From assembly GCA_938038785.1 (NCBI GenBank), contig CALHTB010000011.1:62001-126000 (forward strand): a stretch of 64,000 nucleotides of DNA. Reading direction: 5' to 3'. Source of the DNA: an uncultured Acidimicrobiales bacterium. GTDB lineage: Bacteria > Actinomycetota > Acidimicrobiia > Acidimicrobiales > SHLQ01. Numbering within the stretch: position 1 is the first letter of the stretch; every line of letters starts with the position of its first letter. The position numbers and the translations under genes were made by a program. This document shows positions 1 to 64,000 of the stretch, in pieces. Under the pieces are notes generated by a model that ran no database searches, was not told where the DNA came from, and saw nothing but the letters and a program-made list of their open reading frames with translations.

Positions 1-500
1 TCGGCTAGCACGATGTCGAGGGCCAAGACGTGGCGGTGCGCTCGGCCGTACACGAGCGAACCCTTGCCCGCCGCGTCGGTCGCGATCATCCCGCCCACCG
101 TTGCTCGGCTCATGGTGGATGTATGCGGGGCCCAGAAGAGGCCGTGTTGTTTTAGCTCGGCGTTGAACTTTGCGGTGACGACTCCTGGTTCGACGACAGC
201 CGTGCGGTTCTCGACGTCGATTTCGAGCACCCGATTCAAGTTGCGCTTCAAATCGATCATCACGCCGTCGGTGAGGCTCTGACCGTTGGTGCCGGTGCCG
301 CCACCGCGTGCAACGATCGGCGCCGGTGAACTCGATTCGGCGTTCTGTTTCACGATGCGAACAACGTCGGCGGTGGTCGACGGCAGGGCAACACCAGCGG
401 GGGTGATTTGGTAAATCGAATTGTCGGTGGAGTAGACGGTTCGCGTGACTTCATCGGTGTGGAGATCACCGGCGATTGAAGCCGTCGAGAATGAGTTCAT
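1..500 (-). CDS. FAD-binding oxidase, YdiJ-like D-2-hydroxyglutarate dehydrogenase (N-terminal part)
   Basis: The gene is read leftward from an ATG at 498-500 and runs off the left edge, so only about 166 N-terminal residues are visible. They form the start of a PCMH-type FAD-binding domain: STDNSIYQ near residue 24, the FAD-pyrophosphate loop RGGGTGTNGQSL near residue 60, then TVGGMIATDAAGKGSLVYG. This run closely resembles E. coli YdiJ, a large FAD/4Fe-4S enzyme that oxidises D-2-hydroxyglutarate to 2-oxoglutarate. The C-terminal FeS half cannot be checked. The gene diverges from a hydroxyacid-oxoacid transhydrogenase that would make the same substrate, which supports the specific call. Another FAD-linked 2-hydroxyacid oxidase is possible. 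Confidence 0.8.
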   Translation of the reverse strand, partial: MNSFSTASIAGDLHTDEVTRTVYSTDNSIYQITPAGVALPSTTADVVRIVKQNAESSSPAPIVARGGGTGTNGQSLTDGVMIDLKRNLNRVLEIDVENRTAVVEPGVVTAKFNAELKQHGLFWAPHTSTMSRATVGGMIATDAAGKGSLVYGRAHRHVLALDIVLA

Positions 501-515
501 GGAAACAGCTTTCCA
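501..515. promoter_or_regulatory. Small inverted repeat in divergent promoter region
   Basis: GGAAA-N4-TTTCC sits immediately upstream of the leftward start codon at 500, inside the 115-bp region shared with the divergent transhydrogenase gene. It could be an operator or chance; no regulator gene is adjacent to support it. Confidence 0.2.
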
Positions 516-615
516 TTTTTGGGTCTAAGGTGCAGAATCGTTACACGCAACGCGAATTGCCGAAGCCTTATTGTGGCGCGACGGATCGTGTAGCGCAGGA
601 CCTAGGGGGAATCAC

Positions 616-1923
616 ATGTTGTGTCAGCATTACGAACTCAAGCTCGAGGGTGCCGATAGCGCTTTCAGTGTCGATGCATCGAACGTGACGTTCGGCGCCG
701 GATGTCTGTCTGAGGCTGGGGAGATTGCAAAGTCTCTCGGCATCACCCGCATCGGCGTATACACCGACGATGGGCTTGTCCAGACCCAGCATGTGCAGAA
801 GGTGCTCGACTCGCTTAAGGCTGCCAACGTCGACATTGCCTTGTACGACAACGTGCGCGTCGAGCCAACCGACGAATCGTTCCAAGCAGGAACCAAGTTC
901 GCCATCGACGCAAAGGTCGACGGCTTCATCTCGATCGGTGGCGGTTCGGTCATCGACACTGCAAAGGCCTCCAACCTCTACAGCACCTACCCCGCCGAGT
1001 TCCTCGACTACGTGAATGCCCCGATCGGCAAAGGCGTGGCCGTCCCCGGAATGCTCAAGCCACACATTGCCTGCCCGACCACCTCGGGCACCGGCTCGGA
1101 GTGCACCGGCATCGCCGTGTTCGACCTCCTCGAAATGAAGGCCAAGACCGGCATTGCGTCCAAGATGCTGCGCCCAACCCGTGCCCTTATCGACCCCGAC
1201 ACCACGCTCACCCTTCCACCGAACGTCGTGGCCGCAAGCTGCTTCGACGTGCTGAGCCACGCACTCGAGAGCTACACCGCCCGCCCCTACACCCAACGTC
1301 CAGCAGCATCATCGCCGGCCCTGCGCCCATCGAGCCAAGGCTCAAACCCCTGGAGCGACCTCGGTTGTGCTGAAGCGCTTCGCCTTGCGGGCATCTACCT
1401 CGAGCGAGCGGTAAAGGACGCAAGCGATGTCGAAGCCCGCCACCAACTGATGTGGGCTTCCACACTTGCTGGCATTGCCTTTGGTAACGCTGGCTGCCAC
1501 GCGCCACACGGCATGAGCTACTCGGTGTCGGGCTTGGTCAAGGACTTCCAGCCCGAGGGGTACCCCATGGGCGAGCCGATGGTGCCACACGGCATGAGCG
1601 TGATTGTGAACTCGCCATCGGTGTTCCGCATTACCGCCGACGATCAGCCTGGCCGCCACATCGATGGTGCCCGTTTCCTCGGAGCCGACGTATCTGACGT
1701 TGGCGATTCCGAGGCTGGCGAAGTGCTGTCGAATCGCATCATCGAGCTGATGAGGGCCACCGACATGCCCAACGGCCTCGAAGGTGTTGGCTACAACGCC
1801 GACGACATTCCTGACCTCGTCAACGGCTCGATCAACCAACGTCGCCTTCTCGACAACGCGCCAATGAAGATCGACGAAGAGGTATTGACCAACATGTACG
1901 CCGGCGCGGTTAGCTACTGGTAG
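616..1923 (+). CDS. Hydroxyacid-oxoacid transhydrogenase (iron-containing alcohol dehydrogenase family)
   Basis: 435 aa from the ATG at 616, preceded by AGGGGGA at about 604-610. An upstream GTG/ATG extension is possible but lacks family similarity. Motifs [24 protein letters not shown] and the metal-ligand segments [13 protein letters not shown] and [13 protein letters not shown] identify a group III iron-dependent alcohol dehydrogenase. Runs such as [10 protein letters not shown] and [12 protein letters not shown] match the human ADHFE1 (HOT) subgroup rather than generic alcohol dehydrogenases. HOT transfers a hydride from 4-hydroxybutyrate to 2-oxoglutarate, giving succinate semialdehyde and D-2-hydroxyglutarate. 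The divergent YdiJ-like gene would recycle the second product. Cytosolic; substrate range inferred from family. Confidence 0.87.
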
Positions 1924-1952
1924 TAGCCCCCGTAGCTTCCAGTCTGACCGCA

Positions 1953-1982
1953 CGCCACACCTGTGGTCTTGCGCGTGTGGCG
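1953..1982. terminator. Hairpin between convergent genes
   Basis: CGCCACAC at 1953-1960 pairs with GTGTGGCG at 1975-1982 across a 14-nt loop, in the gap between the transhydrogenase gene and the convergent iclR-type gene. There is no clear U-tract, so it is a possible bidirectional terminator only. The rest of the gap (1924-2078) holds nothing recognisable. Confidence 0.35.
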
Positions 1983-2078
1983 CCGGAGGCGGAGGGAGTG
2001 GCGAGGAGGCGCGAGCTTTGTGCGCCTCGGACGTCGGTCTTCGTGGCCTGAACGATCCCCCTGAAAGGGAAGGAACTG

Positions 2079-2891
2079 CTAGCGGATTAGGCCGGAGAGT
2101 TTGTCTAGGCCGAGGGTGGCTCGGATTTCGGTGGCTGACGCGATGGCTTGTTCGGCGATCGCTTCGATGCGCTCGTCGGTCATTCGAACGGTTGGCCCCT
2201 GAACTGCGATCGCTGCTACTGCGACACCTTCGGCGTTGAGGATCGGCGCGGCGACGCAGCTCACTCCGGGGATGCTCTCCTGGTCGTCGATGGCGTAGCC
2301 GCGCTCGCGGGTCTTGGCGAGCTCCTTTTCGTATTCGACTTCCGAGGTGATCGATGTGGGTGTGATTCGGGCGTAGTCGAGTTTGGGGAGCGGGTCATCG
2401 GTGAAGGCGAGCAGTGTCTTGCCCATCGATGAGCAGTGCATTGAGATGCGTGAACCCGCCGGCTGATCGAAACGCAGTGGCTGCACCGACTCGATACGAA
2501 GTAGCACGACGACGTCGTTGCCGTCGGCGATTCCCATGTTCACCGATTCGCCGGTGATGCTGCCGATGCGCTCGAGAATGGGTAGCGCCCGGTCGAAGCC
2601 CCACGATTCACGAGCGCTCTGCCCGAGGACATGCGCCGCGTGGCCAAGGTGGTATCGGTCGGTTTCGGAACTTTGTTCGAGATATCCGCTCTGCACCAGT
2701 GCCCGCACAATGCGGTGCACTGTGCTTGGGCTGAGGTCTGAATCAGCGGCGATCTCGGTGATGCCTTGTTCTGGTGTGGTGACGAAACTCGAGAGTACGT
2801 GCAGGGCGCGGTCGATGGCTTTTGTGCCGGCGACGCTCTTCGAAGAAGAGCCCTTGCCAGATTGTGTGGTGTCGCCGGTTTCAGAAGCCAT
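2079..2891 (-). CDS. IclR family transcriptional regulator
   Basis: 270 aa when started at the ATG of MASETGD; an in-frame ATG 39 bp upstream (2930) is an alternative. Residues about 25-85 form the winged helix-turn-helix (AIDRALHVLSSF, ITEIAADSDLSPSTVHRIVRALVQSGYLEQ). The remainder is the IclR effector domain, including SMGKTLLAFTDD, ERGYAIDDQESIPGVSCVAAPI and the C-terminal AIAVQGPTVRM. It is divergent from xsc. A palindromic ATTCCACA-A-TGTGGAAT lies between them, the usual arrangement for IclR control of a neighbour plus autoregulation. The effector is unknown; a sulfonate or sulfoacetaldehyde is plausible. Confidence 0.9.
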   Translation of the reverse strand: MASETGDTTQSGKGSSSKSVAGTKAIDRALHVLSSFVTTPEQGITEIAADSDLSPSTVHRIVRALVQSGYLEQSSETDRYHLGHAAHVLGQSARESWGFDRALPILERIGSITGESVNMGIADGNDVVVLLRIESVQPLRFDQPAGSRISMHCSSMGKTLLAFTDDPLPKLDYARITPTSITSEVEYEKELAKTRERGYAIDDQESIPGVSCVAAPILNAEGVAVAAIAVQGPTVRMTDERIEAIAEQAIASATEIRATLGLDKLSGLIR

Positions 2892-2952
2892 CACATTCGA
2901 GCATGCAACATCTCTCCACAGAATTGCCATTCCAGGTAAAAGTAGAACATTG

Positions 2953-2969
2953 ATTCCACAATGTGGAAT
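2953..2969. promoter_or_regulatory. IclR-type operator candidate
   Basis: A 17-bp palindrome with 8-bp perfect arms, ATTCCACA and TGTGGAAT around a single A, lies in the 203-bp region between the iclR-type gene and xsc. A further ATTCCA half-site begins near 2929. CCAGGTAA (2932-2939) and TTACCTGG (2997-3004) also form a wide inverted pair. Size and location fit an IclR dimer site; binding is inference. Confidence 0.55.
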
Positions 2970-3094
2970 GCTGGTTGCGCGTCAGTTATGGTGCAATTAC
3001 CTGGTAAGGAACGCACTCTTACTGATCTGTTATACGCTCTCACTGGCTGTGCGGGCAGCACACCAAACCTTTTGAATCGAATGGGGAAAGACAC

Positions 3095-4861
3095 ATGACA
3101 CGGATGACGCCAAGCGAGGCCTTCGTCGAGACACTCGTGGCAAACAAGGTCGACACGACCTTCGGCATTATGGGATCGGCGTTCATGGACGCAATGGACA
3201 TTTTCGCACCTGCGGGCATTCGTCTTGTTCCCGTAGTGCACGAGCAGGGCGCAGCACACATGGCCGACGGCTATGCACGCGTGTCCGGTCGCCATGGTGT
3301 GATCATTGGCCAGAACGGCCCCGGTATCTCGAACTGCGTAACCGCAGTCGCCGCTGCGTTCTGGGCACACTCGCCAGTGGTCATCATTACCCCGCAGACC
3401 GGCTCTGGCGGCATTGGCCTTGGTGGCTTCCAGGAAGCGAACCAACTTCCGATGTTCGAAGAGTTCGTCAAGTACCAAGGCCAGGTCGACAACGAGAACC
3501 GCATGGCCGAGATCACCGCCCGCGCCTTTGACCGTGCAATCTCGGATATGGGTCCAACCCAGGTCAACATTCCTCGTGACCGTTTCTACGGCGACATCGA
3601 CGTCGAGATCCCAACGCCAACCCGCCTCGACCGTGGCCCCGGCGGATCGGCCACCCTCGATGCTGCAGCCGACCTTCTCGCCGAAGCAGAATTCCCCGTT
3701 CTGCTCAGCGGTGGCGGCGTCGTCCAAGGCGACGCAATGGCCGAATGTGTCGCACTAGCCGAGCGCCTCGGCGGCCCGGTCTGCAACACCTACCTGCACA
3801 ACGACAGCTTCCCCGCAAGCCACCCGCAGTGGACCGGCCCACTTGGCTACCAGGGTTCCAAGGCTGCCATGAAGCTCATCAACAAGGCCGACGTTGTCCT
3901 CGCCCTCGGCACCCGCCTCGGCCCATTTGGCACGCTGCCACAGCACGACATGGATTACTGGCCAAAGGACGCCAAGATCATCCAGGTCGACGCCGACCAC
4001 AAGATGCTCGGCCTCGTAAAGCCAGTCGACGTTGCCATCCACGGTGACGCCGGCGAAGCCGCAACCGCAATCCTCGAGCGCCTCAACGCCCGCACCCTCA
4101 AGTGCGACGCCACCAAGGACGAGCGAGCAGCAACCACTCGTGAAGAGGTCGACGCTTGGGAAGCCGAGCTCGACGAGTGGATCCACGAGAAGGACGACTT
4201 CTCGATGCAGATGATCGAAGAAGCCGAAGCCGAAGAGGGCAACTGGCTTCACCCACGCCAGGTCCTCCGCGAGCTCGAGAAGGCTATGCCGCCACGCGTC
4301 ATGGTCTCGACCGACATCGGCAACATCAACTCGGTGGCGAACAGCTACCTCCGCTTCGAAGAACCACGCAGCTTCTTCGCCGCAATGAGCTGGGGCAACT
4401 GCGGCTACGCCCTGCCAACGATCATCGGCGCCAAGGCAGCCGCACCAGATCGACCAGCCGTGTCCTACGCCGGTGACGGTGCTTGGGCCATGAGCATGAC
4501 CGAGATCATGACTGCTGTACGTCACGACATTCCTGTCACCTCGATCGTCTTCCACAACCGCCAGTGGGGCGCAGAGAAGAAGAACCAAGTCGACTTCTAC
4601 GGACGTCGCTTCGTCGCAGGCGAGCTCGACGGTGGCGAGAACTACGCCGAGATGGCCGAGACCTTTGGTTGCATCGGCGTGCGCGTCGACGACATCAACG
4701 AGGTTGGTCCAGCACTCAAGGCTGCTATCGACGCTCAGATGAACGAAGGCAAGAGCACGGTCATCGAGATCATGTGCACCAAGGAACTGGGCGACCCGTT
4801 CCGCAAAGATGCGCTCTCGAAGCCAGTCCGTCACCTCGCCAAGTACAAGGACTACGTCTAA
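3095..4861 (+). CDS. xsc: Sulfoacetaldehyde acetyltransferase
   Basis: 588 aa, starting at ATG 3095 after GGGGAAAG. A thiamine-diphosphate enzyme with the three-domain plan of acetolactate synthases: the N-terminal Pyr domain has the catalytic Glu in VVHEQGAAHMADGYAR, and the C-terminal PP domain carries GDGAWAMSMTEIMTAVRHD ending in FHNRQWG. Segments such as IGQNGPGISN, GGFQEANQLPMFEEFVKYQ, HNDSFPASH, GPLGYQGSKAAMKLI and DYWPKDAKIIQVD match Xsc specifically. Xsc converts sulfoacetaldehyde plus phosphate into acetyl phosphate and sulfite, the C-S bond cleaving step of taurine and isethionate breakdown. No pta or taurine transaminase/dehydrogenase gene lies beside it, so those steps must be encoded elsewhere. 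Confidence 0.9.
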   Translation: MTRMTPSEAFVETLVANKVDTTFGIMGSAFMDAMDIFAPAGIRLVPVVHEQGAAHMADGYARVSGRHGVIIGQNGPGISNCVTAVAAAFWAHSPVVIITPQTGSGGIGLGGFQEANQLPMFEEFVKYQGQVDNENRMAEITARAFDRAISDMGPTQVNIPRDRFYGDIDVEIPTPTRLDRGPGGSATLDAAADLLAEAEFPVLLSGGGVVQGDAMAECVALAERLGGPVCNTYLHNDSFPASHPQWTGPLGYQGSKAAMKLINKADVVLALGTRLGPFGTLPQHDMDYWPKDAKIIQVDADHKMLGLVKPVDVAIHGDAGEAATAILERLNARTLKCDATKDERAATTREEVDAWEAELDEWIHEKDDFSMQMIEEAEAEEGNWLHPRQVLRELEKAMPPRVMVSTDIGNINSVANSYLRFEEPRSFFAAMSWGNCGYALPTIIGAKAAAPDRPAVSYAGDGAWAMSMTEIMTAVRHDIPVTSIVFHNRQWGAEKKNQVDFYGRRFVAGELDGGENYAEMAETFGCIGVRVDDINEVGPALKAAIDAQMNEGKSTVIEIMCTKELGDPFRKDALSKPVRHLAKYKDYV

Positions 4862-5120
4862 CGAGTCGACCTCCGCTTCGTCGTCGAGCCTTTCGCTCGG
4901 CGGCGAGGCCGGACGTCGCCTTATCTCCGCATCGCTTCGCTCGCTTCGCAAAGCCGGCGACGCCCCGACCTCTCCTCCGGCTACGGCTCACCGACGAGAC
5001 TCCGGTCGACTCTGCGCCACTATCCATGGCCAGCAGCTGGCGCTCTGATTGCTCGATTGTTCTTTGCGAAACGGCTCTGTTGGAGCGAACGCCGGAGGCG
5101 GCGGAAGGTAGCGTGATGAT
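4862..5120. repeat. Repeat-like extragenic region before cobS
   Basis: 259 bp without a convincing gene. It holds clusters of CTTCG/CGAAG words (for example TCGCTTCGCTCGCTTCG near 4932-4948) and a wide inverted pair CGTCGCC (4914-4920)/GGCGACG (4956-4962). Similar AGCGAAGCGA-type words recur at 6047-6151 and 61080-61220, so this looks like a genome-wide extragenic repeat. The cobS ribosome binding site GGAAGG lies at its end (5103-5108). Confidence 0.4.
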
Positions 5121-6047
5121 GTGAATGAGTCCCCGCAGGTTTCTGTTGATGTTGAAGAGGTCTTTGGCTTCAAGACCGATCTGAAGGTCACGGCGTTTGC
5201 CGAACCTTCTGAGCACACTCCTGTTGTTGAGTCTGCGTATTCGTTTGATCCTGATGTGACCTTGGCGATCCTCGCTGGGTTTGCGCACAATCGGCGTGTG
5301 TTGGTGCAGGGTGCGCACGGCACCGGCAAGTCGACGCACATCGAACAGGTGGCTGCTCGGTTGAACTGGCCTGCGGTTCGCGTGAACCTCGATGGTCACA
5401 TCAGCCGCATGGATCTGGTTGGCCGCGATGCCATCGTTGTTCGTGACGGCGCGCAGGTCACCGAGTTCGTCGAGGGCATGTTGCCGTGGGCGTTGCAGAA
5501 CCCGGTTGCGCTTATCTTCGACGAGTTCGATGCAGGCCGACCCGACGTCATGTTCGTCATCCAGCGGGTACTCGAGAAGGACGGCCGCCTCACGCTGCTC
5601 GACCAGAACCGGGTGATCTTGCCGCATCCATCGTTCCGTTTGTTCGCCACCGCGAACACGGTCGGCCTCGGAAACCTTACGGGGCTCTATCACGGCACCC
5701 AGGTGTTGAACCAGGCCCAGATCGACCGCTTCAACGTCGTCTCGACGCTGAACTACCTGGCGCCCGAGAAGGAAGCCAAGATCGTCTTGGCGCAAGTTCC
5801 CGACGCCGACCCAGCGATTGTCGACAAGATGATCGCTGTTGCTGGCCTTACCCGAGATGGTTTTGCCGCTGGAGATCTGTCGACCGTGATGTCACCGCGC
5901 ACGGTGATCAGCTGGGCCGAGAACCTCAGCATCTTCGGCGAACCGGCCCGATCGTTCCGACTGGCGTTCGTCAACAAGTGCGACGAAGCCGAACAGCCCC
6001 TCGTCGCCGAGTACTTCCAGCGGGCATTCGACACCGAGCTCTCATGA
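5121..6047 (+). CDS. cobS: CobS-like AAA+ ATPase (cobaltochelatase subunit)
   Basis: 308 aa from a GTG at 5121 with GGAAGG 12 nt upstream. Walker [10 protein letters not shown] and Walker [24 protein letters not shown] lie in a strongly CobS-like frame: [64 protein letters not shown] and TGLYHGTQ. In the aerobic cobalamin pathway CobS and CobT form the ATP-driven chaperone that lets CobN insert cobalt into hydrogenobyrinic acid a,c-diamide. cobT follows, but no cobN gene or other cobalamin gene is in the window. The function is therefore assigned by family, with a stand-alone metal-insertion chaperone as the alternative. Confidence 0.87.
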
Positions 6048-6085
6048 GCCCTGAGCGGGCCGTGAGCGTAGCGAACATGAGCGGG
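6047..6085. repeat. 39-bp direct repeat, copy 1
   Basis: A 39-bp segment beginning AGCCCTGAGCGGGCC and ending GAACATGAGCGGG overlaps the end of cobS. It recurs without mismatch 66 bp downstream (6113-6151). The GAGCG/AGCGAA composition matches other extragenic repeats in this window. Confidence 0.85.
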
Positions 6086-6112
6086 AAAGTTGCTGAGCGC
6101 TTGCGCGAAGGT

Positions 6113-6151
6113 AGCCCTGAGCGGGCCGTGAGCGTAGCGAACATGAGCGGG
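6113..6151. repeat. 39-bp direct repeat, copy 2
   Basis: An exact second copy of the 6047-6085 segment. It ends just before the GGGGAG that serves as cobT ribosome binding site (about 6149-6154). The two copies and the spacer fill the cobS-cobT gap. Confidence 0.85.
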
Positions 6152-6164
6152 GAGTAGAGCGCTT

Positions 6165-7883
6165 GTGGAAGCCGTCGGTCGCGCCCGGGAACGCAACGGC
6201 GCCGCGGTGCTGCGCGCGCTCGGACGCTCGCCCGAAGCCGAATATCGAGCTGGCGTGTTGGCTATCCGTGACAAGTCGGTTCCTCTTGCCGCGCCGTACC
6301 TTCTGCAGCCAGCAGCGAACGGAGCGGGGGAGGACGGCGACACTGAAGCCGGGTTCGCTCGCGGCGTGTACGACGCCATTGGGGTTCGGCTTCGCTACAG
6401 CGACCCCGAGCTCTTTGCTGCCACCGAACCGACGGAAGTCATAGCTCGAATCGTCTTCGACATGTGCGAACAGCTGCGATGTGAATCGTTGGTGCCCGAG
6501 TCGTTGGTCGGCACCCGTCGCAACATGGACCACGCGTTTCGTCGTTGGTGTCGGGGCGAGGAACTCACGAACACTGCTGGCGGGTTGCTGATCTTCACCG
6601 TTCTACAGGTGGTTCGGTCTCGCCTGATCTCGCCAATCCATGACGAGCTCATCGAAGACCAAATCGAATCGACCCGGGCAAATATCTCGCCGATCATCGG
6701 CGCAGCCGTGAAGGGCCTCCGCGACAACCGTTTCGACCAAGCGGCCTTCGCCATTCCGGCTCGTTCTCTCGCCGATGCGATCAACGACATGATCGTCGAT
6801 GGCGATGGGTCTCCCGAAGACGAGCAGGCAACCGAATCGAACTCGACGATCCTCATACCGCCAGAGTGGAGTGAGGTCGACATGCCCGAGGGTGAGGCCG
6901 GTAGCGGCGCCCCAGCCGAATCAGCTGATGGTGGCGGCCAGGGCATTGAACAGGTGGGCGATTACAAGGTCTATAACTCGGCCTATGACGTCGAGCTGCA
7001 CGCGGAAGAGCTCTTCCCGCTCAGTCGCAGGCGGTTCCTGCGCGCCCAGCTCGACGAGCAGATCGCAGCGCAGGCGGTCAGCCCATTCGCGCTCGCCCGC
7101 CGACTGCGGCGGCTGTTCTTGGGCGTGGAACGTGACGGCTGGCGCTCGGGTGAAGAAGAGGGCGTGCTCGATGGGGCGCGTCTCGGTCAGATCATCGCTA
7201 ACCCGATGAACCGGGCGGTGTTCCGCCAAGAGCGCTACCGGCCCACAGCCCCGGCGGTGGTGACCTTCCTGCTCGACAACAGTGGTTCGATGAAGCGGCA
7301 GCGACACGAGACTGTGGCTGTTCTTGTCGACACGCTTTCGCGGGCGCTCGATCTTGCCGGGGCCACCAGTGAGATCCTCGGCTTTACTACTGCTAGCTGG
7401 AATGGCGGCGAGCCACGCAACGAATGGCGCCGTGAAGGTCAACCCAAGTCACCTGGTCGCCTCGCCGAGACCAGCCACATCATTTACAAAGATGCCGACA
7501 CGCCATGGAAGCGCAGTCGCCATTCGGTGTCGGCGCTCATGCGGACCCAGCACTTTCGCGAGAGCGTTGATGGCGAAGCGATCGTGTGGGCTTACAAGCG
7601 GTTGGTCGAACGTCCCGAACCCCGCAAGCTCCTGGTGGTTATCAGCGACGGAGCTCCAACCGAAGCCGCCACCCGCTACGCCAATGACGGTGAATATCTT
7701 GAACGTCACCTGCGCGATGTTGTCCGCTACATCGAACGCGAAGGAACGGTCGAGATCGGAGCCATCGCCATCGACGAACCGGTCGACGCGTTGTTTCTAA
7801 ACTCGGTCGAGATGGACCTGTCAGGCACCCTCACCCTGGGCGAATACGGCCTACTCGAACAGCTCTTTGGAATGCATAGGTAG
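6165..7883 (+). CDS. cobT: CobT-like VWA protein (cobaltochelatase subunit)
   Basis: 572 aa from a GTG at 6165, with GGGGAG about 10 nt upstream. The N-terminal half is helical (TRRNMDHAFRRWCRGEELTNTAGGLLIFTVLQ). The centre is acidic and low in complexity, as in CobT. The C-terminal half has YKVYNSAYDVELHAEELFP, a helical RRLRRLFLGVERDGWRSGEEEG segment, and a von Willebrand A domain whose MIDAS is DNSGSM near residue 370. The end, VVISDGAPTEAAT to EQLFGMHR, fits CobT. It would partner CobS in an ATP- and Mg-dependent metal chelatase chaperone. It is separated from cobS by about 117 bp of duplicated repeat, so the operon probably still holds but with an expanded spacer. Confidence 0.87.
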   Translation: MEAVGRARERNGAAVLRALGRSPEAEYRAGVLAIRDKSVPLAAPYLLQPAANGAGEDGDTEAGFARGVYDAIGVRLRYSDPELFAATEPTEVIARIVFDMCEQLRCESLVPESLVGTRRNMDHAFRRWCRGEELTNTAGGLLIFTVLQVVRSRLISPIHDELIEDQIESTRANISPIIGAAVKGLRDNRFDQAAFAIPARSLADAINDMIVDGDGSPEDEQATESNSTILIPPEWSEVDMPEGEAGSGAPAESADGGGQGIEQVGDYKVYNSAYDVELHAEELFPLSRRRFLRAQLDEQIAAQAVSPFALARRLRRLFLGVERDGWRSGEEEGVLDGARLGQIIANPMNRAVFRQERYRPTAPAVVTFLLDNSGSMKRQRHETVAVLVDTLSRALDLAGATSEILGFTTASWNGGEPRNEWRREGQPKSPGRLAETSHIIYKDADTPWKRSRHSVSALMRTQHFRESVDGEAIVWAYKRLVERPEPRKLLVVISDGAPTEAATRYANDGEYLERHLRDVVRYIEREGTVEIGAIAIDEPVDALFLNSVEMDLSGTLTLGEYGLLEQLFGMHR

Positions 7884-7891
7884 GTGCTGCG

Positions 7892-8077
7892 GTAAAAACG
7901 GGCATTCTCTCTGACGTCCTGGCTGCCGGAATCCAGAACTCGACGCTGTCGATCGCGGTTGCGCTGTCGGTATTCAACTCCGACGAACTCGCGATCGTGC
8001 CGGGATTGTATGAATTGTGGATGCTGTTCACCGGCTTCGGTTTCGCGTACTTCATGAAGTCGCGCAATCAGGCCTAG
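7892..8077 (+). pseudogene. 3' remnant of a bile acid:sodium symporter-like transporter gene
   Basis: An open frame of about 61 codons ends at TAG 8075-8077. It reads VKTGILSDVLAAGIQ, then NSTLSIAVALSVFNSDELAI and VPGLYELWMLFTGFGFAYFM, the pattern of the last two membrane helices of BASS-family (bile acid:sodium symporter) proteins. An in-frame TAG at 7877 closes the frame upstream, and no ATG, GTG or TTG start precedes the conserved part. It is therefore a truncated relic directly after cobT rather than a working gene. The family call is from memory of the QNxxL pattern; another 8-10 helix transporter is possible. Confidence 0.55.
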
Positions 8078-8127
8078 TGGCTAGCTGCTGAGTACCCTGG
8101 GCCTCTGCTATAGAGGGAGGCCGCAAT

Positions 8128-10413
8128 ATGACCGCAACCGAAGGTTCGATTCTCGGAAACGCCGTCCTGCGTCGCGAGGACCCGGCCCTGTTACGGGGAA
8201 CCGAGCAGTACCTCGACGATCTCACCGCAGAGGGCATGCTGCACGTGCACTTCGTTCGGTCGACCGTTGCGCACGGCACGGTCAACGACGTCGACATCTC
8301 CGCTGCCGAAACCATGCCTGGGGTGGTCGGCGTATTCGCCGCGTTGAACTCCGACTTTGGCGCGATCCCGTACGGCTTTGGACCTCCTGCGTTTTCTCGT
8401 CCGCTGTTCGCGGCCGAGCGTGTTCGTCAGGTGGGTGACATCGTCGCCGCCGTTGTTGCCGAAACCTACGAACAGGCCGTCGACGCCTCCGAGGCGATCT
8501 TCATCGACTACGACGATCTTCCCGTCGTCCTCGACATGGAGGCCGCCACCACCGCCGAGTCGCCGCTCCTCTTCCCCGAGGCCGAAACCAACATCTGTTT
8601 CCACACCGAGATCGGAGCCGACAGCGACCCGCTCGATGGAGCCGACCGGGTCGTCGAGCTCAAGATCGAAAGTCAGCGACTTGCCGGTGTGCCCATCGAA
8701 CCAAACGGCGCGCTTGCAATACCCAACGGCGACGAGATGATGCTGTGGGTCACCAGCCAGAACCCTCAGGCCATCGCCGGAAACCTGTCGAAGCTCGTTG
8801 GCATCGACCTGCCAGCGTTGCGGGTCGCCACCCCGAAGGCCATGGGCGGTGGCTTTGGCCCCAAGGCCAACATGCCGCCCGAATGGGTCCTTACCACATT
8901 GCTCGCCAAGGCCCTCACGCGTCCGGTGAAGTGGATGGAAACACGCAGCGAGAACATGGTGTCGATGGTGCACGGTCGAGCCATGATCCTCGACGCAAAG
9001 ATGGGGTTCACCGCTGATGGACACATCACCGGCATGGACGTGCACGCCATTGCTGATACTGGCTGTTACCCCGTTGTCGGTGCTGTCCTCACGACGTTCA
9101 CCCAGATCATGATCCAGGGCGTCTACGCCATACCTAAGGTGCGCTACGTCGCCGATTCGGTCGTCACGAACACCACGCCGATCGGCGCGTATCGAGGTGC
9201 CGGTCGCCCCGAAGCAACACAGATGCTCGAGCGGCTGCTCGACGTCGCCGCAACCGAGCTAGGAATCGACCCGGTCGAACTTCGCCGCAAGAACTTCATT
9301 GCACCCGAAGCATTCCCGTTCACCACCCATTCCGGGGCGAACTACGACAACGGTGAGTACGCAATGGTGCTCGACAAAGCGCTCGATGCTGCCGGGGTTT
9401 CCGAGCTGCGAACCGAACAAGCGACCCGTCGAGCATCAGGAGCGATCAAACAACTAGGCATCGGGGTCTGCACCTACGTGGAGGTGACCGCGCCCGCTGG
9501 CCTTCACGTCGAGTACGGCAAGGTCGAGATCACGCCGGAGGGCAAAGTTGTTGCACGTGTCGGCACCAGCGCACACGGCCAGGGCCACATTACGTCGTTC
9601 TCGATGATCATCTCGGACTGGCTTGGCATCCCAATGGAAGACATCACGGTTCTTCAGTCCGATACCCGTGAGGTGCCAAAGGGCTCTGGGACGATGGGAT
9701 CGCGTTCGCTTCAGACGGCGGGCTCGGCGATGTACGTGGCGTCCGAGACGGTCTTTGGCAAGGCTCAGGAACTTGCAGCACACGTCCTTGAAGCCGCCCC
9801 CGAAGACATCGTCATCGCTGATGGTGGCCTCGGCGTGGCGGGCGTTCCCAGCAAGACGGTGTCTTGGGCCGAGCTGTACGCCGCTTCGGTCGACGAAAGC
9901 AGCCGCCCAGCGCACCTCGAGCCTGGGCTCGAACACGAGCTGGACTTTGATGGAAGCGATTCGACGTTCCCCTTCGGCGCCCACGTATCTGTTGTCGAGG
10001 TAGATACCGAAACCGGCGCGGTCGAGATGCTGCGCCATATCGCGGTTGACGACGCTGGCCGGATCCTCAACCCGATGATCGTTACCGGCCAGCAGCACGG
10101 AGGCATTGCTCAAGGGGCAGCGCAGGCCCTCTTCGAGGGGGTCGAGTACGACGAATGGGGAAATCCGGTTACGTCGAACTTGGCTGATTACGCCATCCCG
10201 GCTGCGACCGAGCTCATCTCGTTCGAGACGACCAACACCGAGACACCGACATTCCGCAACCCGCTCGGTGCCAAAGGCATCGGCGAGTCGGGCACCATCG
10301 GGTCCACTCCGGCCATCCACAACGCGGTACTCGACGCGTTGGCGCACCTCGGCGTTCGCCACATCGACATGCCGCTCACTCCGCGAAAGATCTGGGCAGC
10401 CCTCAACGCCTGA
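8128..10413 (+). CDS. CoxL-like molybdopterin hydroxylase large subunit, form II type, orphan
   Basis: 761 aa from ATG 8128 with GAGGGAGG upstream. Xanthine dehydrogenase-family molybdenum subunit: RREDPALLRG near the N-terminus, GGGFGPKA in the Mo-pterin region, the loop AYRGAGR at residues 354-360, and a GIGESGTIGSTPA segment with the catalytic Glu near residue 720. The AYxGAGR loop places it with form II (BMS) CoxL-like enzymes, whose substrates are mostly unknown, not with true CO dehydrogenase (AYxCSFR). No FAD (CoxM) or 2Fe-2S (CoxS) subunit gene is adjacent, so it must borrow partners or act without them. It resembles the gene at 46273-48546. Confidence 0.88.
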   Translation: MTATEGSILGNAVLRREDPALLRGTEQYLDDLTAEGMLHVHFVRSTVAHGTVNDVDISAAETMPGVVGVFAALNSDFGAIPYGFGPPAFSRPLFAAERVRQVGDIVAAVVAETYEQAVDASEAIFIDYDDLPVVLDMEAATTAESPLLFPEAETNICFHTEIGADSDPLDGADRVVELKIESQRLAGVPIEPNGALAIPNGDEMMLWVTSQNPQAIAGNLSKLVGIDLPALRVATPKAMGGGFGPKANMPPEWVLTTLLAKALTRPVKWMETRSENMVSMVHGRAMILDAKMGFTADGHITGMDVHAIADTGCYPVVGAVLTTFTQIMIQGVYAIPKVRYVADSVVTNTTPIGAYRGAGRPEATQMLERLLDVAATELGIDPVELRRKNFIAPEAFPFTTHSGANYDNGEYAMVLDKALDAAGVSELRTEQATRRASGAIKQLGIGVCTYVEVTAPAGLHVEYGKVEITPEGKVVARVGTSAHGQGHITSFSMIISDWLGIPMEDITVLQSDTREVPKGSGTMGSRSLQTAGSAMYVASETVFGKAQELAAHVLEAAPEDIVIADGGLGVAGVPSKTVSWAELYAASVDESSRPAHLEPGLEHELDFDGSDSTFPFGAHVSVVEVDTETGAVEMLRHIAVDDAGRILNPMIVTGQQHGGIAQGAAQALFEGVEYDEWGNPVTSNLADYAIPAATELISFETTNTETPTFRNPLGAKGIGESGTIGSTPAIHNAVLDALAHLGVRHIDMPLTPRKIWAALNA

Positions 10414-10562
10414 CAAACGCTCGTCCGCATTTTGGCAATGTCAGAGTGCGCGACCTAACGCCGGTAACTGCTGCCCGGCCAGCCACGGCCGCTATCCTCG
10501 TCGGCTCTAAGACGGTGACGGTTGGGCCTACCAATCGGCATGCTGAGAACAAGGGGACGTCA

Positions 10563-12056
10563 ATGCGATTCGAGTTGCAAGAACGCGAGCTCTGGTGGGG
10601 TGGACGGGTTGCCGACGGATCGCAGATGCCGTTCAGCCCAGGCGCAACAGTTGACCTATCGGACCATCGCGACAATCAGGCCAGCGGAGTGCTTGTGTCG
10701 AACCGCGGACGGGTGCTCTCTTCCTCAGAGCCGTTTTCTTTCTCGGTTGGCACTCACGCCATCGAGATCGTTGGCGAGGTCGAACTTCACGAAGCCGGCA
10801 ACACACTTCGCGATGCTGTCCGCTGGTCGGCGGCGAATGTGCACCAGGTACCGCGGTCGTTGCCCGAAATGCAGATGTTCGACCCGCAATGGGTGACGTG
10901 GATCGAAATGCTCTACGAACCAACCCAAGACAAGGTGCTTGGCTACGCCCAACAGATTCTCGATGCCGGATACAAACCTGGCGTTTTGATGATCGACGAC
11001 AACTGGAACCAAGACTACGGAACCTGGAAGTTCCGTCCCGACCGCTTTCCCGACCCTGCCAGCATGGTTACCCAACTCAACGACATGGGCTTTGAGGTCA
11101 TGCTGTGGGTGTGCCCGTACGTCAGCTCGGACGGTCCGCACTACCTCCAACTTCGAGACGCCGGCCTGCTCATCGGCGACGATGCTGGGGAGCCTGCTAT
11201 CCGACGGTGGTGGAATGGCTATAGCGCTGTTCTTGATCTCACCAACCCCGACACCGTGGCATGGTTCGACGAACAACTACGCACCCTTCAGAGCGACGTT
11301 GGCATTGCTGGTTTCAAGTTTGATGGTGCTGATCCAGATATGTAAGCGTCGGGCGATGCAACCGCCGAAGTCGTATCACCATCAGGTCAGGTGCGGGCGT
11401 ACGGAGAGTTTGCCGAACGGTTCGGGTTTAACGAGCTGCGAGCAGGCTGGGACCTTGGTGGCCGGGGTCTTGCGATGCGGCTGTGCGATGCCAACCACAG
11501 CTGGGACCACAAGGGGATCGGCAAGCTCATCCCCGACCACCTAGCGCAGGGTCTTCTCGGCATGCCGTGTGGCGCACCCGACATGATTGGTGGGGGCCAA
11601 TACCTCGACTTCGACGAAGATCGGATCGACCCCGAAGTATTCGTGCGGCATGCGCAGGTGGCGGCCCTTTGCCCCATGATGCAATTCTCTGCCGCCCCAT
11701 GGCGTCTTCTCGACGACGAGCACGCTGAAGCTGTGCTCGCAGCGACGAACGTGCGCGCCGAATACCAGCAGCACATCGTCGAGCTTGCGCAGCAATGGCT
11801 TGAAACCGGCGACCCCATCATGCGACCCCTCGCCTATGAATTCCCCGATCAAGGCCTAGAGGGAGTCACCGACTCCTTCATGCTTGGCGACCAGCTGCTG
11901 GTCGCTCCCGTTCTCGAGCGCGGCGCTACCCAGCGGTCGGTTCGGCTACCGGCGGGGACATGGGTCGACGAGCACGGCATTGAACACGTTGGTGGAACGA
12001 CCGTGATAGTCGACGTCAACCTGCGGTCGATTCCGCGATTCGAACGAACGGCGTGA
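10563..12056 (+). pseudogene. GH31 family glycosidase interrupted by one in-frame TAA
   Basis: From ATG 10563 (AAGGGG upstream) a single reading frame runs to 12056 but contains TAA at 11343-11345. Before it: WIEMLYEPTQDKVLGYAQQI, PGVLMIDDNWNQDYGTW, FEVMLWVCPYVSSDGP and FKFDGADPDM, where the Asp of KFDG is the expected GH31 nucleophile. After it, in the same frame: FNELRAGWDLGGRG, MPCGAPDMIGGG, PMMQFSAAPWR and DPIMRPLAYEFPD, ending in a beta-sandwich-like tail. The pattern is closest to the MYORG-like/alpha-galactosidase branch of GH31. Codons on both sides stay coherent, so the lesion is a single nonsense change (perhaps TAC/TAT to TAA) or a sequence error. If real, the N-terminal product has the nucleophile but lacks the rest of the barrel. 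Confidence 0.8.
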
Positions 12057-12069
12057 CCGCCCGACGCTC

Positions 12070-13047
12070 CTACTCTTTGCGAGCGAGCGTCATCCCGAAG
12101 TCGTCGTTGCTATCGGTCCACTGCTTCACCACGGTCATGCCCGCGTCTGCCAGCTCGGAGGCGATTCCATCAAGGTGGAACTTGGCGCTGATCTCGGTGT
12201 GGAGTTCTTCACCTTCGGCAAAGTCGATCTCGAGGCCGAGGTCTTTCACGCACACCTGCTGCGCGGCGGTGCTTCGGATTCGGATGTCGACCCACTCATT
12301 CTCGGCATCCCAATCGGCGGCGTGTTCGAAGTGATCGAGGTCGAAGTCGGCGTTGAGCTCGCGGTTCAACATCGTCAACAAGTTGAGGTTGAACGCGGCG
12401 GTGACGCCGTCCGCGTCGTTGTAGGCCGCCCAGAGGCGCTCTGGTTCTTTGACGAGGTCGGTGCCAAGCAGGAACGTGCCACCCGAGTCGAGAGCGCTAG
12501 CGACGTCGGCAATGAACCGAGTTCGCGATGCCGGAGGGAAGTTGCCGATCGTGCTGCCAAGGAACGCCACCATCCCCGTGCCGCCGATTGGCACGAGAGG
12601 AATGTGTCGGTCGAAGTCGCCCACGACGCCACCGATCTCGACGCCTGGGTAGTCGCGTGAGATGTCGCCGGCAGCAGTACGAAGCATCTCTTCGCTCACG
12701 TCGAATGGCACATAGCGTTTGAGCATGTTGGCTTTGGCCATTGCGTCGAGGAGCACCCGGCTCTTCTCGCTTGTGCCTGATCCGAGCTCGACCAGCGTGT
12801 CAGCACCAGCTGCCTCGACGATCTCGCTCGAGTAGTCACGAAGGATTTCGCGTTCGGCACGGAATGGGTAGTACTCGTCGAGCTTTGTGATCTGGTCGAA
12901 GAGTTGCGATCCGAGTTCGTCGTAGAACCACTTGGCCGGAATCGACTTGTTCTCGGCCGTGAGTCCGTTGCGCACGTCCTGTTCGAGGGTGGTGCGCCAC
13001 CAATCGGGTTCGAGGTGAACGTCGATGGTAGTGGTCGTGGTTTCCAT
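12070..13047 (-). CDS. egtD: L-histidine N-alpha-methyltransferase
   Basis: 325 aa from ATG 13047 (METTTTTIDVHL), the expected length of EgtD. The frame stays open upstream but lacks similarity there. Conserved features are PAKWFYDELGSQLFDQITKLDEYYPFRAE, the SAM motif VELGSGTSEKSRVLLDAM, PFDVSEEMLR, FLGSTIGNFPP, LLGTDLVKEPERLWAAYNDADGVTAAFNLNLL and the C-terminal EISAKFHLDGI. EgtD trimethylates histidine to hercynine, the first committed step of ergothioneine synthesis. It lies 29 bp downstream of egtB on the same strand. The remaining ergothioneine genes (egtA, egtC, egtE) are not here. Confidence 0.95.
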   Translation of the reverse strand: METTTTTIDVHLEPDWWRTTLEQDVRNGLTAENKSIPAKWFYDELGSQLFDQITKLDEYYPFRAEREILRDYSSEIVEAAGADTLVELGSGTSEKSRVLLDAMAKANMLKRYVPFDVSEEMLRTAAGDISRDYPGVEIGGVVGDFDRHIPLVPIGGTGMVAFLGSTIGNFPPASRTRFIADVASALDSGGTFLLGTDLVKEPERLWAAYNDADGVTAAFNLNLLTMLNRELNADFDLDHFEHAADWDAENEWVDIRIRSTAAQQVCVKDLGLEIDFAEGEELHTEISAKFHLDGIASELADAGMTVVKQWTDSNDDFGMTLARKE

Positions 13048-13076
13048 GGGGGGTCCGATCGGTCGTGTTTCGAAAG

Positions 13077-14360
13077 TCAGCTGGTGACGTTTCGGGCTAG
13101 GCGCAGCCCCGAGAAGTGCCAGCGTGTCGCCGGGTAGAAGAAATTGCGGTAACTCGGGCGAACGTGTCCGGGGGCGGTGGCAACACACCCACCGCGGAGC
13201 ACCCAGGTATTCACCATGAACTTTCCGTTGTATTCGCCAACGGCACCAGGAGCAGCCTGGAACCCCGGATATGGGGCGTAGGAACTTGACGTCCACTGCC
13301 ACAGCTCGCTGAACATTTGGCGTAGTTCGCCCGTTGGTGGCTCGGCCGGTTGCGGGTGGGCAATGCCCCGTTGACCAGCATCGTTGGGGATCGACGCGGA
13401 TGCTGCCGCGTGTTCCCATTCGGCTTCGGTTGGGAGCCGGGCGCCGGCCCACGAGGCAAAGGCATCGGCCTCGTAGTAACTGAGGTGGCTGACCGGCTCG
13501 GCGGGGTTGAGAGGACGCATGCCGGTGAGGGTGAAGATCATCCACTCGCCGTCGATCTCGTACCAGTACTCGGGTGCTCGCCAACCCATCTTCTGGACCG
13601 TGTGCCAGCCGTCGGACAGCCAGTGCGATGGGTTCGAGTAGGCGCCGTCGGCAATGAACTCGAGCCACTCACCGCAGGTGACCAAGCGGTCGGCCAGTTC
13701 GAACGGCTGCAGCAAGACATCGTGCTGGGGAAGTTCGTTGTCGAAGCTGAAGTCGGCGCCCTTGTGGCCAATGGTGCTAATGCCTCCAGCGAAGTTGACC
13801 CAACCAACCGGCCCGGCCGAAGTTGGCGGCTCAAGGGTGTCGATACCGTCGCTGTAGTACGACGGTGCGAGCGGGTTGAGCGAGAACAGGTGCTTGATGT
13901 CCATCAGCAACAGTTCTTGATGTTGCTGCTCGTGGTGGAAGCCAAGGACGACGAGGTCGGCTGCCTCTTGAGAAAGCGGGCCGTCGAGCAAACGGTGCAT
14001 CGCTTCGTCGACGTGGGCCCGATATTCGCCAACCTCGACGGCGTTGGGACGGGTAATCATGCCTCGTTCAGCGCGGGTGTGTCGTGGCCCGGCGGCCACG
14101 TAGTACGAGTTGAAGAGAAACGCGTACATCGGGTCGAGCTCGACGTAGTCGTCGAGAAACGGCTTCAGCAGAAACGTTTCAAAAAACCAGGTGACATGGG
14201 CTCGATGCCACTTCGTTGGGCTGGTGTCGGGCATTGACTGCACAACTTGGTCTTCAGGAGAAACCAACGCAGCCAGCGCTTCGGTTCGGTTTCGGATGTC
14301 GTGATAGCGCGACAAGAGAGTGGGCACAGTATTTACTGAAACTCCAGTGTGGAGGTCCAT
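13077..14360 (-). CDS. egtB: Hercynine oxygenase (ergothioneine sulfoxide synthase)
   Basis: 427 aa. The N-terminal DinB-like domain carries the iron ligands, WHRAHVTWFFETFLLKPF and FHHEQQHQELLLMDIKH. The C-terminal formylglycine-generating-enzyme fold has LPTEAEWEHAA, MFSELWQWTSSSYAPYPGF and the ending RPSYRNFFYPATRWHFSGLRLARN. EgtB couples hercynine to gamma-glutamylcysteine or cysteine with O2, forming the C-S bond of ergothioneine. Which thiol is used cannot be told here, though absence of egtA and egtC nearby leaves the direct-cysteine route open. It is divergent from a GntR regulator, which might control it. The start at 14360 is provisional because no clear Shine-Dalgarno is visible. 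Confidence 0.95.
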   Translation of the reverse strand: MDLHTGVSVNTVPTLLSRYHDIRNRTEALAALVSPEDQVVQSMPDTSPTKWHRAHVTWFFETFLLKPFLDDYVELDPMYAFLFNSYYVAAGPRHTRAERGMITRPNAVEVGEYRAHVDEAMHRLLDGPLSQEAADLVVLGFHHEQQHQELLLMDIKHLFSLNPLAPSYYSDGIDTLEPPTSAGPVGWVNFAGGISTIGHKGADFSFDNELPQHDVLLQPFELADRLVTCGEWLEFIADGAYSNPSHWLSDGWHTVQKMGWRAPEYWYEIDGEWMIFTLTGMRPLNPAEPVSHLSYYEADAFASWAGARLPTEAEWEHAAASASIPNDAGQRGIAHPQPAEPPTGELRQMFSELWQWTSSSYAPYPGFQAAPGAVGEYNGKFMVNTWVLRGGCVATAPGHVRPSYRNFFYPATRWHFSGLRLARNVTS

Positions 14361-14415
14361 ATTCCAGATCCTGACATATGTGTTGATTTGTATGGTCGCA
14401 CCGTAGTCTGTGGTG

Positions 14416-15177
14416 ATGTCCTTTTCTCTAGATCGGTCGAGCCCTCTGCCGTTGTGGGCTCAGCTCGAGGCCGAACTTCGCCGTCGTTTGGACGCCGGAG
14501 ATTTCGATGCCGGGTTTCCCACCGATGCCCAACTGGTCAATCGGTATGAGGTCAGCCGACATACCGTTCGCGAGGCCATTCGTCACCTCAACAAGACCGG
14601 CGTGCTCCGGCGGGAGCGGGGCCGAGGAACAGTCGTGAATCGTGGCGCCGAGTTCGAACAACCGCTCGGCGGGCTATACAGCTTGTTCCGGTCTATCGAA
14701 GACGCCGGCGTCGAACAGCGCAGTGAGGTCATCGAGGTTGGCCAGAGCGAGAACCCCGAAGCTGCGGGACACCTCGGCCTTTCCGAAGATGCCGCACTCT
14801 TTTACCTCGAACGAATCCGGTTCGCTGGCGAAGCCCCTCTGGCGGTCGACCGGGCATGGATGCCAATGGCGATCGCCGAACCGTTGCTCACGGTCGACTT
14901 CACGCACACTGCCCTCTATGACGAGCTCGAACGAGCTACCGGGATTCGCCCGAATCGGGGCTGGGAACGCCTGACCCCACTTCTGCCAAGCTTCGCAGAT
15001 CGAGACCGTCTGGGACTCGACCGAAATGACGCAGCATTCTTTCTCGAACGGTTGGGTCAGTACGACGAGCAGATCATCGAGTGGCGTACGACAACCATTC
15101 GCGGCGACCGCTACCGCTTTGTTGCGGATTGGTCTCAGCGCGATGGCGGCGGATTGCAGCTTCGAGCGCGAATGTGA
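14416..15177 (+). CDS. GntR family transcriptional regulator (HutC/UTRA subfamily)
   Basis: 253 aa from ATG 14416; GTG codons at 14410 and 14413 are in-frame alternatives, and the short distance to egtB suggests a leaderless or weakly translated mRNA. The N-terminal winged HTH has LWAQLEAELRRRLDAGDF, YEVSRHTVREAIRHLNKTGVLRRERGRGTVV. The C-terminal UTRA ligand-binding domain has LGLSEDAALFYLERIRFAGEAPLAVDRAWMP and a final YRFVADWSQR segment. It shares a 55-bp divergent region with egtB, so control of ergothioneine synthesis is plausible but not shown. UTRA regulators usually sense small carboxylates, amino acids or sugar phosphates. Confidence 0.9.
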   Translation: MSFSLDRSSPLPLWAQLEAELRRRLDAGDFDAGFPTDAQLVNRYEVSRHTVREAIRHLNKTGVLRRERGRGTVVNRGAEFEQPLGGLYSLFRSIEDAGVEQRSEVIEVGQSENPEAAGHLGLSEDAALFYLERIRFAGEAPLAVDRAWMPMAIAEPLLTVDFTHTALYDELERATGIRPNRGWERLTPLLPSFADRDRLGLDRNDAAFFLERLGQYDEQIIEWRTTTIRGDRYRFVADWSQRDGGGLQLRARM

Positions 15178-15195
15178 GATTTGCAACGATTCATC

Positions 15196-15245
15196 GTAAC
15201 TATGTTACATAAGTTCAATTGCCTGTTAAGTGTTGAAATTTCAAC
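15196..15245. promoter_or_regulatory. Two inverted repeats upstream of secreted lysozyme-like gene
   Basis: GTAAC-TAT-GTTAC at 15196-15208 and the perfect 14-bp palindrome GTTGAAATTTCAAC at 15232-15245 lie in the 146-bp intergenic region, about 80-130 bp before the downstream start. An AT-rich stretch between them would suit a promoter. These are operator candidates only; no known riboswitch pattern was recognised here. Confidence 0.4.
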
Positions 15246-15323
15246 GCAGAACCACACTGCGTGCCTATAGTCACGCCGCATTCGCTAGGATTTTGACACA
15301 GGGAGAGCGTACCCTTTCGCCCC

Positions 15324-16271
15324 GTGAGCAATAGTTACGATTCTGTTACGCCAAAGCGACGACCGGTAGTCCGTGCGGTTCTTGCCGTCACCGCCATCAT
15401 CGCAATCTTTGGAGCGTCGGTCAGCGCTGCCCAAGAAGTCGAGCCGCTGGTGACAAGCGTGGGTGAAGCATCGCTTACGCTCGGTTCTCCAAGCGCCTCC
15501 TCAGCTAGCCCGTCAACTACAGCTGCTCCGTCAACCACCACCACTTCGACCACAACTCCGCCCGTTGTTGAATCTGCCATCGCCTCGGGCTTTGTTGCTG
15601 AGGTCGACGAGTTCACGGCGCTCGAGATCGAAGCCAGCGAGGACGCTGTTTCCTTCGGCTCAGGCGAGTTCGTGGTCGGCGGCCCCTCTGACGAGGCAGT
15701 CGAAGCCGACGCCACCGACGGCGATGTGGCAGCCGAAGAGGACGTACCAGCCGACAACGACGGGTCCCGTCAGCTTCAGGCGGCCGCACCGTCTGAAGAG
15801 GTGCTCGAACTCGTTGCGAAGATCGAAGAGAAGGACCGCCAAATTGCGGTGCTTTCTGAACAGCTTGCTTACCTTCGCCAAGCGCAGCTCGAAAATCAGG
15901 TCCAGCCTCAAGAACCAACATCGTCTTCGCTGACGAACAAAGCCCGTCTAACCCCTAACGAGAACGCTGCGGCCATGGATCTCTGGCGTGCTGGTTACAC
16001 CCTCGGTGGAGGGCAGAACCTGCCTGCCTTCGAGAACACGATTCTTCCATGCGAGAGCGGCTCGCAACCAAACCCCGATACCGCCGTTGGTCGTACCGAT
16101 GACTGGGGTCGAGCGCAGATCAACCGTCCTGTGTGGAAGAACCGCTTTGAGTTGCTCACCGGCAAGGATTTCGAAACCGGAATCGTCGATCCGACGCTCA
16201 ACGGATTCATGGCCGCCCACGTCGAGCTCGAACAAGGCCTCCGAGCCTGGACCTGCTGGCGCAAGCGATAG
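15324..16271 (+). CDS. Secreted lysozyme-like/resuscitation-type cell-wall protein
   Basis: 315 aa from a GTG at 15324. An N-terminal signal peptide or anchor (RAVLAVTAIIAIFGASVSAAQ, cut here as a hydrophobic run near residues 18-37) is followed by a Ser/Thr/Pro-rich linker and an acidic region. A short coiled coil follows (EEVLELVAKIEEKDRQIAVL), then a C-terminal domain of about 90 residues. That domain has WRAGYTLGGGQNLPAFENTI, LPCESGSQPNPDTAVGRTDD, GRAQINRP and a closing GLRAWTCWRKR. The Glu in LPCESG followed by a G-R-A-Q-I segment is the pattern of lytic-transglycosylase/lysozyme-fold domains. A role in peptidoglycan cleavage outside the membrane is inferred. Confidence 0.7.
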   Translation: MSNSYDSVTPKRRPVVRAVLAVTAIIAIFGASVSAAQEVEPLVTSVGEASLTLGSPSASSASPSTTAAPSTTTTSTTTPPVVESAIASGFVAEVDEFTALEIEASEDAVSFGSGEFVVGGPSDEAVEADATDGDVAAEEDVPADNDGSRQLQAAAPSEEVLELVAKIEEKDRQIAVLSEQLAYLRQAQLENQVQPQEPTSSSLTNKARLTPNENAAAMDLWRAGYTLGGGQNLPAFENTILPCESGSQPNPDTAVGRTDDWGRAQINRPVWKNRFELLTGKDFETGIVDPTLNGFMAAHVELEQGLRAWTCWRKR

Positions 16272-16292
16272 GTCGTTTCCCAGGGCGACCCG

Positions 16293-17189
16293 CTACGTGA
16301 GGTCTTTAAGCAACGCTGTTGCGAGCTTTGGTAGTGGCTTGCCGCTCGGCCAGACCGCTCGAAGGTTTCGTTCGATCTTCAACTTCTTGACGGTGACTTC
16401 GACGAGCTGACCGTCGGCCAGCTCGCTCGCAACTGCGAGGCGGCTAATGACGGTTGGGGAGTTGCCCGAAAGCACCGCGCTGCGCACCGCGGAAGTTGAG
16501 CCAAGCTCGAGAACCGACACCGGCGCTCCATGGCCTGCTTCGGTCAGTGCCTGCTCAAGCGCTTCGCGGGTACCCGAGCCCTTTTCGCGCATGACCAGCG
16601 GTGTCTCGGCGAGCTCACTCATATCGATCGATCGCCGGCTTGCCCACGGGTGTTCCGGGGGTACCACCGCAACAAGTTGATCGTGACCAACGATCGCTTC
16701 GTCCATCGATGGTGTCTCAAGTGGTGTCTCGATAAAGCCAATGTCGGCCTCGCCTCGTTCGAGCTCGGCGAGCACATGGGTCGAGTTCTCAACATCGAGC
16801 GCGACGGTGTCACGTGGATGCTCACGGGTGAAGCGGCCAAGCCAGCCTGGCAGCAGGTACTCGGCAATGGTGTAGCTCGCCGCAATGCGTAGTCGCCCTG
16901 ACTGCTCGGCCTTTAGCGCTTCCAGGCCTGCTTCGAGATCGTGGGCGGCGCGAAGGATCGCATCGGTCCAACCCGAGACCACGATGCCTTCGGGTGTCGG
17001 GACCGAACCTCGGGCCGAGCGGGTGAGCAGCGTGACACCGAGTTGGCGCTCGAGGTTGCGGATTCGGCTGCTTGCCGACGGTTGGGCAATGCCGTGCACT
17101 TTGGCCGCGCGCCCCAAGCTGCCCACTTTGACAACAGATGCGTAGAGGTCGAGTGCGGTCAGGTCAGGAAAGCTTGCGGAGAGTGGCAT
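16293..17189 (-). CDS. LysR family regulator, CysL/YeiE-like
   Basis: 298 aa from ATG 17189 (MPLSASF); an ATG at 17195 gives two more residues and would overlap the operator. The N-terminal HTH is LDLYASVVKVGSLGRAAKVHG, QPSASSRIRNLERQLGVTL. The effector domain has ASYTIAEYLLPGWLGRF, ADIGFIETPLE, REKGSGTREALEQAL and LELGSTSAVRSAVLSGN. The REKGSGTRE and LELGS runs are typical of the CysL/YeiE branch, several members of which respond to sulfur compounds including sulfite. It diverges from the molybdopterin oxidoreductase operon, with a T-N11-A palindrome between them, so it probably controls that operon. Confidence 0.85.
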   Translation of the reverse strand: MPLSASFPDLTALDLYASVVKVGSLGRAAKVHGIAQPSASSRIRNLERQLGVTLLTRSARGSVPTPEGIVVSGWTDAILRAAHDLEAGLEALKAEQSGRLRIAASYTIAEYLLPGWLGRFTREHPRDTVALDVENSTHVLAELERGEADIGFIETPLETPSMDEAIVGHDQLVAVVPPEHPWASRRSIDMSELAETPLVMREKGSGTREALEQALTEAGHGAPVSVLELGSTSAVRSAVLSGNSPTVISRLAVASELADGQLVEVTVKKLKIERNLRAVWPSGKPLPKLATALLKDLT

Positions 17190-17192
17190 ATC

Positions 17193-17209
17193 CATAGACT
17201 ATAACTATG
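17193..17209. promoter_or_regulatory. LysR-type T-N11-A operator
   Basis: CATAG-N7-CTATG at 17193-17209 contains a perfect ATAG-N7-CTAT (T-N11-A) LysR box and touches the LysR start region. The word CATAGACT at its left recurs at 17253-17260, just before the GTG at 17266 of the divergent operon, and may be the secondary activation site. Binding is inference from sequence and position. Confidence 0.6.
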
Positions 17210-17265
17210 ACCCCATTGGTCAAAGAAGTCTTCTATGAGGTGTGTCGTACGGCATAGACTGTGGC

Positions 17266-18795
17266 GTGACAAAACTCGGCTTTCTTCTCGACAGTGACAA
17301 CTGCATTGGTTGCCACGCCTGCACGGTGGCCTGCAAGAGCGAACATGACGTTCCGCTCGGCGTAAACCGCACGTGGGTCAAGTACATCGAAACCGGAACG
17401 TTCCCCGACGTCGCGCGCAAGTTCAACGTGATGCGCTGCAACCAGTGTGAGGACGCACCGTGTATGACGATCTGCCCTACGTCGGCGCTCTTCCGCTCCG
17501 ACAACGGCGTGGTCGACTTCCAGGACGACGACTGCATTGGCTGCAAGTCATGCATGAATGCGTGCCCGTACGACGCGCTGTACATCAACCCTGAGACCAA
17601 CACCGCGCATAAGTGCAACATGTGTAATCACCGCCTTGAGCAGAACCTCGAGCCGTCGTGTCAGATCGTGTGCCCAACCGAGGCGATCATCATTGGTGAC
17701 CTCGACGATCCAACGTCGAAGATCAGCCAGATGATCAGCCGCAACGACGTAGCGGTCCGAGCACCCGAGCAGAACACCAAGCCGAAGGTGTTCTACAAGG
17801 GCGCCGACCAAGCAGCGCTCGACCCCACCCGAACCGCCATTGCCAATGACGGCATGATCTGGGCTGACACCACCGATCAGCATCCGTCGGTACCGGTCAC
17901 CCTCGGCAAGAAGCCAGTCGAGATGGACGGCGTGGTCGCTCGAACCGCCTACACCACCAAGCACAAGCCCACCTGGGGTCAGATGGTTAGTGGATACCTC
18001 GTCACCAAGGCCATCGCCGGTGGAGCGATGCTGATCGCAGCGCTCATGGTGCTCCTCGGACACGCCGACGCGCAGGCCTCAGTCGGGGTCATGGCTCCAC
18101 TGGTTGGCCTCGTATTCCTTGGAATCACCAGTGCCTTGCTCATCGGCGATCTCAAGCAACCCGGCCGCTTCTACTACTTGCTCACCAAGGGCAATTGGTC
18201 GAGCTGGCTCGTGAAGGGGGCGTACGTGTTGATGGCGTTCAGCATCGTTACCTTCCTGTGGCTCGTCGGTGGCATCATCGAATCCGAGAGCTTCCTGCAG
18301 ATCTTGGCCATCCCGGCAGCCATCACTGGAGCGGCGGTTGCGGGATACACCGCCTTCCTCTTCGCCCAATGCGAAGGTCGCGACCTGTGGCAGACACCAC
18401 TGTTGCTGCCGATGCTTCTCGCACGTGCAGTCACCGCAGGTGCAGCCACGTGGCTCATCGCCGACTTGTTCATCGAGGTGCGCTCACCCGATGCCGTCCG
18501 GTGGGCGCTGATCGGTGGCGCAACCGCGGTCTTGGCCCTGTCCTGGATGGAAACCGTCAGCCACGGCAGCCGCCACGTCGAACTCGCCGTGCACGAGATG
18601 GTCAAGGGTAAGCATGCCTCGTTGTTCTGGGGTGGGCTCATCCTTGGCACTGTCGCCCCGATCTTGCTCGCCATCAGCTCCATCGGCGCCGACGCAGTCC
18701 CAGTTGCCGCCCTCGCTGGGGCCGCCGCCCTCGTCGGCATGTTCCTCTCCGAAACTGCCTTTATCCGCGCCGGCCAATCCGTCCCCCTCTCCTAG
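17266..18795 (+). CDS. Fused four-cluster ferredoxin subunit and NrfD/DmsC-like membrane anchor
   Basis: 509 aa from GTG 17266 (VTKLGFLLD), chosen because the upstream GTG at 17242 would place the operator inside the gene. Residues about 10-165 hold 16 Cys in four [4Fe-4S] motifs: CIGCHACTVAC, CNQCEDAPCMTIC, CIGCKSCMNAC, and CNMC followed by CQIVC. After a linker of about 70 residues, residues 245-505 form roughly eight membrane helices with LIGDLKQPGRFYYLLTKGNW, an NrfD/PsrC-type quinone-site signature. In most CISM complexes (Psr, Dms, Soe) these are separate B and C subunits. Here they are one polypeptide, which would pass electrons between the catalytic subunit encoded next and the quinone pool. 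Confidence 0.88.
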   Translation: MTKLGFLLDSDNCIGCHACTVACKSEHDVPLGVNRTWVKYIETGTFPDVARKFNVMRCNQCEDAPCMTICPTSALFRSDNGVVDFQDDDCIGCKSCMNACPYDALYINPETNTAHKCNMCNHRLEQNLEPSCQIVCPTEAIIIGDLDDPTSKISQMISRNDVAVRAPEQNTKPKVFYKGADQAALDPTRTAIANDGMIWADTTDQHPSVPVTLGKKPVEMDGVVARTAYTTKHKPTWGQMVSGYLVTKAIAGGAMLIAALMVLLGHADAQASVGVMAPLVGLVFLGITSALLIGDLKQPGRFYYLLTKGNWSSWLVKGAYVLMAFSIVTFLWLVGGIIESESFLQILAIPAAITGAAVAGYTAFLFAQCEGRDLWQTPLLLPMLLARAVTAGAATWLIADLFIEVRSPDAVRWALIGGATAVLALSWMETVSHGSRHVELAVHEMVKGKHASLFWGGLILGTVAPILLAISSIGADAVPVAALAGAAALVGMFLSETAFIRAGQSVPLS

Positions 18796-18797
18796 AT

Positions 18798-18842
18798 AAT
18801 TTCGTGGTTCGAACACACGAGATGTGTTCGAACCACGAAATT
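18798..18842. terminator. Perfect 20-bp-arm hairpin between operon genes
   Basis: Arms of 20 bp (18798-18817 and 18823-18842) are fully complementary around the 5-nt loop CGAGA; the right arm begins TGTGTTCGAACCACG. It fills the 66-bp gap between the FeS/anchor gene and the catalytic subunit gene. It could attenuate transcription, protect mRNA, or be a mobile REP-type unit; a short T-run follows (AAATTTTCG). Confidence 0.75.
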
Positions 18843-18861
18843 TTCGCCAGAAAGTTCGAAA

Positions 18862-21705
18862 ATGACTGATCTACAGAAGTACCCACCGCTCGAGGACTGG
18901 CACGATGTCACGAGTCTCGATGCGAAGGCTTGGCCTACCAAGGTCGAGAAGCACCACACCCTTGTCCCGACCAGCTGCTTCAACTGCGAGGCCGGCTGTG
19001 GGTTGACCGCGTGGTTCAACAAGGACACCGGCGAGATCGAGAAGGTCGAGGGCAACCCCGAGCATCCGGCGAGCCGTGGCCGCAACTGCGCCAAGGGTCC
19101 AGCGACGCTCAACCAGATCTACGACCCCGAGCGCATCATGTTCCCCATGAGGCGTGTGGGCGAGCGTGGATCCGGCGGCTGGGAGCGCATCAGCTGGGAC
19201 CAGGCGCTCGAGGAGATCGGTGGCCGCCTTCGTAAGGCAATGAAGGAAGAGCGCCACAACGAGATCATGTATCACGTAGGTCGCCCAGGCGAAGAGGGCT
19301 ACACCAACCGGGTGCTCCAGGCATGGGGCGTCGATGGACACAACAGCCACACCAACATCTGCAGCTCGAACGCACGCATTGGCTACCAGAGCTGGATGGG
19401 TCACGATCGTCCGTCGGCTGACTATGCCAACGCGAAGGTCATCTTCTTGATTTCAGCTCACCTCGAGTCGGGTCACTACTTCAACCCCCATGCCCAACGA
19501 ATCATCGAGGCCCAGCAGAACGGGGCCACGGTCATCGTGTGCGACCCGAGGCTGTCGAACACGGGCTCGAAAGCCGACCACTGGCTGCCCACGTGGCCTG
19601 GCACCGAGCCGTTCCTGTGCCTGTCGATCATCCACGAGCTGCTCGAGAACGACACGTGGAACAAGGAGTTCGTCGAGCGCTGGGTGAACTGGGAGACCTT
19701 CCTCGCCGAAGAGTTCTCGGACATGCCCAACGAGTTCGCTTCGGTCGGTCCGGCGCTGAAGAAGCACTACGCCGACTACACCCCCGAGAAAGCCGAACAC
19801 ATCACCGGAATCCCCGCGGCACAAATCCGCGAGATCGCCAAGGTCATTGGCGAGCACCCAACCAAGTTCGCCTCGCACAACTGGCGCGCGGCCGGTGCGG
19901 GCAACATGGGCGGCTGGCAGGTCGCCCGCTGCTTGTTCTTCATTGCGGTCATGACCGGCTCGGTCGCAACCGAAGGCGGTACCTCAGGCAACGGCTGGAA
20001 CAAGTTCAAGCCCGCAGCGCCATTGGGTGCTCCGGGCATCGAGCGGTGGAACGACCTCGAATGGCCGAAGGAATTTCCGCTCGCTTACCACGAGATGTCG
20101 ATCCTGCTTCCGCACTTCCTCAACGAGGGACGCGGCAAGCTCGACACCTACTTCAGCCGGGTCTACAACCCGATCTGGACAAACCCGGACGGGTTTAGCT
20201 GGATGGAAGCCCTCACCGACCCCGAGAAGGTCGAGTGCCACGTCGCCCTGACCCCAACGTGGAACGAGACCGCGTGGTTTGCCGACTATGTGTTGCCGAT
20301 GGGCGTGGGCGCTGAACGTCACGACGTAGTCAGTTACGAAACCCATCAGGGCCGCTGGATTGCGTTCCGCCAGAGCGTGTTCCGTCGCTTCGCCGAAATT
20401 CAGGGCGAAGACGTTAACGAAGATTCTCGAACGCACGAGTTCAACCCTGGCGAAGTATGGGAAGAGAACGAGTTCTGGATCGACCTCAGCTGGGCCATCG
20501 ACCCCGACGGCGACATGGGCATTCGCAAGTGGTTCGAGTCGAAGAAGAACCCGGGCAAGCCAATTGGCGTCGACGAGTACTACGAGATCATGTTCACCGA
20601 GAACGTGCCGGGCTTGAAGGAAGAAGCCGAGGCTGCGGGCGAGACGCCACTCGAGTACATGCGTAACCGAGGCGCCTATTCGATCCCCGGTGATCAGGAA
20701 ACGCCCTACGAGCGCGACATCGACCCATCAGCGGTCGAAGGCTGCGAGAAGGACGAAAGCGGCGTGTACCGCAAGCCCGGTACCGCTGGCATGTGGGATG
20801 GCACCGCTGAGGGCCTCGCCGATATCAAGCTTCAAGGCTTGGGCGATGGTTCACCAGCAATCGAGATCGACGGCGAGCTGAAGGAAGGCTTCGTTACTCC
20901 GTCGAAGAAGCTCGAGCTTTACTCGACCACGCTCAAGGAATGGGGCTGGCCCGAGTACGCCACGCCAAAGTGGATCCCAAGCCACGTGCATTGGGAAGAG
21001 CTCGACATGGCCGGAACCGAGCGCATCTTGTTGCCGACCTGGCGCATCCCTACGCTCATTCACACCCGCTCGGCAAACTCGAAGTGGCTCGCCGAGATCA
21101 GCCATCGCCATCCACTTTGGATGCACCCCGAAGATGCTGAGAAGCTCAACATCGGCGAGAACGGTTTGGTCCGCGTCACCACCCGCATTGGGCACTTCGT
21201 GATCAGCGCATGGCAGACCGAGGGGATCCGTCCTGGAGTGGTTGCGGCATCGCATCACATGGGTCGCTGGCGCCTCGAAGAAGGCAAGGCCCGTTCGTGG
21301 GGCGCAGGTAAGGCTGATATCAAGTTCCCCGATCGTCAGCCTGACGAGCGCGGTGTCTGGAAGCTCAAAAGGACCGACGGCATTAGCACGTGGGACTCTG
21401 ACGACGACGACACGAACCGCATCTGGTGGACCGACACCGGCGTGCATCAGAACCTGACCTTTGCGGTCCAGCCAGACCCGATCTCGGGCATGCAGTGCTG
21501 GCACCAGCGAGTGCACGTCACGCCTGCCGAGAAGGGTGACCAGTACGGCGATGTCGTGGTTGACACCAACAAGTCACGCGAGGCCTACCTCGAATGGCTC
21601 GAAAAGACCCGACCAGCACCGGGCCCCGGCGGCCTCCGTCGTCCGCTCTGGTACGCCCGTCCACTCAAGCCAACAGCGCCCACCTACCTCAGCCCAGACG
21701 CCTAA
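18862..21705 (+). CDS. Molybdopterin oxidoreductase catalytic subunit (DMSO reductase family, SoeA-like candidate)
   Basis: 947 aa from ATG 18862. The N-terminal [4Fe-4S] FS0 motif is CFNCEAGC, with the fourth Cys in GRNCAKGPAT. The Mo-bis-PGD domain follows (WERISWDQALEEIGG, YHVGRPGEEG, THTNICSSNARIGYQSWMG with a probable Cys ligand, PRLSNTGSKADHWLPTWPGTEP). The C-terminal cap includes VTPSKKLELYS and HPLWMHPEDAEKLNIGENGLVRV. No Tat signal is seen, so the enzyme should be cytoplasmic. With its fused FeS/NrfD partner, a CysL/YeiE-like regulator and xsc at 3 kb, a sulfite dehydrogenase role like SoeABC is attractive but unproven. Polysulfide, thiosulfate or arsenical substrates remain possible. 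Confidence 0.85.
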   Translation: MTDLQKYPPLEDWHDVTSLDAKAWPTKVEKHHTLVPTSCFNCEAGCGLTAWFNKDTGEIEKVEGNPEHPASRGRNCAKGPATLNQIYDPERIMFPMRRVGERGSGGWERISWDQALEEIGGRLRKAMKEERHNEIMYHVGRPGEEGYTNRVLQAWGVDGHNSHTNICSSNARIGYQSWMGHDRPSADYANAKVIFLISAHLESGHYFNPHAQRIIEAQQNGATVIVCDPRLSNTGSKADHWLPTWPGTEPFLCLSIIHELLENDTWNKEFVERWVNWETFLAEEFSDMPNEFASVGPALKKHYADYTPEKAEHITGIPAAQIREIAKVIGEHPTKFASHNWRAAGAGNMGGWQVARCLFFIAVMTGSVATEGGTSGNGWNKFKPAAPLGAPGIERWNDLEWPKEFPLAYHEMSILLPHFLNEGRGKLDTYFSRVYNPIWTNPDGFSWMEALTDPEKVECHVALTPTWNETAWFADYVLPMGVGAERHDVVSYETHQGRWIAFRQSVFRRFAEIQGEDVNEDSRTHEFNPGEVWEENEFWIDLSWAIDPDGDMGIRKWFESKKNPGKPIGVDEYYEIMFTENVPGLKEEAEAAGETPLEYMRNRGAYSIPGDQETPYERDIDPSAVEGCEKDESGVYRKPGTAGMWDGTAEGLADIKLQGLGDGSPAIEIDGELKEGFVTPSKKLELYSTTLKEWGWPEYATPKWIPSHVHWEELDMAGTERILLPTWRIPTLIHTRSANSKWLAEISHRHPLWMHPEDAEKLNIGENGLVRVTTRIGHFVISAWQTEGIRPGVVAASHHMGRWRLEEGKARSWGAGKADIKFPDRQPDERGVWKLKRTDGISTWDSDDDDTNRIWWTDTGVHQNLTFAVQPDPISGMQCWHQRVHVTPAEKGDQYGDVVVDTNKSREAYLEWLEKTRPAPGPGGLRRPLWYARPLKPTAPTYLSPDA

Positions 21706-21710
21706 AACTA

Positions 21711-21763
21711 CGAATCTGTGGACTCTGGCGCGCGAATACCGCGCGCCAGAGTCCACAGATTCG
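21711..21763. terminator. Perfect 24-bp-arm hairpin terminator
   Basis: Arms 21711-21734 and 21740-21763 are fully complementary around AATAC and are followed by a T-rich run (GGTTTTGCTCTAGTTTTT). The outer words CGAATCTGTGGACTCTGG recur with one change in the hairpin at 46220-46266, so this is one member of a repeated hairpin family. It separates the oxidoreductase operon from the acyltransferase gene. Confidence 0.85.
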
Positions 21764-21785
21764 GGTTTTGCTCTAGTTTTTGCGG

Positions 21786-22829
21786 GTGACTGAAGAGATC
21801 CGCTCGCTCAATGCCCTGCGGGGCTTGGCTGCTTTGGTTGTGCTGGTGTCGCACTTTTCGGGCGCGACTGGGTGGTTGGGGGAGTACCCCTCCAGTGGGG
21901 CGGGTCAGCTCGGGGTGATGTTGTTCTTCATCCTCAGCGGTTTCCTTATGGCGTATCTGTACTTGCATGAGCCCCTGACGTCCGGTGCGCTCCGCCGATA
22001 CATCGTTGCCCGAATTGCTCGGGTGGTGCCGTTGTTCGCTGTGGTCATTGCGGCCTCAACCGTGCTGCCGCGAATTGGAGTCGACGGCGTGTTCTACGAC
22101 CTGTCCACCAGAGCACAAGTGATCTCGCACATGCTGTTGCTCTCGGGGAAGAGCATCCTGTGGACTATCCCTACCGAGCTTCAGTTCTATGCGGTGTTGG
22201 TGATTTGGTGGGCCGTGCTTCGCAAGTCACCATTTGGAATCTTGCCTATCGTCATTGCGGCGGCTAGCGGGCTCGTCGCCACCAGGCGGTTCAGCGCCGA
22301 CATTGGAGGCATCCCCTACGAGTTCCGCCTGCCGCAGGTCATTCCATATTTCGCTATCGGGGCGCTCTTTGGCATTGCGTACCGCAAGTGGCCCCAGCTT
22401 CGACAGCGTCAACATCGAGCGTTCGCCTCGATCCTGCTGCTGGTGATCGCGCTCTATCCGAAGGTCTTTGAAGCGATCGTTGGTGAGCGGCATCAACTGT
22501 GGAGAGATCCGCGCATCTTCGTGATCATGTCGCTCATCTTCGCCACGGTGGTTTTCCTCGTGCCTTCAGACGCGGCGGTACTCGCGAACCGGATTGGGGA
22601 CCATCTTGGCCAAATCTCGTATTCGCTCTACTTGTTGCACGTGCCGGTCATGTGGGCGATAGCAAAAATCGCGCTACCAAATTCGATCGGATTCGTGTTC
22701 TTTTTGGCAGCGTCGGTTGGCGTGGCTTCACTGAGCTTTCAGTTGTTTGAGCGTCCGATGGCTCGAGCTATCCGAGGGCAAGCGCAGCGCTGGGCTGTGC
22801 CGGAATCTCTTCGTTCGCCTCTTCGCTAA
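21786..22829 (+). CDS. Acyltransferase family 3 membrane protein
   Basis: 347 aa from GTG 21786; a TTG at 21780 is an alternative. The sequence has about ten hydrophobic helices with the family pattern IRSLNALRGLAALVVLVSHF, then GVMLFFILSGFLMAYLY, RRYIVARIARVVPLF, and late QISYSLYLLHVPVMW and FQLFERPMAR. OafA/YrhL-type integral membrane acyltransferases move acetyl or other acyl groups onto cell-surface glycans or lipids. No glycan gene is adjacent, so its acceptor is unknown. It appears to be a single-gene unit after a strong terminator. Confidence 0.85.
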   Translation: MTEEIRSLNALRGLAALVVLVSHFSGATGWLGEYPSSGAGQLGVMLFFILSGFLMAYLYLHEPLTSGALRRYIVARIARVVPLFAVVIAASTVLPRIGVDGVFYDLSTRAQVISHMLLLSGKSILWTIPTELQFYAVLVIWWAVLRKSPFGILPIVIAAASGLVATRRFSADIGGIPYEFRLPQVIPYFAIGALFGIAYRKWPQLRQRQHRAFASILLLVIALYPKVFEAIVGERHQLWRDPRIFVIMSLIFATVVFLVPSDAAVLANRIGDHLGQISYSLYLLHVPVMWAIAKIALPNSIGFVFFLAASVGVASLSFQLFERPMARAIRGQAQRWAVPESLRSPLR

Positions 22830-22896
22830 CCAGCGCAGCCGTCAGCGCAGCCAGTGCACCTACGCACACCGACGTAATTGTCATCGCGATTTTCAT
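22768..22896 (-). CDS. Possible 42-aa membrane peptide antisense to acyltransferase end
   Basis: A small frame from ATG 22896, with GGGAAG about 8 nt upstream, overlaps the last 62 bp of the acyltransferase gene in antisense. It would read MKIAMTITSVCVGALAALTA followed by a polar tail ending ALALG, that is one hydrophobic helix or signal sequence. The start, ribosome site and composition are plausible, but there is no homologue I can name and the frame could be fortuitous. Confidence 0.25.
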   Translation of the reverse strand: MKIAMTITSVCVGALAALTAALVSEEANEEIPAQPSAALALG

Positions 22897-22933
22897 GGAC
22901 TTCCCGCTTTCGTAGATGACCACTCGCTATTCA

Positions 22934-22945
22934 AGTGATATCACT
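22934..22945. promoter_or_regulatory. 12-bp palindrome, operator candidate
   Basis: AGTGATATCACT is a perfect 12-bp palindrome in the 269-bp region before the amidohydrolase gene. GTGATATCAC-like sites are bound by several small regulators, but no regulator gene is adjacent. The rest of the region holds no clear element. Confidence 0.35.
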
Positions 22946-23098
22946 AACTGTGCCGTTTGTCTCATCAGGATGAAACGGGGATCGCTCCCCACTGGCCTTG
23001 GTGAGTACCAGTATTTCGCCCAAAGCTTGCTCTGGAGATGCAGGCAGGTGGCGAGAGGGTGAACGTTTGGTTAGTCGATCAGCTTGGCTGCTAGACCA

Positions 23099-24169
23099 AT
23101 GCAAACCTACGTTCTGTGCATGATCGAGATGCCGGTTGACGAGTTTGTAGATCCCCACATCCACCTCTTCGATCTCAAGGGCACGCCTCGGCCAATGCAG
23201 CCGCTCGGCAAGCTCTTTGGCTGGAACGCAAAGGTGCTGCGGTTCATGGCCACCAAGCTGATGCCCGCCGAGACGATCGCGTTCTTTGGCAAGGAAACCG
23301 ACCTGCTGTCGGACTACCTGCCCGTCCACTATCGGGCCGACTCGGGGTCGTCGAAGGTTGGACGCTACGTGCACATCCAGGCCGGATGGACCGATGACAA
23401 GCCGCTCGACCCGGTGGGAGAAACCGCCTGGCTCGATGGACTGGTAGATGGTCCGGCGGCAATTGTCGCCCATGCCGACTTGGCCCTGGGCGCTGACGTC
23501 GCACGAGTGCTCGAAGCGCATAAGGCATCGAGCACGAAGATGCGAGGAATCCGGCACATGTTGTCGTGGCACAAGTCCGACGAGGTCATGAACTTCGCCG
23601 ATCACGAAGCGCTCAGCCGCACCAAAGGCTTCCGAGACGGCTTCGACCAGCTCGCTGAACATGAGCTGTCATTTGATGCGTGGTGCTATGGCGGTCAGCT
23701 CGAAGAGGTGGCCGAGCTTGCGGCCCACAACCCCGACGTGCCCATGGTGCTCTGTCATGGCGGAACACCAGTTGGCTATGCCGGTGAGTTCGGCGGTGTG
23801 GGTGTGTCTGCCCAGGAGCGGGCGCGCATCGGCGATGAATGGCGTGAAGGCATCGCGGCGGTGGCAGCTCAACGTCACGTGCATTGCAAGCTGTCGGGCC
23901 TGTTGATGCCGGTGCTCGGGTTTGGGTACGAGTCAGGACCGGCACCGTCGGTGTCCCAGCTCGTCGAGTCGCTCAGCCCGCTCGTGGAGCAATGCATCGA
24001 TGCGTTTGGTCCCGAACGCTGCATGGTGGCGTCGAACTTTCCGGTTGACCGCGTATCGGTCGGCTACGAAGCGATGACGGCAGCGATGGTCGAGATGACC
24101 AGTCGCTATGGAGCTGAGGCTCAACAAGCTATGTTCGCTGACACCGCAGCTCGCTTCTACCGCATCTAG
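23099..24169 (+). CDS. Amidohydrolase 2 family (TIM-barrel metal-dependent hydrolase)
   Basis: 356 aa from ATG 23099; ATG 23120 (MIEMPVDEF) is a good alternative and neither has a clear ribosome site. The N-terminal metal motif is DPHIHLFDLKG. Later come HIQAGWTDD, GIRHMLSWHKSDEV, DAWCYGGQLEEVAELAAHNPDVPMVLCHGG, HCKLSGLLMP and the closing FGPERCMVASNFPVDRVS with the catalytic-position Asp. Relatives include lactone hydrolases, and 2-pyrone-4,6-dicarboxylate and other aromatic-pathway hydrolases or decarboxylases. The product is cytosolic and its substrate unknown. Its stop codon overlaps that of the convergent DUF2889 gene within CTAG. Confidence 0.82.
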   Translation: MQTYVLCMIEMPVDEFVDPHIHLFDLKGTPRPMQPLGKLFGWNAKVLRFMATKLMPAETIAFFGKETDLLSDYLPVHYRADSGSSKVGRYVHIQAGWTDDKPLDPVGETAWLDGLVDGPAAIVAHADLALGADVARVLEAHKASSTKMRGIRHMLSWHKSDEVMNFADHEALSRTKGFRDGFDQLAEHELSFDAWCYGGQLEEVAELAAHNPDVPMVLCHGGTPVGYAGEFGGVGVSAQERARIGDEWREGIAAVAAQRHVHCKLSGLLMPVLGFGYESGPAPSVSQLVESLSPLVEQCIDAFGPERCMVASNFPVDRVSVGYEAMTAAMVEMTSRYGAEAQQAMFADTAARFYRI

Positions 24170-24831
24170 CGCCACTCGGTCAGTTCGTCGAGACGGTCGA
24201 GTTTTTCTAGGCGATCACGTATCCAGATCGGCGACTCGATCGGCTCGCCTCGTTCGACCGCGGCCATCATCTCGCCGTTCTCGTCCCATACGTGACACGA
24301 GTTGCGGGTGAACGCTTGTGCTTGGGCCGCGGCTGCTGGGTCCCGTTGAGCGGTGTCCCAGACCCCTGGTGGACGATCGGGGTCGGCGAGCTGCATCGAG
24401 TACATCGACTGGATTGCGACCGGCGCCATCGCTCGAAGCAGCGCGCCGATGTGGGTGCAGCCGTTTGGGCCGCCAAAGAGTTCGGTGAGCTTGCGCGAGA
24501 ACCCTCGGGAAATGGAGGTGCCAACGAGTTGTTGATATGCAGCTTCGATCGAGGGGCAGGTTTCGTGTGGGTGGGTGTCCAACACGACCACAATCGACAT
24601 GATTTCAAGGAAAGGGAATGTGACGACGACGTCCACGACCATGTCGTGCACGTTGAGCGGTTCGGTATCGCCGTCGACGTACAGGCCTGCGGGTTTGGTG
24701 TCGGTTACCTGTCCTCGCATCCGCATGTGGGAACTGTCGATGCGAAAGCACCTCACCGAGTACTCCCGAGAATGGATGGGAATCTCCTCTTCGCCAGGCG
24801 GGGGAGGGATTCGGGAGTCCAGGTTCGTCAC
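24166..24831 (-). CDS. DUF2889 family protein
   Basis: 221 aa. HSREYSVRCFRIDSSHMRMRGQVTDTKP at the N-terminus, DMVVDVVVTFPFLEIMSIVVV, HETCPSIEAAYQQLVGTSIS, and the Cys/His segment GGPNGCTHIGALLRAMAP match DUF2889. Members are found beside aromatic and aliphatic catabolic genes, but no reaction is established. The conserved Cys and His residues could bind a metal or substrate. It is divergent from the MOSC gene (54 bp) and convergent with the amidohydrolase, the two stop codons sharing CTAG. Confidence 0.8.
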   Translation of the reverse strand: MTNLDSRIPPPPGEEEIPIHSREYSVRCFRIDSSHMRMRGQVTDTKPAGLYVDGDTEPLNVHDMVVDVVVTFPFLEIMSIVVVLDTHPHETCPSIEAAYQQLVGTSISRGFSRKLTELFGGPNGCTHIGALLRAMAPVAIQSMYSMQLADPDRPPGVWDTAQRDPAAAAQAQAFTRNSCHVWDENGEMMAAVERGEPIESPIWIRDRLEKLDRLDELTEWR

Positions 24832-24884
24832 GCTGACAACGGTACCCGGGTCGTCGCATTGGCGCTGACCCGTACGATGGAGCG

Positions 24885-25325
24885 ATGACTACCGTTGTGG
24901 CGTTACAGCTGGCCAAAGCGAGCGGGCTTGATATGAAGCCGCTCGATTCTGTCGAGATCCTCGACGGTCACGGCATCACCGACGATCGCTACGAGAACGC
25001 ACGGCATCGCCAGGTGACTGTTCAGTCGCTCGAGGAGATTGCGCTGGCTGAAGCTGAGGTCGGACGTCCACTCGATGCATCGCACACGCGCCGCAACATC
25101 ACGCTTGCATCGGGATTGCTCGACCGCACCCCCGGCACCCGCATCACCATCGGCGATGTTGAACTCGAGGTTGTCCGCGATGCTGCGCCCTGCAAATTGC
25201 TCGAAGACAATCTGGGCCGCGACGCCAAACTCGCCCTCCACAAGCGTGCGGGTGTCTGCTATCGGACGATCAGCGGTGGCACCATCACCATCGGCGACAG
25301 TTTTTCTGAGCTTGGTGCACGCTAG
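24885..25325 (+). CDS. MOSC domain protein
   Basis: 146 aa from ATG 24885 with GGAG at about 24879. A MOSC beta-barrel: GHGITDDRYENARHRQVTVQSLEEI, RRNITLASGLLDRTPGTRITIGDVELEVVR and the conserved Cys in DAAPCKLLEDNLG, ending GVCYRTISGGTITIGDS. MOSC domains bind sulfurated molybdenum cofactor or act as sulfur carriers (YiiM, C-terminal domain of MoCo sulfurase), which is of interest in a window with six molybdoenzyme catalytic subunits. The last codons (SELGAR, stop) come from a repeated intergenic element that continues downstream, so the C-terminus has probably been replaced. Confidence 0.85.
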   Translation: MTTVVALQLAKASGLDMKPLDSVEILDGHGITDDRYENARHRQVTVQSLEEIALAEAEVGRPLDASHTRRNITLASGLLDRTPGTRITIGDVELEVVRDAAPCKLLEDNLGRDAKLALHKRAGVCYRTISGGTITIGDSFSELGAR

Positions 25326-25410
25326 GCGTGTACAAAACTCAGAAGAACGTCAGCCAATGGTTTCTCTGAGTTTGGTGCACGCTGGGGATGGGTGAGGCTC
25401 AGAAAAACGT
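25304..25410. repeat. Tandem pair of 60-bp-period hairpin repeats
   Basis: Two units with an exact 60-bp period share TCTGAG(C/T)TTGGTGCACGCT at the start (25305 and 25365) and CTCAGAA(G/A)AACGT near the end. The two ends of each unit are inverted (TTCTGAG/CTCAGAA), so each can fold. Unit 1 supplies the final codons and stop of the MOSC gene. The pair sits between convergent genes, where it can act as a bidirectional terminator. Confidence 0.75.
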
Positions 25411-25413
25411 TGG

Positions 25414-26409
25414 TTAGCGGACTTCGACGACGACCTTGCCCTTGGCGCGGCGGTCGGCGAGCTCCTTGATGGCCTCGGCGCCAGCCGACAGGGGGTAGCG
25501 GCTGGTGACGTGGGGCTTGATCTTGCCATCGGAGTACATCGCGAGGAGCTCAGCGACGTTGGCCTTGTGTGTCTCGGGGTCGACCATGGTGAATGCGCCC
25601 CAGAAGACGCCAACGATCTGGCAGGACTTCAGTAGCGCCAAGTTCAACGGGATCTTCGGGATACCGGCAGGGAAGCCGACGACGAGAAACCGGCCTTCCC
25701 AGTTGAGTGCCCGGATGGCGGGCTCGGCGAAGTCTCCGCCGACGGCGTCGTAGACGATGTCGACTCCGCCGCCACCTGCGGCCTTGATCTCGCCCGATAA
25801 CGCTTTCTGCTGATCGCGATCAAGTGGGCCCCGTGGATACACGATGCCGCTGTCAGCTCCGTTGGCGATGCAAAGGTCGACCTTCTCCTGGCTTGAACAC
25901 CCGGCGATAACGGTGAGCCCCATGGCCTTGCCGAGCTGAACTGCTGCCAGCCCAACTCCACCCGCAGCGCCAAGGATGAACAGCGTTTCGCCAGCCTGTG
26001 CGTCAGCGCGTTGTCGCAGCGCATGGTGGCTCGTGCCATAGGTCAGCAAGAACGACGCCGCTTCGTCGTAAGGCATATCGTCGGGCAGCGGAATGACTGA
26101 CGCAGCGTTTACCGCGACCTGCTCGGCCATGCCGCCGTGCCCGGGCGCGGCGAGGACTCGGTCACCTACCGAGACGTTCGTGACGTTCTCGCCAACCGAT
26201 GCGATCACACCGGACACCTCGGCCCCCGGAGCGAAGGGGCGTGGCGGCTTCACCTGGTAGAGGTCTTCGATGATGAGGACGTCAGGAAAGTTGACCGAGC
26301 TCGCATGCACATCGATGACGACCTCGTCGGCGCCGGCCACGGGTGCATCAACATCGGACAGAACGAGTGTGTCGGGACCGCCGACCTCGACGGAAAGGAG
26401 AGTCTTCAT
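25414..26409 (-). CDS. Zinc-independent NADPH:quinone oxidoreductase-like dehydrogenase (MDR family)
   Basis: 331 aa from ATG 26409 (MKTLLSVEVGGPDTLVLSD). Medium-chain reductase without the structural-zinc Cys cluster: ASSVNFPDVLIIEDLYQVKPPRPFAPGAEVSGVI, GDRVLAAPGHGGMAEQV, the nucleotide motif LGAAGGVGLAAVQLGKAMG, and the ending GKVVVEVR. Such proteins reduce quinones or enones, or act on CoA-linked intermediates, using NADPH in the cytosol. The gene is divergent from the Rieske oxygenase gene, separated by only 35 bp, so both promoters must overlap. Exact substrate unknown. Confidence 0.87.
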   Translation of the reverse strand: MKTLLSVEVGGPDTLVLSDVDAPVAGADEVVIDVHASSVNFPDVLIIEDLYQVKPPRPFAPGAEVSGVIASVGENVTNVSVGDRVLAAPGHGGMAEQVAVNAASVIPLPDDMPYDEAASFLLTYGTSHHALRQRADAQAGETLFILGAAGGVGLAAVQLGKAMGLTVIAGCSSQEKVDLCIANGADSGIVYPRGPLDRDQQKALSGEIKAAGGGGVDIVYDAVGGDFAEPAIRALNWEGRFLVVGFPAGIPKIPLNLALLKSCQIVGVFWGAFTMVDPETHKANVAELLAMYSDGKIKPHVTSRYPLSAGAEAIKELADRRAKGKVVVEVR

Positions 26410-26444
26410 GGTCTCTTGATAGTCGATGTGGCTAGGGTCTGCCC

Positions 26445-27566
26445 ATGTCCAACGGGTCAACATCTGTCGAGCGGCTGAAGGTACGGCTTGCCGAGGTGGC
26501 ATCGCTGCCGGACGAGTCCGCGAGATCGTTGCCGGCGGAGTTCTACACTTCGCCAGAGTTTCACGAGTTGGAGCTCGCTCGATTACGTGGTCACTGGATG
26601 TGCGTTGGCCATGTTGGTGAGGTCCGAGAAGCTGGGGACTTCGTCGCGACCGAGCTTCTCGGCGAACAGCTGCTCATCGTTCGAGGTGCCGACGAAGAAC
26701 TCCGCGTGCTCTCGAACGTGTGTCGTCATCGTGGTAATCAAGTCGCTGAAGGCGCGGGCAATTCGATGCGGATGCGGTGCGCCTATCACCACTGGACATA
26801 CGACACCGGCGGAGCTTTGGTAGTCGCACCCCACATGGACGAACGGCCAACATTCGACAAGGCCGACTGCTCATTGCCCCAGTTCCGACACGAGGTCTGG
26901 AACGGTTGGCTGTTCGTCAACCTCGACGGTCAGGCGGCGGCGTTAGCGACGCAGCTCCAAGGGCTTGACGCAGTTGTGGCCAACTATCACCCCGCTGATC
27001 GCTACCTCGTGTTCCTCGAAGAGGTGGAGTGGCAGTGCAACTGGAAGGCGCTGTTCGAAAACTTCATGGAGGGTTACCACCTCAGCGCGCTGCACCCCGA
27101 GACGTTGCATCCAATCACGCCGACCCGTCTTTGTAAGAAGATGGTTTCAGGGGATGCGTGGACCGGATACCACGCGTATTACGACCCGGCGTATCCGCCT
27201 CGAGGCCCGTTCCATGAAGACCTCACCGAGGACGAGCGGAACAACTCGCCGATGTACGGCATATTTCCGAATCTCGTTGTCGGCATGGCTACCAATTTCA
27301 CGCTCTTCATGATCCTTCGACCTCATGGCGTCGACAAGGTTCGAATCCGCTGGGGCGTGACCGGCTTACAGGACGCTCCGGAATCTCCTGCGGTGACCGA
27401 GTACGTCAACTTGTGTCGAGCGTTCAACGCAGAGGACGAAGCCAAGCTCGCCACGTTGCAAATCGCACTTCGTACGAAGAACTTCGATGGCGGGCCATTG
27501 GCGCCCGACGACTACGAAGGCCCGATCTGGGATTTCATCAAGTTTCTTCATCGAGCACTCGGGTAG
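26445..27566 (+). CDS. Rieske non-heme iron oxygenase, large subunit
   Basis: 373 aa from ATG 26445. Rieske [2Fe-2S] ligands CRHRGN and CAYHHW lie near residues 92-113. The mononuclear iron site ENFMEGYHLSALH is near residue 206. The C-terminal catalytic domain resembles the choline/glycine-betaine/carnitine-type oxygenases and ring hydroxylases. It would hydroxylate or demethylate a small organic substrate with O2, needing a reductase that is not adjacent. The nearby amidase, quinone oxidoreductase and monooxygenase genes suggest a dispersed catabolic neighbourhood; the substrate cannot be read from the sequence. Confidence 0.88.
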   Translation: MSNGSTSVERLKVRLAEVASLPDESARSLPAEFYTSPEFHELELARLRGHWMCVGHVGEVREAGDFVATELLGEQLLIVRGADEELRVLSNVCRHRGNQVAEGAGNSMRMRCAYHHWTYDTGGALVVAPHMDERPTFDKADCSLPQFRHEVWNGWLFVNLDGQAAALATQLQGLDAVVANYHPADRYLVFLEEVEWQCNWKALFENFMEGYHLSALHPETLHPITPTRLCKKMVSGDAWTGYHAYYDPAYPPRGPFHEDLTEDERNNSPMYGIFPNLVVGMATNFTLFMILRPHGVDKVRIRWGVTGLQDAPESPAVTEYVNLCRAFNAEDEAKLATLQIALRTKNFDGGPLAPDDYEGPIWDFIKFLHRALG

Positions 27567-27657
27567 GTGAACGGCCGGCACAACCAAAGGTCTTTCATGA
27601 CCGCCGCATTTGTCCACGCCCTGAACTAGAACTACAGATTCGCGATTGGGGATTCGA

Positions 27658-29082
27658 ATGAGTGATGAGAGTCGATGGTGGGATGGTACGCAGATGGCCG
27701 AGACTGTTGCGTCTGGGGAGGTCAGCGCCAGCGAGATGCTCGAGGCTGCGATTGAGCGCACCGAGGCCGGCGAACCGCAGCTCAATGCGATGTCGATGCG
27801 ATGGTTTGATCATGCTCGTGAGGTAGCAACGTCCGAACTGTCGGGGCCGTTTTGCGGGGTTCCGTTTTTGTTGAAGGATCTGTGGATTCAGTACAGCGGC
27901 CAGGGCCGAACCGATGGGAACATAGCGTTGGCTCAGACGCCGCCGATCTCCACCGTCGACTCGGTCTTGACGCAACGACTAAAGGCCGCCGGACTGGTCA
28001 CCTATGGGCGCACGACGAGCCCCGAGATGGGTTCGGTTCCGGTAACCGAGACGCGCGCACACGGCGAGACCCGCAACCCGTGGAACACCAACCTGAGCCC
28101 TGGTGGGTCGAGTGGTGGTGCAGCTGCCGCCGTTGCTGCGGGGTACTTGCCTATGGCCCACGCTTCAGACGGTGGTGGGTCGATTCGAATCCCCGCAGCC
28201 CTGTGTGGTCTGGTTGGCCTCAAGCCCTCGCAGGGCCGGATCAGCATGCAGGGCCATGGCATCGAGAATGGTCTCGGCGTCGATGGCTTCGTCACGCGCA
28301 CGGTTCGCGACACCGCCCGGTTGCTCGACGCAGTGCACGGTCCGGGCATAGGCGACACGGTCATTGCGCCGGTGCCCACCCGGCCATACTCCGACGAACT
28401 CGACAACGGCCCTGCGCCACTCAAGATCGGCCTACTCGACACGCAGCCGCTCGGCGGGCCGCTAGACGACGATTGCGTTGCCGCAGTGCGCTCGGCGGCG
28501 AGCACCCTCGAAGAGCTCGGTCACCATGTCGAGGTGTCGCACCCCGCCTCGATGAACAACACTGACCTCACGTCGCGATTCATGGCGATGTGGTTCGCCG
28601 GGAGACGGCAAGGTTTGGCGAACATGGGACGGGCCATTGGTCGAGAGCTGATCGAAGCCGAGGTCGAACCGCACAACTGGATCATGGCCAGCCAGGCCGA
28701 TGCCATGAGCGCAGCCGACTATGCCGACGCGTTAGCTGCGGTGGCCCAATATCGCCGAGAGACCCAGCAGTGGTGGGCTGACGGCTTTGACCTGTTGCTG
28801 ACACCAACCCTTGCGGGCCCTGCGCCCCGTATCGGCGAGATGTTGGACCACGACGGCGAGCCAATGGCTGGAGTGATGAAGGCGATCGACCTCTGCCCGT
28901 ACACCCCGCCGTTCAACACCACCGGACAGCCAGGAATCAGCTTGCCTCTGCATTGGAATGACGAGAATTTGCCTGTCGGAGTGCAGCTAGTGGCCGCATA
29001 TGGGCGAGAAGACCTGCTGATCTCAGTCGCTGCACAACTCGAACGTGCGATGCCCTGGGCTCACCGTCATCCGCAGCTGTAG
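27658..29082 (+). CDS. Amidase (amidase signature family)
   Basis: 474 aa from ATG 27658, ten codons or fewer after GGGGA. The Ser-cisSer-Lys amidase signature is present: Lys in PFLLKDLW, and the Gly/Ser-rich NLSPGGSSGGAAAAVAAGY followed by SDGGGSIRIPAALCGLVGLKPS. The C-terminal part has PFNTTGQPGISLPLHW and VGVQLVAAYGRED. It hydrolyses amides or aryl-acyl-amides in the cytosol and is related to GatA but is not a GatCAB component, since gatB/gatC are absent and the GatA-specific surroundings are lacking. Substrate unknown. Confidence 0.9.
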   Translation: MSDESRWWDGTQMAETVASGEVSASEMLEAAIERTEAGEPQLNAMSMRWFDHAREVATSELSGPFCGVPFLLKDLWIQYSGQGRTDGNIALAQTPPISTVDSVLTQRLKAAGLVTYGRTTSPEMGSVPVTETRAHGETRNPWNTNLSPGGSSGGAAAAVAAGYLPMAHASDGGGSIRIPAALCGLVGLKPSQGRISMQGHGIENGLGVDGFVTRTVRDTARLLDAVHGPGIGDTVIAPVPTRPYSDELDNGPAPLKIGLLDTQPLGGPLDDDCVAAVRSAASTLEELGHHVEVSHPASMNNTDLTSRFMAMWFAGRRQGLANMGRAIGRELIEAEVEPHNWIMASQADAMSAADYADALAAVAQYRRETQQWWADGFDLLLTPTLAGPAPRIGEMLDHDGEPMAGVMKAIDLCPYTPPFNTTGQPGISLPLHWNDENLPVGVQLVAAYGREDLLISVAAQLERAMPWAHRHPQL

Positions 29083-29122
29083 CTGGTACCGAGCCCGGAA
29101 TCGTGCTCGCCCGCTTGGCGAG

Positions 29123-30592
29123 TTACGCGCTGAATTGCATGACGCCATCGTCAATGGCGGCTCGGCGCAACGTCTTTCTCTCTTCGACATAGCGCTGCGT
29201 GTTGAGCCAAGGCTGACGATCGCCCTGCCGCGGCAGCATGGGCATCATCCGTTGCATGTAACCCGACGAGAAGTCGTCGATCCACGGCCGCTCGGGCATG
29301 TTGGCATCTTCAGGGCGTAGCCGAGGCGTGCATCGGGTCGCCCCGATCTTCGACATGTGGTTCAGTAACCGCGTCACGTACTGGCACGTGAGGTCGACCC
29401 GAAGCGTCCAGGAGGCGTTGATGTACCCGAACGTCGAAATGAGGTTGGGCACGTCGGAATAGCCGAGGCCGCGGTACGTCCACGTCTTGGAGAAATCGAC
29501 CGGCTCGTCGTCGACAACGAAGTCCATCTCGCCGAGGGTCACCAGCTGCAGCCCGGTAGCGGTGACGATGATGTCGGCATCAAGTTCAGTGCCCGACGTC
29601 AAACGAATTCCCGTCGTGGTGAACGTATCGATGTGGTCGGTCACCACCGTCGCATCACCGGATTTGATGGCTGTGAACAGGTCGCCGTCGGGAACGAGGC
29701 AAAGGCGCTGATCCCATGGGTTGTAACTGGGAGTGAAGTGTGGGTCGATGTCGTAGTCGGAGCCCATCTCGTCCTTCACCATGCCCAACAGCCGCTCCTT
29801 CACCATGTCGGGATTGCTACGGGTCTGCCGATAGATCCCATCGGTGAACCGGACATTCTTGGTGCGGATCGCAGCATGGGCGACTCGTTCGGGCAGAAAC
29901 TTGCGGATCCGTTGAGCGATTGGATCGACGCTTGGGCGCACGGCCATGTAGCTGGGGGAGCGCTGCAACATCGTCACGTGCTTGGCTTCGGGCGCCATCG
30001 CCGGAACGAGCGTGACCGCGGTTGCGCCCGAACCGATAACCACGACGTTCTTGTCCGCGTAGTCGAGGCTTTCGGGCCATTTCTGAGGATGCACGATTTG
30101 TCCCGCGAAGGAGTCGGCACCGGGAAAATCGGGCTCGTGCCCGCCCTTGTAGCTGTAGTAGCCCGAGCACATAAACAGGAACGAGCAGGTCCGAACCTCA
30201 GTGGACCCAGTGGCGGTATTCATCGCCGTCACCGTCCACCGCGATAGCTCGGTCGACCATTCCGCTCGCTCGGCTCGTCGGTTGAATCGGATTCTCTTGT
30301 CGATGCCATTCTCTTGTGCGGTTTCGCGCACGTAACTCAGGATCGAGGGGCCATCGGCGATGGCCTTCTCGGCCTTCCAAGGCTTGAAGCTGTAGCCAAG
30401 GGTGTACATGTCGCTATCGGATCGAATGCCCGGATAGCGGAACAAGTCCCATGTGCCGCCAAGGTCGGACCGGCCTTCGAGAATCGTGTAACTGCGATCG
30501 GGGCACTCAGTCTGCATGTAATAGCCCGCACCAATTCCCGAGATTCCTGCGCCGATGATAAGCACATCGGTGTGTGGGGGCAGATGATCCAT
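29123..30592 (-). CDS. EthA-like Baeyer-Villiger flavin monooxygenase
   Basis: 489 aa from ATG 30592; the frame stays open upstream without similarity. FAD motif GAGISGIGAGYYM, GGTWDLFRYPGIRSDSDMYTLGYSF, the Baeyer-Villiger fingerprint FxGxxxHxxxW seen as FAGQIVHPQKW, the NADPH motif VVIGSGATAVTLVPAMA, and YNPWDQRLCLVPDGDLF. Many runs match mycobacterial EthA, which oxidises ketones and activates thioamide drugs. The reaction would be NADPH- and O2-dependent insertion of oxygen next to a carbonyl. It lies 40 bp downstream of the 2OG-Fe oxygenase gene and is probably cotranscribed with it. Confidence 0.9.
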   Translation of the reverse strand: MDHLPPHTDVLIIGAGISGIGAGYYMQTECPDRSYTILEGRSDLGGTWDLFRYPGIRSDSDMYTLGYSFKPWKAEKAIADGPSILSYVRETAQENGIDKRIRFNRRAERAEWSTELSRWTVTAMNTATGSTEVRTCSFLFMCSGYYSYKGGHEPDFPGADSFAGQIVHPQKWPESLDYADKNVVVIGSGATAVTLVPAMAPEAKHVTMLQRSPSYMAVRPSVDPIAQRIRKFLPERVAHAAIRTKNVRFTDGIYRQTRSNPDMVKERLLGMVKDEMGSDYDIDPHFTPSYNPWDQRLCLVPDGDLFTAIKSGDATVVTDHIDTFTTTGIRLTSGTELDADIIVTATGLQLVTLGEMDFVVDDEPVDFSKTWTYRGLGYSDVPNLISTFGYINASWTLRVDLTCQYVTRLLNHMSKIGATRCTPRLRPEDANMPERPWIDDFSSGYMQRMMPMLPRQGDRQPWLNTQRYVEERKTLRRAAIDDGVMQFSA

Positions 30593-30632
30593 CTCACAGA
30601 TACTGTCAGACGACCCGCAAACGTGAAGACCT

Positions 30633-31625
30633 CTAGGAGTAGTGGGCTTCGGCGACGTCGGGGTGTGAGCGGAGGCGTGTACGCAGGTTGTTCTCACCGA
30701 ACAAGGCGTGGATCTCGTCGTTGATCACTTGATGATGACCGCCTGGGGCGTCCATCGCGAGTTCGGGTGGGAGCGTGATGGGCTCGAACACCGTCTCGTA
30801 TCTCGGGTTGAAGAAGAAGGCGATCGAGATCCGTTCGCCGTCTCCAGGGTGAGGGCTGATGACTCGGTGTGGTGTGGCTCGGAGGTAGCCGCTCGTCGAC
30901 CGCTGGAGCATCTCACCCAAGTTCATGATGTAGGCGCCCGGCATGGGCGTGGCATCGACGAACCCTGACGCAGTTTGAACCTGCAGACCGGTTTGCTGCT
31001 GGGCGATGAAGGTGAGCACGCCGGTGTCGTGGTGAGTGCCAACTCCTTGATCTGCAGTTGGTTCTCTACGTGCCGGATAGCGGATCACCTTGATGTGCAT
31101 GTCTGAAGTCGGGACGAAGCCGCCGTCGAAGCAGTTGATCGGCTGCCCGAGTCCCAGGGCGAGCGCGCGCAATGCGGTGACACCCAGTTCTTGCATCTGC
31201 TCGGCCCACGCCATGACGGTCGTCGACATTTCAGGCAGCGTTGCTGGCCACTGATTTGGCCCACGAAGAAGATGCCATTTGGGTGCCGTTGGGTCGGTCG
31301 GTGGCTCTTGCTCCCAACCGAGGTCAAGCTGGTCGCGCCAGTCGCTACGACCGTTTGTTCGCTCGTCGCCAAGCGTGGTGTACCCGCGGAAAGCTGCGCT
31401 GTTCTTGATCGCCAGCGCGGTTCGTTGCGCCTCGGGTAACGCAAAGAACTTTGCGGCCACGTCGAACAGCTCGGCATTGAGAAGTGGGTCGATGCCGTGA
31501 CCGGTGATGTACGCGAAGCCGATCTCGTGACACGCCCGCAACAGCTCGGCTATGACCGGCTTGGCCGCGGTGCCTTGAGGGTCGGCACGAAACTCGGAAA
31601 GGTCGATCACCGGCAAGGACGTCAT
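30633..31625 (-). CDS. 2-oxoglutarate/Fe(II)-dependent dioxygenase (isopenicillin-N-synthase-like)
   Basis: 330 aa. The N-terminal DIOX_N segment is LPVIDLSEFRADPQG and HEIGFAYITGHGID. The C-terminal double-stranded beta-helix has the HxD of GTHHDTGVL, the distal His of RATPHRV and the 2OG-binding Arg-x-Ser of RISIAFFFNPRY. GYTTLGDERTNGRSDWRDQLDLG is typical of this family. Such enzymes hydroxylate, desaturate or cyclise small molecules in the cytosol. It is the first gene of a likely two-gene unit with the EthA-like monooxygenase, suggesting sequential oxidation of one substrate. Substrate unknown. Confidence 0.88.
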   Translation of the reverse strand: MTSLPVIDLSEFRADPQGTAAKPVIAELLRACHEIGFAYITGHGIDPLLNAELFDVAAKFFALPEAQRTALAIKNSAAFRGYTTLGDERTNGRSDWRDQLDLGWEQEPPTDPTAPKWHLLRGPNQWPATLPEMSTTVMAWAEQMQELGVTALRALALGLGQPINCFDGGFVPTSDMHIKVIRYPARREPTADQGVGTHHDTGVLTFIAQQQTGLQVQTASGFVDATPMPGAYIMNLGEMLQRSTSGYLRATPHRVISPHPGDGERISIAFFFNPRYETVFEPITLPPELAMDAPGGHHQVINDEIHALFGENNLRTRLRSHPDVAEAHYS

Positions 31626-31701
31626 AACGGCAATCTAGGGTGATCCTGGCTCAACACGGTCACACATAGACTTGAATCTGAGCGTCAGTGAGGTCGCCTA
31701 C

Positions 31702-32859
31702 ATGGAACGCCTAAACGGGATCATCCAGAACTATGCGTGGGGTTCACACACCCTCATTGCTTCGCTTCGTGGCACACCAGCAAGCGATCTCCCCGAAGCG
31801 GAGATCTGGTTCGGCGCCCACCAGCAGGCTCCCTCCACGCTCGAAAGCGGCGGCACCCTCCTCGAGCGCATTGCCGCTGAGCCCGATGAACTCCTGGGGT
31901 CAGAAATTTCCCAACGGTATGGCCCAAAGCTTCCGTTTCTGGTCAAGATTCTGGCTGCAGATAGGCCGCTGAGCATCCAAGCGCACCCAACGATCGAGCA
32001 GGCCCGTCTGGGGTTTGAGCGAGAGGATGCCGCCGGGGTGGCCCGCGACGCCCCAAACCGGTCGTTTCGAGACGACAATCACAAGCCAGAGCTCGTCGCG
32101 GCGATCAGTCCCTTCGAGGCGCTCGTTGGTTTCGGCCAACGTGAGGATTCAGTTGCGTTGCTCCGAGCCCTTGGTGCTCCGAAGTGGATTCTCAATGTCC
32201 TCGACGTCGATGGTCCGGTTGCGGTCATGCAGCGCGTATTGGCCCCCGACACCGACGAGGACCAGCAGCTGGTTCTCGGGGCAGTGCGGGCACTAGTGGA
32301 GGGAGCAGCGTCGTGCGAAGACGCTGATTGGCTCGAAGGCGCTGACCTGATTGGGCGCCTCAACTCCATCTATCCCGACGACCCCGGAATCGTCATAGCG
32401 TCGCTTCTCAACCGACTCATCATCGAGCCTGACGAAGCGCTCTTTCTCGATGCCGGGAATTTGCATGCGTACGTTGGAGGCCTCGCGATCGAAGTCATGG
32501 CCAACAGCGACAATGTTGTGCGCGGTGGGCTCACCCCCAAACACGTAGACGTCGACACACTGATCGAGATCGTCCGATCCGAATCCCTGGAGCCGACGCT
32601 CGCACCGATGGATGGCAATACCTATTCCTCCGCTGCTCCCGAGTTTGCTCTAACGCGGATTGACCCGATCGCACCCGGCGAAGCCACCGGGCCTGCCATC
32701 GTCGTCGGCGTACGTGGAGCGACAACAGTGACGTCGGAATCCTCTATCGACATCGGCCCGACCGAAGCGGTTTGGCTCGCGTACGGCGAGAGCGCACGGG
32801 TGGCCACCGATGGTCTTGCCTTTTCAACCCAAGTCCGATCCACCATGGACGAGTCCTGA
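31702..32859 (+). CDS. manA: Mannose-6-phosphate isomerase, class I
   Basis: 385 aa from ATG 31702 (MERLNGIIQNYAWGSHT); the frame is open 30 bp further upstream but the family begins here. Type I phosphomannose isomerase signatures include PLSIQAHPTIEQA with zinc ligands, RDDNHKPELVAAISPFEALVGF (the YxDxNHKPE motif), LDAGNLHAYVGGLAIEVMANSDNVVRGGLTPKHVD. It interconverts mannose 6-phosphate and fructose 6-phosphate, feeding GDP-mannose and mannoside synthesis. Its stop lies 2 bp from the convergent MFS gene's stop. Confidence 0.93.
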   Translation: MERLNGIIQNYAWGSHTLIASLRGTPASDLPEAEIWFGAHQQAPSTLESGGTLLERIAAEPDELLGSEISQRYGPKLPFLVKILAADRPLSIQAHPTIEQARLGFEREDAAGVARDAPNRSFRDDNHKPELVAAISPFEALVGFGQREDSVALLRALGAPKWILNVLDVDGPVAVMQRVLAPDTDEDQQLVLGAVRALVEGAASCEDADWLEGADLIGRLNSIYPDDPGIVIASLLNRLIIEPDEALFLDAGNLHAYVGGLAIEVMANSDNVVRGGLTPKHVDVDTLIEIVRSESLEPTLAPMDGNTYSSAAPEFALTRIDPIAPGEATGPAIVVGVRGATTVTSESSIDIGPTEAVWLAYGESARVATDGLAFSTQVRSTMDES

Positions 32860-32861
32860 TT

Positions 32862-34295
32862 TCACGTCGGTTCGGCGCCTGGAAGACGGATTGCCAGGAG
32901 AATGAGCATCGAGGACAGCGCTGCGGCGACCATATAGGCCACCCGCCATCCATCGTTGAAGGCCTTGCCGGCGCCATCGGTGGTGGCGAGGATGCCGAGT
33001 GGGATGTCGAACCCTCGAGATGCCATCACACCAGCCACGATCGCGGCGGCCAATGCCTGACTAACGACGGTTCCGAGGGTTCGGGTGACGTTGGTGAAGG
33101 CTCCGCCAACACCGAGGAACGTCGGCGGCGTAGCGCCGAGCATCGCTCCATTGTTCGGGACGTTCCACAGCGCTACCCCAATTCCTCCAAGGGCGGAACC
33201 GATTCCGATGAGCAAGAGCGACGTAGCGTCGGTGGCGAACGCGAAGCCGAGGCTCACGACGATTTGCAGTCCGAGCCCAATGAGCGTCGGGGTGCGCGGA
33301 CCAATCTGGTCGTATAGGCGACCCGCAACCTGAGCTCCTGCGCCCAGACCGATGGCAGCGAGAGCGAGGATGACCCCTGCGGCTGTAGCGGTGACCTGGC
33401 GGAAGCTCAACAGGTACACGGGCAACAGGAATGCGGTTGTTGATGCAGCGAGGAAGCCGAGGCCTCGTAGCGCAACCGCGATGCGAAAGACCGGAACGCT
33501 AAACAAGCGCAGTTCGAGCAGCGGGTGTTCGGTGTGGAGCTCCCAGCGAATGAACAGCGCTAGCAGCACTGCTGCGAGCAACGCGCCACCGACAATGCCA
33601 GGTGAAACCCAGGGCAACGAGAATGGATTGCTGATGGTCACCACGAGAGCCACGACAGCGAGGGCCGACAACACGCTTCCCAAGGCATCGAAAGTCCGGT
33701 CACGGTCGATCTCGCGTAGTTGTTCGTTGGGGATGAGCGCGAACACCGCACTCAGCGAGAGCGCGCAGGGCGCGAGAAGAAGGAGAAAGATCGTGGGCCA
33801 TGACAAGAACTCGAGGCCGAGCCCACCGAGCAGCGGGGCGCCAGCCGAACCAACTGCAACCGCTGCGGTTTGCGCGCCCATTGCCAGGCCACGCTCATGG
33901 TCGGGAAACACCGCGACAAGGATTCCGGTTGCAACGGACTGGACCAGTGCATTGCCGATGGCCATGACGATACGGGCCCCGATCAGCGCGGCGAAGGTAG
34001 GGCTCAGCCCGGTGAGCAAGGTGCCAATGGTAAAGATCACAACACCCAAGCTCATGACACGTTTGTCGCCGAGCACATCGGCAAGTCCACCGAGCGGTAG
34101 GAGCAGTGCCGCGATCAGCAGGGACTCAACGATCACGACCCACCCGACCGCACTGAGGGTCACCTCAAAGTCGCTTGCAATCCGAGGCAATGCAAGGAAT
34201 GCGAATGCGGTGGCAAAGACGATTGTGACGTACGTGATGGCTATAGCGGTGAAGGCTCGCCATTTGGGGAGCTGCCAGGTAGCCGGTTGAGTCAC
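32862..34295 (-). CDS. MFS transporter, EmrB/QacA (DHA2) type
   Basis: 477 aa from GTG 34295. About 14 hydrophobic helices with the MFS loop signature GGLADVLGDKRVMSLGVVIF after helix 2, the alternating-access motif near ALIGARIVMAIGNALVQSVATGI, and a central hydrophilic NEQLREIDRDRTFD. DHA2 members are proton-driven exporters of drugs or lipids. No adjacent regulator is visible. It is convergent with manA. Substrate unknown. Confidence 0.87.
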   Translation of the reverse strand: MTQPATWQLPKWRAFTAIAITYVTIVFATAFAFLALPRIASDFEVTLSAVGWVVIVESLLIAALLLPLGGLADVLGDKRVMSLGVVIFTIGTLLTGLSPTFAALIGARIVMAIGNALVQSVATGILVAVFPDHERGLAMGAQTAAVAVGSAGAPLLGGLGLEFLSWPTIFLLLLAPCALSLSAVFALIPNEQLREIDRDRTFDALGSVLSALAVVALVVTISNPFSLPWVSPGIVGGALLAAVLLALFIRWELHTEHPLLELRLFSVPVFRIAVALRGLGFLAASTTAFLLPVYLLSFRQVTATAAGVILALAAIGLGAGAQVAGRLYDQIGPRTPTLIGLGLQIVVSLGFAFATDATSLLLIGIGSALGGIGVALWNVPNNGAMLGATPPTFLGVGGAFTNVTRTLGTVVSQALAAAIVAGVMASRGFDIPLGILATTDGAGKAFNDGWRVAYMVAAALSSMLILLAIRLPGAEPT

Positions 34296-34372
34296 GAACC
34301 GACGCTATAGCCCCATGGGGAACGCACCGGCACCAGGGTTTGAGCGTTTCGCGCATGTGTAACAGCAGCCGC

Positions 34373-35080
34373 TTAGGACCGCCGGACCCCCTGCACAACC
34401 CTTGGGATCTCGCCGCCATACATCGACCGGAGTGCCGCAGGTGCGTTGAAGCCATAACGCTCCAATGCCTGCTCCAAGTCCTCGACATCGCCAGGTGCTG
34501 TACAAAACCGCTTGAGGTAGGTCGCCAAAGACGAGGGCGATGGGCGGCTGTCAGTCGACGGGGCAGCTATTTCTACCCGGTGGAGCTGGGAGGCGAAGCC
34601 AATGTTCGGGAGTACCCGAACCCGCTTGTCCCTCACTCGCTGAAAGGCCTCTAGAAACGTAAGCCGCTCGGTGTGCATGAGCAGTGCTATAACCAGGCTG
34701 GCTGACCGGCTCACGCCCGCCTCGCAATGGACGTATAGCTTGGCGCCTGGATTGGCCAGCACAGTGCCAGCGTGCTCGACGAAAGTGTCGACGGGAAGTT
34801 GTTCGTCCATCCGGTCTTCGGTCTCAAGGAAGAGGTGATCGAACTCGGTACTCAAGAAGCTGAGCTCGGCTCGGTACCTACCTTGGATGCTGCTCACAAT
34901 GTGGGTGATGTGGCGACGCCGTAGCTCATCGAGGGTTTGGCCATCGGGCTTTCCGCCGAGGTACAACGACGGTGTGATCTCGCTAATACCCCCAGAGTCA
35001 AGATCGTCCGGGAACACCCACTCGAGGTCGAACCACGCTCGTATTCGCCCCAGAAGGCCAGGCTTTGCCACGCTCGTCAC
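34373..35080 (-). CDS. Dual-specificity protein phosphatase-like protein
   Basis: 235 aa from GTG 35080. ISEITPSLYLGGKPDGQTLDELRRRHITHIVSSIQ, then the general-acid region FLETEDRMDEQLPVDTF and the catalytic HCxxGxxR loop VHCEAGVSRSASLVIALLM give a complete eukaryotic-type DSP catalytic core (residues about 30-165). A C-terminal extension of about 70 residues is of unknown function. It could dephosphorylate proteins, nucleotides or phosphoinositol-like molecules. Neighbours give no pathway. Eukaryotic-type DSPs are uncommon but known in bacteria. Confidence 0.82.
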   Translation of the reverse strand: MTSVAKPGLLGRIRAWFDLEWVFPDDLDSGGISEITPSLYLGGKPDGQTLDELRRRHITHIVSSIQGRYRAELSFLSTEFDHLFLETEDRMDEQLPVDTFVEHAGTVLANPGAKLYVHCEAGVSRSASLVIALLMHTERLTFLEAFQRVRDKRVRVLPNIGFASQLHRVEIAAPSTDSRPSPSSLATYLKRFCTAPGDVEDLEQALERYGFNAPAALRSMYGGEIPRVVQGVRRS

Positions 35081-35174
35081 TGTAACGAACGTCCAATGAC
35101 AGCAATGAACAGCCCAACTCCAGAAGCTGTCGCCGCCAACATTTTTGGCCCCGCCGCCCGATGTTGAACGATGG

Positions 35175-35207
35175 TGTCAACGATGGGGTCTGACCCCATC
35201 GTTGACA
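35175..35207. repeat. Perfect hairpin with GGGGTC-N-GACCCC core
   Basis: Sixteen-bp arms (35175-35190 and 35192-35207) are fully complementary around one T. The core GGGGTC-T-GACCCC is shared with the hairpin at 40542-40580, while the outer arms differ. It lies between the phosphatase gene and the small membrane protein gene and is probably a REP-type extragenic unit. Confidence 0.8.
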
Positions 35208-35260
35208 TCACCGATCCGTTGTATGAAAGACTGCAGCTACGCAACGAGAGCGAGACCCCC

Positions 35261-35701
35261 ATGGATTCACAGCAAAACACCCACGCAACCACACGACTTT
35301 CAACGATTCCGCGGATACGCCGTCGGCCGACAGAGTGGGTTGGCGCACGGCCATCGAAGCGTCTCCATCTCGGCCTCGCGTTCATTTGGCTTGCGTTCTT
35401 GGCCTCGTTGCCCTCGGCTGACGCAGACAGCCCATTGGGGTTTGTCGACATGTTCGCCACGGCAATGGCATTCGTGACAACCGGCGGCATCTTCTCGGTA
35501 GTCGCTCTCGCCATCCAAAACCACAAGGCGACCGCGCCGGTATCGGTCATCTGCGGGCTCGGCGTCATCGTTGTTGCAGCAATGTGCGGGTTCGTTGGTC
35601 ACCCGACGTCTACGTGGGGTCCCGATGCTGTTCTCGCTGCTGGAATTGTTGCGCTCAGCGCCGCAATGATGATGCGTCGCGAGTCAACGCCAGCGAGCTA
35701 A
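35261..35701 (+). CDS. Small membrane protein, unknown
   Basis: 146 aa from ATG 35261 (MDSQQNTH); the frame is open upstream through the hairpin, but that part is unlikely to be coding. A polar, Arg-rich N-terminus of about 45 residues is followed by four predicted membrane helices (LGLAFIWLAFLASLP, FVDMFATAMAFVTTGGIFSVVALAI, VSVICGLGVIVVAAMCGFVG, AVLAAGIVALSAAMMM). I recognise no family. It is convergent with and overlaps the mscS-like gene by 4 bp. Confidence 0.6.
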   Translation: MDSQQNTHATTRLSTIPRIRRRPTEWVGARPSKRLHLGLAFIWLAFLASLPSADADSPLGFVDMFATAMAFVTTGGIFSVVALAIQNHKATAPVSVICGLGVIVVAAMCGFVGHPTSTWGPDAVLAAGIVALSAAMMMRRESTPAS

Positions 35702-36774
35702 TCCTCTAGCTGGGCTTCGGTGAGCTGAGCGATTCGCTTCGTCAGGTTGTCGATTCGGCGTTCAGCTCGGGCGACGGCACGAGAAGCTCGCTCAGCGGTG
35801 TCGGGGTCCTCGTTGTGGACCTCGAGACGTAGCAGGTCGAGGTTCTCTTCAGCATCGGTGAGTTTGCGCCTCGTGTCTTCGAGACGGCCGGCGGTTTCGG
35901 CTTTGTCGAAGACCCTCGACTCTGCGGTGCGTCGCGTCTGCGACGATGCAGATGGCCCATCGTCACCCGGAAGCAACGGGTCGTTGCTCGCCTCGCGGCG
36001 GGCGAGATACATGGGTGACATGATTTCGATGCCCGCCTGACCAAGCGTGTCGAGAATGGCACCGCGCAGCTTTGAACGGGTTGCGAGCAGCTTGCGTGGA
36101 TCGCCCAAGAAGCCGGCGATTCGATAGTTCACCGAGTAGTCGCCAAGCTCGAGTACCTGGACGAAGGGTTCTTCGAGGCCGGCGGTCTCGGCCGCCGTAA
36201 CAAAGAGGTCTTCGAGAATGTGGCGGGAAACGTCGTATCCAATGGACGCAGTGGCTGACACGATCGTGCCCGAAGCACGAACAACCCGGACGGGCTGGTT
36301 GACCATGATGGCGTTCGGCAAGGTGATGAGGTCACGATCTGCGGTTTGGATCTCGGTGTGGAAGAGATCGCGCTCGGTCACACGGCCCATGTGGTTCGCC
36401 ACCTCAATGAAGTCACCGGGCTTAAAGCTGCTTACCGAACGCAGCATGAGTCCGGCCATTGCGTTGGCGATAATCGACTGTGACGAGATGGCCAAAGCGC
36501 CGGTGACGATGAGGCCAAAGACCGAGAACGCAAGGTCCGAGTCCGAGCCTTCCGGCAGCAAGAAGATGATGGCGAGCAAGCCGAGCAAGGCAAGGCCGAT
36601 TGTGCCAAGTTGGCCTCGAAAGTGAACCTCGGCCTGATCGCCAACTTTGTTTCGAGTTAGGAACCATCGCAAGGCGATGATCGCAAGGATGGTGAGCGCA
36701 AGCGCCCCCAATGCAGGCAGCCAATCTGTCCACGGTGGAGAATCTTCGGTTACCAAATCCGCTTGTGCCAGCAC
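35698..36774 (-). CDS. MscS-like mechanosensitive channel
   Basis: 358 aa from GTG 36774. Two or three N-terminal membrane helices, then the pore-lining helix ALAISSQSIIANAMAGLMLRSVSSFKPGDFIEVANHMGRVTERDLFHTEIQTADRDLITLPNAIM (cut in pieces: SQSIIANAMAGLML and KPGDFIEV are the MscS hallmarks). The beta domain and alpha-beta domain follow. The C-terminal 100 residues are a charged coiled coil (RLEDTRRKLTDAEENLDLLR, RAERRIDNLTKRIAQLTEAQ), an extension not found in E. coli MscS that may regulate or multimerise the channel. It releases solutes on hypo-osmotic shock. It is downstream of coxE but 46 bp away and probably separate. Confidence 0.87.
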   Translation of the reverse strand: MLAQADLVTEDSPPWTDWLPALGALALTILAIIALRWFLTRNKVGDQAEVHFRGQLGTIGLALLGLLAIIFLLPEGSDSDLAFSVFGLIVTGALAISSQSIIANAMAGLMLRSVSSFKPGDFIEVANHMGRVTERDLFHTEIQTADRDLITLPNAIMVNQPVRVVRASGTIVSATASIGYDVSRHILEDLFVTAAETAGLEEPFVQVLELGDYSVNYRIAGFLGDPRKLLATRSKLRGAILDTLGQAGIEIMSPMYLARREASNDPLLPGDDGPSASSQTRRTAESRVFDKAETAGRLEDTRRKLTDAEENLDLLRLEVHNEDPDTAERASRAVARAERRIDNLTKRIAQLTEAQLED

Positions 36775-36820
36775 CCTACGTGTTTAGTGGATAGAGCTTC
36801 ACTCGGCTGTGCTTTCCCAA

Positions 36821-38083
36821 CTACTGCTTCGACCCCAGCGCGAGGATTACGTCTCTGATAGCGCGAAGACTGTGCCCGGACAACATTGTCGTGCAGTGCG
36901 GGAGAGCAGCGGCCATCCCCCCGACCAACGGTTCGAACTCGTTCGCTGCCGCCCGCGGGTTGACCCACACGATCCGGTGGCTGAGCCGTTCGAGGCGTGC
37001 CATTGCTTTGCCCAGGTCCTCAGGCGGGTCGGTGTCCCACCCGTCGGATGCAATAAGTACGACGGCACCTCTCACGCTGGTCGACCAGGTTGGGTTCGCC
37101 ATCAACGTGCAGATGCTCGTGGCGATCTTGGTGCCCGAGAATCGGTCGTCGACGAGTTCTGACGCTGCCCCAATGGCTTCTTGAACATCTTGGTGGCGCA
37201 AGGCTGGGGTCAGGCGAGTGAGCGAAGTAGAGAACGCCATTGTTTCGGCATCGACGTGGCGAGTAAGCGCGCGCATGACGTGCATGTACGGGCGCACGAA
37301 CGTCTGCATCGAACCCGACACATCGGCGAGCATGACGACCTTGCGAGGACGACGAATCTTGCTGCGCCACACCAGATCGATCGGGTCGCCACCGGTGCGC
37401 CGCGCCGCAGCGAGCGTGGCGCGGCGATCGAGAGATGCGCCACGGCGAGCACGTCGGGTCCGTCGTGCGGGGCGAGTTGGCCATGAGATAACCGCGTCCT
37501 CGAGCCACGCCCCGATCTGGGTCAGCTCGACGTCGCTGAGTTGATCGAACGGCGTGTCCGCAAGGTGTGCCAGTTCCGAAGGCAAGAGTTCGGGTAGCGC
37601 AATGTTGTTGTCATCGTCAGCTTGGGCATCGTCGGGGGCAGCCGACGGCGCGCTCGTCCAGGGCACGCCGCCTGAACCGTCGGCAACTTGATTGCGCGCC
37701 GCCACCTTGACTTGGGCTTCGGAGGCCATTGCGGGAGGCTGATGCTTGTTTGCCTTGCGAGCATTTCGGCCAACATCGAGAGCTCCGCCCTCGAACACCA
37801 CATCGAAGACGCGATCGAACAGTTCGAGCGAGCGGACGTCATGGACCAAGCTGACCCGGCACAGCCAATACAGCTCGGTGAGTGCGGTCGGCTGCACCGC
37901 GTCGAATGCATGCGCGAGTCGCTCGGCCGAATGGATCGACACCGGAAGACCGGCACGACGCAGTCGGTCAACAAATGCTGCCGAGAAGATCGCTCGGTCG
38001 ATGCCGTCGAGAAGTACGGCGCTCACTTGGTGTTTGGGTTGCGACCAGGACTGCGACGTCTCCACCACGAGGTCACGGCCCAT
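36821..38083 (-). CDS. coxE: CoxE-like VWA domain protein
   Basis: 420 aa from ATG 38083, chosen over an open upstream frame because GGAGG sits 7-8 nt before it. The N-terminal half is helical (VSAVLLDGIDRAIFSAAFVDRLRRAGLPVS, LAHAFDAVQP). An Arg-rich stretch precedes a C-terminal VWA domain (VVMLADVSGSMQTFVRPYMHVMRAL, with MIDAS DVSGSM, then SFSGTKIATS-like DDRFSGTKIATS and ASDGWDTDPPEDLG). CoxE works with the AAA+ protein CoxD in maturing the CuSMoO2 active site of form I CO dehydrogenase. It is the last gene of the cox operon, about 70 bp after coxD. Confidence 0.87.
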   Translation of the reverse strand: MGRDLVVETSQSWSQPKHQVSAVLLDGIDRAIFSAAFVDRLRRAGLPVSIHSAERLAHAFDAVQPTALTELYWLCRVSLVHDVRSLELFDRVFDVVFEGGALDVGRNARKANKHQPPAMASEAQVKVAARNQVADGSGGVPWTSAPSAAPDDAQADDDNNIALPELLPSELAHLADTPFDQLSDVELTQIGAWLEDAVISWPTRPARRTRRARRGASLDRRATLAAARRTGGDPIDLVWRSKIRRPRKVVMLADVSGSMQTFVRPYMHVMRALTRHVDAETMAFSTSLTRLTPALRHQDVQEAIGAASELVDDRFSGTKIATSICTLMANPTWSTSVRGAVVLIASDGWDTDPPEDLGKAMARLERLSHRIVWVNPRAAANEFEPLVGGMAAALPHCTTMLSGHSLRAIRDVILALGSKQ

Positions 38084-38150
38084 ATCGCGCCTCCGCCTGC
38101 GAACATCGAATACTCGACGGCAATAAGGATCTCGTGATGGGCGAGGATCA

Positions 38151-39014
38151 CTATGAGCCGCCCACCAGTGCATCGTGAACCTGGCCGAGGTCATCGGGCG
38201 TCTTGGCAAGCAGGCCGAGTGTGCGCTCTGCGGTCTGGTCGATCGTCGAGACACCGAGGACGGTCAGTGCGCTGACCCAGTCGATTGTTTCTGCGAGGCC
38301 CGGAGGCTTGTCGAGCCCGTCGCCACGCACTCGCCCAACAAAAGCAGTCGCAGCCTCGACGAGGTTGGCGTCGGCGTCTTCGACGTTACGCCGAACAATC
38401 TCGGCTGCCCGGGCCGTCTCGGGGTAGTCGATCCAGTGATAGAGGCAACGACGCTTCAGGGCATCGTGAAGCTCGCGACTGCGATTTGAGGTAAGCACCA
38501 CGATGGGCTTCGTAGCTGCATGAATCGTTCCCAGCTCCGGAATGGTGACCGACTGTTCGCCCAAGAACTCAAAGAGCAGCGCTTCGAACTCGTCGTCGGC
38601 TCGGTCGACCTCGTCGATCAGCACAACCGGTGGGACCGGACCTTGATGGCGAACTGCGGCGAGCAACGGTCGTTCAACGAGGAAGTCAGAGGTAAACAGG
38701 TCGGAATCAGCGAGCGTGGCTCCGTCAGCTTCGGACAATCGGATCGATAACAGTTGCCTCGGATAATTCCACTCGTAGAGGGCCTCGTTGGCCGCAATAC
38801 CCTCGTAGCACTGAAGTCGCAGGAGATCGGTGTTGAGAGCGGTGGCCATCGCCTTGGCTGCCGCGGTCTTTCCAACGCCCGGCTCACCTTCGAGGAGCAG
38901 CGGCTGGCCGAGCGCCTGTGCGAGGTATAACGCGGTGGCCAATCCCTCGTCGACGATGTAGGCCTCGCCATCGAGTGATGCTTGCAGCGCAGCGACCGAG
39001 TCGAACTGGCTCAC
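38151..39014 (-). CDS. coxD: CoxD-like MoxR-type AAA+ ATPase
   Basis: 287 aa from ATG 39014, overlapping the upstream MocA-like gene by 4 bp (ATGA). Walker A LLEGEPGVGKTAAAKAMA, the MoxR-typical RLQCYEGIAANEALYEWNYPRQLL, LFTSDFLVERPLLAAV, Walker B PPVVLIDEVDRADDEFEALLFEFLGE, and sensor IVVLTSNRSRELHDALKRRCLYHWIDYP. In Oligotropha CoxD is an ATPase chaperone needed to install the sulfur and copper of the CO dehydrogenase site. Pairing with a VWA protein encoded next is the standard MoxR/VWA arrangement. Confidence 0.92.
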   Translation of the reverse strand: MSQFDSVAALQASLDGEAYIVDEGLATALYLAQALGQPLLLEGEPGVGKTAAAKAMATALNTDLLRLQCYEGIAANEALYEWNYPRQLLSIRLSEADGATLADSDLFTSDFLVERPLLAAVRHQGPVPPVVLIDEVDRADDEFEALLFEFLGEQSVTIPELGTIHAATKPIVVLTSNRSRELHDALKRRCLYHWIDYPETARAAEIVRRNVEDADANLVEAATAFVGRVRGDGLDKPPGLAETIDWVSALTVLGVSTIDQTAERTLGLLAKTPDDLGQVHDALVGGS

Positions 39015-39616
39015 AGGTTTGCCTCGTCATTGTTCTGAGCGAGGAGTGCTTCGTACTCTTCCCACGTGTCGACATCGAGCGGAGTGGGGCCCTCGATGGC
39101 CACCTTGGTCACGGGGTACCTGCCTGACTCGATCAGTTTCCACACCGCTTTGTCGCCATGGAGGTCGGCCAAGTCAGCGAAGGTCGCTCGGCCAAACCAG
39201 AACGGATGCCCGATGCCATCGTCGTACCTGCAAACGCCAATCGGCGCAGGAACCTCGCCCGAAACAGCGTCGAGAAGCTCGGTGATAGTGGCTGGGTCAA
39301 TCTCGGGTTGGTCACCGAGCAGCAAGATAAAGCCGTCTGCGTCCGAATCGATCTGGCCGAGGGCGCTGACAATCGACGACGAGCATCCTTGGGTGTGATG
39401 CACGCTTTCCACCACATCAAAGCCGCTGAAATCGATGGTGTCGCGAACCTCGGGGCCGGCGCCACCAACGGTTGCCAAAAGCTGATCGAAGGGCGCCGAG
39501 CGGGCCACATCGAGTGAGACATCGAGCAGGCGGCGCCCCTTGTACTCCAACAACTGCTTTGGTTGTCCAAGCCGACGGGAGGATCCGGCAGCTAGCACGA
39601 GTGCAGCGACATTCAT
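39011..39616 (-). CDS. MobA/MocA-like molybdopterin cytidylyltransferase
   Basis: 201 aa from ATG 39616, overlapping the XdhC-like gene by 4 bp. NTP-transferase motif ALVLAAGSSRRLGQPKQLLEYKGRRLLD, then VHHTQGCSSSIVSALGQI, FILLLGDQPEIDPATI and IGVCRYDDGIGHPFWFGR. This is the pattern of MocA, which adds CMP to Mo-molybdopterin to make the MCD cofactor used by CO dehydrogenase and its relatives. Location inside the cox operon supports a dedicated cofactor-supply role. Confidence 0.88.
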   Translation of the reverse strand: MNVAALVLAAGSSRRLGQPKQLLEYKGRRLLDVSLDVARSAPFDQLLATVGGAGPEVRDTIDFSGFDVVESVHHTQGCSSSIVSALGQIDSDADGFILLLGDQPEIDPATITELLDAVSGEVPAPIGVCRYDDGIGHPFWFGRATFADLADLHGDKAVWKLIESGRYPVTKVAIEGPTPLDVDTWEEYEALLAQNNDEANL

Positions 39617-40512
39617 CGAAGAGTGAGCTCTTCGTTGTGGCGAGTGCGACAACCGACGTTGCAGTACCAATAGTCGTCGCCCTCGTGATGCAGATGCGGC
39701 GTGCCATCGCCAACCAACACGGTCATGCCACAAATCGGATCGATGGCCTCGACGGGCTTCCTTGGTGCCTGTGTCTTTGGAGCCTCAAGGCCATCGACCC
39801 GGATTGCGCGGGTCACTTCGGCAAGAACCGAAAGCGCCACTTCTTCTGCGGTGCGAGCACCGATATCTATGCCGACCGGCGAATGGATAATTGCTTTGGC
39901 CGATGGATCCAAGTTGAGCGATTCGACTACGGCCGGACCACGAACCGAGCTAGCAACGAGCCCGACGAACCCGACCTCGGCGGTAAGGGCGGCCCGGATC
40001 GAGTCTTCCTCGTGGCGACCGTGACTTGAAATGAGAACCGCAACCGAACCGACGGCGTTGGCCACATCGTTGGGCGTGTGCACGATCCGGTATCCGAGCT
40101 GAGCGCCAAATTGCGCGAGCGCCTCGGCGATAGGGGTGTTCCCAACTATCGACAGTTGTGGCGCCGGGAGCTTTGGTTCCAAGAACACTTCGATTGCCCC
40201 GCCCGACAAGCACGGGTTGACCACCGCCTCAGCACCTGGCCGGTCGGGAAACTCGGCACCTCCATCGGGAAGAACCCGAAGGAGTAACGCATCGCCAGAC
40301 TCGAGCACGCCTAGTGCAGCTGCCTTTACTGACCCCTCGGCACACTGCCCGCCAACAAATCCTTCGACCGAGCCATCGGCTTGGATGATTGCCGCGTCTC
40401 CAGGCCGGGCCGATGTCGGCATCTCGGCTCGGACGACGGTGGCAAGCACAAACGGGACGCGCTCGTCGACGAGTTCGGCGACACGTGCACTGATACGTCG
40501 TGAGGCGGTCAC
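39613..40512 (-). CDS. XdhC/CoxF-like maturation factor fused to a YHS domain
   Basis: 299 aa from GTG 40512 with AAAGGA about 9 nt upstream. The N-terminal XdhC-CoxI part has RVPFVLATVVRAEMPTSARPGDAAII and FVGGQCAEGSVKAAAL. The Rossmann-like C-terminal XdhC half has LSIVGNTPIAEALAQFGAQLGYR, VLISSHGRHEEDSIRAAL, and IHSPVGIDIGARTAEEVALSVLAEV. Residues about 257-295 are a YHS metal-binding domain: DPICGMTV, YWYCNVGCRTRHNEE. XdhC proteins carry and sulfurate the Mo cofactor before insertion. A YHS tail could handle copper or another metal for the CuMo site; that is inference. Confidence 0.88.
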   Translation of the reverse strand: MTASRRISARVAELVDERVPFVLATVVRAEMPTSARPGDAAIIQADGSVEGFVGGQCAEGSVKAAALGVLESGDALLLRVLPDGGAEFPDRPGAEAVVNPCLSGGAIEVFLEPKLPAPQLSIVGNTPIAEALAQFGAQLGYRIVHTPNDVANAVGSVAVLISSHGRHEEDSIRAALTAEVGFVGLVASSVRGPAVVESLNLDPSAKAIIHSPVGIDIGARTAEEVALSVLAEVTRAIRVDGLEAPKTQAPRKPVEAIDPICGMTVLVGDGTPHLHHEGDDYWYCNVGCRTRHNEELTLR

Positions 40513-40541
40513 GATGGAGTCCTTTGTCTACAAACAGGTCG

Positions 40542-40580
40542 CTGTCTGACATCTGGGGTCAGACCCCAGATGTCAGACAG
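40542..40580. repeat. Perfect 19-bp-arm hairpin between coxL and the xdhC-like gene
   Basis: Arms 40542-40560 and 40562-40580 are fully complementary around a single A. The core is GGGGTC-A-GACCCC, as at 35175-35207. It lies between the coxL stop (40593) and the XdhC-like start (40512), inside the cox operon, so it could lower read-through into the maturation genes or stabilise the coxMSL mRNA end. Confidence 0.82.
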
Positions 40581-40592
40581 TGTACGTAATGC

Positions 40593-42986
40593 CTAGATCG
40601 GCGGTGTCGCGTTGCCTTGCATTGCCTCCCACACCCGAGAGGGCGTAAGTGGCATATCTGCGTGGCGGACGCCGAATGGCTTTAGGGCATCCACGACTGC
40701 GTTGACGACAGCGGGTGGAGAGCCGACCGTGGCGGATTCGCCGATGCCCTTCGCACCGATCGGGTGATGTGGCGACGGCGTAACCGTGTGCCCCGTCTCC
40801 CAGTCGGGTGTCTCCAACGCGGTCGGGATGAGATAGTCCATGAGGGAACCGCCGAGGCAGTTGCCGTCCTCATCAAATGCGATCATCTCCATTAGCGCCA
40901 TGCCAACACCGTCGGCCAAGCCGCCGTGGACCTGCCCTTCGATGATCAGCGGGTTGATCTGCGTGCCGCAATCGTCCACCGCAATGAAGCGACGAACCTT
41001 GACCTCGGCGGTGCCAGGGTCGATGTCGACGACACAGATGTAGGCGCCAAACGGGTAGGTCAGGTTGGACGGGTTGTAGCAGATCTGCGCCTCAAGACCG
41101 CCTTCGATACCTTCGGGCAGATCGCCTGCACCGTGGGCCTTCATGGCGATGTCTTGGATCGTGACCGACTTCGACGGGTCGCCCTTCACTTGGAAGGACC
41201 CTTTCTTCCACTCGAGGTCGGTGACCGACACTTCCAACATTCCCGAGGCGATGATCTGGGCCTTGTCAACAACCTTGCGGGCAACGAGCGCAGCTGCGGC
41301 GCCCGAAACCGGCGTTGACCGCGAGCCATAGGTTCCCAAGCCGAACGGGGTGTTGTCGGTGTCGCCATGAACCACGTCGATGTCCTCGGGCGGAATGCCC
41401 GTCTCCTCGGCGATGATCTGCGCAAACGTCGTCTCGTGGCCCTGCCCCTGGGTCTTGACCGACAAGCGAACCACCGCCTTGCCCGTCGGGTGGACCCGGA
41501 GCTCACAGCCGTCTGCCATTCCGAGGCCCAAAATGTCCATGTCTTTACGAGGACCAGCACCAACCGCTTCGGTAAAGAACGACAGACCAATGCCCATCAG
41601 CTCACCACGTTCACGCTTCTCGGCTTGCTCCTTGCGAAGCTCGTCGTAGCCGGCCATTTCCATGGCCAACCGCATGGTGGGCTCGTAGTCACCCGAGTCG
41701 TAGACCCACCCGGTCTTCGACTCGTACGGGAACTGCTCGGGTTGAATGAAGTTCTTGATGCGCAGTTCGGCCGGGTCCATGTCGAGCTCGTAGGCCAGAC
41801 AGTCGACCAAACGCTCGACCATGTACACCGCTTCGGTAATGCGGAATGAGCACGCGTACGCAACACCTCCCGGTGCCTTGTTCGTGTAGACCGCCTCCAT
41901 GTCCGAATAGGCAGCCTTGAGGTCGTAGCTGCCGGTGAAGACTCCGAAGAAGCCTGCCGGATACTTAACCGGCGCCGCGGTGCCGTTGAACGCTCCGTGG
42001 TCGGCGAGAACGTGGCCGCCGACGGCGAGAATTTTGCCGTCGCTCGTGGCGCAGATCTTGCCGTCCATGACGTAGTCGCGGGCAAAGCCGGTCGACACGA
42101 GGTTCTCGGTGCGGTCTTCCATCCACTTGACCGGGCGGCCAATGAGCAGAGACGCGACGATCGCGCACACGTAACCGGGGTAGATCGGCACCTTGTTACC
42201 GAAGCCGCCACCGATGTCGGGAGCGATCACACGGATCTTGTGCTCGGGCAGGCCAGCGACCAATGCGTACACCGTGCGGTGCGCGTGTGGAGCTTGGGTG
42301 GTGCTCCACAAGGTGAGCTTGCCCGACACGGGGTCGAGGTCGGCCACCGCGCCGCAGGTCTCCATCGGAGCTGGATGTACTCGTGGATAGATGATTTCTT
42401 GTTCGACCTTGACGTCGGCGCTTGCCCAAACAGCATCGAACTCAGCCTTGTCGCCTGCCTCCCAGTCGAATACGTGATTGTCTTCTTTCCCGTCGAGGTC
42501 GTCGCGGATGATGCCGGTGTCTGCGTCCATCGACTTACGCACATCGATGACCGGATCGAGGAAGTCGTACTCGACATCGATGAGCTCAAGTGCGTCACGA
42601 GCCGAGTACTTGTCTTCAGCTACGACGAACGCGACCTCTTGGTGCTGGAACCGAACCTTGTCGGTGGCGAGCACTGCCTGCACGTCGTTCGACAACGTGG
42701 GCATCCAGGCCAAGCCATGCTCGGCGAGATCGGCACCGGTCACCACAGCGACCACCTTCGGGTGGGCTTCAGCTGCGCTCTTGTCAATGTTCACGATCGT
42801 GCCGTGAGCAACGGGGGAACGCAGGATTGCCAGGTGCAACATGTTGGGTAGGACGACGTCGTCGACGAACTGTCCTTTGCCGCGAACAAGACGGGCGTCT
42901 TCCTTGCGGAGCATTTTGCCGAAACCCATTGGGTTGCCTTCAGGCGACAGGCCGTCACTTGCCTGTGGATCTTCGGTCACGGTCAT
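40593..42986 (-). CDS. coxL: Form I carbon monoxide dehydrogenase large subunit
   Basis: 797 aa from ATG 42986, overlapping coxS by 4 bp (ATGA). The Mo domain has GFGKMLRKEDARLVRGKGQF, VIAPDIGGGFGNKVPIYPGY and, at residues 376-382, AYACSFR. AYxCSFR is the form I (OMP) CoxL signature, and its Cys379 corresponds to the Cys388 of Oligotropha CoxL that holds the S-Cu part of the CuSMoO2 site. The catalytic Glu is near residue 750 in GIGESATVGSPP. Length matches CoxL (about 800 aa). The enzyme oxidises CO and water to CO2, two protons and two electrons. Upstream coxM and coxS and downstream maturation genes make a complete operon. Confidence 0.95.
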   Translation of the reverse strand: MTVTEDPQASDGLSPEGNPMGFGKMLRKEDARLVRGKGQFVDDVVLPNMLHLAILRSPVAHGTIVNIDKSAAEAHPKVVAVVTGADLAEHGLAWMPTLSNDVQAVLATDKVRFQHQEVAFVVAEDKYSARDALELIDVEYDFLDPVIDVRKSMDADTGIIRDDLDGKEDNHVFDWEAGDKAEFDAVWASADVKVEQEIIYPRVHPAPMETCGAVADLDPVSGKLTLWSTTQAPHAHRTVYALVAGLPEHKIRVIAPDIGGGFGNKVPIYPGYVCAIVASLLIGRPVKWMEDRTENLVSTGFARDYVMDGKICATSDGKILAVGGHVLADHGAFNGTAAPVKYPAGFFGVFTGSYDLKAAYSDMEAVYTNKAPGGVAYACSFRITEAVYMVERLVDCLAYELDMDPAELRIKNFIQPEQFPYESKTGWVYDSGDYEPTMRLAMEMAGYDELRKEQAEKRERGELMGIGLSFFTEAVGAGPRKDMDILGLGMADGCELRVHPTGKAVVRLSVKTQGQGHETTFAQIIAEETGIPPEDIDVVHGDTDNTPFGLGTYGSRSTPVSGAAAALVARKVVDKAQIIASGMLEVSVTDLEWKKGSFQVKGDPSKSVTIQDIAMKAHGAGDLPEGIEGGLEAQICYNPSNLTYPFGAYICVVDIDPGTAEVKVRRFIAVDDCGTQINPLIIEGQVHGGLADGVGMALMEMIAFDEDGNCLGGSLMDYLIPTALETPDWETGHTVTPSPHHPIGAKGIGESATVGSPPAVVNAVVDALKPFGVRHADMPLTPSRVWEAMQGNATPPI

Positions 42987-43468
42987 GATGATGCTCCTAC
43001 GGTTACGGCGTTCTCGGCGTTGGCTGCCCACTGGATCGAGCGGACGATCATCGAGTAGCCGGTGCAGCGACAGATCTGCCCGCTGATGGCCTCGCGAATC
43101 TCTTCTTCGCTCGGGTCAGGGTTCTTGTCGAGCAACGCTCGCGATGTCATAAGCATGCCGGGCGTGCAGAAGCCACACTGCAGTCCGTGCTCTTGGATGA
43201 AGCCTTGCTGGACGGGGTCGAGGACGCCGCCTTGCTCGAGGTCTTCGACGGTGCGAATGCGGTGGCCTTCGGCCATGGCGGCGAGCACGGTGCAACTCTT
43301 GACCGGCTCTTCGTCCATCCACACAACGCAGGTGCCGCAGTTGGAGGTGTCGCAACCCCAGTGGGTTCCGGTGAGGCCGAGGGAATCTCGGATGAAGTGC
43401 ACGAGCAGGAGCCGCCCCTCGATCTCTTTGGTCTGGTCCACTCCGTTGACGTTGATCGTTACTTCCAT
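42983..43468 (-). CDS. coxS: CO dehydrogenase iron-sulfur (small) subunit
   Basis: 161 aa from ATG 43468, preceded by a strong AGGAGG about 7 nt upstream. The plant-type [2Fe-2S] motif is HWGCDTSNCGTCVVWMDEE, with Cys in VKSCTVLA. The second, helical [2Fe-2S] domain has QCGFCTPGM and QICRCTGYSMI. It relays electrons from the CuMo site of CoxL to the FAD in CoxM. Only one base separates it from the coxM stop, and it overlaps coxL, so the three subunits are translationally coupled. Confidence 0.95.
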   Translation of the reverse strand: MEVTINVNGVDQTKEIEGRLLLVHFIRDSLGLTGTHWGCDTSNCGTCVVWMDEEPVKSCTVLAAMAEGHRIRTVEDLEQGGVLDPVQQGFIQEHGLQCGFCTPGMLMTSRALLDKNPDPSEEEIREAISGQICRCTGYSMIVRSIQWAANAENAVTVGASS

Positions 43469-43469
43469 A

Positions 43470-44348
43470 TCAGGCCTCCTGACCCGTAGCTCGGGCTACG
43501 GCGGTGCGTAGCGATCGTTTTGTAAGTTCAGATGCGAGATGCTTCTTGTATTCAGCACTGCCACGCATGTCGGTGTCGGGGTCACAGTTCGCCGAACACA
43601 CTGCCCCAACCTCGGCGTAGAGCTCTTCGGACGGTGTTGCCCCTTGCAGCAGGTCTCGGGCGGCATCGATGGTGGTGGTGTTGGGGCCAACAGCGGCGAG
43701 GCCAACCCGGCCGTCGGTAATGGTGTTGCCGTCCATCCAGACCGCAGCTCCAGCCGACACCACAGCCCAGTCGCCGGCGCGGCGCTCGACCTTGTTGTAG
43801 GCACTGCTGCCGTTCGGGCGAATGGGGATGCGAACCTCGGTGAGGATTTCGGCATCGCCAACAGCGGTCTCGTACGGGCCTTGGTGAAAGTCGTGCATCG
43901 ACACGACCCGCTCGCCACCGGAGCCGCGAATCACACATACGGCATCGAGGGTCGAACACACCGCCGACAGATCCTCGGACGGGTCGGCTTGGCACAGTGA
44001 ACCACCGATAGTTCCACGGTTCCGCACGACAGGGTCAGCAATGACCTTCTCGGCATCGCGGAACATCGGAAAGTGCGAGGCCAGCTCGTCGCTGTCGAGC
44101 AGATGCTGGTGGCGAGTCATCGCTCCGATATGGAGATGGTCGCCCTCGACACGGATGTAGCCGAGCTCGTCGGCCAGGTCGTTGATGTCGATGATGTACT
44201 CGGGGTTGGCCAGTCGAAGGCGCATCATCGGGATGAGGCTGTGCCCTCCGGCAACCAAGCGAGCTTCGGAACCAAGTCGCTCGAGCAATCCAATTGCATG
44301 CTCGACGCTTTCGGCGCGCTCGTATTCGAACGGTGCGGGTACTTGCAT
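43470..44348 (-). CDS. coxM: CO dehydrogenase FAD (medium) subunit
   Basis: 292 aa from ATG 44348 (MQVPAPFEYERAES) with AAAGGGG upstream; an in-frame ATG at 44402 is less likely. The two FAD motifs of the family are intact: AGGHSLIPMMRLRL near residue 33 and TIGGSLCQADPSEDL near residue 112. The C-terminal CODH_C domain has SAYNKVERRAGDWAVVSAGAAV. It passes electrons on to the quinone pool. It is the first gene of the coxMSL operon, facing the LysR gene across 166 bp with two CTTAAG-N6-CTTAAG boxes. Confidence 0.95.
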   Translation of the reverse strand: MQVPAPFEYERAESVEHAIGLLERLGSEARLVAGGHSLIPMMRLRLANPEYIIDINDLADELGYIRVEGDHLHIGAMTRHQHLLDSDELASHFPMFRDAEKVIADPVVRNRGTIGGSLCQADPSEDLSAVCSTLDAVCVIRGSGGERVVSMHDFHQGPYETAVGDAEILTEVRIPIRPNGSSAYNKVERRAGDWAVVSAGAAVWMDGNTITDGRVGLAAVGPNTTTIDAARDLLQGATPSEELYAEVGAVCSANCDPDTDMRGSAEYKKHLASELTKRSLRTAVARATGQEA

Positions 44349-44417
44349 AGTGAGACCCCTTTGTGCAGGTGTGGCGTACGCCACATTTGCCTGTGCTTCC
44401 ACCGATCGTCAATTGGA

Positions 44418-44435
44418 CTTAAGAGAAGGCTTAAG
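44418..44435. promoter_or_regulatory. CTTAAG-N6-CTTAAG box 1 (coxM proximal)
   Basis: CTTAAG at 44418-44423 and 44430-44435, spaced by AGAAGG. It lies about 70 bp upstream of the coxM start, the usual activator distance. CTTAAG is itself a palindrome and rare at this GC content. The same spaced pair occurs at 44488-44505 and 53533-53550. Confidence 0.75.
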
Positions 44436-44487
44436 TACGGTCCGTTTCGACAGGGCTCGAAGCGCTGCAGTAGCTTCAACCCCGTGA

Positions 44488-44505
44488 CTTAAGCACTTCC
44501 TTAAG
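44488..44505. promoter_or_regulatory. CTTAAG-N6-CTTAAG box 2 (LysR gene proximal)
   Basis: CTTAAG at 44488-44493 and 44500-44505, spaced by CACTTC. The second half overlaps the AAGGAG ribosome binding site (44503-44508) of the LysR gene that starts at 44515, so protein bound here could shut off its own gene. Confidence 0.75.
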
Positions 44506-44514
44506 GAGCTAGCT

Positions 44515-45453
44515 ATGACACCAACGCAATTGCGTTGCTTCGCCACCGTGGTCCGTAACGGGTCGGTGCGCGGAGCGGCACAAGAGCTTGGCGTCACCGA
44601 GGCCGCGGTTTCAGGAAACGTTGGTTCGCTTCGCAAGGAACTCGACGACCCGTTGTTCTCCCGGTCGCGACAAGGCCTCGTGTTCACGCCCGGCGGTTTG
44701 CGCCTCGCACATCGGGCAGTGGAACTCTTGGGTCTGCAAGAGCAGACCAAGCGCGAAGTCCACGACGCTCACGATGGTCGCCGGTTGCTTCGGATCGCAG
44801 CGACAAGTCTGTTCGCCGAGTACGCCGCTCCGGGTCTGATCGAACTGTTCTCGCTTCGAGCAGACGATCTTGAGGTTGAGCTGTTGGTCGAGTCCTCCAG
44901 TCGCTTCCCCGAGCTCCTGATGTCTCACGGTGTCGACGTTGCGATTGGACCAAAGTCGAGTGGGCAGGCGCCCTACGGCATCGTCAGCAACGAGTTTCTT
45001 CGTTACGACGTCATTGCGGTTGTCTCTCCCGGTCTGCAGTTCGAAAGCCTTGACGAGTTGACGTGGTTTCTTGGGCCGTCAGCGGTCGAACCACTCGGCG
45101 TGTCCCAGTACATCCTGGAACGGGCCAATGCGCCCGAGGACAACCAGCGAATCTTCACCAACCACGCGGCCGCCGTCGTCGAAGCCCGCAACGGAAACGG
45201 GATTGCACTCGTGCCGAAGTTCGCAGTGGCAGCATCGCTGAAGGACGGTTCGCTGGTTGCGGTAGATCTGCCGTCGTGCACCGCTACGGGTACGTGGACC
45301 GCAGCGACATTGCCTGCGGACCGTTCAACCCAGGTGGCACTCGAGCTTGCTCGCTTTGTGGGAACCCCGCGGGCAATTCAGGCAATGCTGACCGGCTCCG
45401 GTAGTGGAATTGGCCGATTCAAGCCCCGGGTGCACATCACGCTGTGGAGCTAA
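44515..45453 (+). CDS. LysR family regulator of the cox cluster
   Basis: 312 aa from ATG 44515 with AAGGAG 6 nt upstream. The N-terminal HTH is TPTQLRCFATVVRNGSVRGAAQELGVTEAAVSGNVGSLRKELDDPLF (shown as separate runs LRCFATVVRNGSVRGAA and GVTEAAVSGNVGSLR). The effector domain has LLRIAATSLFAEYAAPGLIELF and ALVPKFAVAASLKDGSLVAV. Divergent from coxM, followed 16 bp later by an SDR gene. LysR-type regulators control several known cox clusters. The paired CTTAAG boxes on both sides of this promoter region are the natural candidate for its site. Confidence 0.87.
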   Translation: MTPTQLRCFATVVRNGSVRGAAQELGVTEAAVSGNVGSLRKELDDPLFSRSRQGLVFTPGGLRLAHRAVELLGLQEQTKREVHDAHDGRRLLRIAATSLFAEYAAPGLIELFSLRADDLEVELLVESSSRFPELLMSHGVDVAIGPKSSGQAPYGIVSNEFLRYDVIAVVSPGLQFESLDELTWFLGPSAVEPLGVSQYILERANAPEDNQRIFTNHAAAVVEARNGNGIALVPKFAVAASLKDGSLVAVDLPSCTATGTWTAATLPADRSTQVALELARFVGTPRAIQAMLTGSGSGIGRFKPRVHITLWS

Positions 45454-45469
45454 CGAAAAAGGGCGAGCT

Positions 45470-46213
45470 ATGACCGAGGTACCACAACTACTCACTGGAC
45501 GGACTGCCCTCATCACCGGCGCGGCTCAAGGGCTCGGAGCCTCGATGGCCGAGGTCTTTGCCGCGGCCGGAGCGAACGTGGTCGTCGCGGACATCGACCA
45601 ACAGGCAGCCGAGGCAACCGCTGCCAAACTTCCCTCCGCACTCGGGTTGGCTTGCGATGTCACTTCCGAGCAAGACGTTCGCTCTGCAGTTTCCACGGCC
45701 ATCGAGGCGTATGGCTCGCTCGATGTGCTGGTGAACAATGCCGGCTTCACCCGAGATGCGAGCTTGCGCAACCTATCGTTTGACGACTTCAAAGCGGTTC
45801 TCGACGTGCACCTTCACGGCGCTTGGCTTGGCGTTCGCGCTGCCGCTGACGTCATGCGCGAACAGAAGTCGGGCTCGATCATCAACGTGTCGTCGATGTC
45901 GGGAAAGCAGGGAAACCCCGGGCAAACAAACTACAGCGCCGCCAAAGCCGGGGTCATCGGCATGACCAAAGCAGCTGCCAAAGAGCTCGGCCGCCACAAC
46001 GTGCGGGTCAACGCTATTCAACCCGGCCTTATCGACACGGCAATGATCCGGACCATGAAACCCGAAGTGCTCGAATCGCGCATTGCCGAGATACCCCTAG
46101 GCCGCCTTGGCCAACCTGATGACGTCGCCAACACGGCCCTGTTCCTCGCCTCAGATATGTCGGCCTACCTCACCGGCATAACCATTGAAATCTCCGGCGG
46201 CCGCGGCATGTAA
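45470..46213 (+). CDS. Short-chain dehydrogenase/reductase (FabG-like)
   Basis: 247 aa from ATG 45470, chosen over an open upstream frame that overlaps the LysR gene. Cofactor motif ALITGAAQGLGASMAEVFAAAGA, VVVADIDQQAAEA (Asp suggests NAD preference), LVNNAGFTRD, catalytic Ser and YxxxK in NVSSMSGKQGNPGQTNYSAA KAG, and RVNAIQPGLIDTAM. It is probably cotranscribed with the LysR gene, 16 bp upstream. FabG-like SDRs oxidise or reduce 3-hydroxyacyl and other alcohols; a link to the cox cluster is not evident. Confidence 0.87.
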   Translation: MTEVPQLLTGRTALITGAAQGLGASMAEVFAAAGANVVVADIDQQAAEATAAKLPSALGLACDVTSEQDVRSAVSTAIEAYGSLDVLVNNAGFTRDASLRNLSFDDFKAVLDVHLHGAWLGVRAAADVMREQKSGSIINVSSMSGKQGNPGQTNYSAAKAGVIGMTKAAAKELGRHNVRVNAIQPGLIDTAMIRTMKPEVLESRIAEIPLGRLGQPDDVANTALFLASDMSAYLTGITIEISGGRGM

Positions 46214-46219
46214 GTACGA

Positions 46220-46266
46220 ATCTGTGGAGTCTGATGTTCGATATTCGGGCATCAGACTCCACAGAT
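46220..46266. terminator. Bidirectional hairpin between convergent genes
   Basis: Seventeen-bp perfect arms (46220-46236 and 46250-46266) around a 13-nt loop lie between the SDR stop (46213) and the convergent CoxL-like stop (46273). The outer sequence CGAATCTGTGGAGTCTG differs by one base from the arm of the 21711-21763 hairpin, showing a shared element family. Confidence 0.82.
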
Positions 46267-46272
46267 CTGTAG

Positions 46273-48546
46273 TTAGGCGTTGTTCATGGTGCGCCAGACG
46301 CGTTGTGGTGTTACCGGGATTTCGATGTGGGTGATGCCGAGGTGTGAGAGGGCATCGACGACCGCGTTTTGCACGGCTGGGGTAGCGCCGATGGTGCCCG
46401 ACTCGCCAATGCCCTTTGCTCCGATCGGGTTTCGATCGGTTGGTGTTTCGAGCGCTACCCGTTCGAAGCTGGGGAACTCGGTCGCTGCCGGAAGGGCATA
46501 GTCCATGAAGTTGCCGGTGAGTGGGTTGCCGTCTTCGTCGTAGCTGAACGTCTCCATGAGGGCATGGCCAATGCCGCTGCTGACTCCGCCGTGCACCTGG
46601 CCTTCGACGATGGTTGGGTTGACGATGACGCCTGCGTCGTCGCACGAGATATGTCGGATTGGCGTGACTTCGCCGGTCTCTCGGTCGACCTCGACCACCG
46701 AGAGATGAGCTCCAAAGGGGAAGGTGGCGGCTGGTGGCTGGAAGTCCGTCTCGGCAATGAAGATTGACGCTTCAGCTTCCTCTTCGGCGCGCTCGGCGAT
46801 TTGCCCCCACCCGACAGACTTGGCGGGAGTTCCGGCAACGGCGAACTGGCCAGTCCCGGTGTCGAGCACGATGTCGGCTGGGTTGGCCTCGAGGATGTTG
46901 GCCGCGATCTCCTTGGCCTGATCGACGAGGAGCTCGGATGCTTGGTAGATGGCGCTTCCGCCGACCTGAAGCGAACGAGAGCCTCCGGTTCCGCCGCCTC
47001 GCTTCACCTCATCGGTGTCGCCATGGCGAACCTCGATATTGTCGATCGAAATGCCGGTCACTTCCGAGGCAACCTGAGCGAACGCCGTGTGGTGGCCTTG
47101 TCCGTGGGCAGACGAACCGGTGAGGGCAATGGCGGTGCCATCGGGCTTCACCTGCATACTGCCAAATTCACCAGCGCCCATCGGGTTGGCAATCTCCACA
47201 TACACGCACCATCCGAGCCCAAGCAACGGTGCGCTCGGGTCGCCGCGACGGCGAGCTTGTTCAGCTCGCAGCCCGGTGTAGTCGGCAGCGTCCATAACCA
47301 GGTCGAGCGCCTTGGCATACTCGCCCGAATCCATGCTTGCACCGGTGGGAGTCGTGACAGGAAAGTCGTCAGGTGCCCAGAAGTTCTTCCGACGAAGCTC
47401 GGCGGGGTCCATGCTGATCTCGGCGGCGAACACGTCGATGATGCGTTCGAGGGCAATGGTTGCCTCCGGGCGGCCAGCGCCGCGGTAGGCACCGATCGGT
47501 GTCGTGTTCGTTACGAACGATTCGGCGGAGAACGAGACCTTCGGAATGTCGTAGTTGCCCGAGGCCACCATCATCGAAAGGAACGGCAAGATCGCTCCGA
47601 TGATTGGGTAAGCGCCAGCGTCTTGCACCATGTGGCAGTGGTAAGCCTGAATCGTGCCGTCTCGGGTGCCGCCAAGCTTGACCTGGTTTTCGAGTGAGCG
47701 AGCGTGGGCGAGGTTGAGCATGCTTTCCGAACGAGTTTCGTTCCAGCGCATGGGGCGATCGAGCGTGCGTGCGAGCTCGGCGACAACAAAGTCCTCGGGG
47801 TACTGCCCGTTCTTGGCTCCGAAGCCTCCGCCCACGTCAGGAGTAATGACGTGGACTTGCTCGGGGTCGACGCCAAGCCCGCTCGCCAGGCCGTCTCGGG
47901 CACCATGGGGAAACTGGGTACAAGACAATTGGGTTAGCCGCTGAACGCCGTCTACCTCGGTCCATTCCGAAACGACGGCTCGAGGTTCGATCGGCGCCCC
48001 GCTGAGGCGTGGGTTCCCGAAGGTCAGCTCAACGGTCACCTCACAATCGGCGAAGATGTCTTCGTCGACTTTGGATGGCATCTCGAAACACATGTTGGTT
48101 CCGACATCGGGCCAGAGCAAGGTGTCGTTCGAGCGGGCATCGGAAAGCGAGATGACTGGTTCGAGGGGGTCGTAGTCAACGAACACCATCTCCGCGGCGT
48201 CGACGCCTTGGGTTGGCGTTTCGCTGACGATGGCGACGATCGGTTCGCCAACAAATCGAACCCGGTCCTTCGCCAGCCAGGTGCGGGTCATCTCTTGATT
48301 GAGAAAACCCTGCGGAGGCACTTGGCCGGTGAGGTTCAGCGACTCAGCGGTGTGAACTGCGATGACGCCAGGCATGGTTGTGGCCTCGTCGATATCGATT
48401 TCGGTGAGGAGCGCGTGCGCCATTGTCGACCGAACGAACGTCACGTGGGCGGCGTTTGTTGGGCCACGGTCGGCGACGTAGATTCCGCCCACCGTGAGCA
48501 AGTCTGGGTCTTCTTTGCGGATGACTCGATTGCCGATCATGCTCAT
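46273..48546 (-). CDS. CoxL-like molybdopterin hydroxylase large subunit, form II type, orphan
   Basis: 757 aa from ATG 48546 (MSMIGNRVIRKEDPDLL). AYRGAGR at residues 353-359 is the form II loop, GGGFGAKNGQYPEDF is in the Mo-pterin region and GIGESGTIGATPA carries the catalytic Glu. Like the gene at 8128-10413 it opens with RKEDP/RREDP and closes with an H-I-x-I/M-P-x-T-P-x-R/K-x-W tail, so the two are probably paralogues. It lies 86 bp downstream of a three-subunit cluster on the same strand, so it could share the CoxM/CoxS-like subunits encoded there. Confidence 0.88.
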   Translation of the reverse strand: MSMIGNRVIRKEDPDLLTVGGIYVADRGPTNAAHVTFVRSTMAHALLTEIDIDEATTMPGVIAVHTAESLNLTGQVPPQGFLNQEMTRTWLAKDRVRFVGEPIVAIVSETPTQGVDAAEMVFVDYDPLEPVISLSDARSNDTLLWPDVGTNMCFEMPSKVDEDIFADCEVTVELTFGNPRLSGAPIEPRAVVSEWTEVDGVQRLTQLSCTQFPHGARDGLASGLGVDPEQVHVITPDVGGGFGAKNGQYPEDFVVAELARTLDRPMRWNETRSESMLNLAHARSLENQVKLGGTRDGTIQAYHCHMVQDAGAYPIIGAILPFLSMMVASGNYDIPKVSFSAESFVTNTTPIGAYRGAGRPEATIALERIIDVFAAEISMDPAELRRKNFWAPDDFPVTTPTGASMDSGEYAKALDLVMDAADYTGLRAEQARRRGDPSAPLLGLGWCVYVEIANPMGAGEFGSMQVKPDGTAIALTGSSAHGQGHHTAFAQVASEVTGISIDNIEVRHGDTDEVKRGGGTGGSRSLQVGGSAIYQASELLVDQAKEIAANILEANPADIVLDTGTGQFAVAGTPAKSVGWGQIAERAEEEAEASIFIAETDFQPPAATFPFGAHLSVVEVDRETGEVTPIRHISCDDAGVIVNPTIVEGQVHGGVSSGIGHALMETFSYDEDGNPLTGNFMDYALPAATEFPSFERVALETPTDRNPIGAKGIGESGTIGATPAVQNAVVDALSHLGITHIEIPVTPQRVWRTMNNA

Positions 48547-48632
48547 AGCTGAGGCTCCCTTGTCGAGCGGTGAAGGGTCCAAGCTACCTGAGCCGTTAAC
48601 CTTCTGTTGGGGGCAGATGTGAGAGCGGCCAG

Positions 48633-51197
48633 CTAGTCGGCGTCGATTACTCCGGCGAGTTCGAGCAGACGGAACGGCGGAAGGTGCTGCTCCAATATGT
48701 CGGTTCCGAGGGCATCAGCAACGGCGTTGTTTAATGCCGCGGGAGCGCCGATCATGCCGCCCTCGCCAACACCTCGGGCATCGTTCTGACCGTCGGTGAG
48801 GGTTTCCATATGCTCGATCTCGACGTCGGGGATCTCCATTGCCGTAGGGATCAAGTAGTCCATGTAGGTGCCCGACATCAGCTGGGCGTTGTCGTCGTAG
48901 AAGTGCTTCTCGTAGAACACCGCTCCAACACCTTGGGCCACGCCGCCGCGGACCTGCCCGTCGACCACGCCAGGGTTGATGATCGGACCACAGTCCTCGA
49001 CCACGAGGTACCGCGGGATTTCCACTTGACCCGTCTCAAGGTCGATGTCGACCCAGGCGACGTGCGTAGCAACTGACCAACCACCATTGCCCACGCCTTC
49101 GTACTGCATCTGCTCGCTGAACACCGGGCCGCTTGTCGTGCCGGTCTCGGCAGATACTTTGGCGGCGACCTCGCGATAGGTGAGGCCCTTCGAAGGCACT
49201 CCAGCAACATGGATGTTGCCGTCGACGATCTCGATGTCGTCGATCGACGCTTCGAGCATGTCAGCGGCGATCGCCACGACTTGGGTTCGGAGCTCACGGG
49301 CCGTTTCACGCATCACGCCAGCTCCGAGCGGACCGCCTCGACTGCCTCCAGTTCCAATCAGCGAGAAGTGGGTGCGGTCGGTGTTTCCCCAGACGATGTC
49401 GATGTCTTCCATAGCAACACCAAACTCATCGGCGGCCACCTGCTTGTAGGTCGTTTGATGGCTTTGTCCGTGCGGGCTCTGCGACGTGAACATGGTGATC
49501 ATGCCATCGGCGTCGATCTCGGCGCGGCCCTCCTCGTACAGCAGCACATCGCTGCCAGGCTCGACAGAAGCAAAGAAGTTTGGCGGGCCTGGTGCTGCTT
49601 CGTGGTAGCTGCAGATGCCAATACCCAAGCGGTGGCCACGGGCCACCGCTTCAGCTTTGTCCTTGGCGAGCTGGTCGAAGTCGATTAGCTCGATAGCTCG
49701 GTCGAGCGTCTTGGCCACCGACATTGTTTCGTCGAGGTCGGGCCCGGTGATCATTGGCATTGGAAATTGGTGCTCACGGATGACGTTCTTCTGGCGCAGT
49801 TCGAACGGCGACATGCCAAGCTCGCTGGCAACGATGTCGAGCATGCGCTCGCGCATCCAGGTTTCGTTGGCCCAGGGACCGCGGTAAGGAACGACCCGCC
49901 CCTTGTTTGTCGCAACCGTCTTCGCCCGAAGCCGGAAGGCTTCGAAGTTGTAGGGGCCCGGCATATACACCTTCCACAACCGGGGGATGAGCGCCGGAGG
50001 AATCGGGAACGCGGGGTACGCGCCCTGGTCGACAAACCCTTCGACATCCATCCCTCGGAGCGTGCCGTCGTCATCGACGGCGATCCGGACGGTGAAGCGT
50101 TCTTCGCGAGCCTGGCCTCCATCGAGCAGGTTCTCGACCCGATCCTCAATCCACTGCACAGAGCGGCCCATCTCGGCGGCCGCCGCGGCGATAGCGATGT
50201 CCTCTCTTGCCACCGAACCCTTCGAACCGAAGGCGCCGCCGATGTCTCCGGCCTTGACCGTCGGGTAGTTCTTCGCCCCCAAAAGTCCCGAGACCATGCG
50301 CATGTTGTTGCGAAGCGTTGCTGGCTCTCGACGGACCTGCTGGATGAGACCCTTGGGATTTTGTTGCTTTAACTTCGCCCTATTCTTTTGCTGGAAGCTC
50401 TTTGCTGCCGAGAAGAAGGCGCTTCGACGCTTCGAGTTTCGAAGGAACGATCCGAAGTTGTGGGCGCCACCGGTGTTCACGAGCATGGCGGCGATTGCCC
50501 ACTTCAGGAAGTGCGGCGCCTGAGACGTGTTGTGCAGCTCGAGATGTCCGGTCTTGGGGTCGACAAGAGCCAGCGCGCCGCGTGTCTCCATTGGCTGGTT
50601 GGTCTGGCGTGGGCAGTTCAGGGTGCGGGTGATTACCCGGTCAGCTTTGGCGAAGACGCGGTCGACGTTGCCGAACTCGTCGGAGAAGTCTCCCAGTACA
50701 TTGCCATCGGCTCGTTCCCACAGCTGCGGTTTGCCGGGGGCCATAGCAGCATCGATCGAGCCGATCGCGTCGAGCTCCTCGTAGTCGACATCGATCAACT
50801 CGAGGGCGTCCTCGGCGATGTAACGCGATGTCGCGAGCACAAGGGCGACCGGGTCGCCGATGTGGCGGACTCGGTGTTCGCTCAGGCATGTATAGAGCGG
50901 GGTGTAGAGGCCAGCGAGGGTAAAGAACGGCGGAGTGGGGTTCGTTCGAGCGTTGAGCTCGGCGGCGGTGAAGACTCGCACAACCCCCGGTAGCGCTGCG
51001 GCCTGACGCACGTCGATCGAGTTGATGTTGGCGTGGGCAAATGGGCTGCGCAGGAACGCTGCGTGAAGGACGCCCTCGGGGTTGATGTCGGCGATGAACT
51101 GGCCTTCGCCGATGAGGAAGCGCTCGTCTTCCACTCGCTTGACCGATTGGCCCACAAAGCCAAGCCCCGACGTCTGGCGATCGTTGTCGAAGCTCAC
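48633..51197 (-). CDS. Divergent CoxL-like large subunit with PYRGPW loop and basic insertion
   Basis: 854 aa, overlapping the CoxS-like gene by 4 bp. The family frame is clear (FVGQSVKRVEDERFLIGEGQF, DIGGAFGSKG at about 318, GVGEGGMIGAPAAL). Two features are odd. The active-site loop at residues 437-442 reads PYRGPW, which is neither AYxCSFR (form I) nor AYxGAGR (form II). About 60-70 extra residues, rich in Lys, Arg and Gln (for example NSKRRSAFFSAAKSFQQKNR), lie between residues 242 and 313, where relatives have a short turn before the GGxFG motif. Substrate unknown. A CO dehydrogenase label would be wrong on the loop evidence. Confidence 0.87.
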   Translation of the reverse strand: MSFDNDRQTSGLGFVGQSVKRVEDERFLIGEGQFIADINPEGVLHAAFLRSPFAHANINSIDVRQAAALPGVVRVFTAAELNARTNPTPPFFTLAGLYTPLYTCLSEHRVRHIGDPVALVLATSRYIAEDALELIDVDYEELDAIGSIDAAMAPGKPQLWERADGNVLGDFSDEFGNVDRVFAKADRVITRTLNCPRQTNQPMETRGALALVDPKTGHLELHNTSQAPHFLKWAIAAMLVNTGGAHNFGSFLRNSKRRSAFFSAAKSFQQKNRAKLKQQNPKGLIQQVRREPATLRNNMRMVSGLLGAKNYPTVKAGDIGGAFGSKGSVAREDIAIAAAAAEMGRSVQWIEDRVENLLDGGQAREERFTVRIAVDDDGTLRGMDVEGFVDQGAYPAFPIPPALIPRLWKVYMPGPYNFEAFRLRAKTVATNKGRVVPYRGPWANETWMRERMLDIVASELGMSPFELRQKNVIREHQFPMPMITGPDLDETMSVAKTLDRAIELIDFDQLAKDKAEAVARGHRLGIGICSYHEAAPGPPNFFASVEPGSDVLLYEEGRAEIDADGMITMFTSQSPHGQSHQTTYKQVAADEFGVAMEDIDIVWGNTDRTHFSLIGTGGSRGGPLGAGVMRETARELRTQVVAIAADMLEASIDDIEIVDGNIHVAGVPSKGLTYREVAAKVSAETGTTSGPVFSEQMQYEGVGNGGWSVATHVAWVDIDLETGQVEIPRYLVVEDCGPIINPGVVDGQVRGGVAQGVGAVFYEKHFYDDNAQLMSGTYMDYLIPTAMEIPDVEIEHMETLTDGQNDARGVGEGGMIGAPAALNNAVADALGTDILEQHLPPFRLLELAGVIDAD

Positions 51198-51706
51198 TGT
51201 TCACCCCGCATCAGAGTCACAGCGGTCTCGACCCCATCGATGATCGACTGGTATCCGGTGCACCGACACAGGTTGCCGCTGAGTTCCTCACGGATCTCTT
51301 CTTTGGTGGGCGTTGGGTTATCTCGAAGCAGCGCCACGGTGCTCATGAGAAACCCCGGCGAGCAAAATGCGCACTGGAAGCTCATAGCTTCGTACATCCC
51401 TTGTTGAACCGGGTGCATCGCGCCGTCGGCTGCAGCCAAACCTTCGATAGTGGTGATTTCAGTGCCGTCGGCCTGCACCGCAAGCATGAGGCACGATCGT
51501 GCTGGTTCACCATCGAGCAAGATCGTGCACGCACCGCACACGCCGTGTTCGCAACCGAGGTGGGTTCCGGTGAGCCCGACGTCATCACGAATGATGTCGG
51601 CGAGCGAGTGTCGTGGGTTGACCTCGAGGGTGTGCTCGGCGTTGTTGATCGTCAGCGAGATCGAAATTGTCTCGCCGATCTTTGCCGAGATGGACGGAAG
51701 GGTCAT
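51194..51706 (-). CDS. CoxS-like [2Fe-2S] small subunit
   Basis: 170 aa. An N-terminal extension of about 17 residues precedes the ferredoxin fold (SLTINNAEHTLEVNPRHSLADIIRDDVGLTGTH). First cluster: GCEHGVCGACTILLDGEPARSC. Second cluster: FQCAFCSPGFLMSTVALL and GNLCRCTGYQSII. It partners the divergent large subunit (4-bp overlap downstream) and the FAD subunit (4-bp overlap upstream) in a trimeric molybdenum hydroxylase. Confidence 0.92.
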   Translation of the reverse strand: MTLPSISAKIGETISISLTINNAEHTLEVNPRHSLADIIRDDVGLTGTHLGCEHGVCGACTILLDGEPARSCLMLAVQADGTEITTIEGLAAADGAMHPVQQGMYEAMSFQCAFCSPGFLMSTVALLRDNPTPTKEEIREELSGNLCRCTGYQSIIDGVETAVTLMRGEQ

Positions 51707-52575
51707 GTGGTAACTCCAACGCGGCTCGTTGCCTCAGCGAGGCCTCGCTTGGTGAGGACGCCAGCGATGTGACGGCGATATTGGGCGGTGGCGTGAATGT
51801 CGCTGCTGGGGTCGAGTGCTTCGGTGACAATCGCTGCTGCCGCCGCGAATGCCTCAGGTGTCGGAGCGCGCCCGACCAGCGCTTCCTCGGCGGCGGTGAC
51901 TCGTTCGGGCTTGCTCGATACGCCGAAGAACGACAGCGCGGCCGAGGCGATGACTCCGGCGGGAGCATCGACCTGGCACGCCAGCCCGACCATCGCGTAG
52001 TCACCGTGGCGCCGGCTGATTTCTACCAACGAGCTCCCCATGGTTGGCCGCACCGACGGGAAGTGGACGGCCGTCAACAACTCGTGTGGCTCGAGAATCG
52101 TCGTGAAGAACCCATCGAAGAAGTCGGCTGCAGCGACCTCGCGGACTCCCGTTGACGAGGCGACATGCATCGTTGCATCGGTGGCAAGGCAGACCGCTGG
52201 CATTTCGGCGGCAGCGTCAGCGTGAGCGATGCTCCCAACGACCGTACCTCTGCTTCGAATGGCGCGGTGGCCGACGTGAGGCATCGCGGCGGCGACCAGT
52301 GGCGCATGTTCGGCCACGACGGCAGATGTCTCAGCCTCGACATGGCGGACCATCGCGCCGATGGTGACGCCAGTAGCTGTCACCGAAATCGGCTTCAGAT
52401 CATCGATCGTTCCGATATCGACGATGTGTTCGGGACGGCCAAGTCGAAGCGCCATTACTGGTAGAAGGCTTTGACCTCCGGCGAGCACTTTGCTGTCATC
52501 GCCGTGTTCGGCGAGCAGTGCTAGCGCCTCAGCAAGGGTGGCTGGCCGGTGGTAGTTGAAAGGCGGGTTTTTCAC
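51703..52575 (-). CDS. CoxM-like FAD subunit
   Basis: 290 aa from GTG 52575. The first FAD motif is intact (LAGGQSLLPVMALRL near residue 32). The second reads GTVVGSIAHADAAAE near residue 110 instead of the usual TIGGS, a change that may affect flavin binding or partner reactivity. The C-terminal domain has SSLVEISRRHGDYAMVGLACQV. It carries electrons from the CoxS-like subunit to an acceptor. First structural gene after coxG, 52 bp away. Confidence 0.9.
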   Translation of the reverse strand: MKNPPFNYHRPATLAEALALLAEHGDDSKVLAGGQSLLPVMALRLGRPEHIVDIGTIDDLKPISVTATGVTIGAMVRHVEAETSAVVAEHAPLVAAAMPHVGHRAIRSRGTVVGSIAHADAAAEMPAVCLATDATMHVASSTGVREVAAADFFDGFFTTILEPHELLTAVHFPSVRPTMGSSLVEISRRHGDYAMVGLACQVDAPAGVIASAALSFFGVSSKPERVTAAEEALVGRAPTPEAFAAAAAIVTEALDPSSDIHATAQYRRHIAGVLTKRGLAEATSRVGVTT

Positions 52576-52627
52576 AGGTCCTCATCAGGTGGCGTGCGAA
52601 CGCATTGAGGAACCTAGCTGGTGGTGT

Positions 52628-53470
52628 TTATCGGGCAATAAGCCAGATGATGATGATTCCGAGAATCAAGGCGGCGATTGCCACGGGGATAAAGCGCTTG
52701 AAGACGGCGCCGCCCGCTACATCGAGCAGGTCAAGAACTTCCTCGTCATCATCGTCGGACCCGCCGGTGACCTTGGAGGCCATGGCTCCGGCCGCGCCAG
52801 CGGCGCCAGCCATCGCGGCGCCTGCTCCTGCAACGGCTGCGCCGCCCTTGTCGGCCACCGCGCTGGCTGCTCCGGATGCGGCGTCTTTCGCGCCCCCGGC
52901 GGCGTCGCTTGCGGCGGCTGACATCGAGTCGGCAGTGTCTTCGCCAACAGTCGCGCCAGCATGGCTGGCGGCGCCGGTATCGGCCGATGCTTCAGCACTT
53001 GCGGCTGCTATGCCGTCGATGGTTTCGGGTTCACCAATCTTGGCCTCGAGACAATCGGCGAACTGGCCGAGCAGCTTTGTCGAAACGTCTTGCATGACGC
53101 CGCGGCCGAACTGAGCGACTTTGCCCGAGACCTTGAGGTCGGTGTCGATATCGACCCGTGTCTGGTTGCCCTCGGCGGTCATTTGTGCGGTGATCAACGC
53201 TTGCGCGTTGCCCGCTCCGCGGACATCACGCCCCTTCCCATCGATGACCGCCTTGTAGTTGGCGTCGTCCTTCTCGACGAACTTTGCAGTCCCTTTGTAC
53301 TCAGAGGTGACCGGCCCGACCTTTACTTTGATGCCGCCCGAGTACTCGTCATCGGTGTGGTCGGTGAGCTTGGCACCGGGAAGACACGGTGCAATCTCGG
53401 GGATGTTTGTGAGCAACTCCCAGGCCTGCTCGATAGGCGCATCGACGGTGAACGAGTTCTCGATTTTCAT
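52628..53470 (-). CDS. coxG: CoxG-like SRPBCC membrane-anchoring protein
   Basis: 280 aa from ATG 53470 (MKIENSFTVDAPIEQAWELL). Residues 1 to about 150 are a CoxG/SRPBCC lipid- or quinone-binding domain (IPEIAPCLPGAKLTD, GGIKVKVGPVTSEYKGTA, GRGVMQDVSTKLLGQFADCLE). An Ala/Gly-rich linker of about 80 residues and an acidic DDDDEE stretch follow. A C-terminal helix (FIPVAIAALILGIIIIWLIA) anchors it in the membrane. CoxG proteins dock CO dehydrogenase to the membrane and help deliver electrons to menaquinone. It heads the second hydroxylase operon rather than the form I operon, yet its promoter carries the shared CTTAAG-N6-CTTAAG box. Confidence 0.9.
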   Translation of the reverse strand: MKIENSFTVDAPIEQAWELLTNIPEIAPCLPGAKLTDHTDDEYSGGIKVKVGPVTSEYKGTAKFVEKDDANYKAVIDGKGRDVRGAGNAQALITAQMTAEGNQTRVDIDTDLKVSGKVAQFGRGVMQDVSTKLLGQFADCLEAKIGEPETIDGIAAASAEASADTGAASHAGATVGEDTADSMSAAASDAAGGAKDAASGAASAVADKGGAAVAGAGAAMAGAAGAAGAMASKVTGGSDDDDEEVLDLLDVAGGAVFKRFIPVAIAALILGIIIIWLIAR

Positions 53471-53532
53471 GGTGAAATCCCTCTGTGGTACGAAGCCACC
53501 ATTCCAAGGCGGACGCGCTGCCGTCAAAGCGA

Positions 53533-53550
53533 CTTAAGTGACGACTTAAG
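53533..53550. promoter_or_regulatory. CTTAAG-N6-CTTAAG box 3 (coxG proximal)
   Basis: CTTAAG at 53533-53538 and 53545-53550, spaced by TGACGA, 63 bp upstream of the coxG start and just after the glgB stop. The same six-base spacing as boxes 1 and 2, in a promoter 9 kb away, argues for one shared regulator. Confidence 0.75.
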
Positions 53551-53569
53551 TTCCTAGTTCGCCAGCGAG

Positions 53570-55471
53570 CTAAGCCAACCGCAGGACGGTGATCGACAGC
53601 GGTGGCAGCGTGAGCCAAATCGACTGCTCGTAGCCGTTGTGGTGATTGTCGGTGCTCTCGAATGACTTCGGCTGCTCGTAGCCCGAACCGCCGAACGCCG
53701 GGTCGTCGCTACAAAGCACCACCTCCCAGTTGCCTGCCACCGGCACCCCCGTCATGACCGAGTCTCGTGGAACGGGTGTGGCGTTCATGGCGACGATGGC
53801 CATGTCACCTGCGCCGTCCTCGCGCAAGAACGTGATGATGCTGCGGTCCTTGTCGTTGGCGTCGATCCAGCGGAAGCCGTCGGCTTCGGTGTCCTTCGCG
53901 TGCAGGGCTGGGATTTCCCGGTAGGCCTTGTTGAGTGCGATGACCCACTGGAGGACGCCTTCGTGGGCGTCGTTGCCTGTGAGATCCCACGGGAGGCTGT
54001 CGTCGTGGTTCCACTCGGTCCACGGCGCGATCTCGGTTCCCATGAACACAAGCTTCTTGCCAGGCGTGCCGTACTGCCATCCGAGAAGGAGCCGAAGGTT
54101 CGCAAACTTCTGCCAGTCGTCGCCGGGCATCTTGTTGAGAAGCGAACCCTTCCCGTGAACGACCTCGTCGTGGCTGAGCGGCAGCATGAAGTTCTCGCTA
54201 AAGCCGTACATGGCACGGAAGGTGAGCTTGTTGTGGTGGTACTTCCGGTTGACCGGGTCCTCGCTGAAATACTCGAGCGTGTCGTTCATCCACCCCATGT
54301 CCCACTTGAAGCCAAAGCCCAGACCACCCTCGGTCGTCGGCCGAGTCACCCCGGGCCATGCGGTCGACTCTTCAGCGATCATCATCACGTCCGGGAACGT
54401 GGCATACATCTCGTGATTTAGCTGCTGCAGGAACGAGATGGCTTCCAAGTTTTCTCGGCCGCCAAACTGATTCGGTATCCAGTCGTCGCCGCGGCTGTAG
54501 TCGCGGTACAGCATCGACGCGACCGCATCGACGCGGATGCCGTCGATGTGGAACGCTTCGAGCCAGAAACGAGCACTCGACAACAGGAAGCTACGCACCT
54601 CGTGCCGGCCGTAGTTGAATATCGAGCTCTTCCAATCGGGGTGGAAACCTTCCCGTGGGTCGGCGTGCTCGTACAGCGAGGTTCCGTCGAACGCATTGAG
54701 TGCGAAGGCGTCGGTTGGGAAGTGGCTTGGTACCCAGTCGAGGATGACCCCGATGTTTGCGTTGTGGAACGCATCGATGAGATCCATGAGTTCGGTCGGG
54801 CCGCCATAACGCGAGGTCGCAGCGAAGTATCCGGTGGTCTGGTAGCCCCACGACGCATACAGCGGATGTTCGGTGATTGGTAGCAGCTCGACGTGGGTGA
54901 ACCCCATGGCGGTGACATGGTCGACGAGCGCGCTGATGTGCTCGGTGTAGGTGAGTGGACGGTTGTCGACGGTGCGCCGCCACGAACCGAGGTGCACTTC
55001 ATAGACCGAGATCGGCGCGTTCCATCGGTTGTGCTCGGCGCGGTTGGCCATCCAGGCCGCGTCGGTCCAGTCGTGGGTGAGGTCGGCGAGTACCGACGCC
55101 GTGTTTGGCGCGACCTCGGCCTCGAAGGCCATCGGGTCGGCCTTCTCGACGACCGTTCCATACGACGACTCGATGCGGTACTTGTATTTCGCTCCTTCGG
55201 TCATCCCCGGAATGAAGGTGTCCCAAACGCCGCTGGCTCCGACTGGGCGGAGCGGTTCGCCGGGATGGGTCCAATCATTGAAGTCGCCAACCACGCTTAC
55301 CGCTCGGGCATTTGGTGCCCATACCGAGAAGCGGGCTCCACCTACACCGTCGACGTGGGCCAGCCTTCCGCCTAATCCGTCCCACAGTCGTGTGTGGTCG
55401 CCAGCGTTGAAAAGGAACTGGTCGTCGGCGCTGAACCACGTTCCAGGATCAGGAATGTTGGGGTTGGTCAT
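53570..55471 (-). CDS. glgB: 1,4-alpha-glucan branching enzyme
   Basis: 633 aa. The N-terminal CBM48 domain has FSVWAPNARAVSVVGDFNDW. The GH13 barrel has YEVHLGSW, GFTHVELLPITEHPLYASWGYQTTGYFA, nucleophile Asp near residue 315 in GIRVDAVASMLYRDYSR, acid Glu near 367 in MMIAEESTAWPGVTRP, and LSHDEVVHGKGSLL. The C-terminal beta domain ends LPPLSITVLRLA. It makes alpha-1,6 branches in glycogen. It is shorter than E. coli GlgB (about 730 aa) because it lacks the extra N1 domain. No glgA/C/E/P genes are next to it. It starts 12 bp after the RTX gene's stop, so the two may be cotranscribed. Confidence 0.95.
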   Translation of the reverse strand: MTNPNIPDPGTWFSADDQFLFNAGDHTRLWDGLGGRLAHVDGVGGARFSVWAPNARAVSVVGDFNDWTHPGEPLRPVGASGVWDTFIPGMTEGAKYKYRIESSYGTVVEKADPMAFEAEVAPNTASVLADLTHDWTDAAWMANRAEHNRWNAPISVYEVHLGSWRRTVDNRPLTYTEHISALVDHVTAMGFTHVELLPITEHPLYASWGYQTTGYFAATSRYGGPTELMDLIDAFHNANIGVILDWVPSHFPTDAFALNAFDGTSLYEHADPREGFHPDWKSSIFNYGRHEVRSFLLSSARFWLEAFHIDGIRVDAVASMLYRDYSRGDDWIPNQFGGRENLEAISFLQQLNHEMYATFPDVMMIAEESTAWPGVTRPTTEGGLGFGFKWDMGWMNDTLEYFSEDPVNRKYHHNKLTFRAMYGFSENFMLPLSHDEVVHGKGSLLNKMPGDDWQKFANLRLLLGWQYGTPGKKLVFMGTEIAPWTEWNHDDSLPWDLTGNDAHEGVLQWVIALNKAYREIPALHAKDTEADGFRWIDANDKDRSIITFLREDGAGDMAIVAMNATPVPRDSVMTGVPVAGNWEVVLCSDDPAFGGSGYEQPKSFESTDNHHNGYEQSIWLTLPPLSITVLRLA

Positions 55472-55483
55472 GTGTGGTCGACG

Positions 55484-58339
55484 TTACGACACCCGGACAG
55501 GAGTTTCGCCGATGAGGTCATCGCCAGTGCCACCGCGGACAAAGTCGATGCTCTGGGGATCGACGATGGTGTCGTTCGCCCTGCCGCCGCCCACGGTGTC
55601 TCCGCCCGGTCCGCCGGTGAGGATGTCGGTACCGGCTTCGCCAAAGACCTCATCGTTTCCGCGGCCGCCGGTCATCGTGTCTGGGCCATCCCCGCCACGG
55701 AGTACATCGTTGCCTCGACCGCCAAAGGCAATGTCGCCGCCGGCGCCACCCGACATAGTGTCTGCGCCTCGTCCACCAGCGACAACATCGCTGCCGAATC
55801 CGCCGCGAAGAACGTCATTGCCCGCTTCGCCGAGCAGCGTGTCGTCGTCGCCGTTGCCGTCGATGATGTCGTCACCCGACCCGCCGTACAGGCGGTCGTT
55901 GCCGGCCGATCCGAAGAGCACATCATCGCCGGGCCCTCCGAAGATGATGTCGTCGCCACCGAAACCGGTGATTCGGTCGTTGCCGCCGCGACCACAGATG
56001 ACATCGTCGCCCGCGGTGCCTCGTAACGTGTCGTCGCCCGTGGTGCCGACGATGGTGCACACGACAATTCGGTCGCCCTCGCAGACATTCCCGATGCCAT
56101 CAGCGTCGGCGTCGAACTGGTTTACCTGACTGACCGCCGGGCAGTTGTCGATGAGGTCGGGAAAGCCGTCGCCGTCAGCGTCGCCGCGAGGGCCGTCGAG
56201 GTGGTCGGCGTCGCAATGGTCGGGCAGGCCGTCCAGGTCAACATCGCTCAACGTCGTCGTCGCCGTGTTCGGGCATGGGTCGATTCCGTCGGCAAGGCCA
56301 TCGCCGTCGTCATCGGAGTCGCATTCGCCAGACACGCCATCGCCGTCGACGTCGGTGGGGAACGGATCAAACGCGTTGCAGTTGTCGTTGTGGCCGTCTC
56401 CATCAGCGGTGACTCGGACCAGGATCGAGGATTGAACGAGTTCGCGGCTGGTCTCGACCGAGACGATGAGTTCGTGTTCACCGGTGCCGAGCAGGCCGGG
56501 ATCGACGGTGGTGTCCTGGCCGGCGGCAACAATGACGCCGTCCAATCGCCAGGTCACGGTTGCGTTAGTGGGTCGCGCTACTTCGATATCGGCGGTGAGC
56601 CGAGCAGGTGTTCCAAGCACCGCGTCGATCGTGCGCGCAGTTACGCCCAATATCTGTGGGGTTTCGGCTGGCGCAGGAAGGGCTGCGGCAAGCTCGTCGG
56701 CATCGGCCCACTCAATAGTTGCACCCGCATTCGTGGTGATGGCTTCGAACTCGCGCGCCTGTTCGGTGTCGTTGGCAATGATCGTGATTTGCGCGTCGGT
56801 TGCGGTCACGGTGTTGCGGAACTCGACGATCTCGTCTTCCGATGCGGGGGCGGCAAACCCATTTACTGCTCGGACGATGATGCGTCGATCGCTCACCGTT
56901 GGGGTGAAGAGCTCGGCACCAGCGGCGATTGAGTTGGAGAGATCACTCAGGCTCGAAACGCCGTCACTCGTCGTCAGGGTTCCGATGGCCGCTGCGAGTT
57001 CATCGCCAGACGTGGCGTATGTCGACACCATTTCTTGCAGCTGGACAGCAGACCGCGGTTCGATTGCGGTGATCACTTCACCATCGTCGGCGACAACCTC
57101 ATCAGCCGCTGGAGCAGCCTCGGGTTCAATCGGCTCGACGGGCAACTCGATAGCGGGCAACTCGATAACGGTGCTGTCGTTTGCCACCGGGGGTGTCGGA
57201 GCTTCGGTCGTTGTGGTTGGCGCCACGGTCGTCGTGGTGGTCGTCGTCGTGGTGGTCGTCGTGGTGGTGGTCGGTGGTGGTGGCCGATTGCTGGTCACGA
57301 CGGGAACGAGCGCCACCGACGGGCTCATGTTGCCGAGCCGGTGGGTCTCGAACCAAAAGTTGGCAGATGACTGCAACGCCACGTGCGACGCTGCATCTTC
57401 GGTTGTCGTGCCGAGTACCAAAACAATTTCGGCAGGTGTGCTGGGAGGTGCGGCCACTGGAGTTCCAACCGGCATCAACACGGAAATGAGCTCAGCTAGG
57501 GCATCGGCACCGGCTGTTGTAGGAGTGGCCGGGTAGAGAGGGTCGCTGGTTAGCCACGAACGTGCGTCGTCCATACGGTGCGCCTCGAACGCATCGTCGG
57601 TCTCCACGAGGACGACCGGCAGGCTGGAGACCGATTCGACGACCGCTTCTCGCAGCGCCCGAGCGGTGTCGAAGACCGCACGCACCTGTGCGTTTCCATC
57701 CGTTGTTGGTTCGCAGCACCGTGAACCCAGCGAAAGACGTGCCTCTGATACCGGCAGTGGGGGAGCGATAAGCACAATGTTCGCGTCCGGAGCTGCCCGG
57801 TGGATCTGTTGAAGCAACGACCGCCAGGAGAAGAACGAGTTGGCAGCTGTCGCCCGGGCGATGCTCGCCTCGGACTGGCAGGTAGTAGCCGAACGAGTCT
57901 CGCGATGCAGGCAACGAGCAGCGAGGGCGGTCCAGTCAAACTCGAGCCCGATGCCTCCGACGACCACAACATCGGTGTCAGCATCGACCTCGGGAACCTG
58001 CTCCTGACCGATGCTCAGCAAGGTCGCCCCGACGCATGACTCGTTTTGCACCAATACGACGGTGTCGGGCGAACCTGCAGCGGCACGTTCTACCGGGCCG
58101 TTCAGTGACATGGCGCAGCGGTCGGTTTGTAGAGGTGCAATCGAGGGCGCCGCGAGGAATCCATCACCCAGGACGGCCACCTTGGCTGACGGCAAAATCG
58201 TTGATTCGACGGGAGTTATTGGTGGAGTCTCGTCACCGTTTTGGCCGAATGCGGTATCGCCGGACAGCAGTGTTGCTGTAAGAAGCAGCGGAATGAGCGC
58301 GCCAACGGCGCGCCGCGAAATCGCACGGCGAGGAGACAT
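55484..58339 (-). CDS. Large secreted mosaic protein with SGNH-like, thrombospondin-3 and RTX repeats
   Basis: 951 aa. A signal peptide (RAVGALIPLLLTATLLSGDT) leads into an SGNH-hydrolase-like region of about 300 residues (VAVLGDGFLAAPS, VVVVGGIGLEFDW, NIVLIAPPLPVSEA, DPLYPATPTTAGADAL). A Thr-rich linker of about 15 consecutive Thr follows, then a region of about 200 residues with VVSDRRIIVRAVNGFAA-like strands. Asp-rich calcium-binding thrombospondin type 3 repeats come next (DSDDDGDGLADGIDPCPN, DADGDGFPDLIDNCP). The C-terminal about 190 residues are RTX nonapeptides of the GGxGxDxLx type (for example GGSGDDIIDGNGDDDTLLGE). Calcium-dependent folding outside the cell is expected, with a possible ester-hydrolase or adhesive role. 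No type I secretion genes are near, and the classical signal peptide argues for Sec export. Confidence 0.85.
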   Translation of the reverse strand: MSPRRAISRRAVGALIPLLLTATLLSGDTAFGQNGDETPPITPVESTILPSAKVAVLGDGFLAAPSIAPLQTDRCAMSLNGPVERAAAGSPDTVVLVQNESCVGATLLSIGQEQVPEVDADTDVVVVGGIGLEFDWTALAARCLHRETRSATTCQSEASIARATAANSFFSWRSLLQQIHRAAPDANIVLIAPPLPVSEARLSLGSRCCEPTTDGNAQVRAVFDTARALREAVVESVSSLPVVLVETDDAFEAHRMDDARSWLTSDPLYPATPTTAGADALAELISVLMPVGTPVAAPPSTPAEIVLVLGTTTEDAASHVALQSSANFWFETHRLGNMSPSVALVPVVTSNRPPPPTTTTTTTTTTTTTTTVAPTTTTEAPTPPVANDSTVIELPAIELPVEPIEPEAAPAADEVVADDGEVITAIEPRSAVQLQEMVSTYATSGDELAAAIGTLTTSDGVSSLSDLSNSIAAGAELFTPTVSDRRIIVRAVNGFAAPASEDEIVEFRNTVTATDAQITIIANDTEQAREFEAITTNAGATIEWADADELAAALPAPAETPQILGVTARTIDAVLGTPARLTADIEVARPTNATVTWRLDGVIVAAGQDTTVDPGLLGTGEHELIVSVETSRELVQSSILVRVTADGDGHNDNCNAFDPFPTDVDGDGVSGECDSDDDGDGLADGIDPCPNTATTTLSDVDLDGLPDHCDADHLDGPRGDADGDGFPDLIDNCPAVSQVNQFDADADGIGNVCEGDRIVVCTIVGTTGDDTLRGTAGDDVICGRGGNDRITGFGGDDIIFGGPGDDVLFGSAGNDRLYGGSGDDIIDGNGDDDTLLGEAGNDVLRGGFGSDVVAGGRGADTMSGGAGGDIAFGGRGNDVLRGGDGPDTMTGGRGNDEVFGEAGTDILTGGPGGDTVGGGRANDTIVDPQSIDFVRGGTGDDLIGETPVRVS

Positions 58340-58421
58340 AGGCGAAATGCTACGCGCCGTGGTGGTCAGATTCGGGGAGGGCAGTGCCTAAGGTTCGCCG
58401 GTCACCTGTCGATTGAGAGGT

Positions 58422-59717
58422 ATGTCATCGGTACCAGCTCCGGCCGCCCAGTATCCCTCGGCGCCATCAACAATTCATGAGCTTGGCGTTCCCGCCAGTC
58501 TCATTGAGGACATCATTCTCCAGCGTCTCGTCATTGACGGTCGCTCGTCAGTGACCCGCATGGCTGCGGCGACTGCGCTCTCCGTTGGCATCGTCGATGC
58601 CACCGTGGACGGTCTTCGTCAGCGTTTGCTCCTCGAGATTCAAGGCATGGACGGGCGCGACTATATTCTCGCACCGACCGAAAAGGGCAAGGTCGAGGCT
58701 GCCAGCCGTGCGGCGGCGATGGCATACGCTGGTTCGGCTCCCGTAGCGCTCGACGACTACACCCGTGTGGTCGAAGCGCAGAAGGGCCGCTCGCCAATCA
58801 CGGCAGCAACTCTCAACGAAGCCTTTAGCGACCTCATCATCGAACCCGGTTTCTTCGATGAGCTCGGACCCGCGCTTGTGTCAAAGGGAGCGGTGTTCCT
58901 TTATGGTCCTCCCGGAACGGGCAAGACCTCGCTCGCAGAGCGCATGATCAAGATGTACAAAGACCCGGTGTTGATTCCACGTGCGGTCGAGTTCGACCGT
59001 TCGATCATCACCGTGTTCGATCCGTCGATTCACGAGCCGGTAACTCCTCAGCCCGAAGGAATGGATGGCCGCTGGGTTCTGTGCCTGCGTCCATGTGTGA
59101 TTGTTGGTGGTGAGCTCACCGCAACGCAGCTCGATCTCAAGCGAGACGACTCGACCGGCGTTTACCGCGCTCCACTCCAGATGAAGGCCAACAACGGCAT
59201 CTTTGTTATCGATGACTTCGGCCGTCAGAAGATGACCCCCGAAGCCCTCCTCAACCGTTGGATTGTCCCGCTCTCACGCCAGGTTGACTTCTTGACGCTC
59301 GCCCATGGTGCGGCGTTCACGATTCCGTTTGACGCCAAGGTTGTCTTCTCGACCAACATGCGTCCCGATCAGCTTGGCGATGACGCGTTCGCTCGTCGTA
59401 TTCCGAACAAGGTGTTTGTGGGTGCTATCGACGCTCCTGCCTTCGACCAGATCCTCGCTGCCGTATGCAAGGGCATGGGCATTGGCTGCAATCAAGAGGC
59501 TGCCGATTACCTCAAGGCCCTCATCAAAGAACAGACTGGCACGGATCTGCGTCCCTACTATCCGGCCGACTTCGCGAAGACCCTGCTGGCAATCTGTGAG
59601 TACGAAGGCCGACCAAAGGTCCTCGATCGAAACGCGATCGACCGAGTTGCCAACATCTACTTCACCAAGAACGACGATGCCGGATCCTGGGAAACCCAGG
59701 CAATGGTTGCTGCGTAA
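58422..59717 (+). CDS. Winged-helix AAA+ ATPase, function unknown
   Basis: 431 aa from ATG 58422 with GAGAGG just upstream. Residues about 15-95 look like a winged helix (LIEDIILQRLVIDGRSSVTRMAAATALSVG, YILAPTEKGKVEAASRA). The ATPase has Walker A FLYGPPGTGKTSLAERM near residue 165, Walker B GIFVIDDFGRQKMTPEALLNRW near residue 260, and sensor VVFSTNMRPDQLGDDAFARRIPNK. The C-terminal lid ends PYYPADFAKTLLAICEYEGRPKVLD. Similar stand-alone ATPases occur near secretion or pilus genes in other bacteria, but none is seen here. I cannot assign a process. Confidence 0.75.
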   Translation: MSSVPAPAAQYPSAPSTIHELGVPASLIEDIILQRLVIDGRSSVTRMAAATALSVGIVDATVDGLRQRLLLEIQGMDGRDYILAPTEKGKVEAASRAAAMAYAGSAPVALDDYTRVVEAQKGRSPITAATLNEAFSDLIIEPGFFDELGPALVSKGAVFLYGPPGTGKTSLAERMIKMYKDPVLIPRAVEFDRSIITVFDPSIHEPVTPQPEGMDGRWVLCLRPCVIVGGELTATQLDLKRDDSTGVYRAPLQMKANNGIFVIDDFGRQKMTPEALLNRWIVPLSRQVDFLTLAHGAAFTIPFDAKVVFSTNMRPDQLGDDAFARRIPNKVFVGAIDAPAFDQILAAVCKGMGIGCNQEAADYLKALIKEQTGTDLRPYYPADFAKTLLAICEYEGRPKVLDRNAIDRVANIYFTKNDDAGSWETQAMVAA

Positions 59718-59790
59718 TTTCCCGGAGCTTCGCTCCTCCAGGGCTCAAATCCGTACGCCACTCGCTGCGCTCCCGGCTCCCTCGATTTCG

Positions 59791-59836
59791 CGCCTGCTGC
59801 GCCGGAGGCGGCGTCCAGTCGTTCGTCCCTCACTCC
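59791..59836. repeat. Outer inverted repeat, left copy
   Basis: 46 bp whose reverse complement, starting GGAGTGAGGGACGAACGAC (exact over 19 bp), matches 61038-61083 with about five mismatches by eye. With the right copy it brackets a 1.2-kb block holding a GNAT gene. The surrounding 59718-59900 is rich in GC dyads but contains no gene I can support. Confidence 0.7.
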
Positions 59837-59906
59837 TTCCGGTGCTGGCGAGTCCTTTGTGCGTATACAGGATCTCGCGTTGACGGGGGTCTGCTCCGCT
59901 GTCGCT

Positions 59907-60018
59907 GGTTAGGTACCAGGCTCCTAATCGCCAAAAGGAACGTGGCACCTTTTTGCCAAAAAAGAGGGGATAGCGCCAAAACCACCCTGACCCCTTTTCG
60001 CAAAAGGGGTCAGGGCAC
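59907..60018. repeat. Hairpin repeat block, copy 1
   Basis: Two shared elements in order: GGTTAGGTACCAGGCTCCTA followed by AAAAGGAACGTGGCACCTTT, then CAAAACCACCCTGACCCCTT with its partner AAAAGGGGTCAGGGCAC. The TGACCCCTTTT/AAAAGGGGTCA part is a perfect stem around CGC. The same elements in the same order and orientation recur at 60756-60946. Together with the flanks this fills the 439-bp gap between the AAA+ and GNAT genes. Confidence 0.8.
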
Positions 60019-60156
60019 TTGAACGAGAGTGAGACGGAACCGATGGGTGCCATCCAACAACGGCGTCAGCTGCTTGCAGACGCCCCGACCCGGCAATCCG
60101 GCCTTGGTGATGCAGTATGACGGTCGTGCTGAGCAGAACGACCGGTGGCGCAGTCC

Positions 60157-60699
60157 ATGATTGAGACCGACCGACTTCTTGTCCGGCCGCCCGTCGAGGA
60201 CGATCGGGCTCGCTTCGTCGAGTTGTTCACCGATGAGGCGTTCACGGTCTGGTCGGGCGGAGTGCATGACGTTGCCTCAGCCAACGAACGCTTTGATGGC
60301 ATGTTGGTGCTCGCCGATGCCGTGCCATACGCCAAGCAGCCCGTGATCGAGAAAGACACGGGAACGATCGTCGGGTACAGCGGTGTGGGCACCGTGGTGT
60401 TCGAGGGTCTTGATCGGCTCGAGTGGGGATGGCGGTTCGTCCCCGCTGTCCGAGGGAAGGGCTATGCGACGGAAGCAACAAAGGCGTTGCTCGACCTCGC
60501 CGACTCACAAGGCAACGGCGAGATGCTGTGCATCATCGCCACTGGAAATAACCCATCGATGCGGGTGGCCGAGAAGGCTGGCTTTCACAAGTGGCGCACC
60601 CACGTATGGGACGAGGCGCCAGGACAAGACACCCAGCTGCTTCTCCGGTCGATTGGTGCTGGTGGCGAGCCGATGCTGGCTCCCAACCCCAACGGCTAG
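60157..60699 (+). CDS. GNAT family N-acetyltransferase
   Basis: 180 aa from ATG 60157 (MIETDRLLVRPPVEDD), the standard opening of RimJ/RimL-type acetyltransferases; GTG 60145 is an alternative. The acetyl-CoA loop is VRGKGYATEATKALLDLA near residue 107 and the C-terminal GNAT pattern is NNPSMRVAEKAGFHKWRTHVW. It would acetylate an amine on a small molecule or protein N-terminus; substrate unknown. It is the only gene in a block bounded by direct hairpin repeats (59907-60018, 60756-60946) and outer inverted repeats, so it may have moved as a cassette. Confidence 0.87.
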   Translation: MIETDRLLVRPPVEDDRARFVELFTDEAFTVWSGGVHDVASANERFDGMLVLADAVPYAKQPVIEKDTGTIVGYSGVGTVVFEGLDRLEWGWRFVPAVRGKGYATEATKALLDLADSQGNGEMLCIIATGNNPSMRVAEKAGFHKWRTHVWDEAPGQDTQLLLRSIGAGGEPMLAPNPNG

Positions 60700-60755
60700 A
60701 GCTGCAACGAGAGGCGAGGCTCGGGAACGCTCACGCCGAGGACGTCCTCTTTGCT

Positions 60756-60946
60756 CGTTAGGTACCAGGTTCCTAATCGTAAAAAGGAACGTGGCACCTT
60801 TTTGCCCAAAGGTGCCACGTTCGTTTTCATCTGTTGGTCGTTGAATACCGGGGGAAAGCGTGCAGATCTGCACGGGTTTTGCTGGTATTCGAAGCCAGGT
60901 GCCTCAAAACCACCCTGACCCCTTTTCGTAAAAAGGGGTCGGGCAC
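60756..60946. repeat. Hairpin repeat block, copy 2, split by an extra hairpin
   Basis: Same orientation as copy 1. The first element here forms a full stem: 60787-60801 pairs with 60808-60822 (GAACGTGGCACCTTT and its complement). The second (CAAAACCACCCTGACCCCTT, from 60905) has one change, CGGGCAC for CAGGGCAC. Between them sits an extra nested hairpin: GAATACC (60843-60849)/GGTATTC (60884-60890) around the 16-bp palindrome CGTGCAGATCTGCACG (60859-60874). Confidence 0.8.
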
Positions 60947-61037
60947 AAAGTGGGAGCAGGGCACAGGGGTGGAGCGTCGGCTGTCGGGTTCCCCTGGTCC
61001 GTCGCTTATACGCATAGACGAATGCTTGCCGCGTGCG

Positions 61038-61083
61038 GGAGTGAGGGACGAACGACCAGGCGCCGCCTCAGGCGCAGCAGCCG
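61038..61083. repeat. Outer inverted repeat, right copy
   Basis: Inverted counterpart of 59791-59836; GGAGTGAGGGACGAACGAC is exact over 19 bp and the next 27 bp match with about five differences. The following 61084-61237 holds AGCGAAGCGA-type extragenic repeats (for example ACACCGAGCGAAGCGAATGT) and no gene, completing the 538-bp gap between the GNAT and sulfite-oxidase-like genes. Confidence 0.7.
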
Positions 61084-61237
61084 AGCACCCAAAGCGAAGC
61101 GACGGTGCGACCGCTGGAGGGGCGAAGCCCGGGAAACAAGCGCTCACGGCCTCCGGCCGTCCGCAGAGCACACCGAGCGAAGCGAATGTGCGATTGCCGG
61201 GAGCGAGGAACGAGCGGGAAACTCAGTTCCGGGGAAA

Positions 61238-62944
61238 CTACGCGACCCGTACGACAATCGTGTGGTAGCCCTCGGCTCCGTCTGGGGCTGGAGCTACCGG
61301 GTTTGGTGATTGGGTGAAGCCGTCTTTGTCGGTTGCTCGTACCCGGATCAGCCAGTCTCCGGGTTCGGCATCCCATTCGTGACGCCACTGCACCCACGTC
61401 TCGTCGGACTCGACGTTGGCGAGCTCGACTTCGGTCCAGGTTGTTTCGTCGTTGAGTGACTCGTCGGGGTCTTGGCCGACGTAGACCTCGACCTTTTCGA
61501 TGCCAATCGTTGGTGACCAGGCAACGCCTCCAATGGTGGTGTTGCCGGTGGCGAATTGGGTGCGGTTCTGGGGAAGGTCGATGCGAGACATTGTCTTGAC
61601 CGGGCCTTCCTTGCCCCAACCCAGTGGGATCCAGTGGCCGTCAACGCCTTCCCAATCGGTGATCGAAATCTCTTCAACCCATTTCGTTGCTGACACATAG
61701 CCGTACAACCCGGCAATGACGAGACGGGCGGGGAAGCCGTGGATAATCGGCAGGGGTTCGCCGTTCATCTTGAGGGCGAGCATTGCAGTTCGGCCGTCAA
61801 AGGCGAGCGGAAGCGGGAAGCCGCAGGTGAAGCCGTCGACCGACCGGCTGAAGAACTGATGTTGGTTGTTCGTGGGATCTTGAACCCCAGCTTCTTCGAG
61901 GAGTTCCGAGAGTGGGATGCCCTCCCAGAGGGCGTTGCCGACGAGGTCGCCGCCAATGGGGTTTGACACACATGACAGCGTGACTTCCCGGGTGACCATC
62001 GGCCGGGCGAGAAGTTCGTCGTAGGTGTAGGTGACCGGGTTGTCGACATACTCGCCGTTGATAGTGAGCGTCCAGGTCGATGGGTCTACCTGAGGCTTCG
62101 TGAGTGCGGTGTCGATGAGATAGAAGTCGTCTCGCGGGCTGATCGGCACGATGTGCGGGGTCAGTCCGGGGATGTTGTCGAAGGTACCCACGGGAAGTGC
62201 TTGCGGCGCAGGTGCGGCGGTGGTCGATGCTGAAGTTGCGCCGGGGACGGTGGATGCCGGTGTGGTGGTTCCTCCGGCGAGCAGCTCGTCTCGTGCCCGT
62301 TCGGCTGCGCTAGTGCGTCCGATTTGGCTGGCGGCTGTGAGCGCTACCGCTCCGGCGGCGGCGCCACCGAAAGCAAGTACATGACGGCGATCGGCGGTTT
62401 GGCTGAGGGGAGCTCCCGGAGTGGCGATTGGCTCGCCATCAGCGATCGGTTGCGACGCAGCTCCTTTGATGAGGTACAACGCCACGCTTGCTCCAACCAA
62501 CGCGCATACCAGCGCAACAAGCCAGGAGGCAGGTGCGTTGGTCAGTGCGTCACGGCCGGTGACGAACGCACCGAAAAGCCCAAAGATGCCGAAGCCGTAG
62601 GGAATCGCCTTGGGGTTCGACAGGTGGCGAATGCCAAGCGAACCGCCGGTTGCAATTGCTCCGACAACGATGCCGATTATCAGCAGTGGCTTTTGCCACG
62701 TGCCGATGTTGTTGATGCTCGTGGCGATGAGGTTGCCCGGTGTGATGTCGATCAGAAAGTTGCCAACACCGATTACGAGTGATTCGAGAGCGTTGCTAAA
62801 TCGTGCGATGAATTCGCCGAGGCTGAGCGCGATTGCTGCGCCGCCGGCGCCCGCCATCCAGCCGCGAACGTTCGACGCAGGTGTAGCGGTGGCAGTAAGG
62901 GTGAGGTCTGGGACCGTCATCGCAGGGTCGTCGATGTCGCTCAT
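61238..62944 (-). CDS. Membrane-anchored sulfite-oxidase-family molybdoenzyme
   Basis: 568 aa from ATG 62944 (MSDIDDPAM). About four N-terminal membrane helices (LVIGVGNFLIDITPGNLI, PLLIIGIVVGAIATGGSL, GFGIFGLFGAFVTGRD, WLVALVCALVGASVALYLI) are followed by an internal twin-Arg-like helix (ADRRHVLAFGGAAAGAVAL) and a Thr/Ala-rich linker. The catalytic domain of the sulfite oxidase/nitrate reductase fold follows (TLSCVSNPIGGDLVGNALWEGIPLSEL, where Cys is the Mo ligand, then HGFPARLVIAGLYGY and KWVEEISITDWEG). The C-terminal Mo-co dimerisation domain ends YHTIVVRVA. The catalytic part should face outside the membrane. Substrate may be sulfite or another oxo-acceptor; heme and partner subunits are not seen. 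Confidence 0.88.
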   Translation of the reverse strand: MSDIDDPAMTVPDLTLTATATPASNVRGWMAGAGGAAIALSLGEFIARFSNALESLVIGVGNFLIDITPGNLIATSINNIGTWQKPLLIIGIVVGAIATGGSLGIRHLSNPKAIPYGFGIFGLFGAFVTGRDALTNAPASWLVALVCALVGASVALYLIKGAASQPIADGEPIATPGAPLSQTADRRHVLAFGGAAAGAVALTAASQIGRTSAAERARDELLAGGTTTPASTVPGATSASTTAAPAPQALPVGTFDNIPGLTPHIVPISPRDDFYLIDTALTKPQVDPSTWTLTINGEYVDNPVTYTYDELLARPMVTREVTLSCVSNPIGGDLVGNALWEGIPLSELLEEAGVQDPTNNQHQFFSRSVDGFTCGFPLPLAFDGRTAMLALKMNGEPLPIIHGFPARLVIAGLYGYVSATKWVEEISITDWEGVDGHWIPLGWGKEGPVKTMSRIDLPQNRTQFATGNTTIGGVAWSPTIGIEKVEVYVGQDPDESLNDETTWTEVELANVESDETWVQWRHEWDAEPGDWLIRVRATDKDGFTQSPNPVAPAPDGAEGYHTIVVRVA

Positions 62945-62988
62945 ATACGTAAGTGTGCCAGCCGCGACCATGACTACAGTGGCATCCC

Positions 62989-64000
62989 GTGGATCGTTCC
63001 GAACTTCTTCACTTTGGCTGGGACGCCGAGTGGGCTGCCAAATTTGATGCGCTCGACCTATCTGGCGTGCCCGGGCGGATCAGTCGGGTGGAGCGCGGCG
63101 AGAGCGACGTTCGCACCGAACGTGGGCCAGTGCGGGCAATGTCTGACTCGCAGCGATCTCAATCTACTCACGCGCCGGTAACCGGTGATTGGGTCGCGGT
63201 GTCTGAGACCGAAGAGGTCTGGACGATCGATGCCATCCTTGACCGTCGCACCGAGTTGGTCCGTCGCGACCCCGGTGAGCGCGAGGAACAGCAGCCGCTG
63301 TCGGCCAACATCGATGTCGTCTTTCTTGTCCACGGATTTGATCGGCCATTTCGAGCAGGAAAGCTCGAACGCTTCCTCGTGTTGGCGTGGAACGCTGGAG
63401 CTACGCCTGTGGTCGTTTTGACCAAAGCCGATCTGTCGGAGGGAGTCGACGACCAGAACGAGCTGGTCGGCATCGTCGGTGCGGTCGCCCCCGGTGTCGA
63501 GGTGGTGGTCACCAGCATCGAAACGCGAGCCGGGCTCGACCGCGTCCACGAGATCTTGCAGCCACATCGGTCGGGCACGCTGCTCGGCGAATCGGGTGCT
63601 GGAAAGAGCTCACTCGTCAATGCCCTGCTCGAAACGGAGATGCAGGAGACTCAGCCCGTTCGTTCTGGCGATGCCAAAGGTCGGCACACGACGATTACTC
63701 GGGACATGTTGGTGATCCCTACCGGCGGAGTGCTCATCGACACTCCGGGTATTCGAGCGGTTGGGCTTTGGGACGCTGAGGACGCGCTCCAGCGTGTTTT
63801 CACCGACATAACCGAGACCGCACTCGAGTGTCGGTTTAACGATTGCGCCCACGGAGCCGAGCCCAAATGCGCTGTGGCCGCCGCTGTTGAGTCCGGAGAA
63901 ATCGACCCGCGCCGCCTCGACCGGTACCGAGAGATGGCAGCCGAACTCGCCGAAATCGAGGAACGCCTACTCGAGCGGGAACGGGCAAACAAGGGTGGAA
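62989..64000 (+). CDS. rsgA: Ribosome small-subunit GTPase RsgA (cut by right edge)
   Basis: About 337 residues are visible from GTG 62989; the stop lies beyond the window. The N-terminal OB-fold (GVPGRISRVERGESDVRTE, APVTGDWVAVS) precedes a circularly permuted GTPase: G4 VVLTKADL comes before G1 LLGESGAGKSSLVNALL, then GRHTTITRDM and G3 LIDTPGIRAVGLWD. The C-terminal zinc site is CRFNDCAHGAEPKCAV. RsgA (YjeQ) checks late 30S ribosome assembly. The visible length is close to the whole protein. It diverges from the sulfite-oxidase-like gene, separated by 44 bp. Confidence 0.93.
   Translation, partial: MDRSELLHFGWDAEWAAKFDALDLSGVPGRISRVERGESDVRTERGPVRAMSDSQRSQSTHAPVTGDWVAVSETEEVWTIDAILDRRTELVRRDPGEREEQQPLSANIDVVFLVHGFDRPFRAGKLERFLVLAWNAGATPVVVLTKADLSEGVDDQNELVGIVGAVAPGVEVVVTSIETRAGLDRVHEILQPHRSGTLLGESGAGKSSLVNALLETEMQETQPVRSGDAKGRHTTITRDMLVIPTGGVLIDTPGIRAVGLWDAEDALQRVFTDITETALECRFNDCAHGAEPKCAVAAAVESGEIDPRRLDRYREMAAELAEIEERLLERERANKGG

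Follow-up and report, generated by a model that had tools for sequence, protein, structure and literature searches.

A mosaic of hairpin repeats that probably gained a single acetyltransferase gene, framed by modular hairpin units often placed at stop codons, in an uncultured Acidimicrobiales bacterium

Introduction

To our knowledge, REPs and their associated RAYT genes have been seen as giving rise to short palindromes dispersed through genomes, and not to gene gain. MITEs, and the palindrome-associated non-autonomous derivatives of IS200/IS605, are small and gene-free, with discrete ends and hairpins near these ends. Integron attC sites carry the boxes RYYYAAC and GTTRRRY, while d(GCGNAGC), with its GNA loop, forms an extraordinarily stable DNA mini-hairpin. 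A REP subclass without GT[AG]G has been described (PMC6006769). For GTAG repeats, Proteobacteria, Cyanobacteria, Chloroflexi and PVC are named as carriers and REP dimers inserted within longer palindromes are reported, the word actinobacteria not occurring in the text (PMC3733652). In Escherichia coli, REPs located less than 16 nt from a stop codon were reported to lower translation (PMC12306157).

We describe here a block of hairpin repeats that surrounds a lone GNAT acetyltransferase gene, within a window (the whole stretch of DNA analysed) of 64,000 nucleotides.

Materials and Methods

The source genome (G000) is a draft of 3.67 Mb in 134 contigs, 73% complete, and the window lies on a 136-kb contig. 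The repeats of the block were compared with 20 first-order Markov resamples of the 1.9-kb region. Pfam was run on the GNAT gene and its two neighbours. Repeat units were recognised by their similarity to the two arms of the window, within loci chosen because they matched, so that the copies are related and the counts made on them are not independent; 63 units were found, 61 remained without overlaps, and 48 of these had a complete end. R1 is a covariance model built from 19 units. For the stop-codon test, ORFs were called mechanically (at least 120 aa, third-position G+C of at least 0.6), and the control consisted in shifting the reference point to 58 other offsets.

Results

The hairpin-repeat block and its GNAT gene fill the entire gap between the stop codons of two convergent genes, as follows.

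58413-59717, plus strand: AAA-ATPase gene, left neighbour in the convergent pair; TTTCCCGG of the left unit comes immediately after its stop TAA
59718-59900, minus strand: left repeat unit (S1 start, K3 hairpin), fixed end at 59718; R1 114 bits, E 2.8e-26
59791-59836: left arm of the 46-bp inverted repeat, core of the left unit (repeat comparison)
59904-59961: h1 REP hairpin cluster, copy 1, truncated (repeat comparison)
59977-60018: h2 hairpin (CCCTGACCCCTTTT..AAAAGGGGTCAGGG), copy 1 (repeat comparison)
60145-60699, plus strand: GNAT acetyltransferase gene, 184 aa, single copy, not here in relatives; Pfam Acetyltransf_3, 1.8e-23
60753-60833: h1 REP hairpin cluster, copy 2, complete (repeat comparison)
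60843-60890: nest palindrome (GAATACC..GTGCAGATCTGCAC..GGTATTC), a separate repeat (repeat comparison)
60905-60946: h2 hairpin, copy 2 (repeat comparison)
60987-61136, plus strand: right repeat unit (S2 start, K1 hairpin); R1 166.4 bits, E 5.5e-39
61038-61083: right arm of the 46-bp inverted repeat, core of the right unit (repeat comparison)
61137-61237, plus strand: what is left of two further unit ends, with GGGAAA at 61216 and at 61232, the second abutting the right neighbour's stop codon
61238-62971, minus strand: molybdopterin oxidoreductase gene, right neighbour, convergent

The repeats reported by an earlier sequence-only reading are present at the coordinates it gave. The 46-bp inverted repeat pairs at 41 of 46 positions, against a best match of at most 31 in the resamples; taken there as the outer boundary of the block, it is real as a repeat, its arms being only the core of two longer units. 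The two hairpin blocks in direct orientation (59907-60018 and 60756-60946) do share their elements in the same order: the pair 59904-59961 / 60753-60810 is identical at 53 of 58 positions (resample best 33), and the pair 59977-60018 / 60905-60946 at 88%, the best 42-base direct match in the region being 39 and the resample best 27. The repeats of the block thus stand far above resampled sequence, and the observation is confirmed. The GNAT gene lies between the blocks as described, and the ORF list contains no transposase-sized coding ORF beside it, on which ground an insertion sequence was rejected. A promoter scan of the block returned no promoter-like site; five terminator-like sites, against 1.8 expected, all fall inside or beside the hairpins listed above. 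Across the whole window no Rfam model matched at its gathering score, and a known RNA family was rejected accordingly. Elsewhere in the window, a 951-aa ORF (55484-58339, minus strand) carries, by eye, a threonine-rich stretch and RTX-like / thrombospondin-like calcium-binding repeats.

The inner hairpins recur in the genome. A 14-mer of h1 was found, with up to one mismatch, at 22 sites, against 3 for the reversed pattern used as control. The h1 hairpins flank a RAYT (PF01797) gene on both sides at contig C37, and RAYT genes of two relatives (G008 and G010) have a related form of h1 at their flanks. As far as sequence comparison goes, h1 is a REP-type hairpin. By reading, a GTAG / CGTC foot is not consistent (GTTAGG in h1 of the window, GTAGG at C88, others elsewhere), which weakens this assignment and is compatible with the subclass lacking GT[AG]G. 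The source genome has five RAYT genes (loci L049, L050, L051, L052 and L053) with differing flank palindromes, read as GGCGGATTAGGGACAGTCCCTAATCCGCC at C88, AGGGACAGTCCCT at C96 and TATGGGGACAGGCCCCATA at C54; the RAYT gene of C15 is flanked by GGGGTCTGACCCC and GGGGTCAGACCCC, which h2 resembles in part only. The nest palindrome occurs within several composites, by itself at C22 and in two copies at C1. Among 25 RAYT loci (two of which repeat others, the genome being 73% complete), it matched in L050 only, namely in the C88 composite, more than 5 kb from the RAYT gene, and in one weak partial match.

Composites with the order unit-h1-nest-h2-unit, whole or partial, were found at C88, C66, C47, C31, C22, C3 and in the window. 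The palindrome that the first reading saw as an extra element splitting copy 2 is indeed there, but is not extra, since the order h1-nest-h2 is the normal one at other loci. Its insertion into copy 2 was dropped, as C88 and other loci carry it, and copy 1 more likely lost it. Without core 1 (the first h1-h2 copy) and the GNAT gene, the block aligns end to end with the C88 composite (459 identical of 549 aligned positions). The convergent junction at C88 leaves 21-31 bp between matches in G001, G002, G007 and G009, and with units it reaches about 490 bp in G006 and about 610 bp in the source genome; it is a second junction with a similar history. By reading, the right flank of copy 2, AAAGTG, resembles that of the C47 composite and the right flank of copy 1 does not, as resident outer flanks would lead one to expect.

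The state of the junction in relatives points to an order of events. Clear AAA-ATPase orthologues exist in eight of the ten other genomes of the genus; the oxidoreductase adjoins them convergently in seven, and in the eighth (G008) the contig ends. The gap between tblastn matches of the neighbour pair is 13 bp in G001, 25 in G007, 50 in G003 and 50 in G004, and is longer in G010 (137 bp), G006, the nearest relative (411 bp), and G005 (459 bp, with other repeats). A clean absence thus holds for four genomes, with 13-50 bp, and not for G005, G006 and G010, which carry repeats there. The GNAT gene stands between the two neighbours in none of the seven relatives having both genes on a contig, so that its conservation in position without the repeats, for which we looked, was not seen. 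In G006 the junction consists of two repeat units with a short stretch between them, and lacks h1, h2 and any gene. From these gaps and from the G006 state, the likely order runs from a tight junction, through the settling of two units, to the appearance of hairpins and gene in the source genome. The junction holds differing repeats according to the relative (L090 in G006, L096 in G005, L091 in G010). It may simply be a repeat-tolerant place, because G005 and G010 carry other short repeats there.

All repeats of the block recur when the genome is searched, whereas the GNAT segment occurs once. GNAT homologues, at about 50-56% identity, lie at other places and outside such repeats in G005, G007 and G009. 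A plasmid search returned 82 records, all below 60% identity, and no nearer source. The G+C content of the gene is 62%, versus 58% and 61% for its neighbours. Cores 1 and 2 agree at 105 of 114 aligned positions, copy 1 being without nest, and their duplication is therefore not recent, given the nine differences. A second lone gene was found at C1 (L072:3109-4224), where an AbiEi-like gene of 313 aa lies between perfect 59-bp nest direct repeats spaced 1,057 bp apart. This gene has many homologues within the genus, and G006 has other sequence upstream at the counterpart of C1. In 40 stretches of the source genome scanned for exact direct repeats 400-3,000 bp apart, the finds besides C1 were one short pair, the repeats flanking two RAYT genes, and pairs of simple sequence at a single locus. 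A mechanism cannot be claimed on the strength of two lone genes.

The framing repeat unit is the more interesting part of the block, and what is new here is a modular hairpin element that is often placed at stop codons. These units, of about 150-185 bp and rich in hairpins, form a head-to-head pair at this junction. With 150 of 2,440 first-look candidates scored in the source genome, R1 gave at least 50 matches there at E 1e-4 or better; 18 were found in G006, 10 in G002 and between 1 and 5 in every one of the eight remaining genomes of the genus. G011, which belongs to a neighbouring genus, had four weak matches, and the seven remaining genomes of the family had none. In total 12 of the 19 genomes searched had matches, and the family is restricted almost entirely to one genus among them; within the window, only the two arms matched. 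The unit begins mainly in one of two ways, GCGACAGCGGAGC.. or GGTTCCCC.., has a middle hairpin of one of two kinds, and carries long and end hairpins of several kinds each; these parts occur in many combinations. Its ends, GCGACAGC.. and ..CCGGGAAA, are not inverted repeats. No target duplication was seen by eye at the flanks of 47 outer and 19 inner unit ends, nor at the edges of the block; the 19 inner ends have no common flank, except for two copies in L055. Three unit ends stand in succession at the right of the block (61131, 61216 and 61232) and, by reading, one unit begins within another at C47 and C1, as the insertion of discrete elements would leave. Two inverted units with identical inner flanks surround an endonuclease-III-like (HhH-GPD DNA-glycosylase) gene at C47 (L055:4268-5892), forming a large inverted repeat. 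A recurring cassette made of arms and gene was considered and set aside, this case being read as two separate intergenic elements beside an ordinary gene.

In 28 of the 48 units tested, which are related copies, the fixed end (reverse complement of TTTCCCGG) has a facing stop codon at a distance of 1-10 bp, mostly 3-6 bp, whereas the shifted offsets gave 0.36 such cases on average and 3 at most; the other 20 ends are not so placed by this test. Among 47 ends, the sequence just before the end is often TAA, TAG or TGA followed by one base, or ATA or similar letters. Not all units sit at gene 3' ends, since a head-to-head pair at C66 (L054:11577-11932) has rplU on one side and a divergent ABC-transporter-like gene on the other, and is upstream of both genes.

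The unit hairpins retain their pairing while their sequence changes. The upper stems of the long hairpin read CATC/GATG in 8 cases, GCTC/GAGC, CACC/GGTG and CCCA/TGGG in 2 each, and CACA/TGTG in 1; of 18 K stems caught, 17 are complementary, a single G-T pair occurring in two of these, and the 18th is unpaired. In 36 of 61 units the end hairpin was caught as GGC-GNA-GCC, GAGC-GNA-GCTC or GGGC-GNA-GCCC. These exchanged stems are clearer evidence of pairing than the covariation found by RNAalifold, which gave double changes in 5 of 24 and 3 of 31 pairs and small covariation terms (-0.98 and -0.83 kcal/mol). The heptamer GCGNAGC occurs 159 times in the 61 units, against a mean of 9.2 and a maximum of 19 after base shuffling, a count that partly reflects the common descent of the units. 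One-letter neighbours of GCGAAGC number 88 at position 4 and 7 at the other six positions together. This pattern hints at selection on single-stranded DNA, though the common descent of the copies may also account for it.

Discussion

The block appears to be not a recurring cassette but a mosaic repeat element that gained a gene, since the GNAT segment is single-copy, its relatives lie outside such repeats, and the composite also exists gene-free. The sequence-only reading had hesitated between a non-autonomous cassette and a composite of REP units distinct from an insertion sequence. The former, as a recurring mobile unit, did not stand; the latter is borne out, h1 flanking a RAYT gene, the blocks recurring genome-wide and a transposase being absent. 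We consider that the block is a bacterial interspersed mosaic element to which one gene was added later by recombination between cores, with a probability of roughly two in three (0.68). The GNAT gene, together with a duplicated core, would have entered a pre-existing mosaic, because the block minus the GNAT segment aligns with another composite.

From a mechanistic point of view, the framing units would have settled at the junction before the gene did. A DNA molecule carrying the GNAT gene and one core may then have recombined with the resident core by a single crossover, either of the RecA type or through a RAYT acting on the hairpins; this would duplicate the h1-h2 core around the gene, and copy 1 would afterwards have lost its nest palindrome. 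Such a crossover between a resident and an incoming core would be the simplest account. Independent arrival of two cores is possible, and was counted against the best explanation. The arm modules differ between the source genome and G006, and for this reason gene conversion may have replaced the arms, or each may have reached the junction on its own.

Other explanations were weighed against this history. A true non-autonomous cassette, in which the segment from core to core is moved in trans by a RAYT or another HUH transposase recognising the directly oriented hairpins, in the manner of IS200/IS605 ends, draws on the direct orientation of the two cores, on the five RAYT genes with palindromes at their flanks, and on the AbiEi-like lone gene between its perfect 59-bp repeats. 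We hold it to be unlikely, as the flanking cores differ at 9 of 114 positions, GNAT is single-copy with its relatives outside such repeats, and the 40 stretches yielded only one further lone gene of this kind. A bolder proposal, somewhat more doubtful still, would make the unit a new single-stranded DNA element, selected for GCGNAGC mini-hairpins, inserting with its fixed end at stops and exchanging hairpin modules among copies; the REP and nest palindromes in its middle would be integration sites where HUH enzymes (RAYTs) capture lone genes such as GNAT and the AbiEi-like one, in an integron-like manner.

That GNAT is instead an old gene of the junction, lost in the relatives while repeats accumulated around it, would suit its G+C content, near that of both neighbours, and its homologues in three relatives. 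This is improbable given that all seven relatives having both neighbours lack it at the junction, several of them with a gap of 13-50 bp, and that the homologues lie at other places. Least probable of all, and hardly to be believed, is a repeat-caused misjoin that put GNAT here: the genome is a draft of many contigs with numerous and similar repeats, but the block stands between its two conserved neighbours on a single 136-kb contig, so that two compensating misjoins would be needed.

Within the preferred history of a mosaic that later received a gene, the units would have spread as discrete elements whose presence at stop codons is tolerated, and may there influence the termination of translation, the 3' ends of mRNAs or convergent transcription. 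By analogy with the E. coli REPs that lower translation near stops, a similar effect of the units on translation is possible. Gene-sized inserts between REP-type or palindromic direct repeats, in one genome together with RAYT genes, make gene movement by RAYTs testable. A unit placed at stops far above chance, with free loops and kept stems, raises the question of whether single-stranded DNA is under selection, or RNA, at the 3' ends of genes. Our literature search found no paper on the framing unit or on REP-bounded gene capture, which is no proof of absence.

Compared with known systems, the locus resembles MITEs and IS200/IS605 derivatives in its small, gene-free units with discrete ends and hairpins near them, but differs in that the unit ends are not inverted repeats, no target duplication was seen and no parent element was found. 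The ends of the palindromes, by reading GAATACC / GGTATTC in nest and GTTAGGT / TCCTAAT in h1, do not match the attC boxes. As in the E. coli REPs near stops, hairpins directly follow stop codons; that study counts 446 of 4,072 REPs within 15 nt of a stop (PMC12306157), compared with 28 of 48 unit ends within 10 bp here. The REP/REPIN and RAYT systems share with this genome the dispersed intergenic palindromes, and h1 on both sides of a RAYT gene recalls REPtrons (PMC6006769, PMC3733652); unlike them, the hairpins of the block have no consistent GTAG or CGTC foot, and h2 and nest are only putative REPs. Like BIMEs, the block combines several short hairpin motifs into an intergenic mosaic whose arrangements recur, the REP dimers within longer palindromes being a known precedent (PMC3733652); unlike them, it is framed by long modular units, with exchanged hairpins and a fixed end often at stops.
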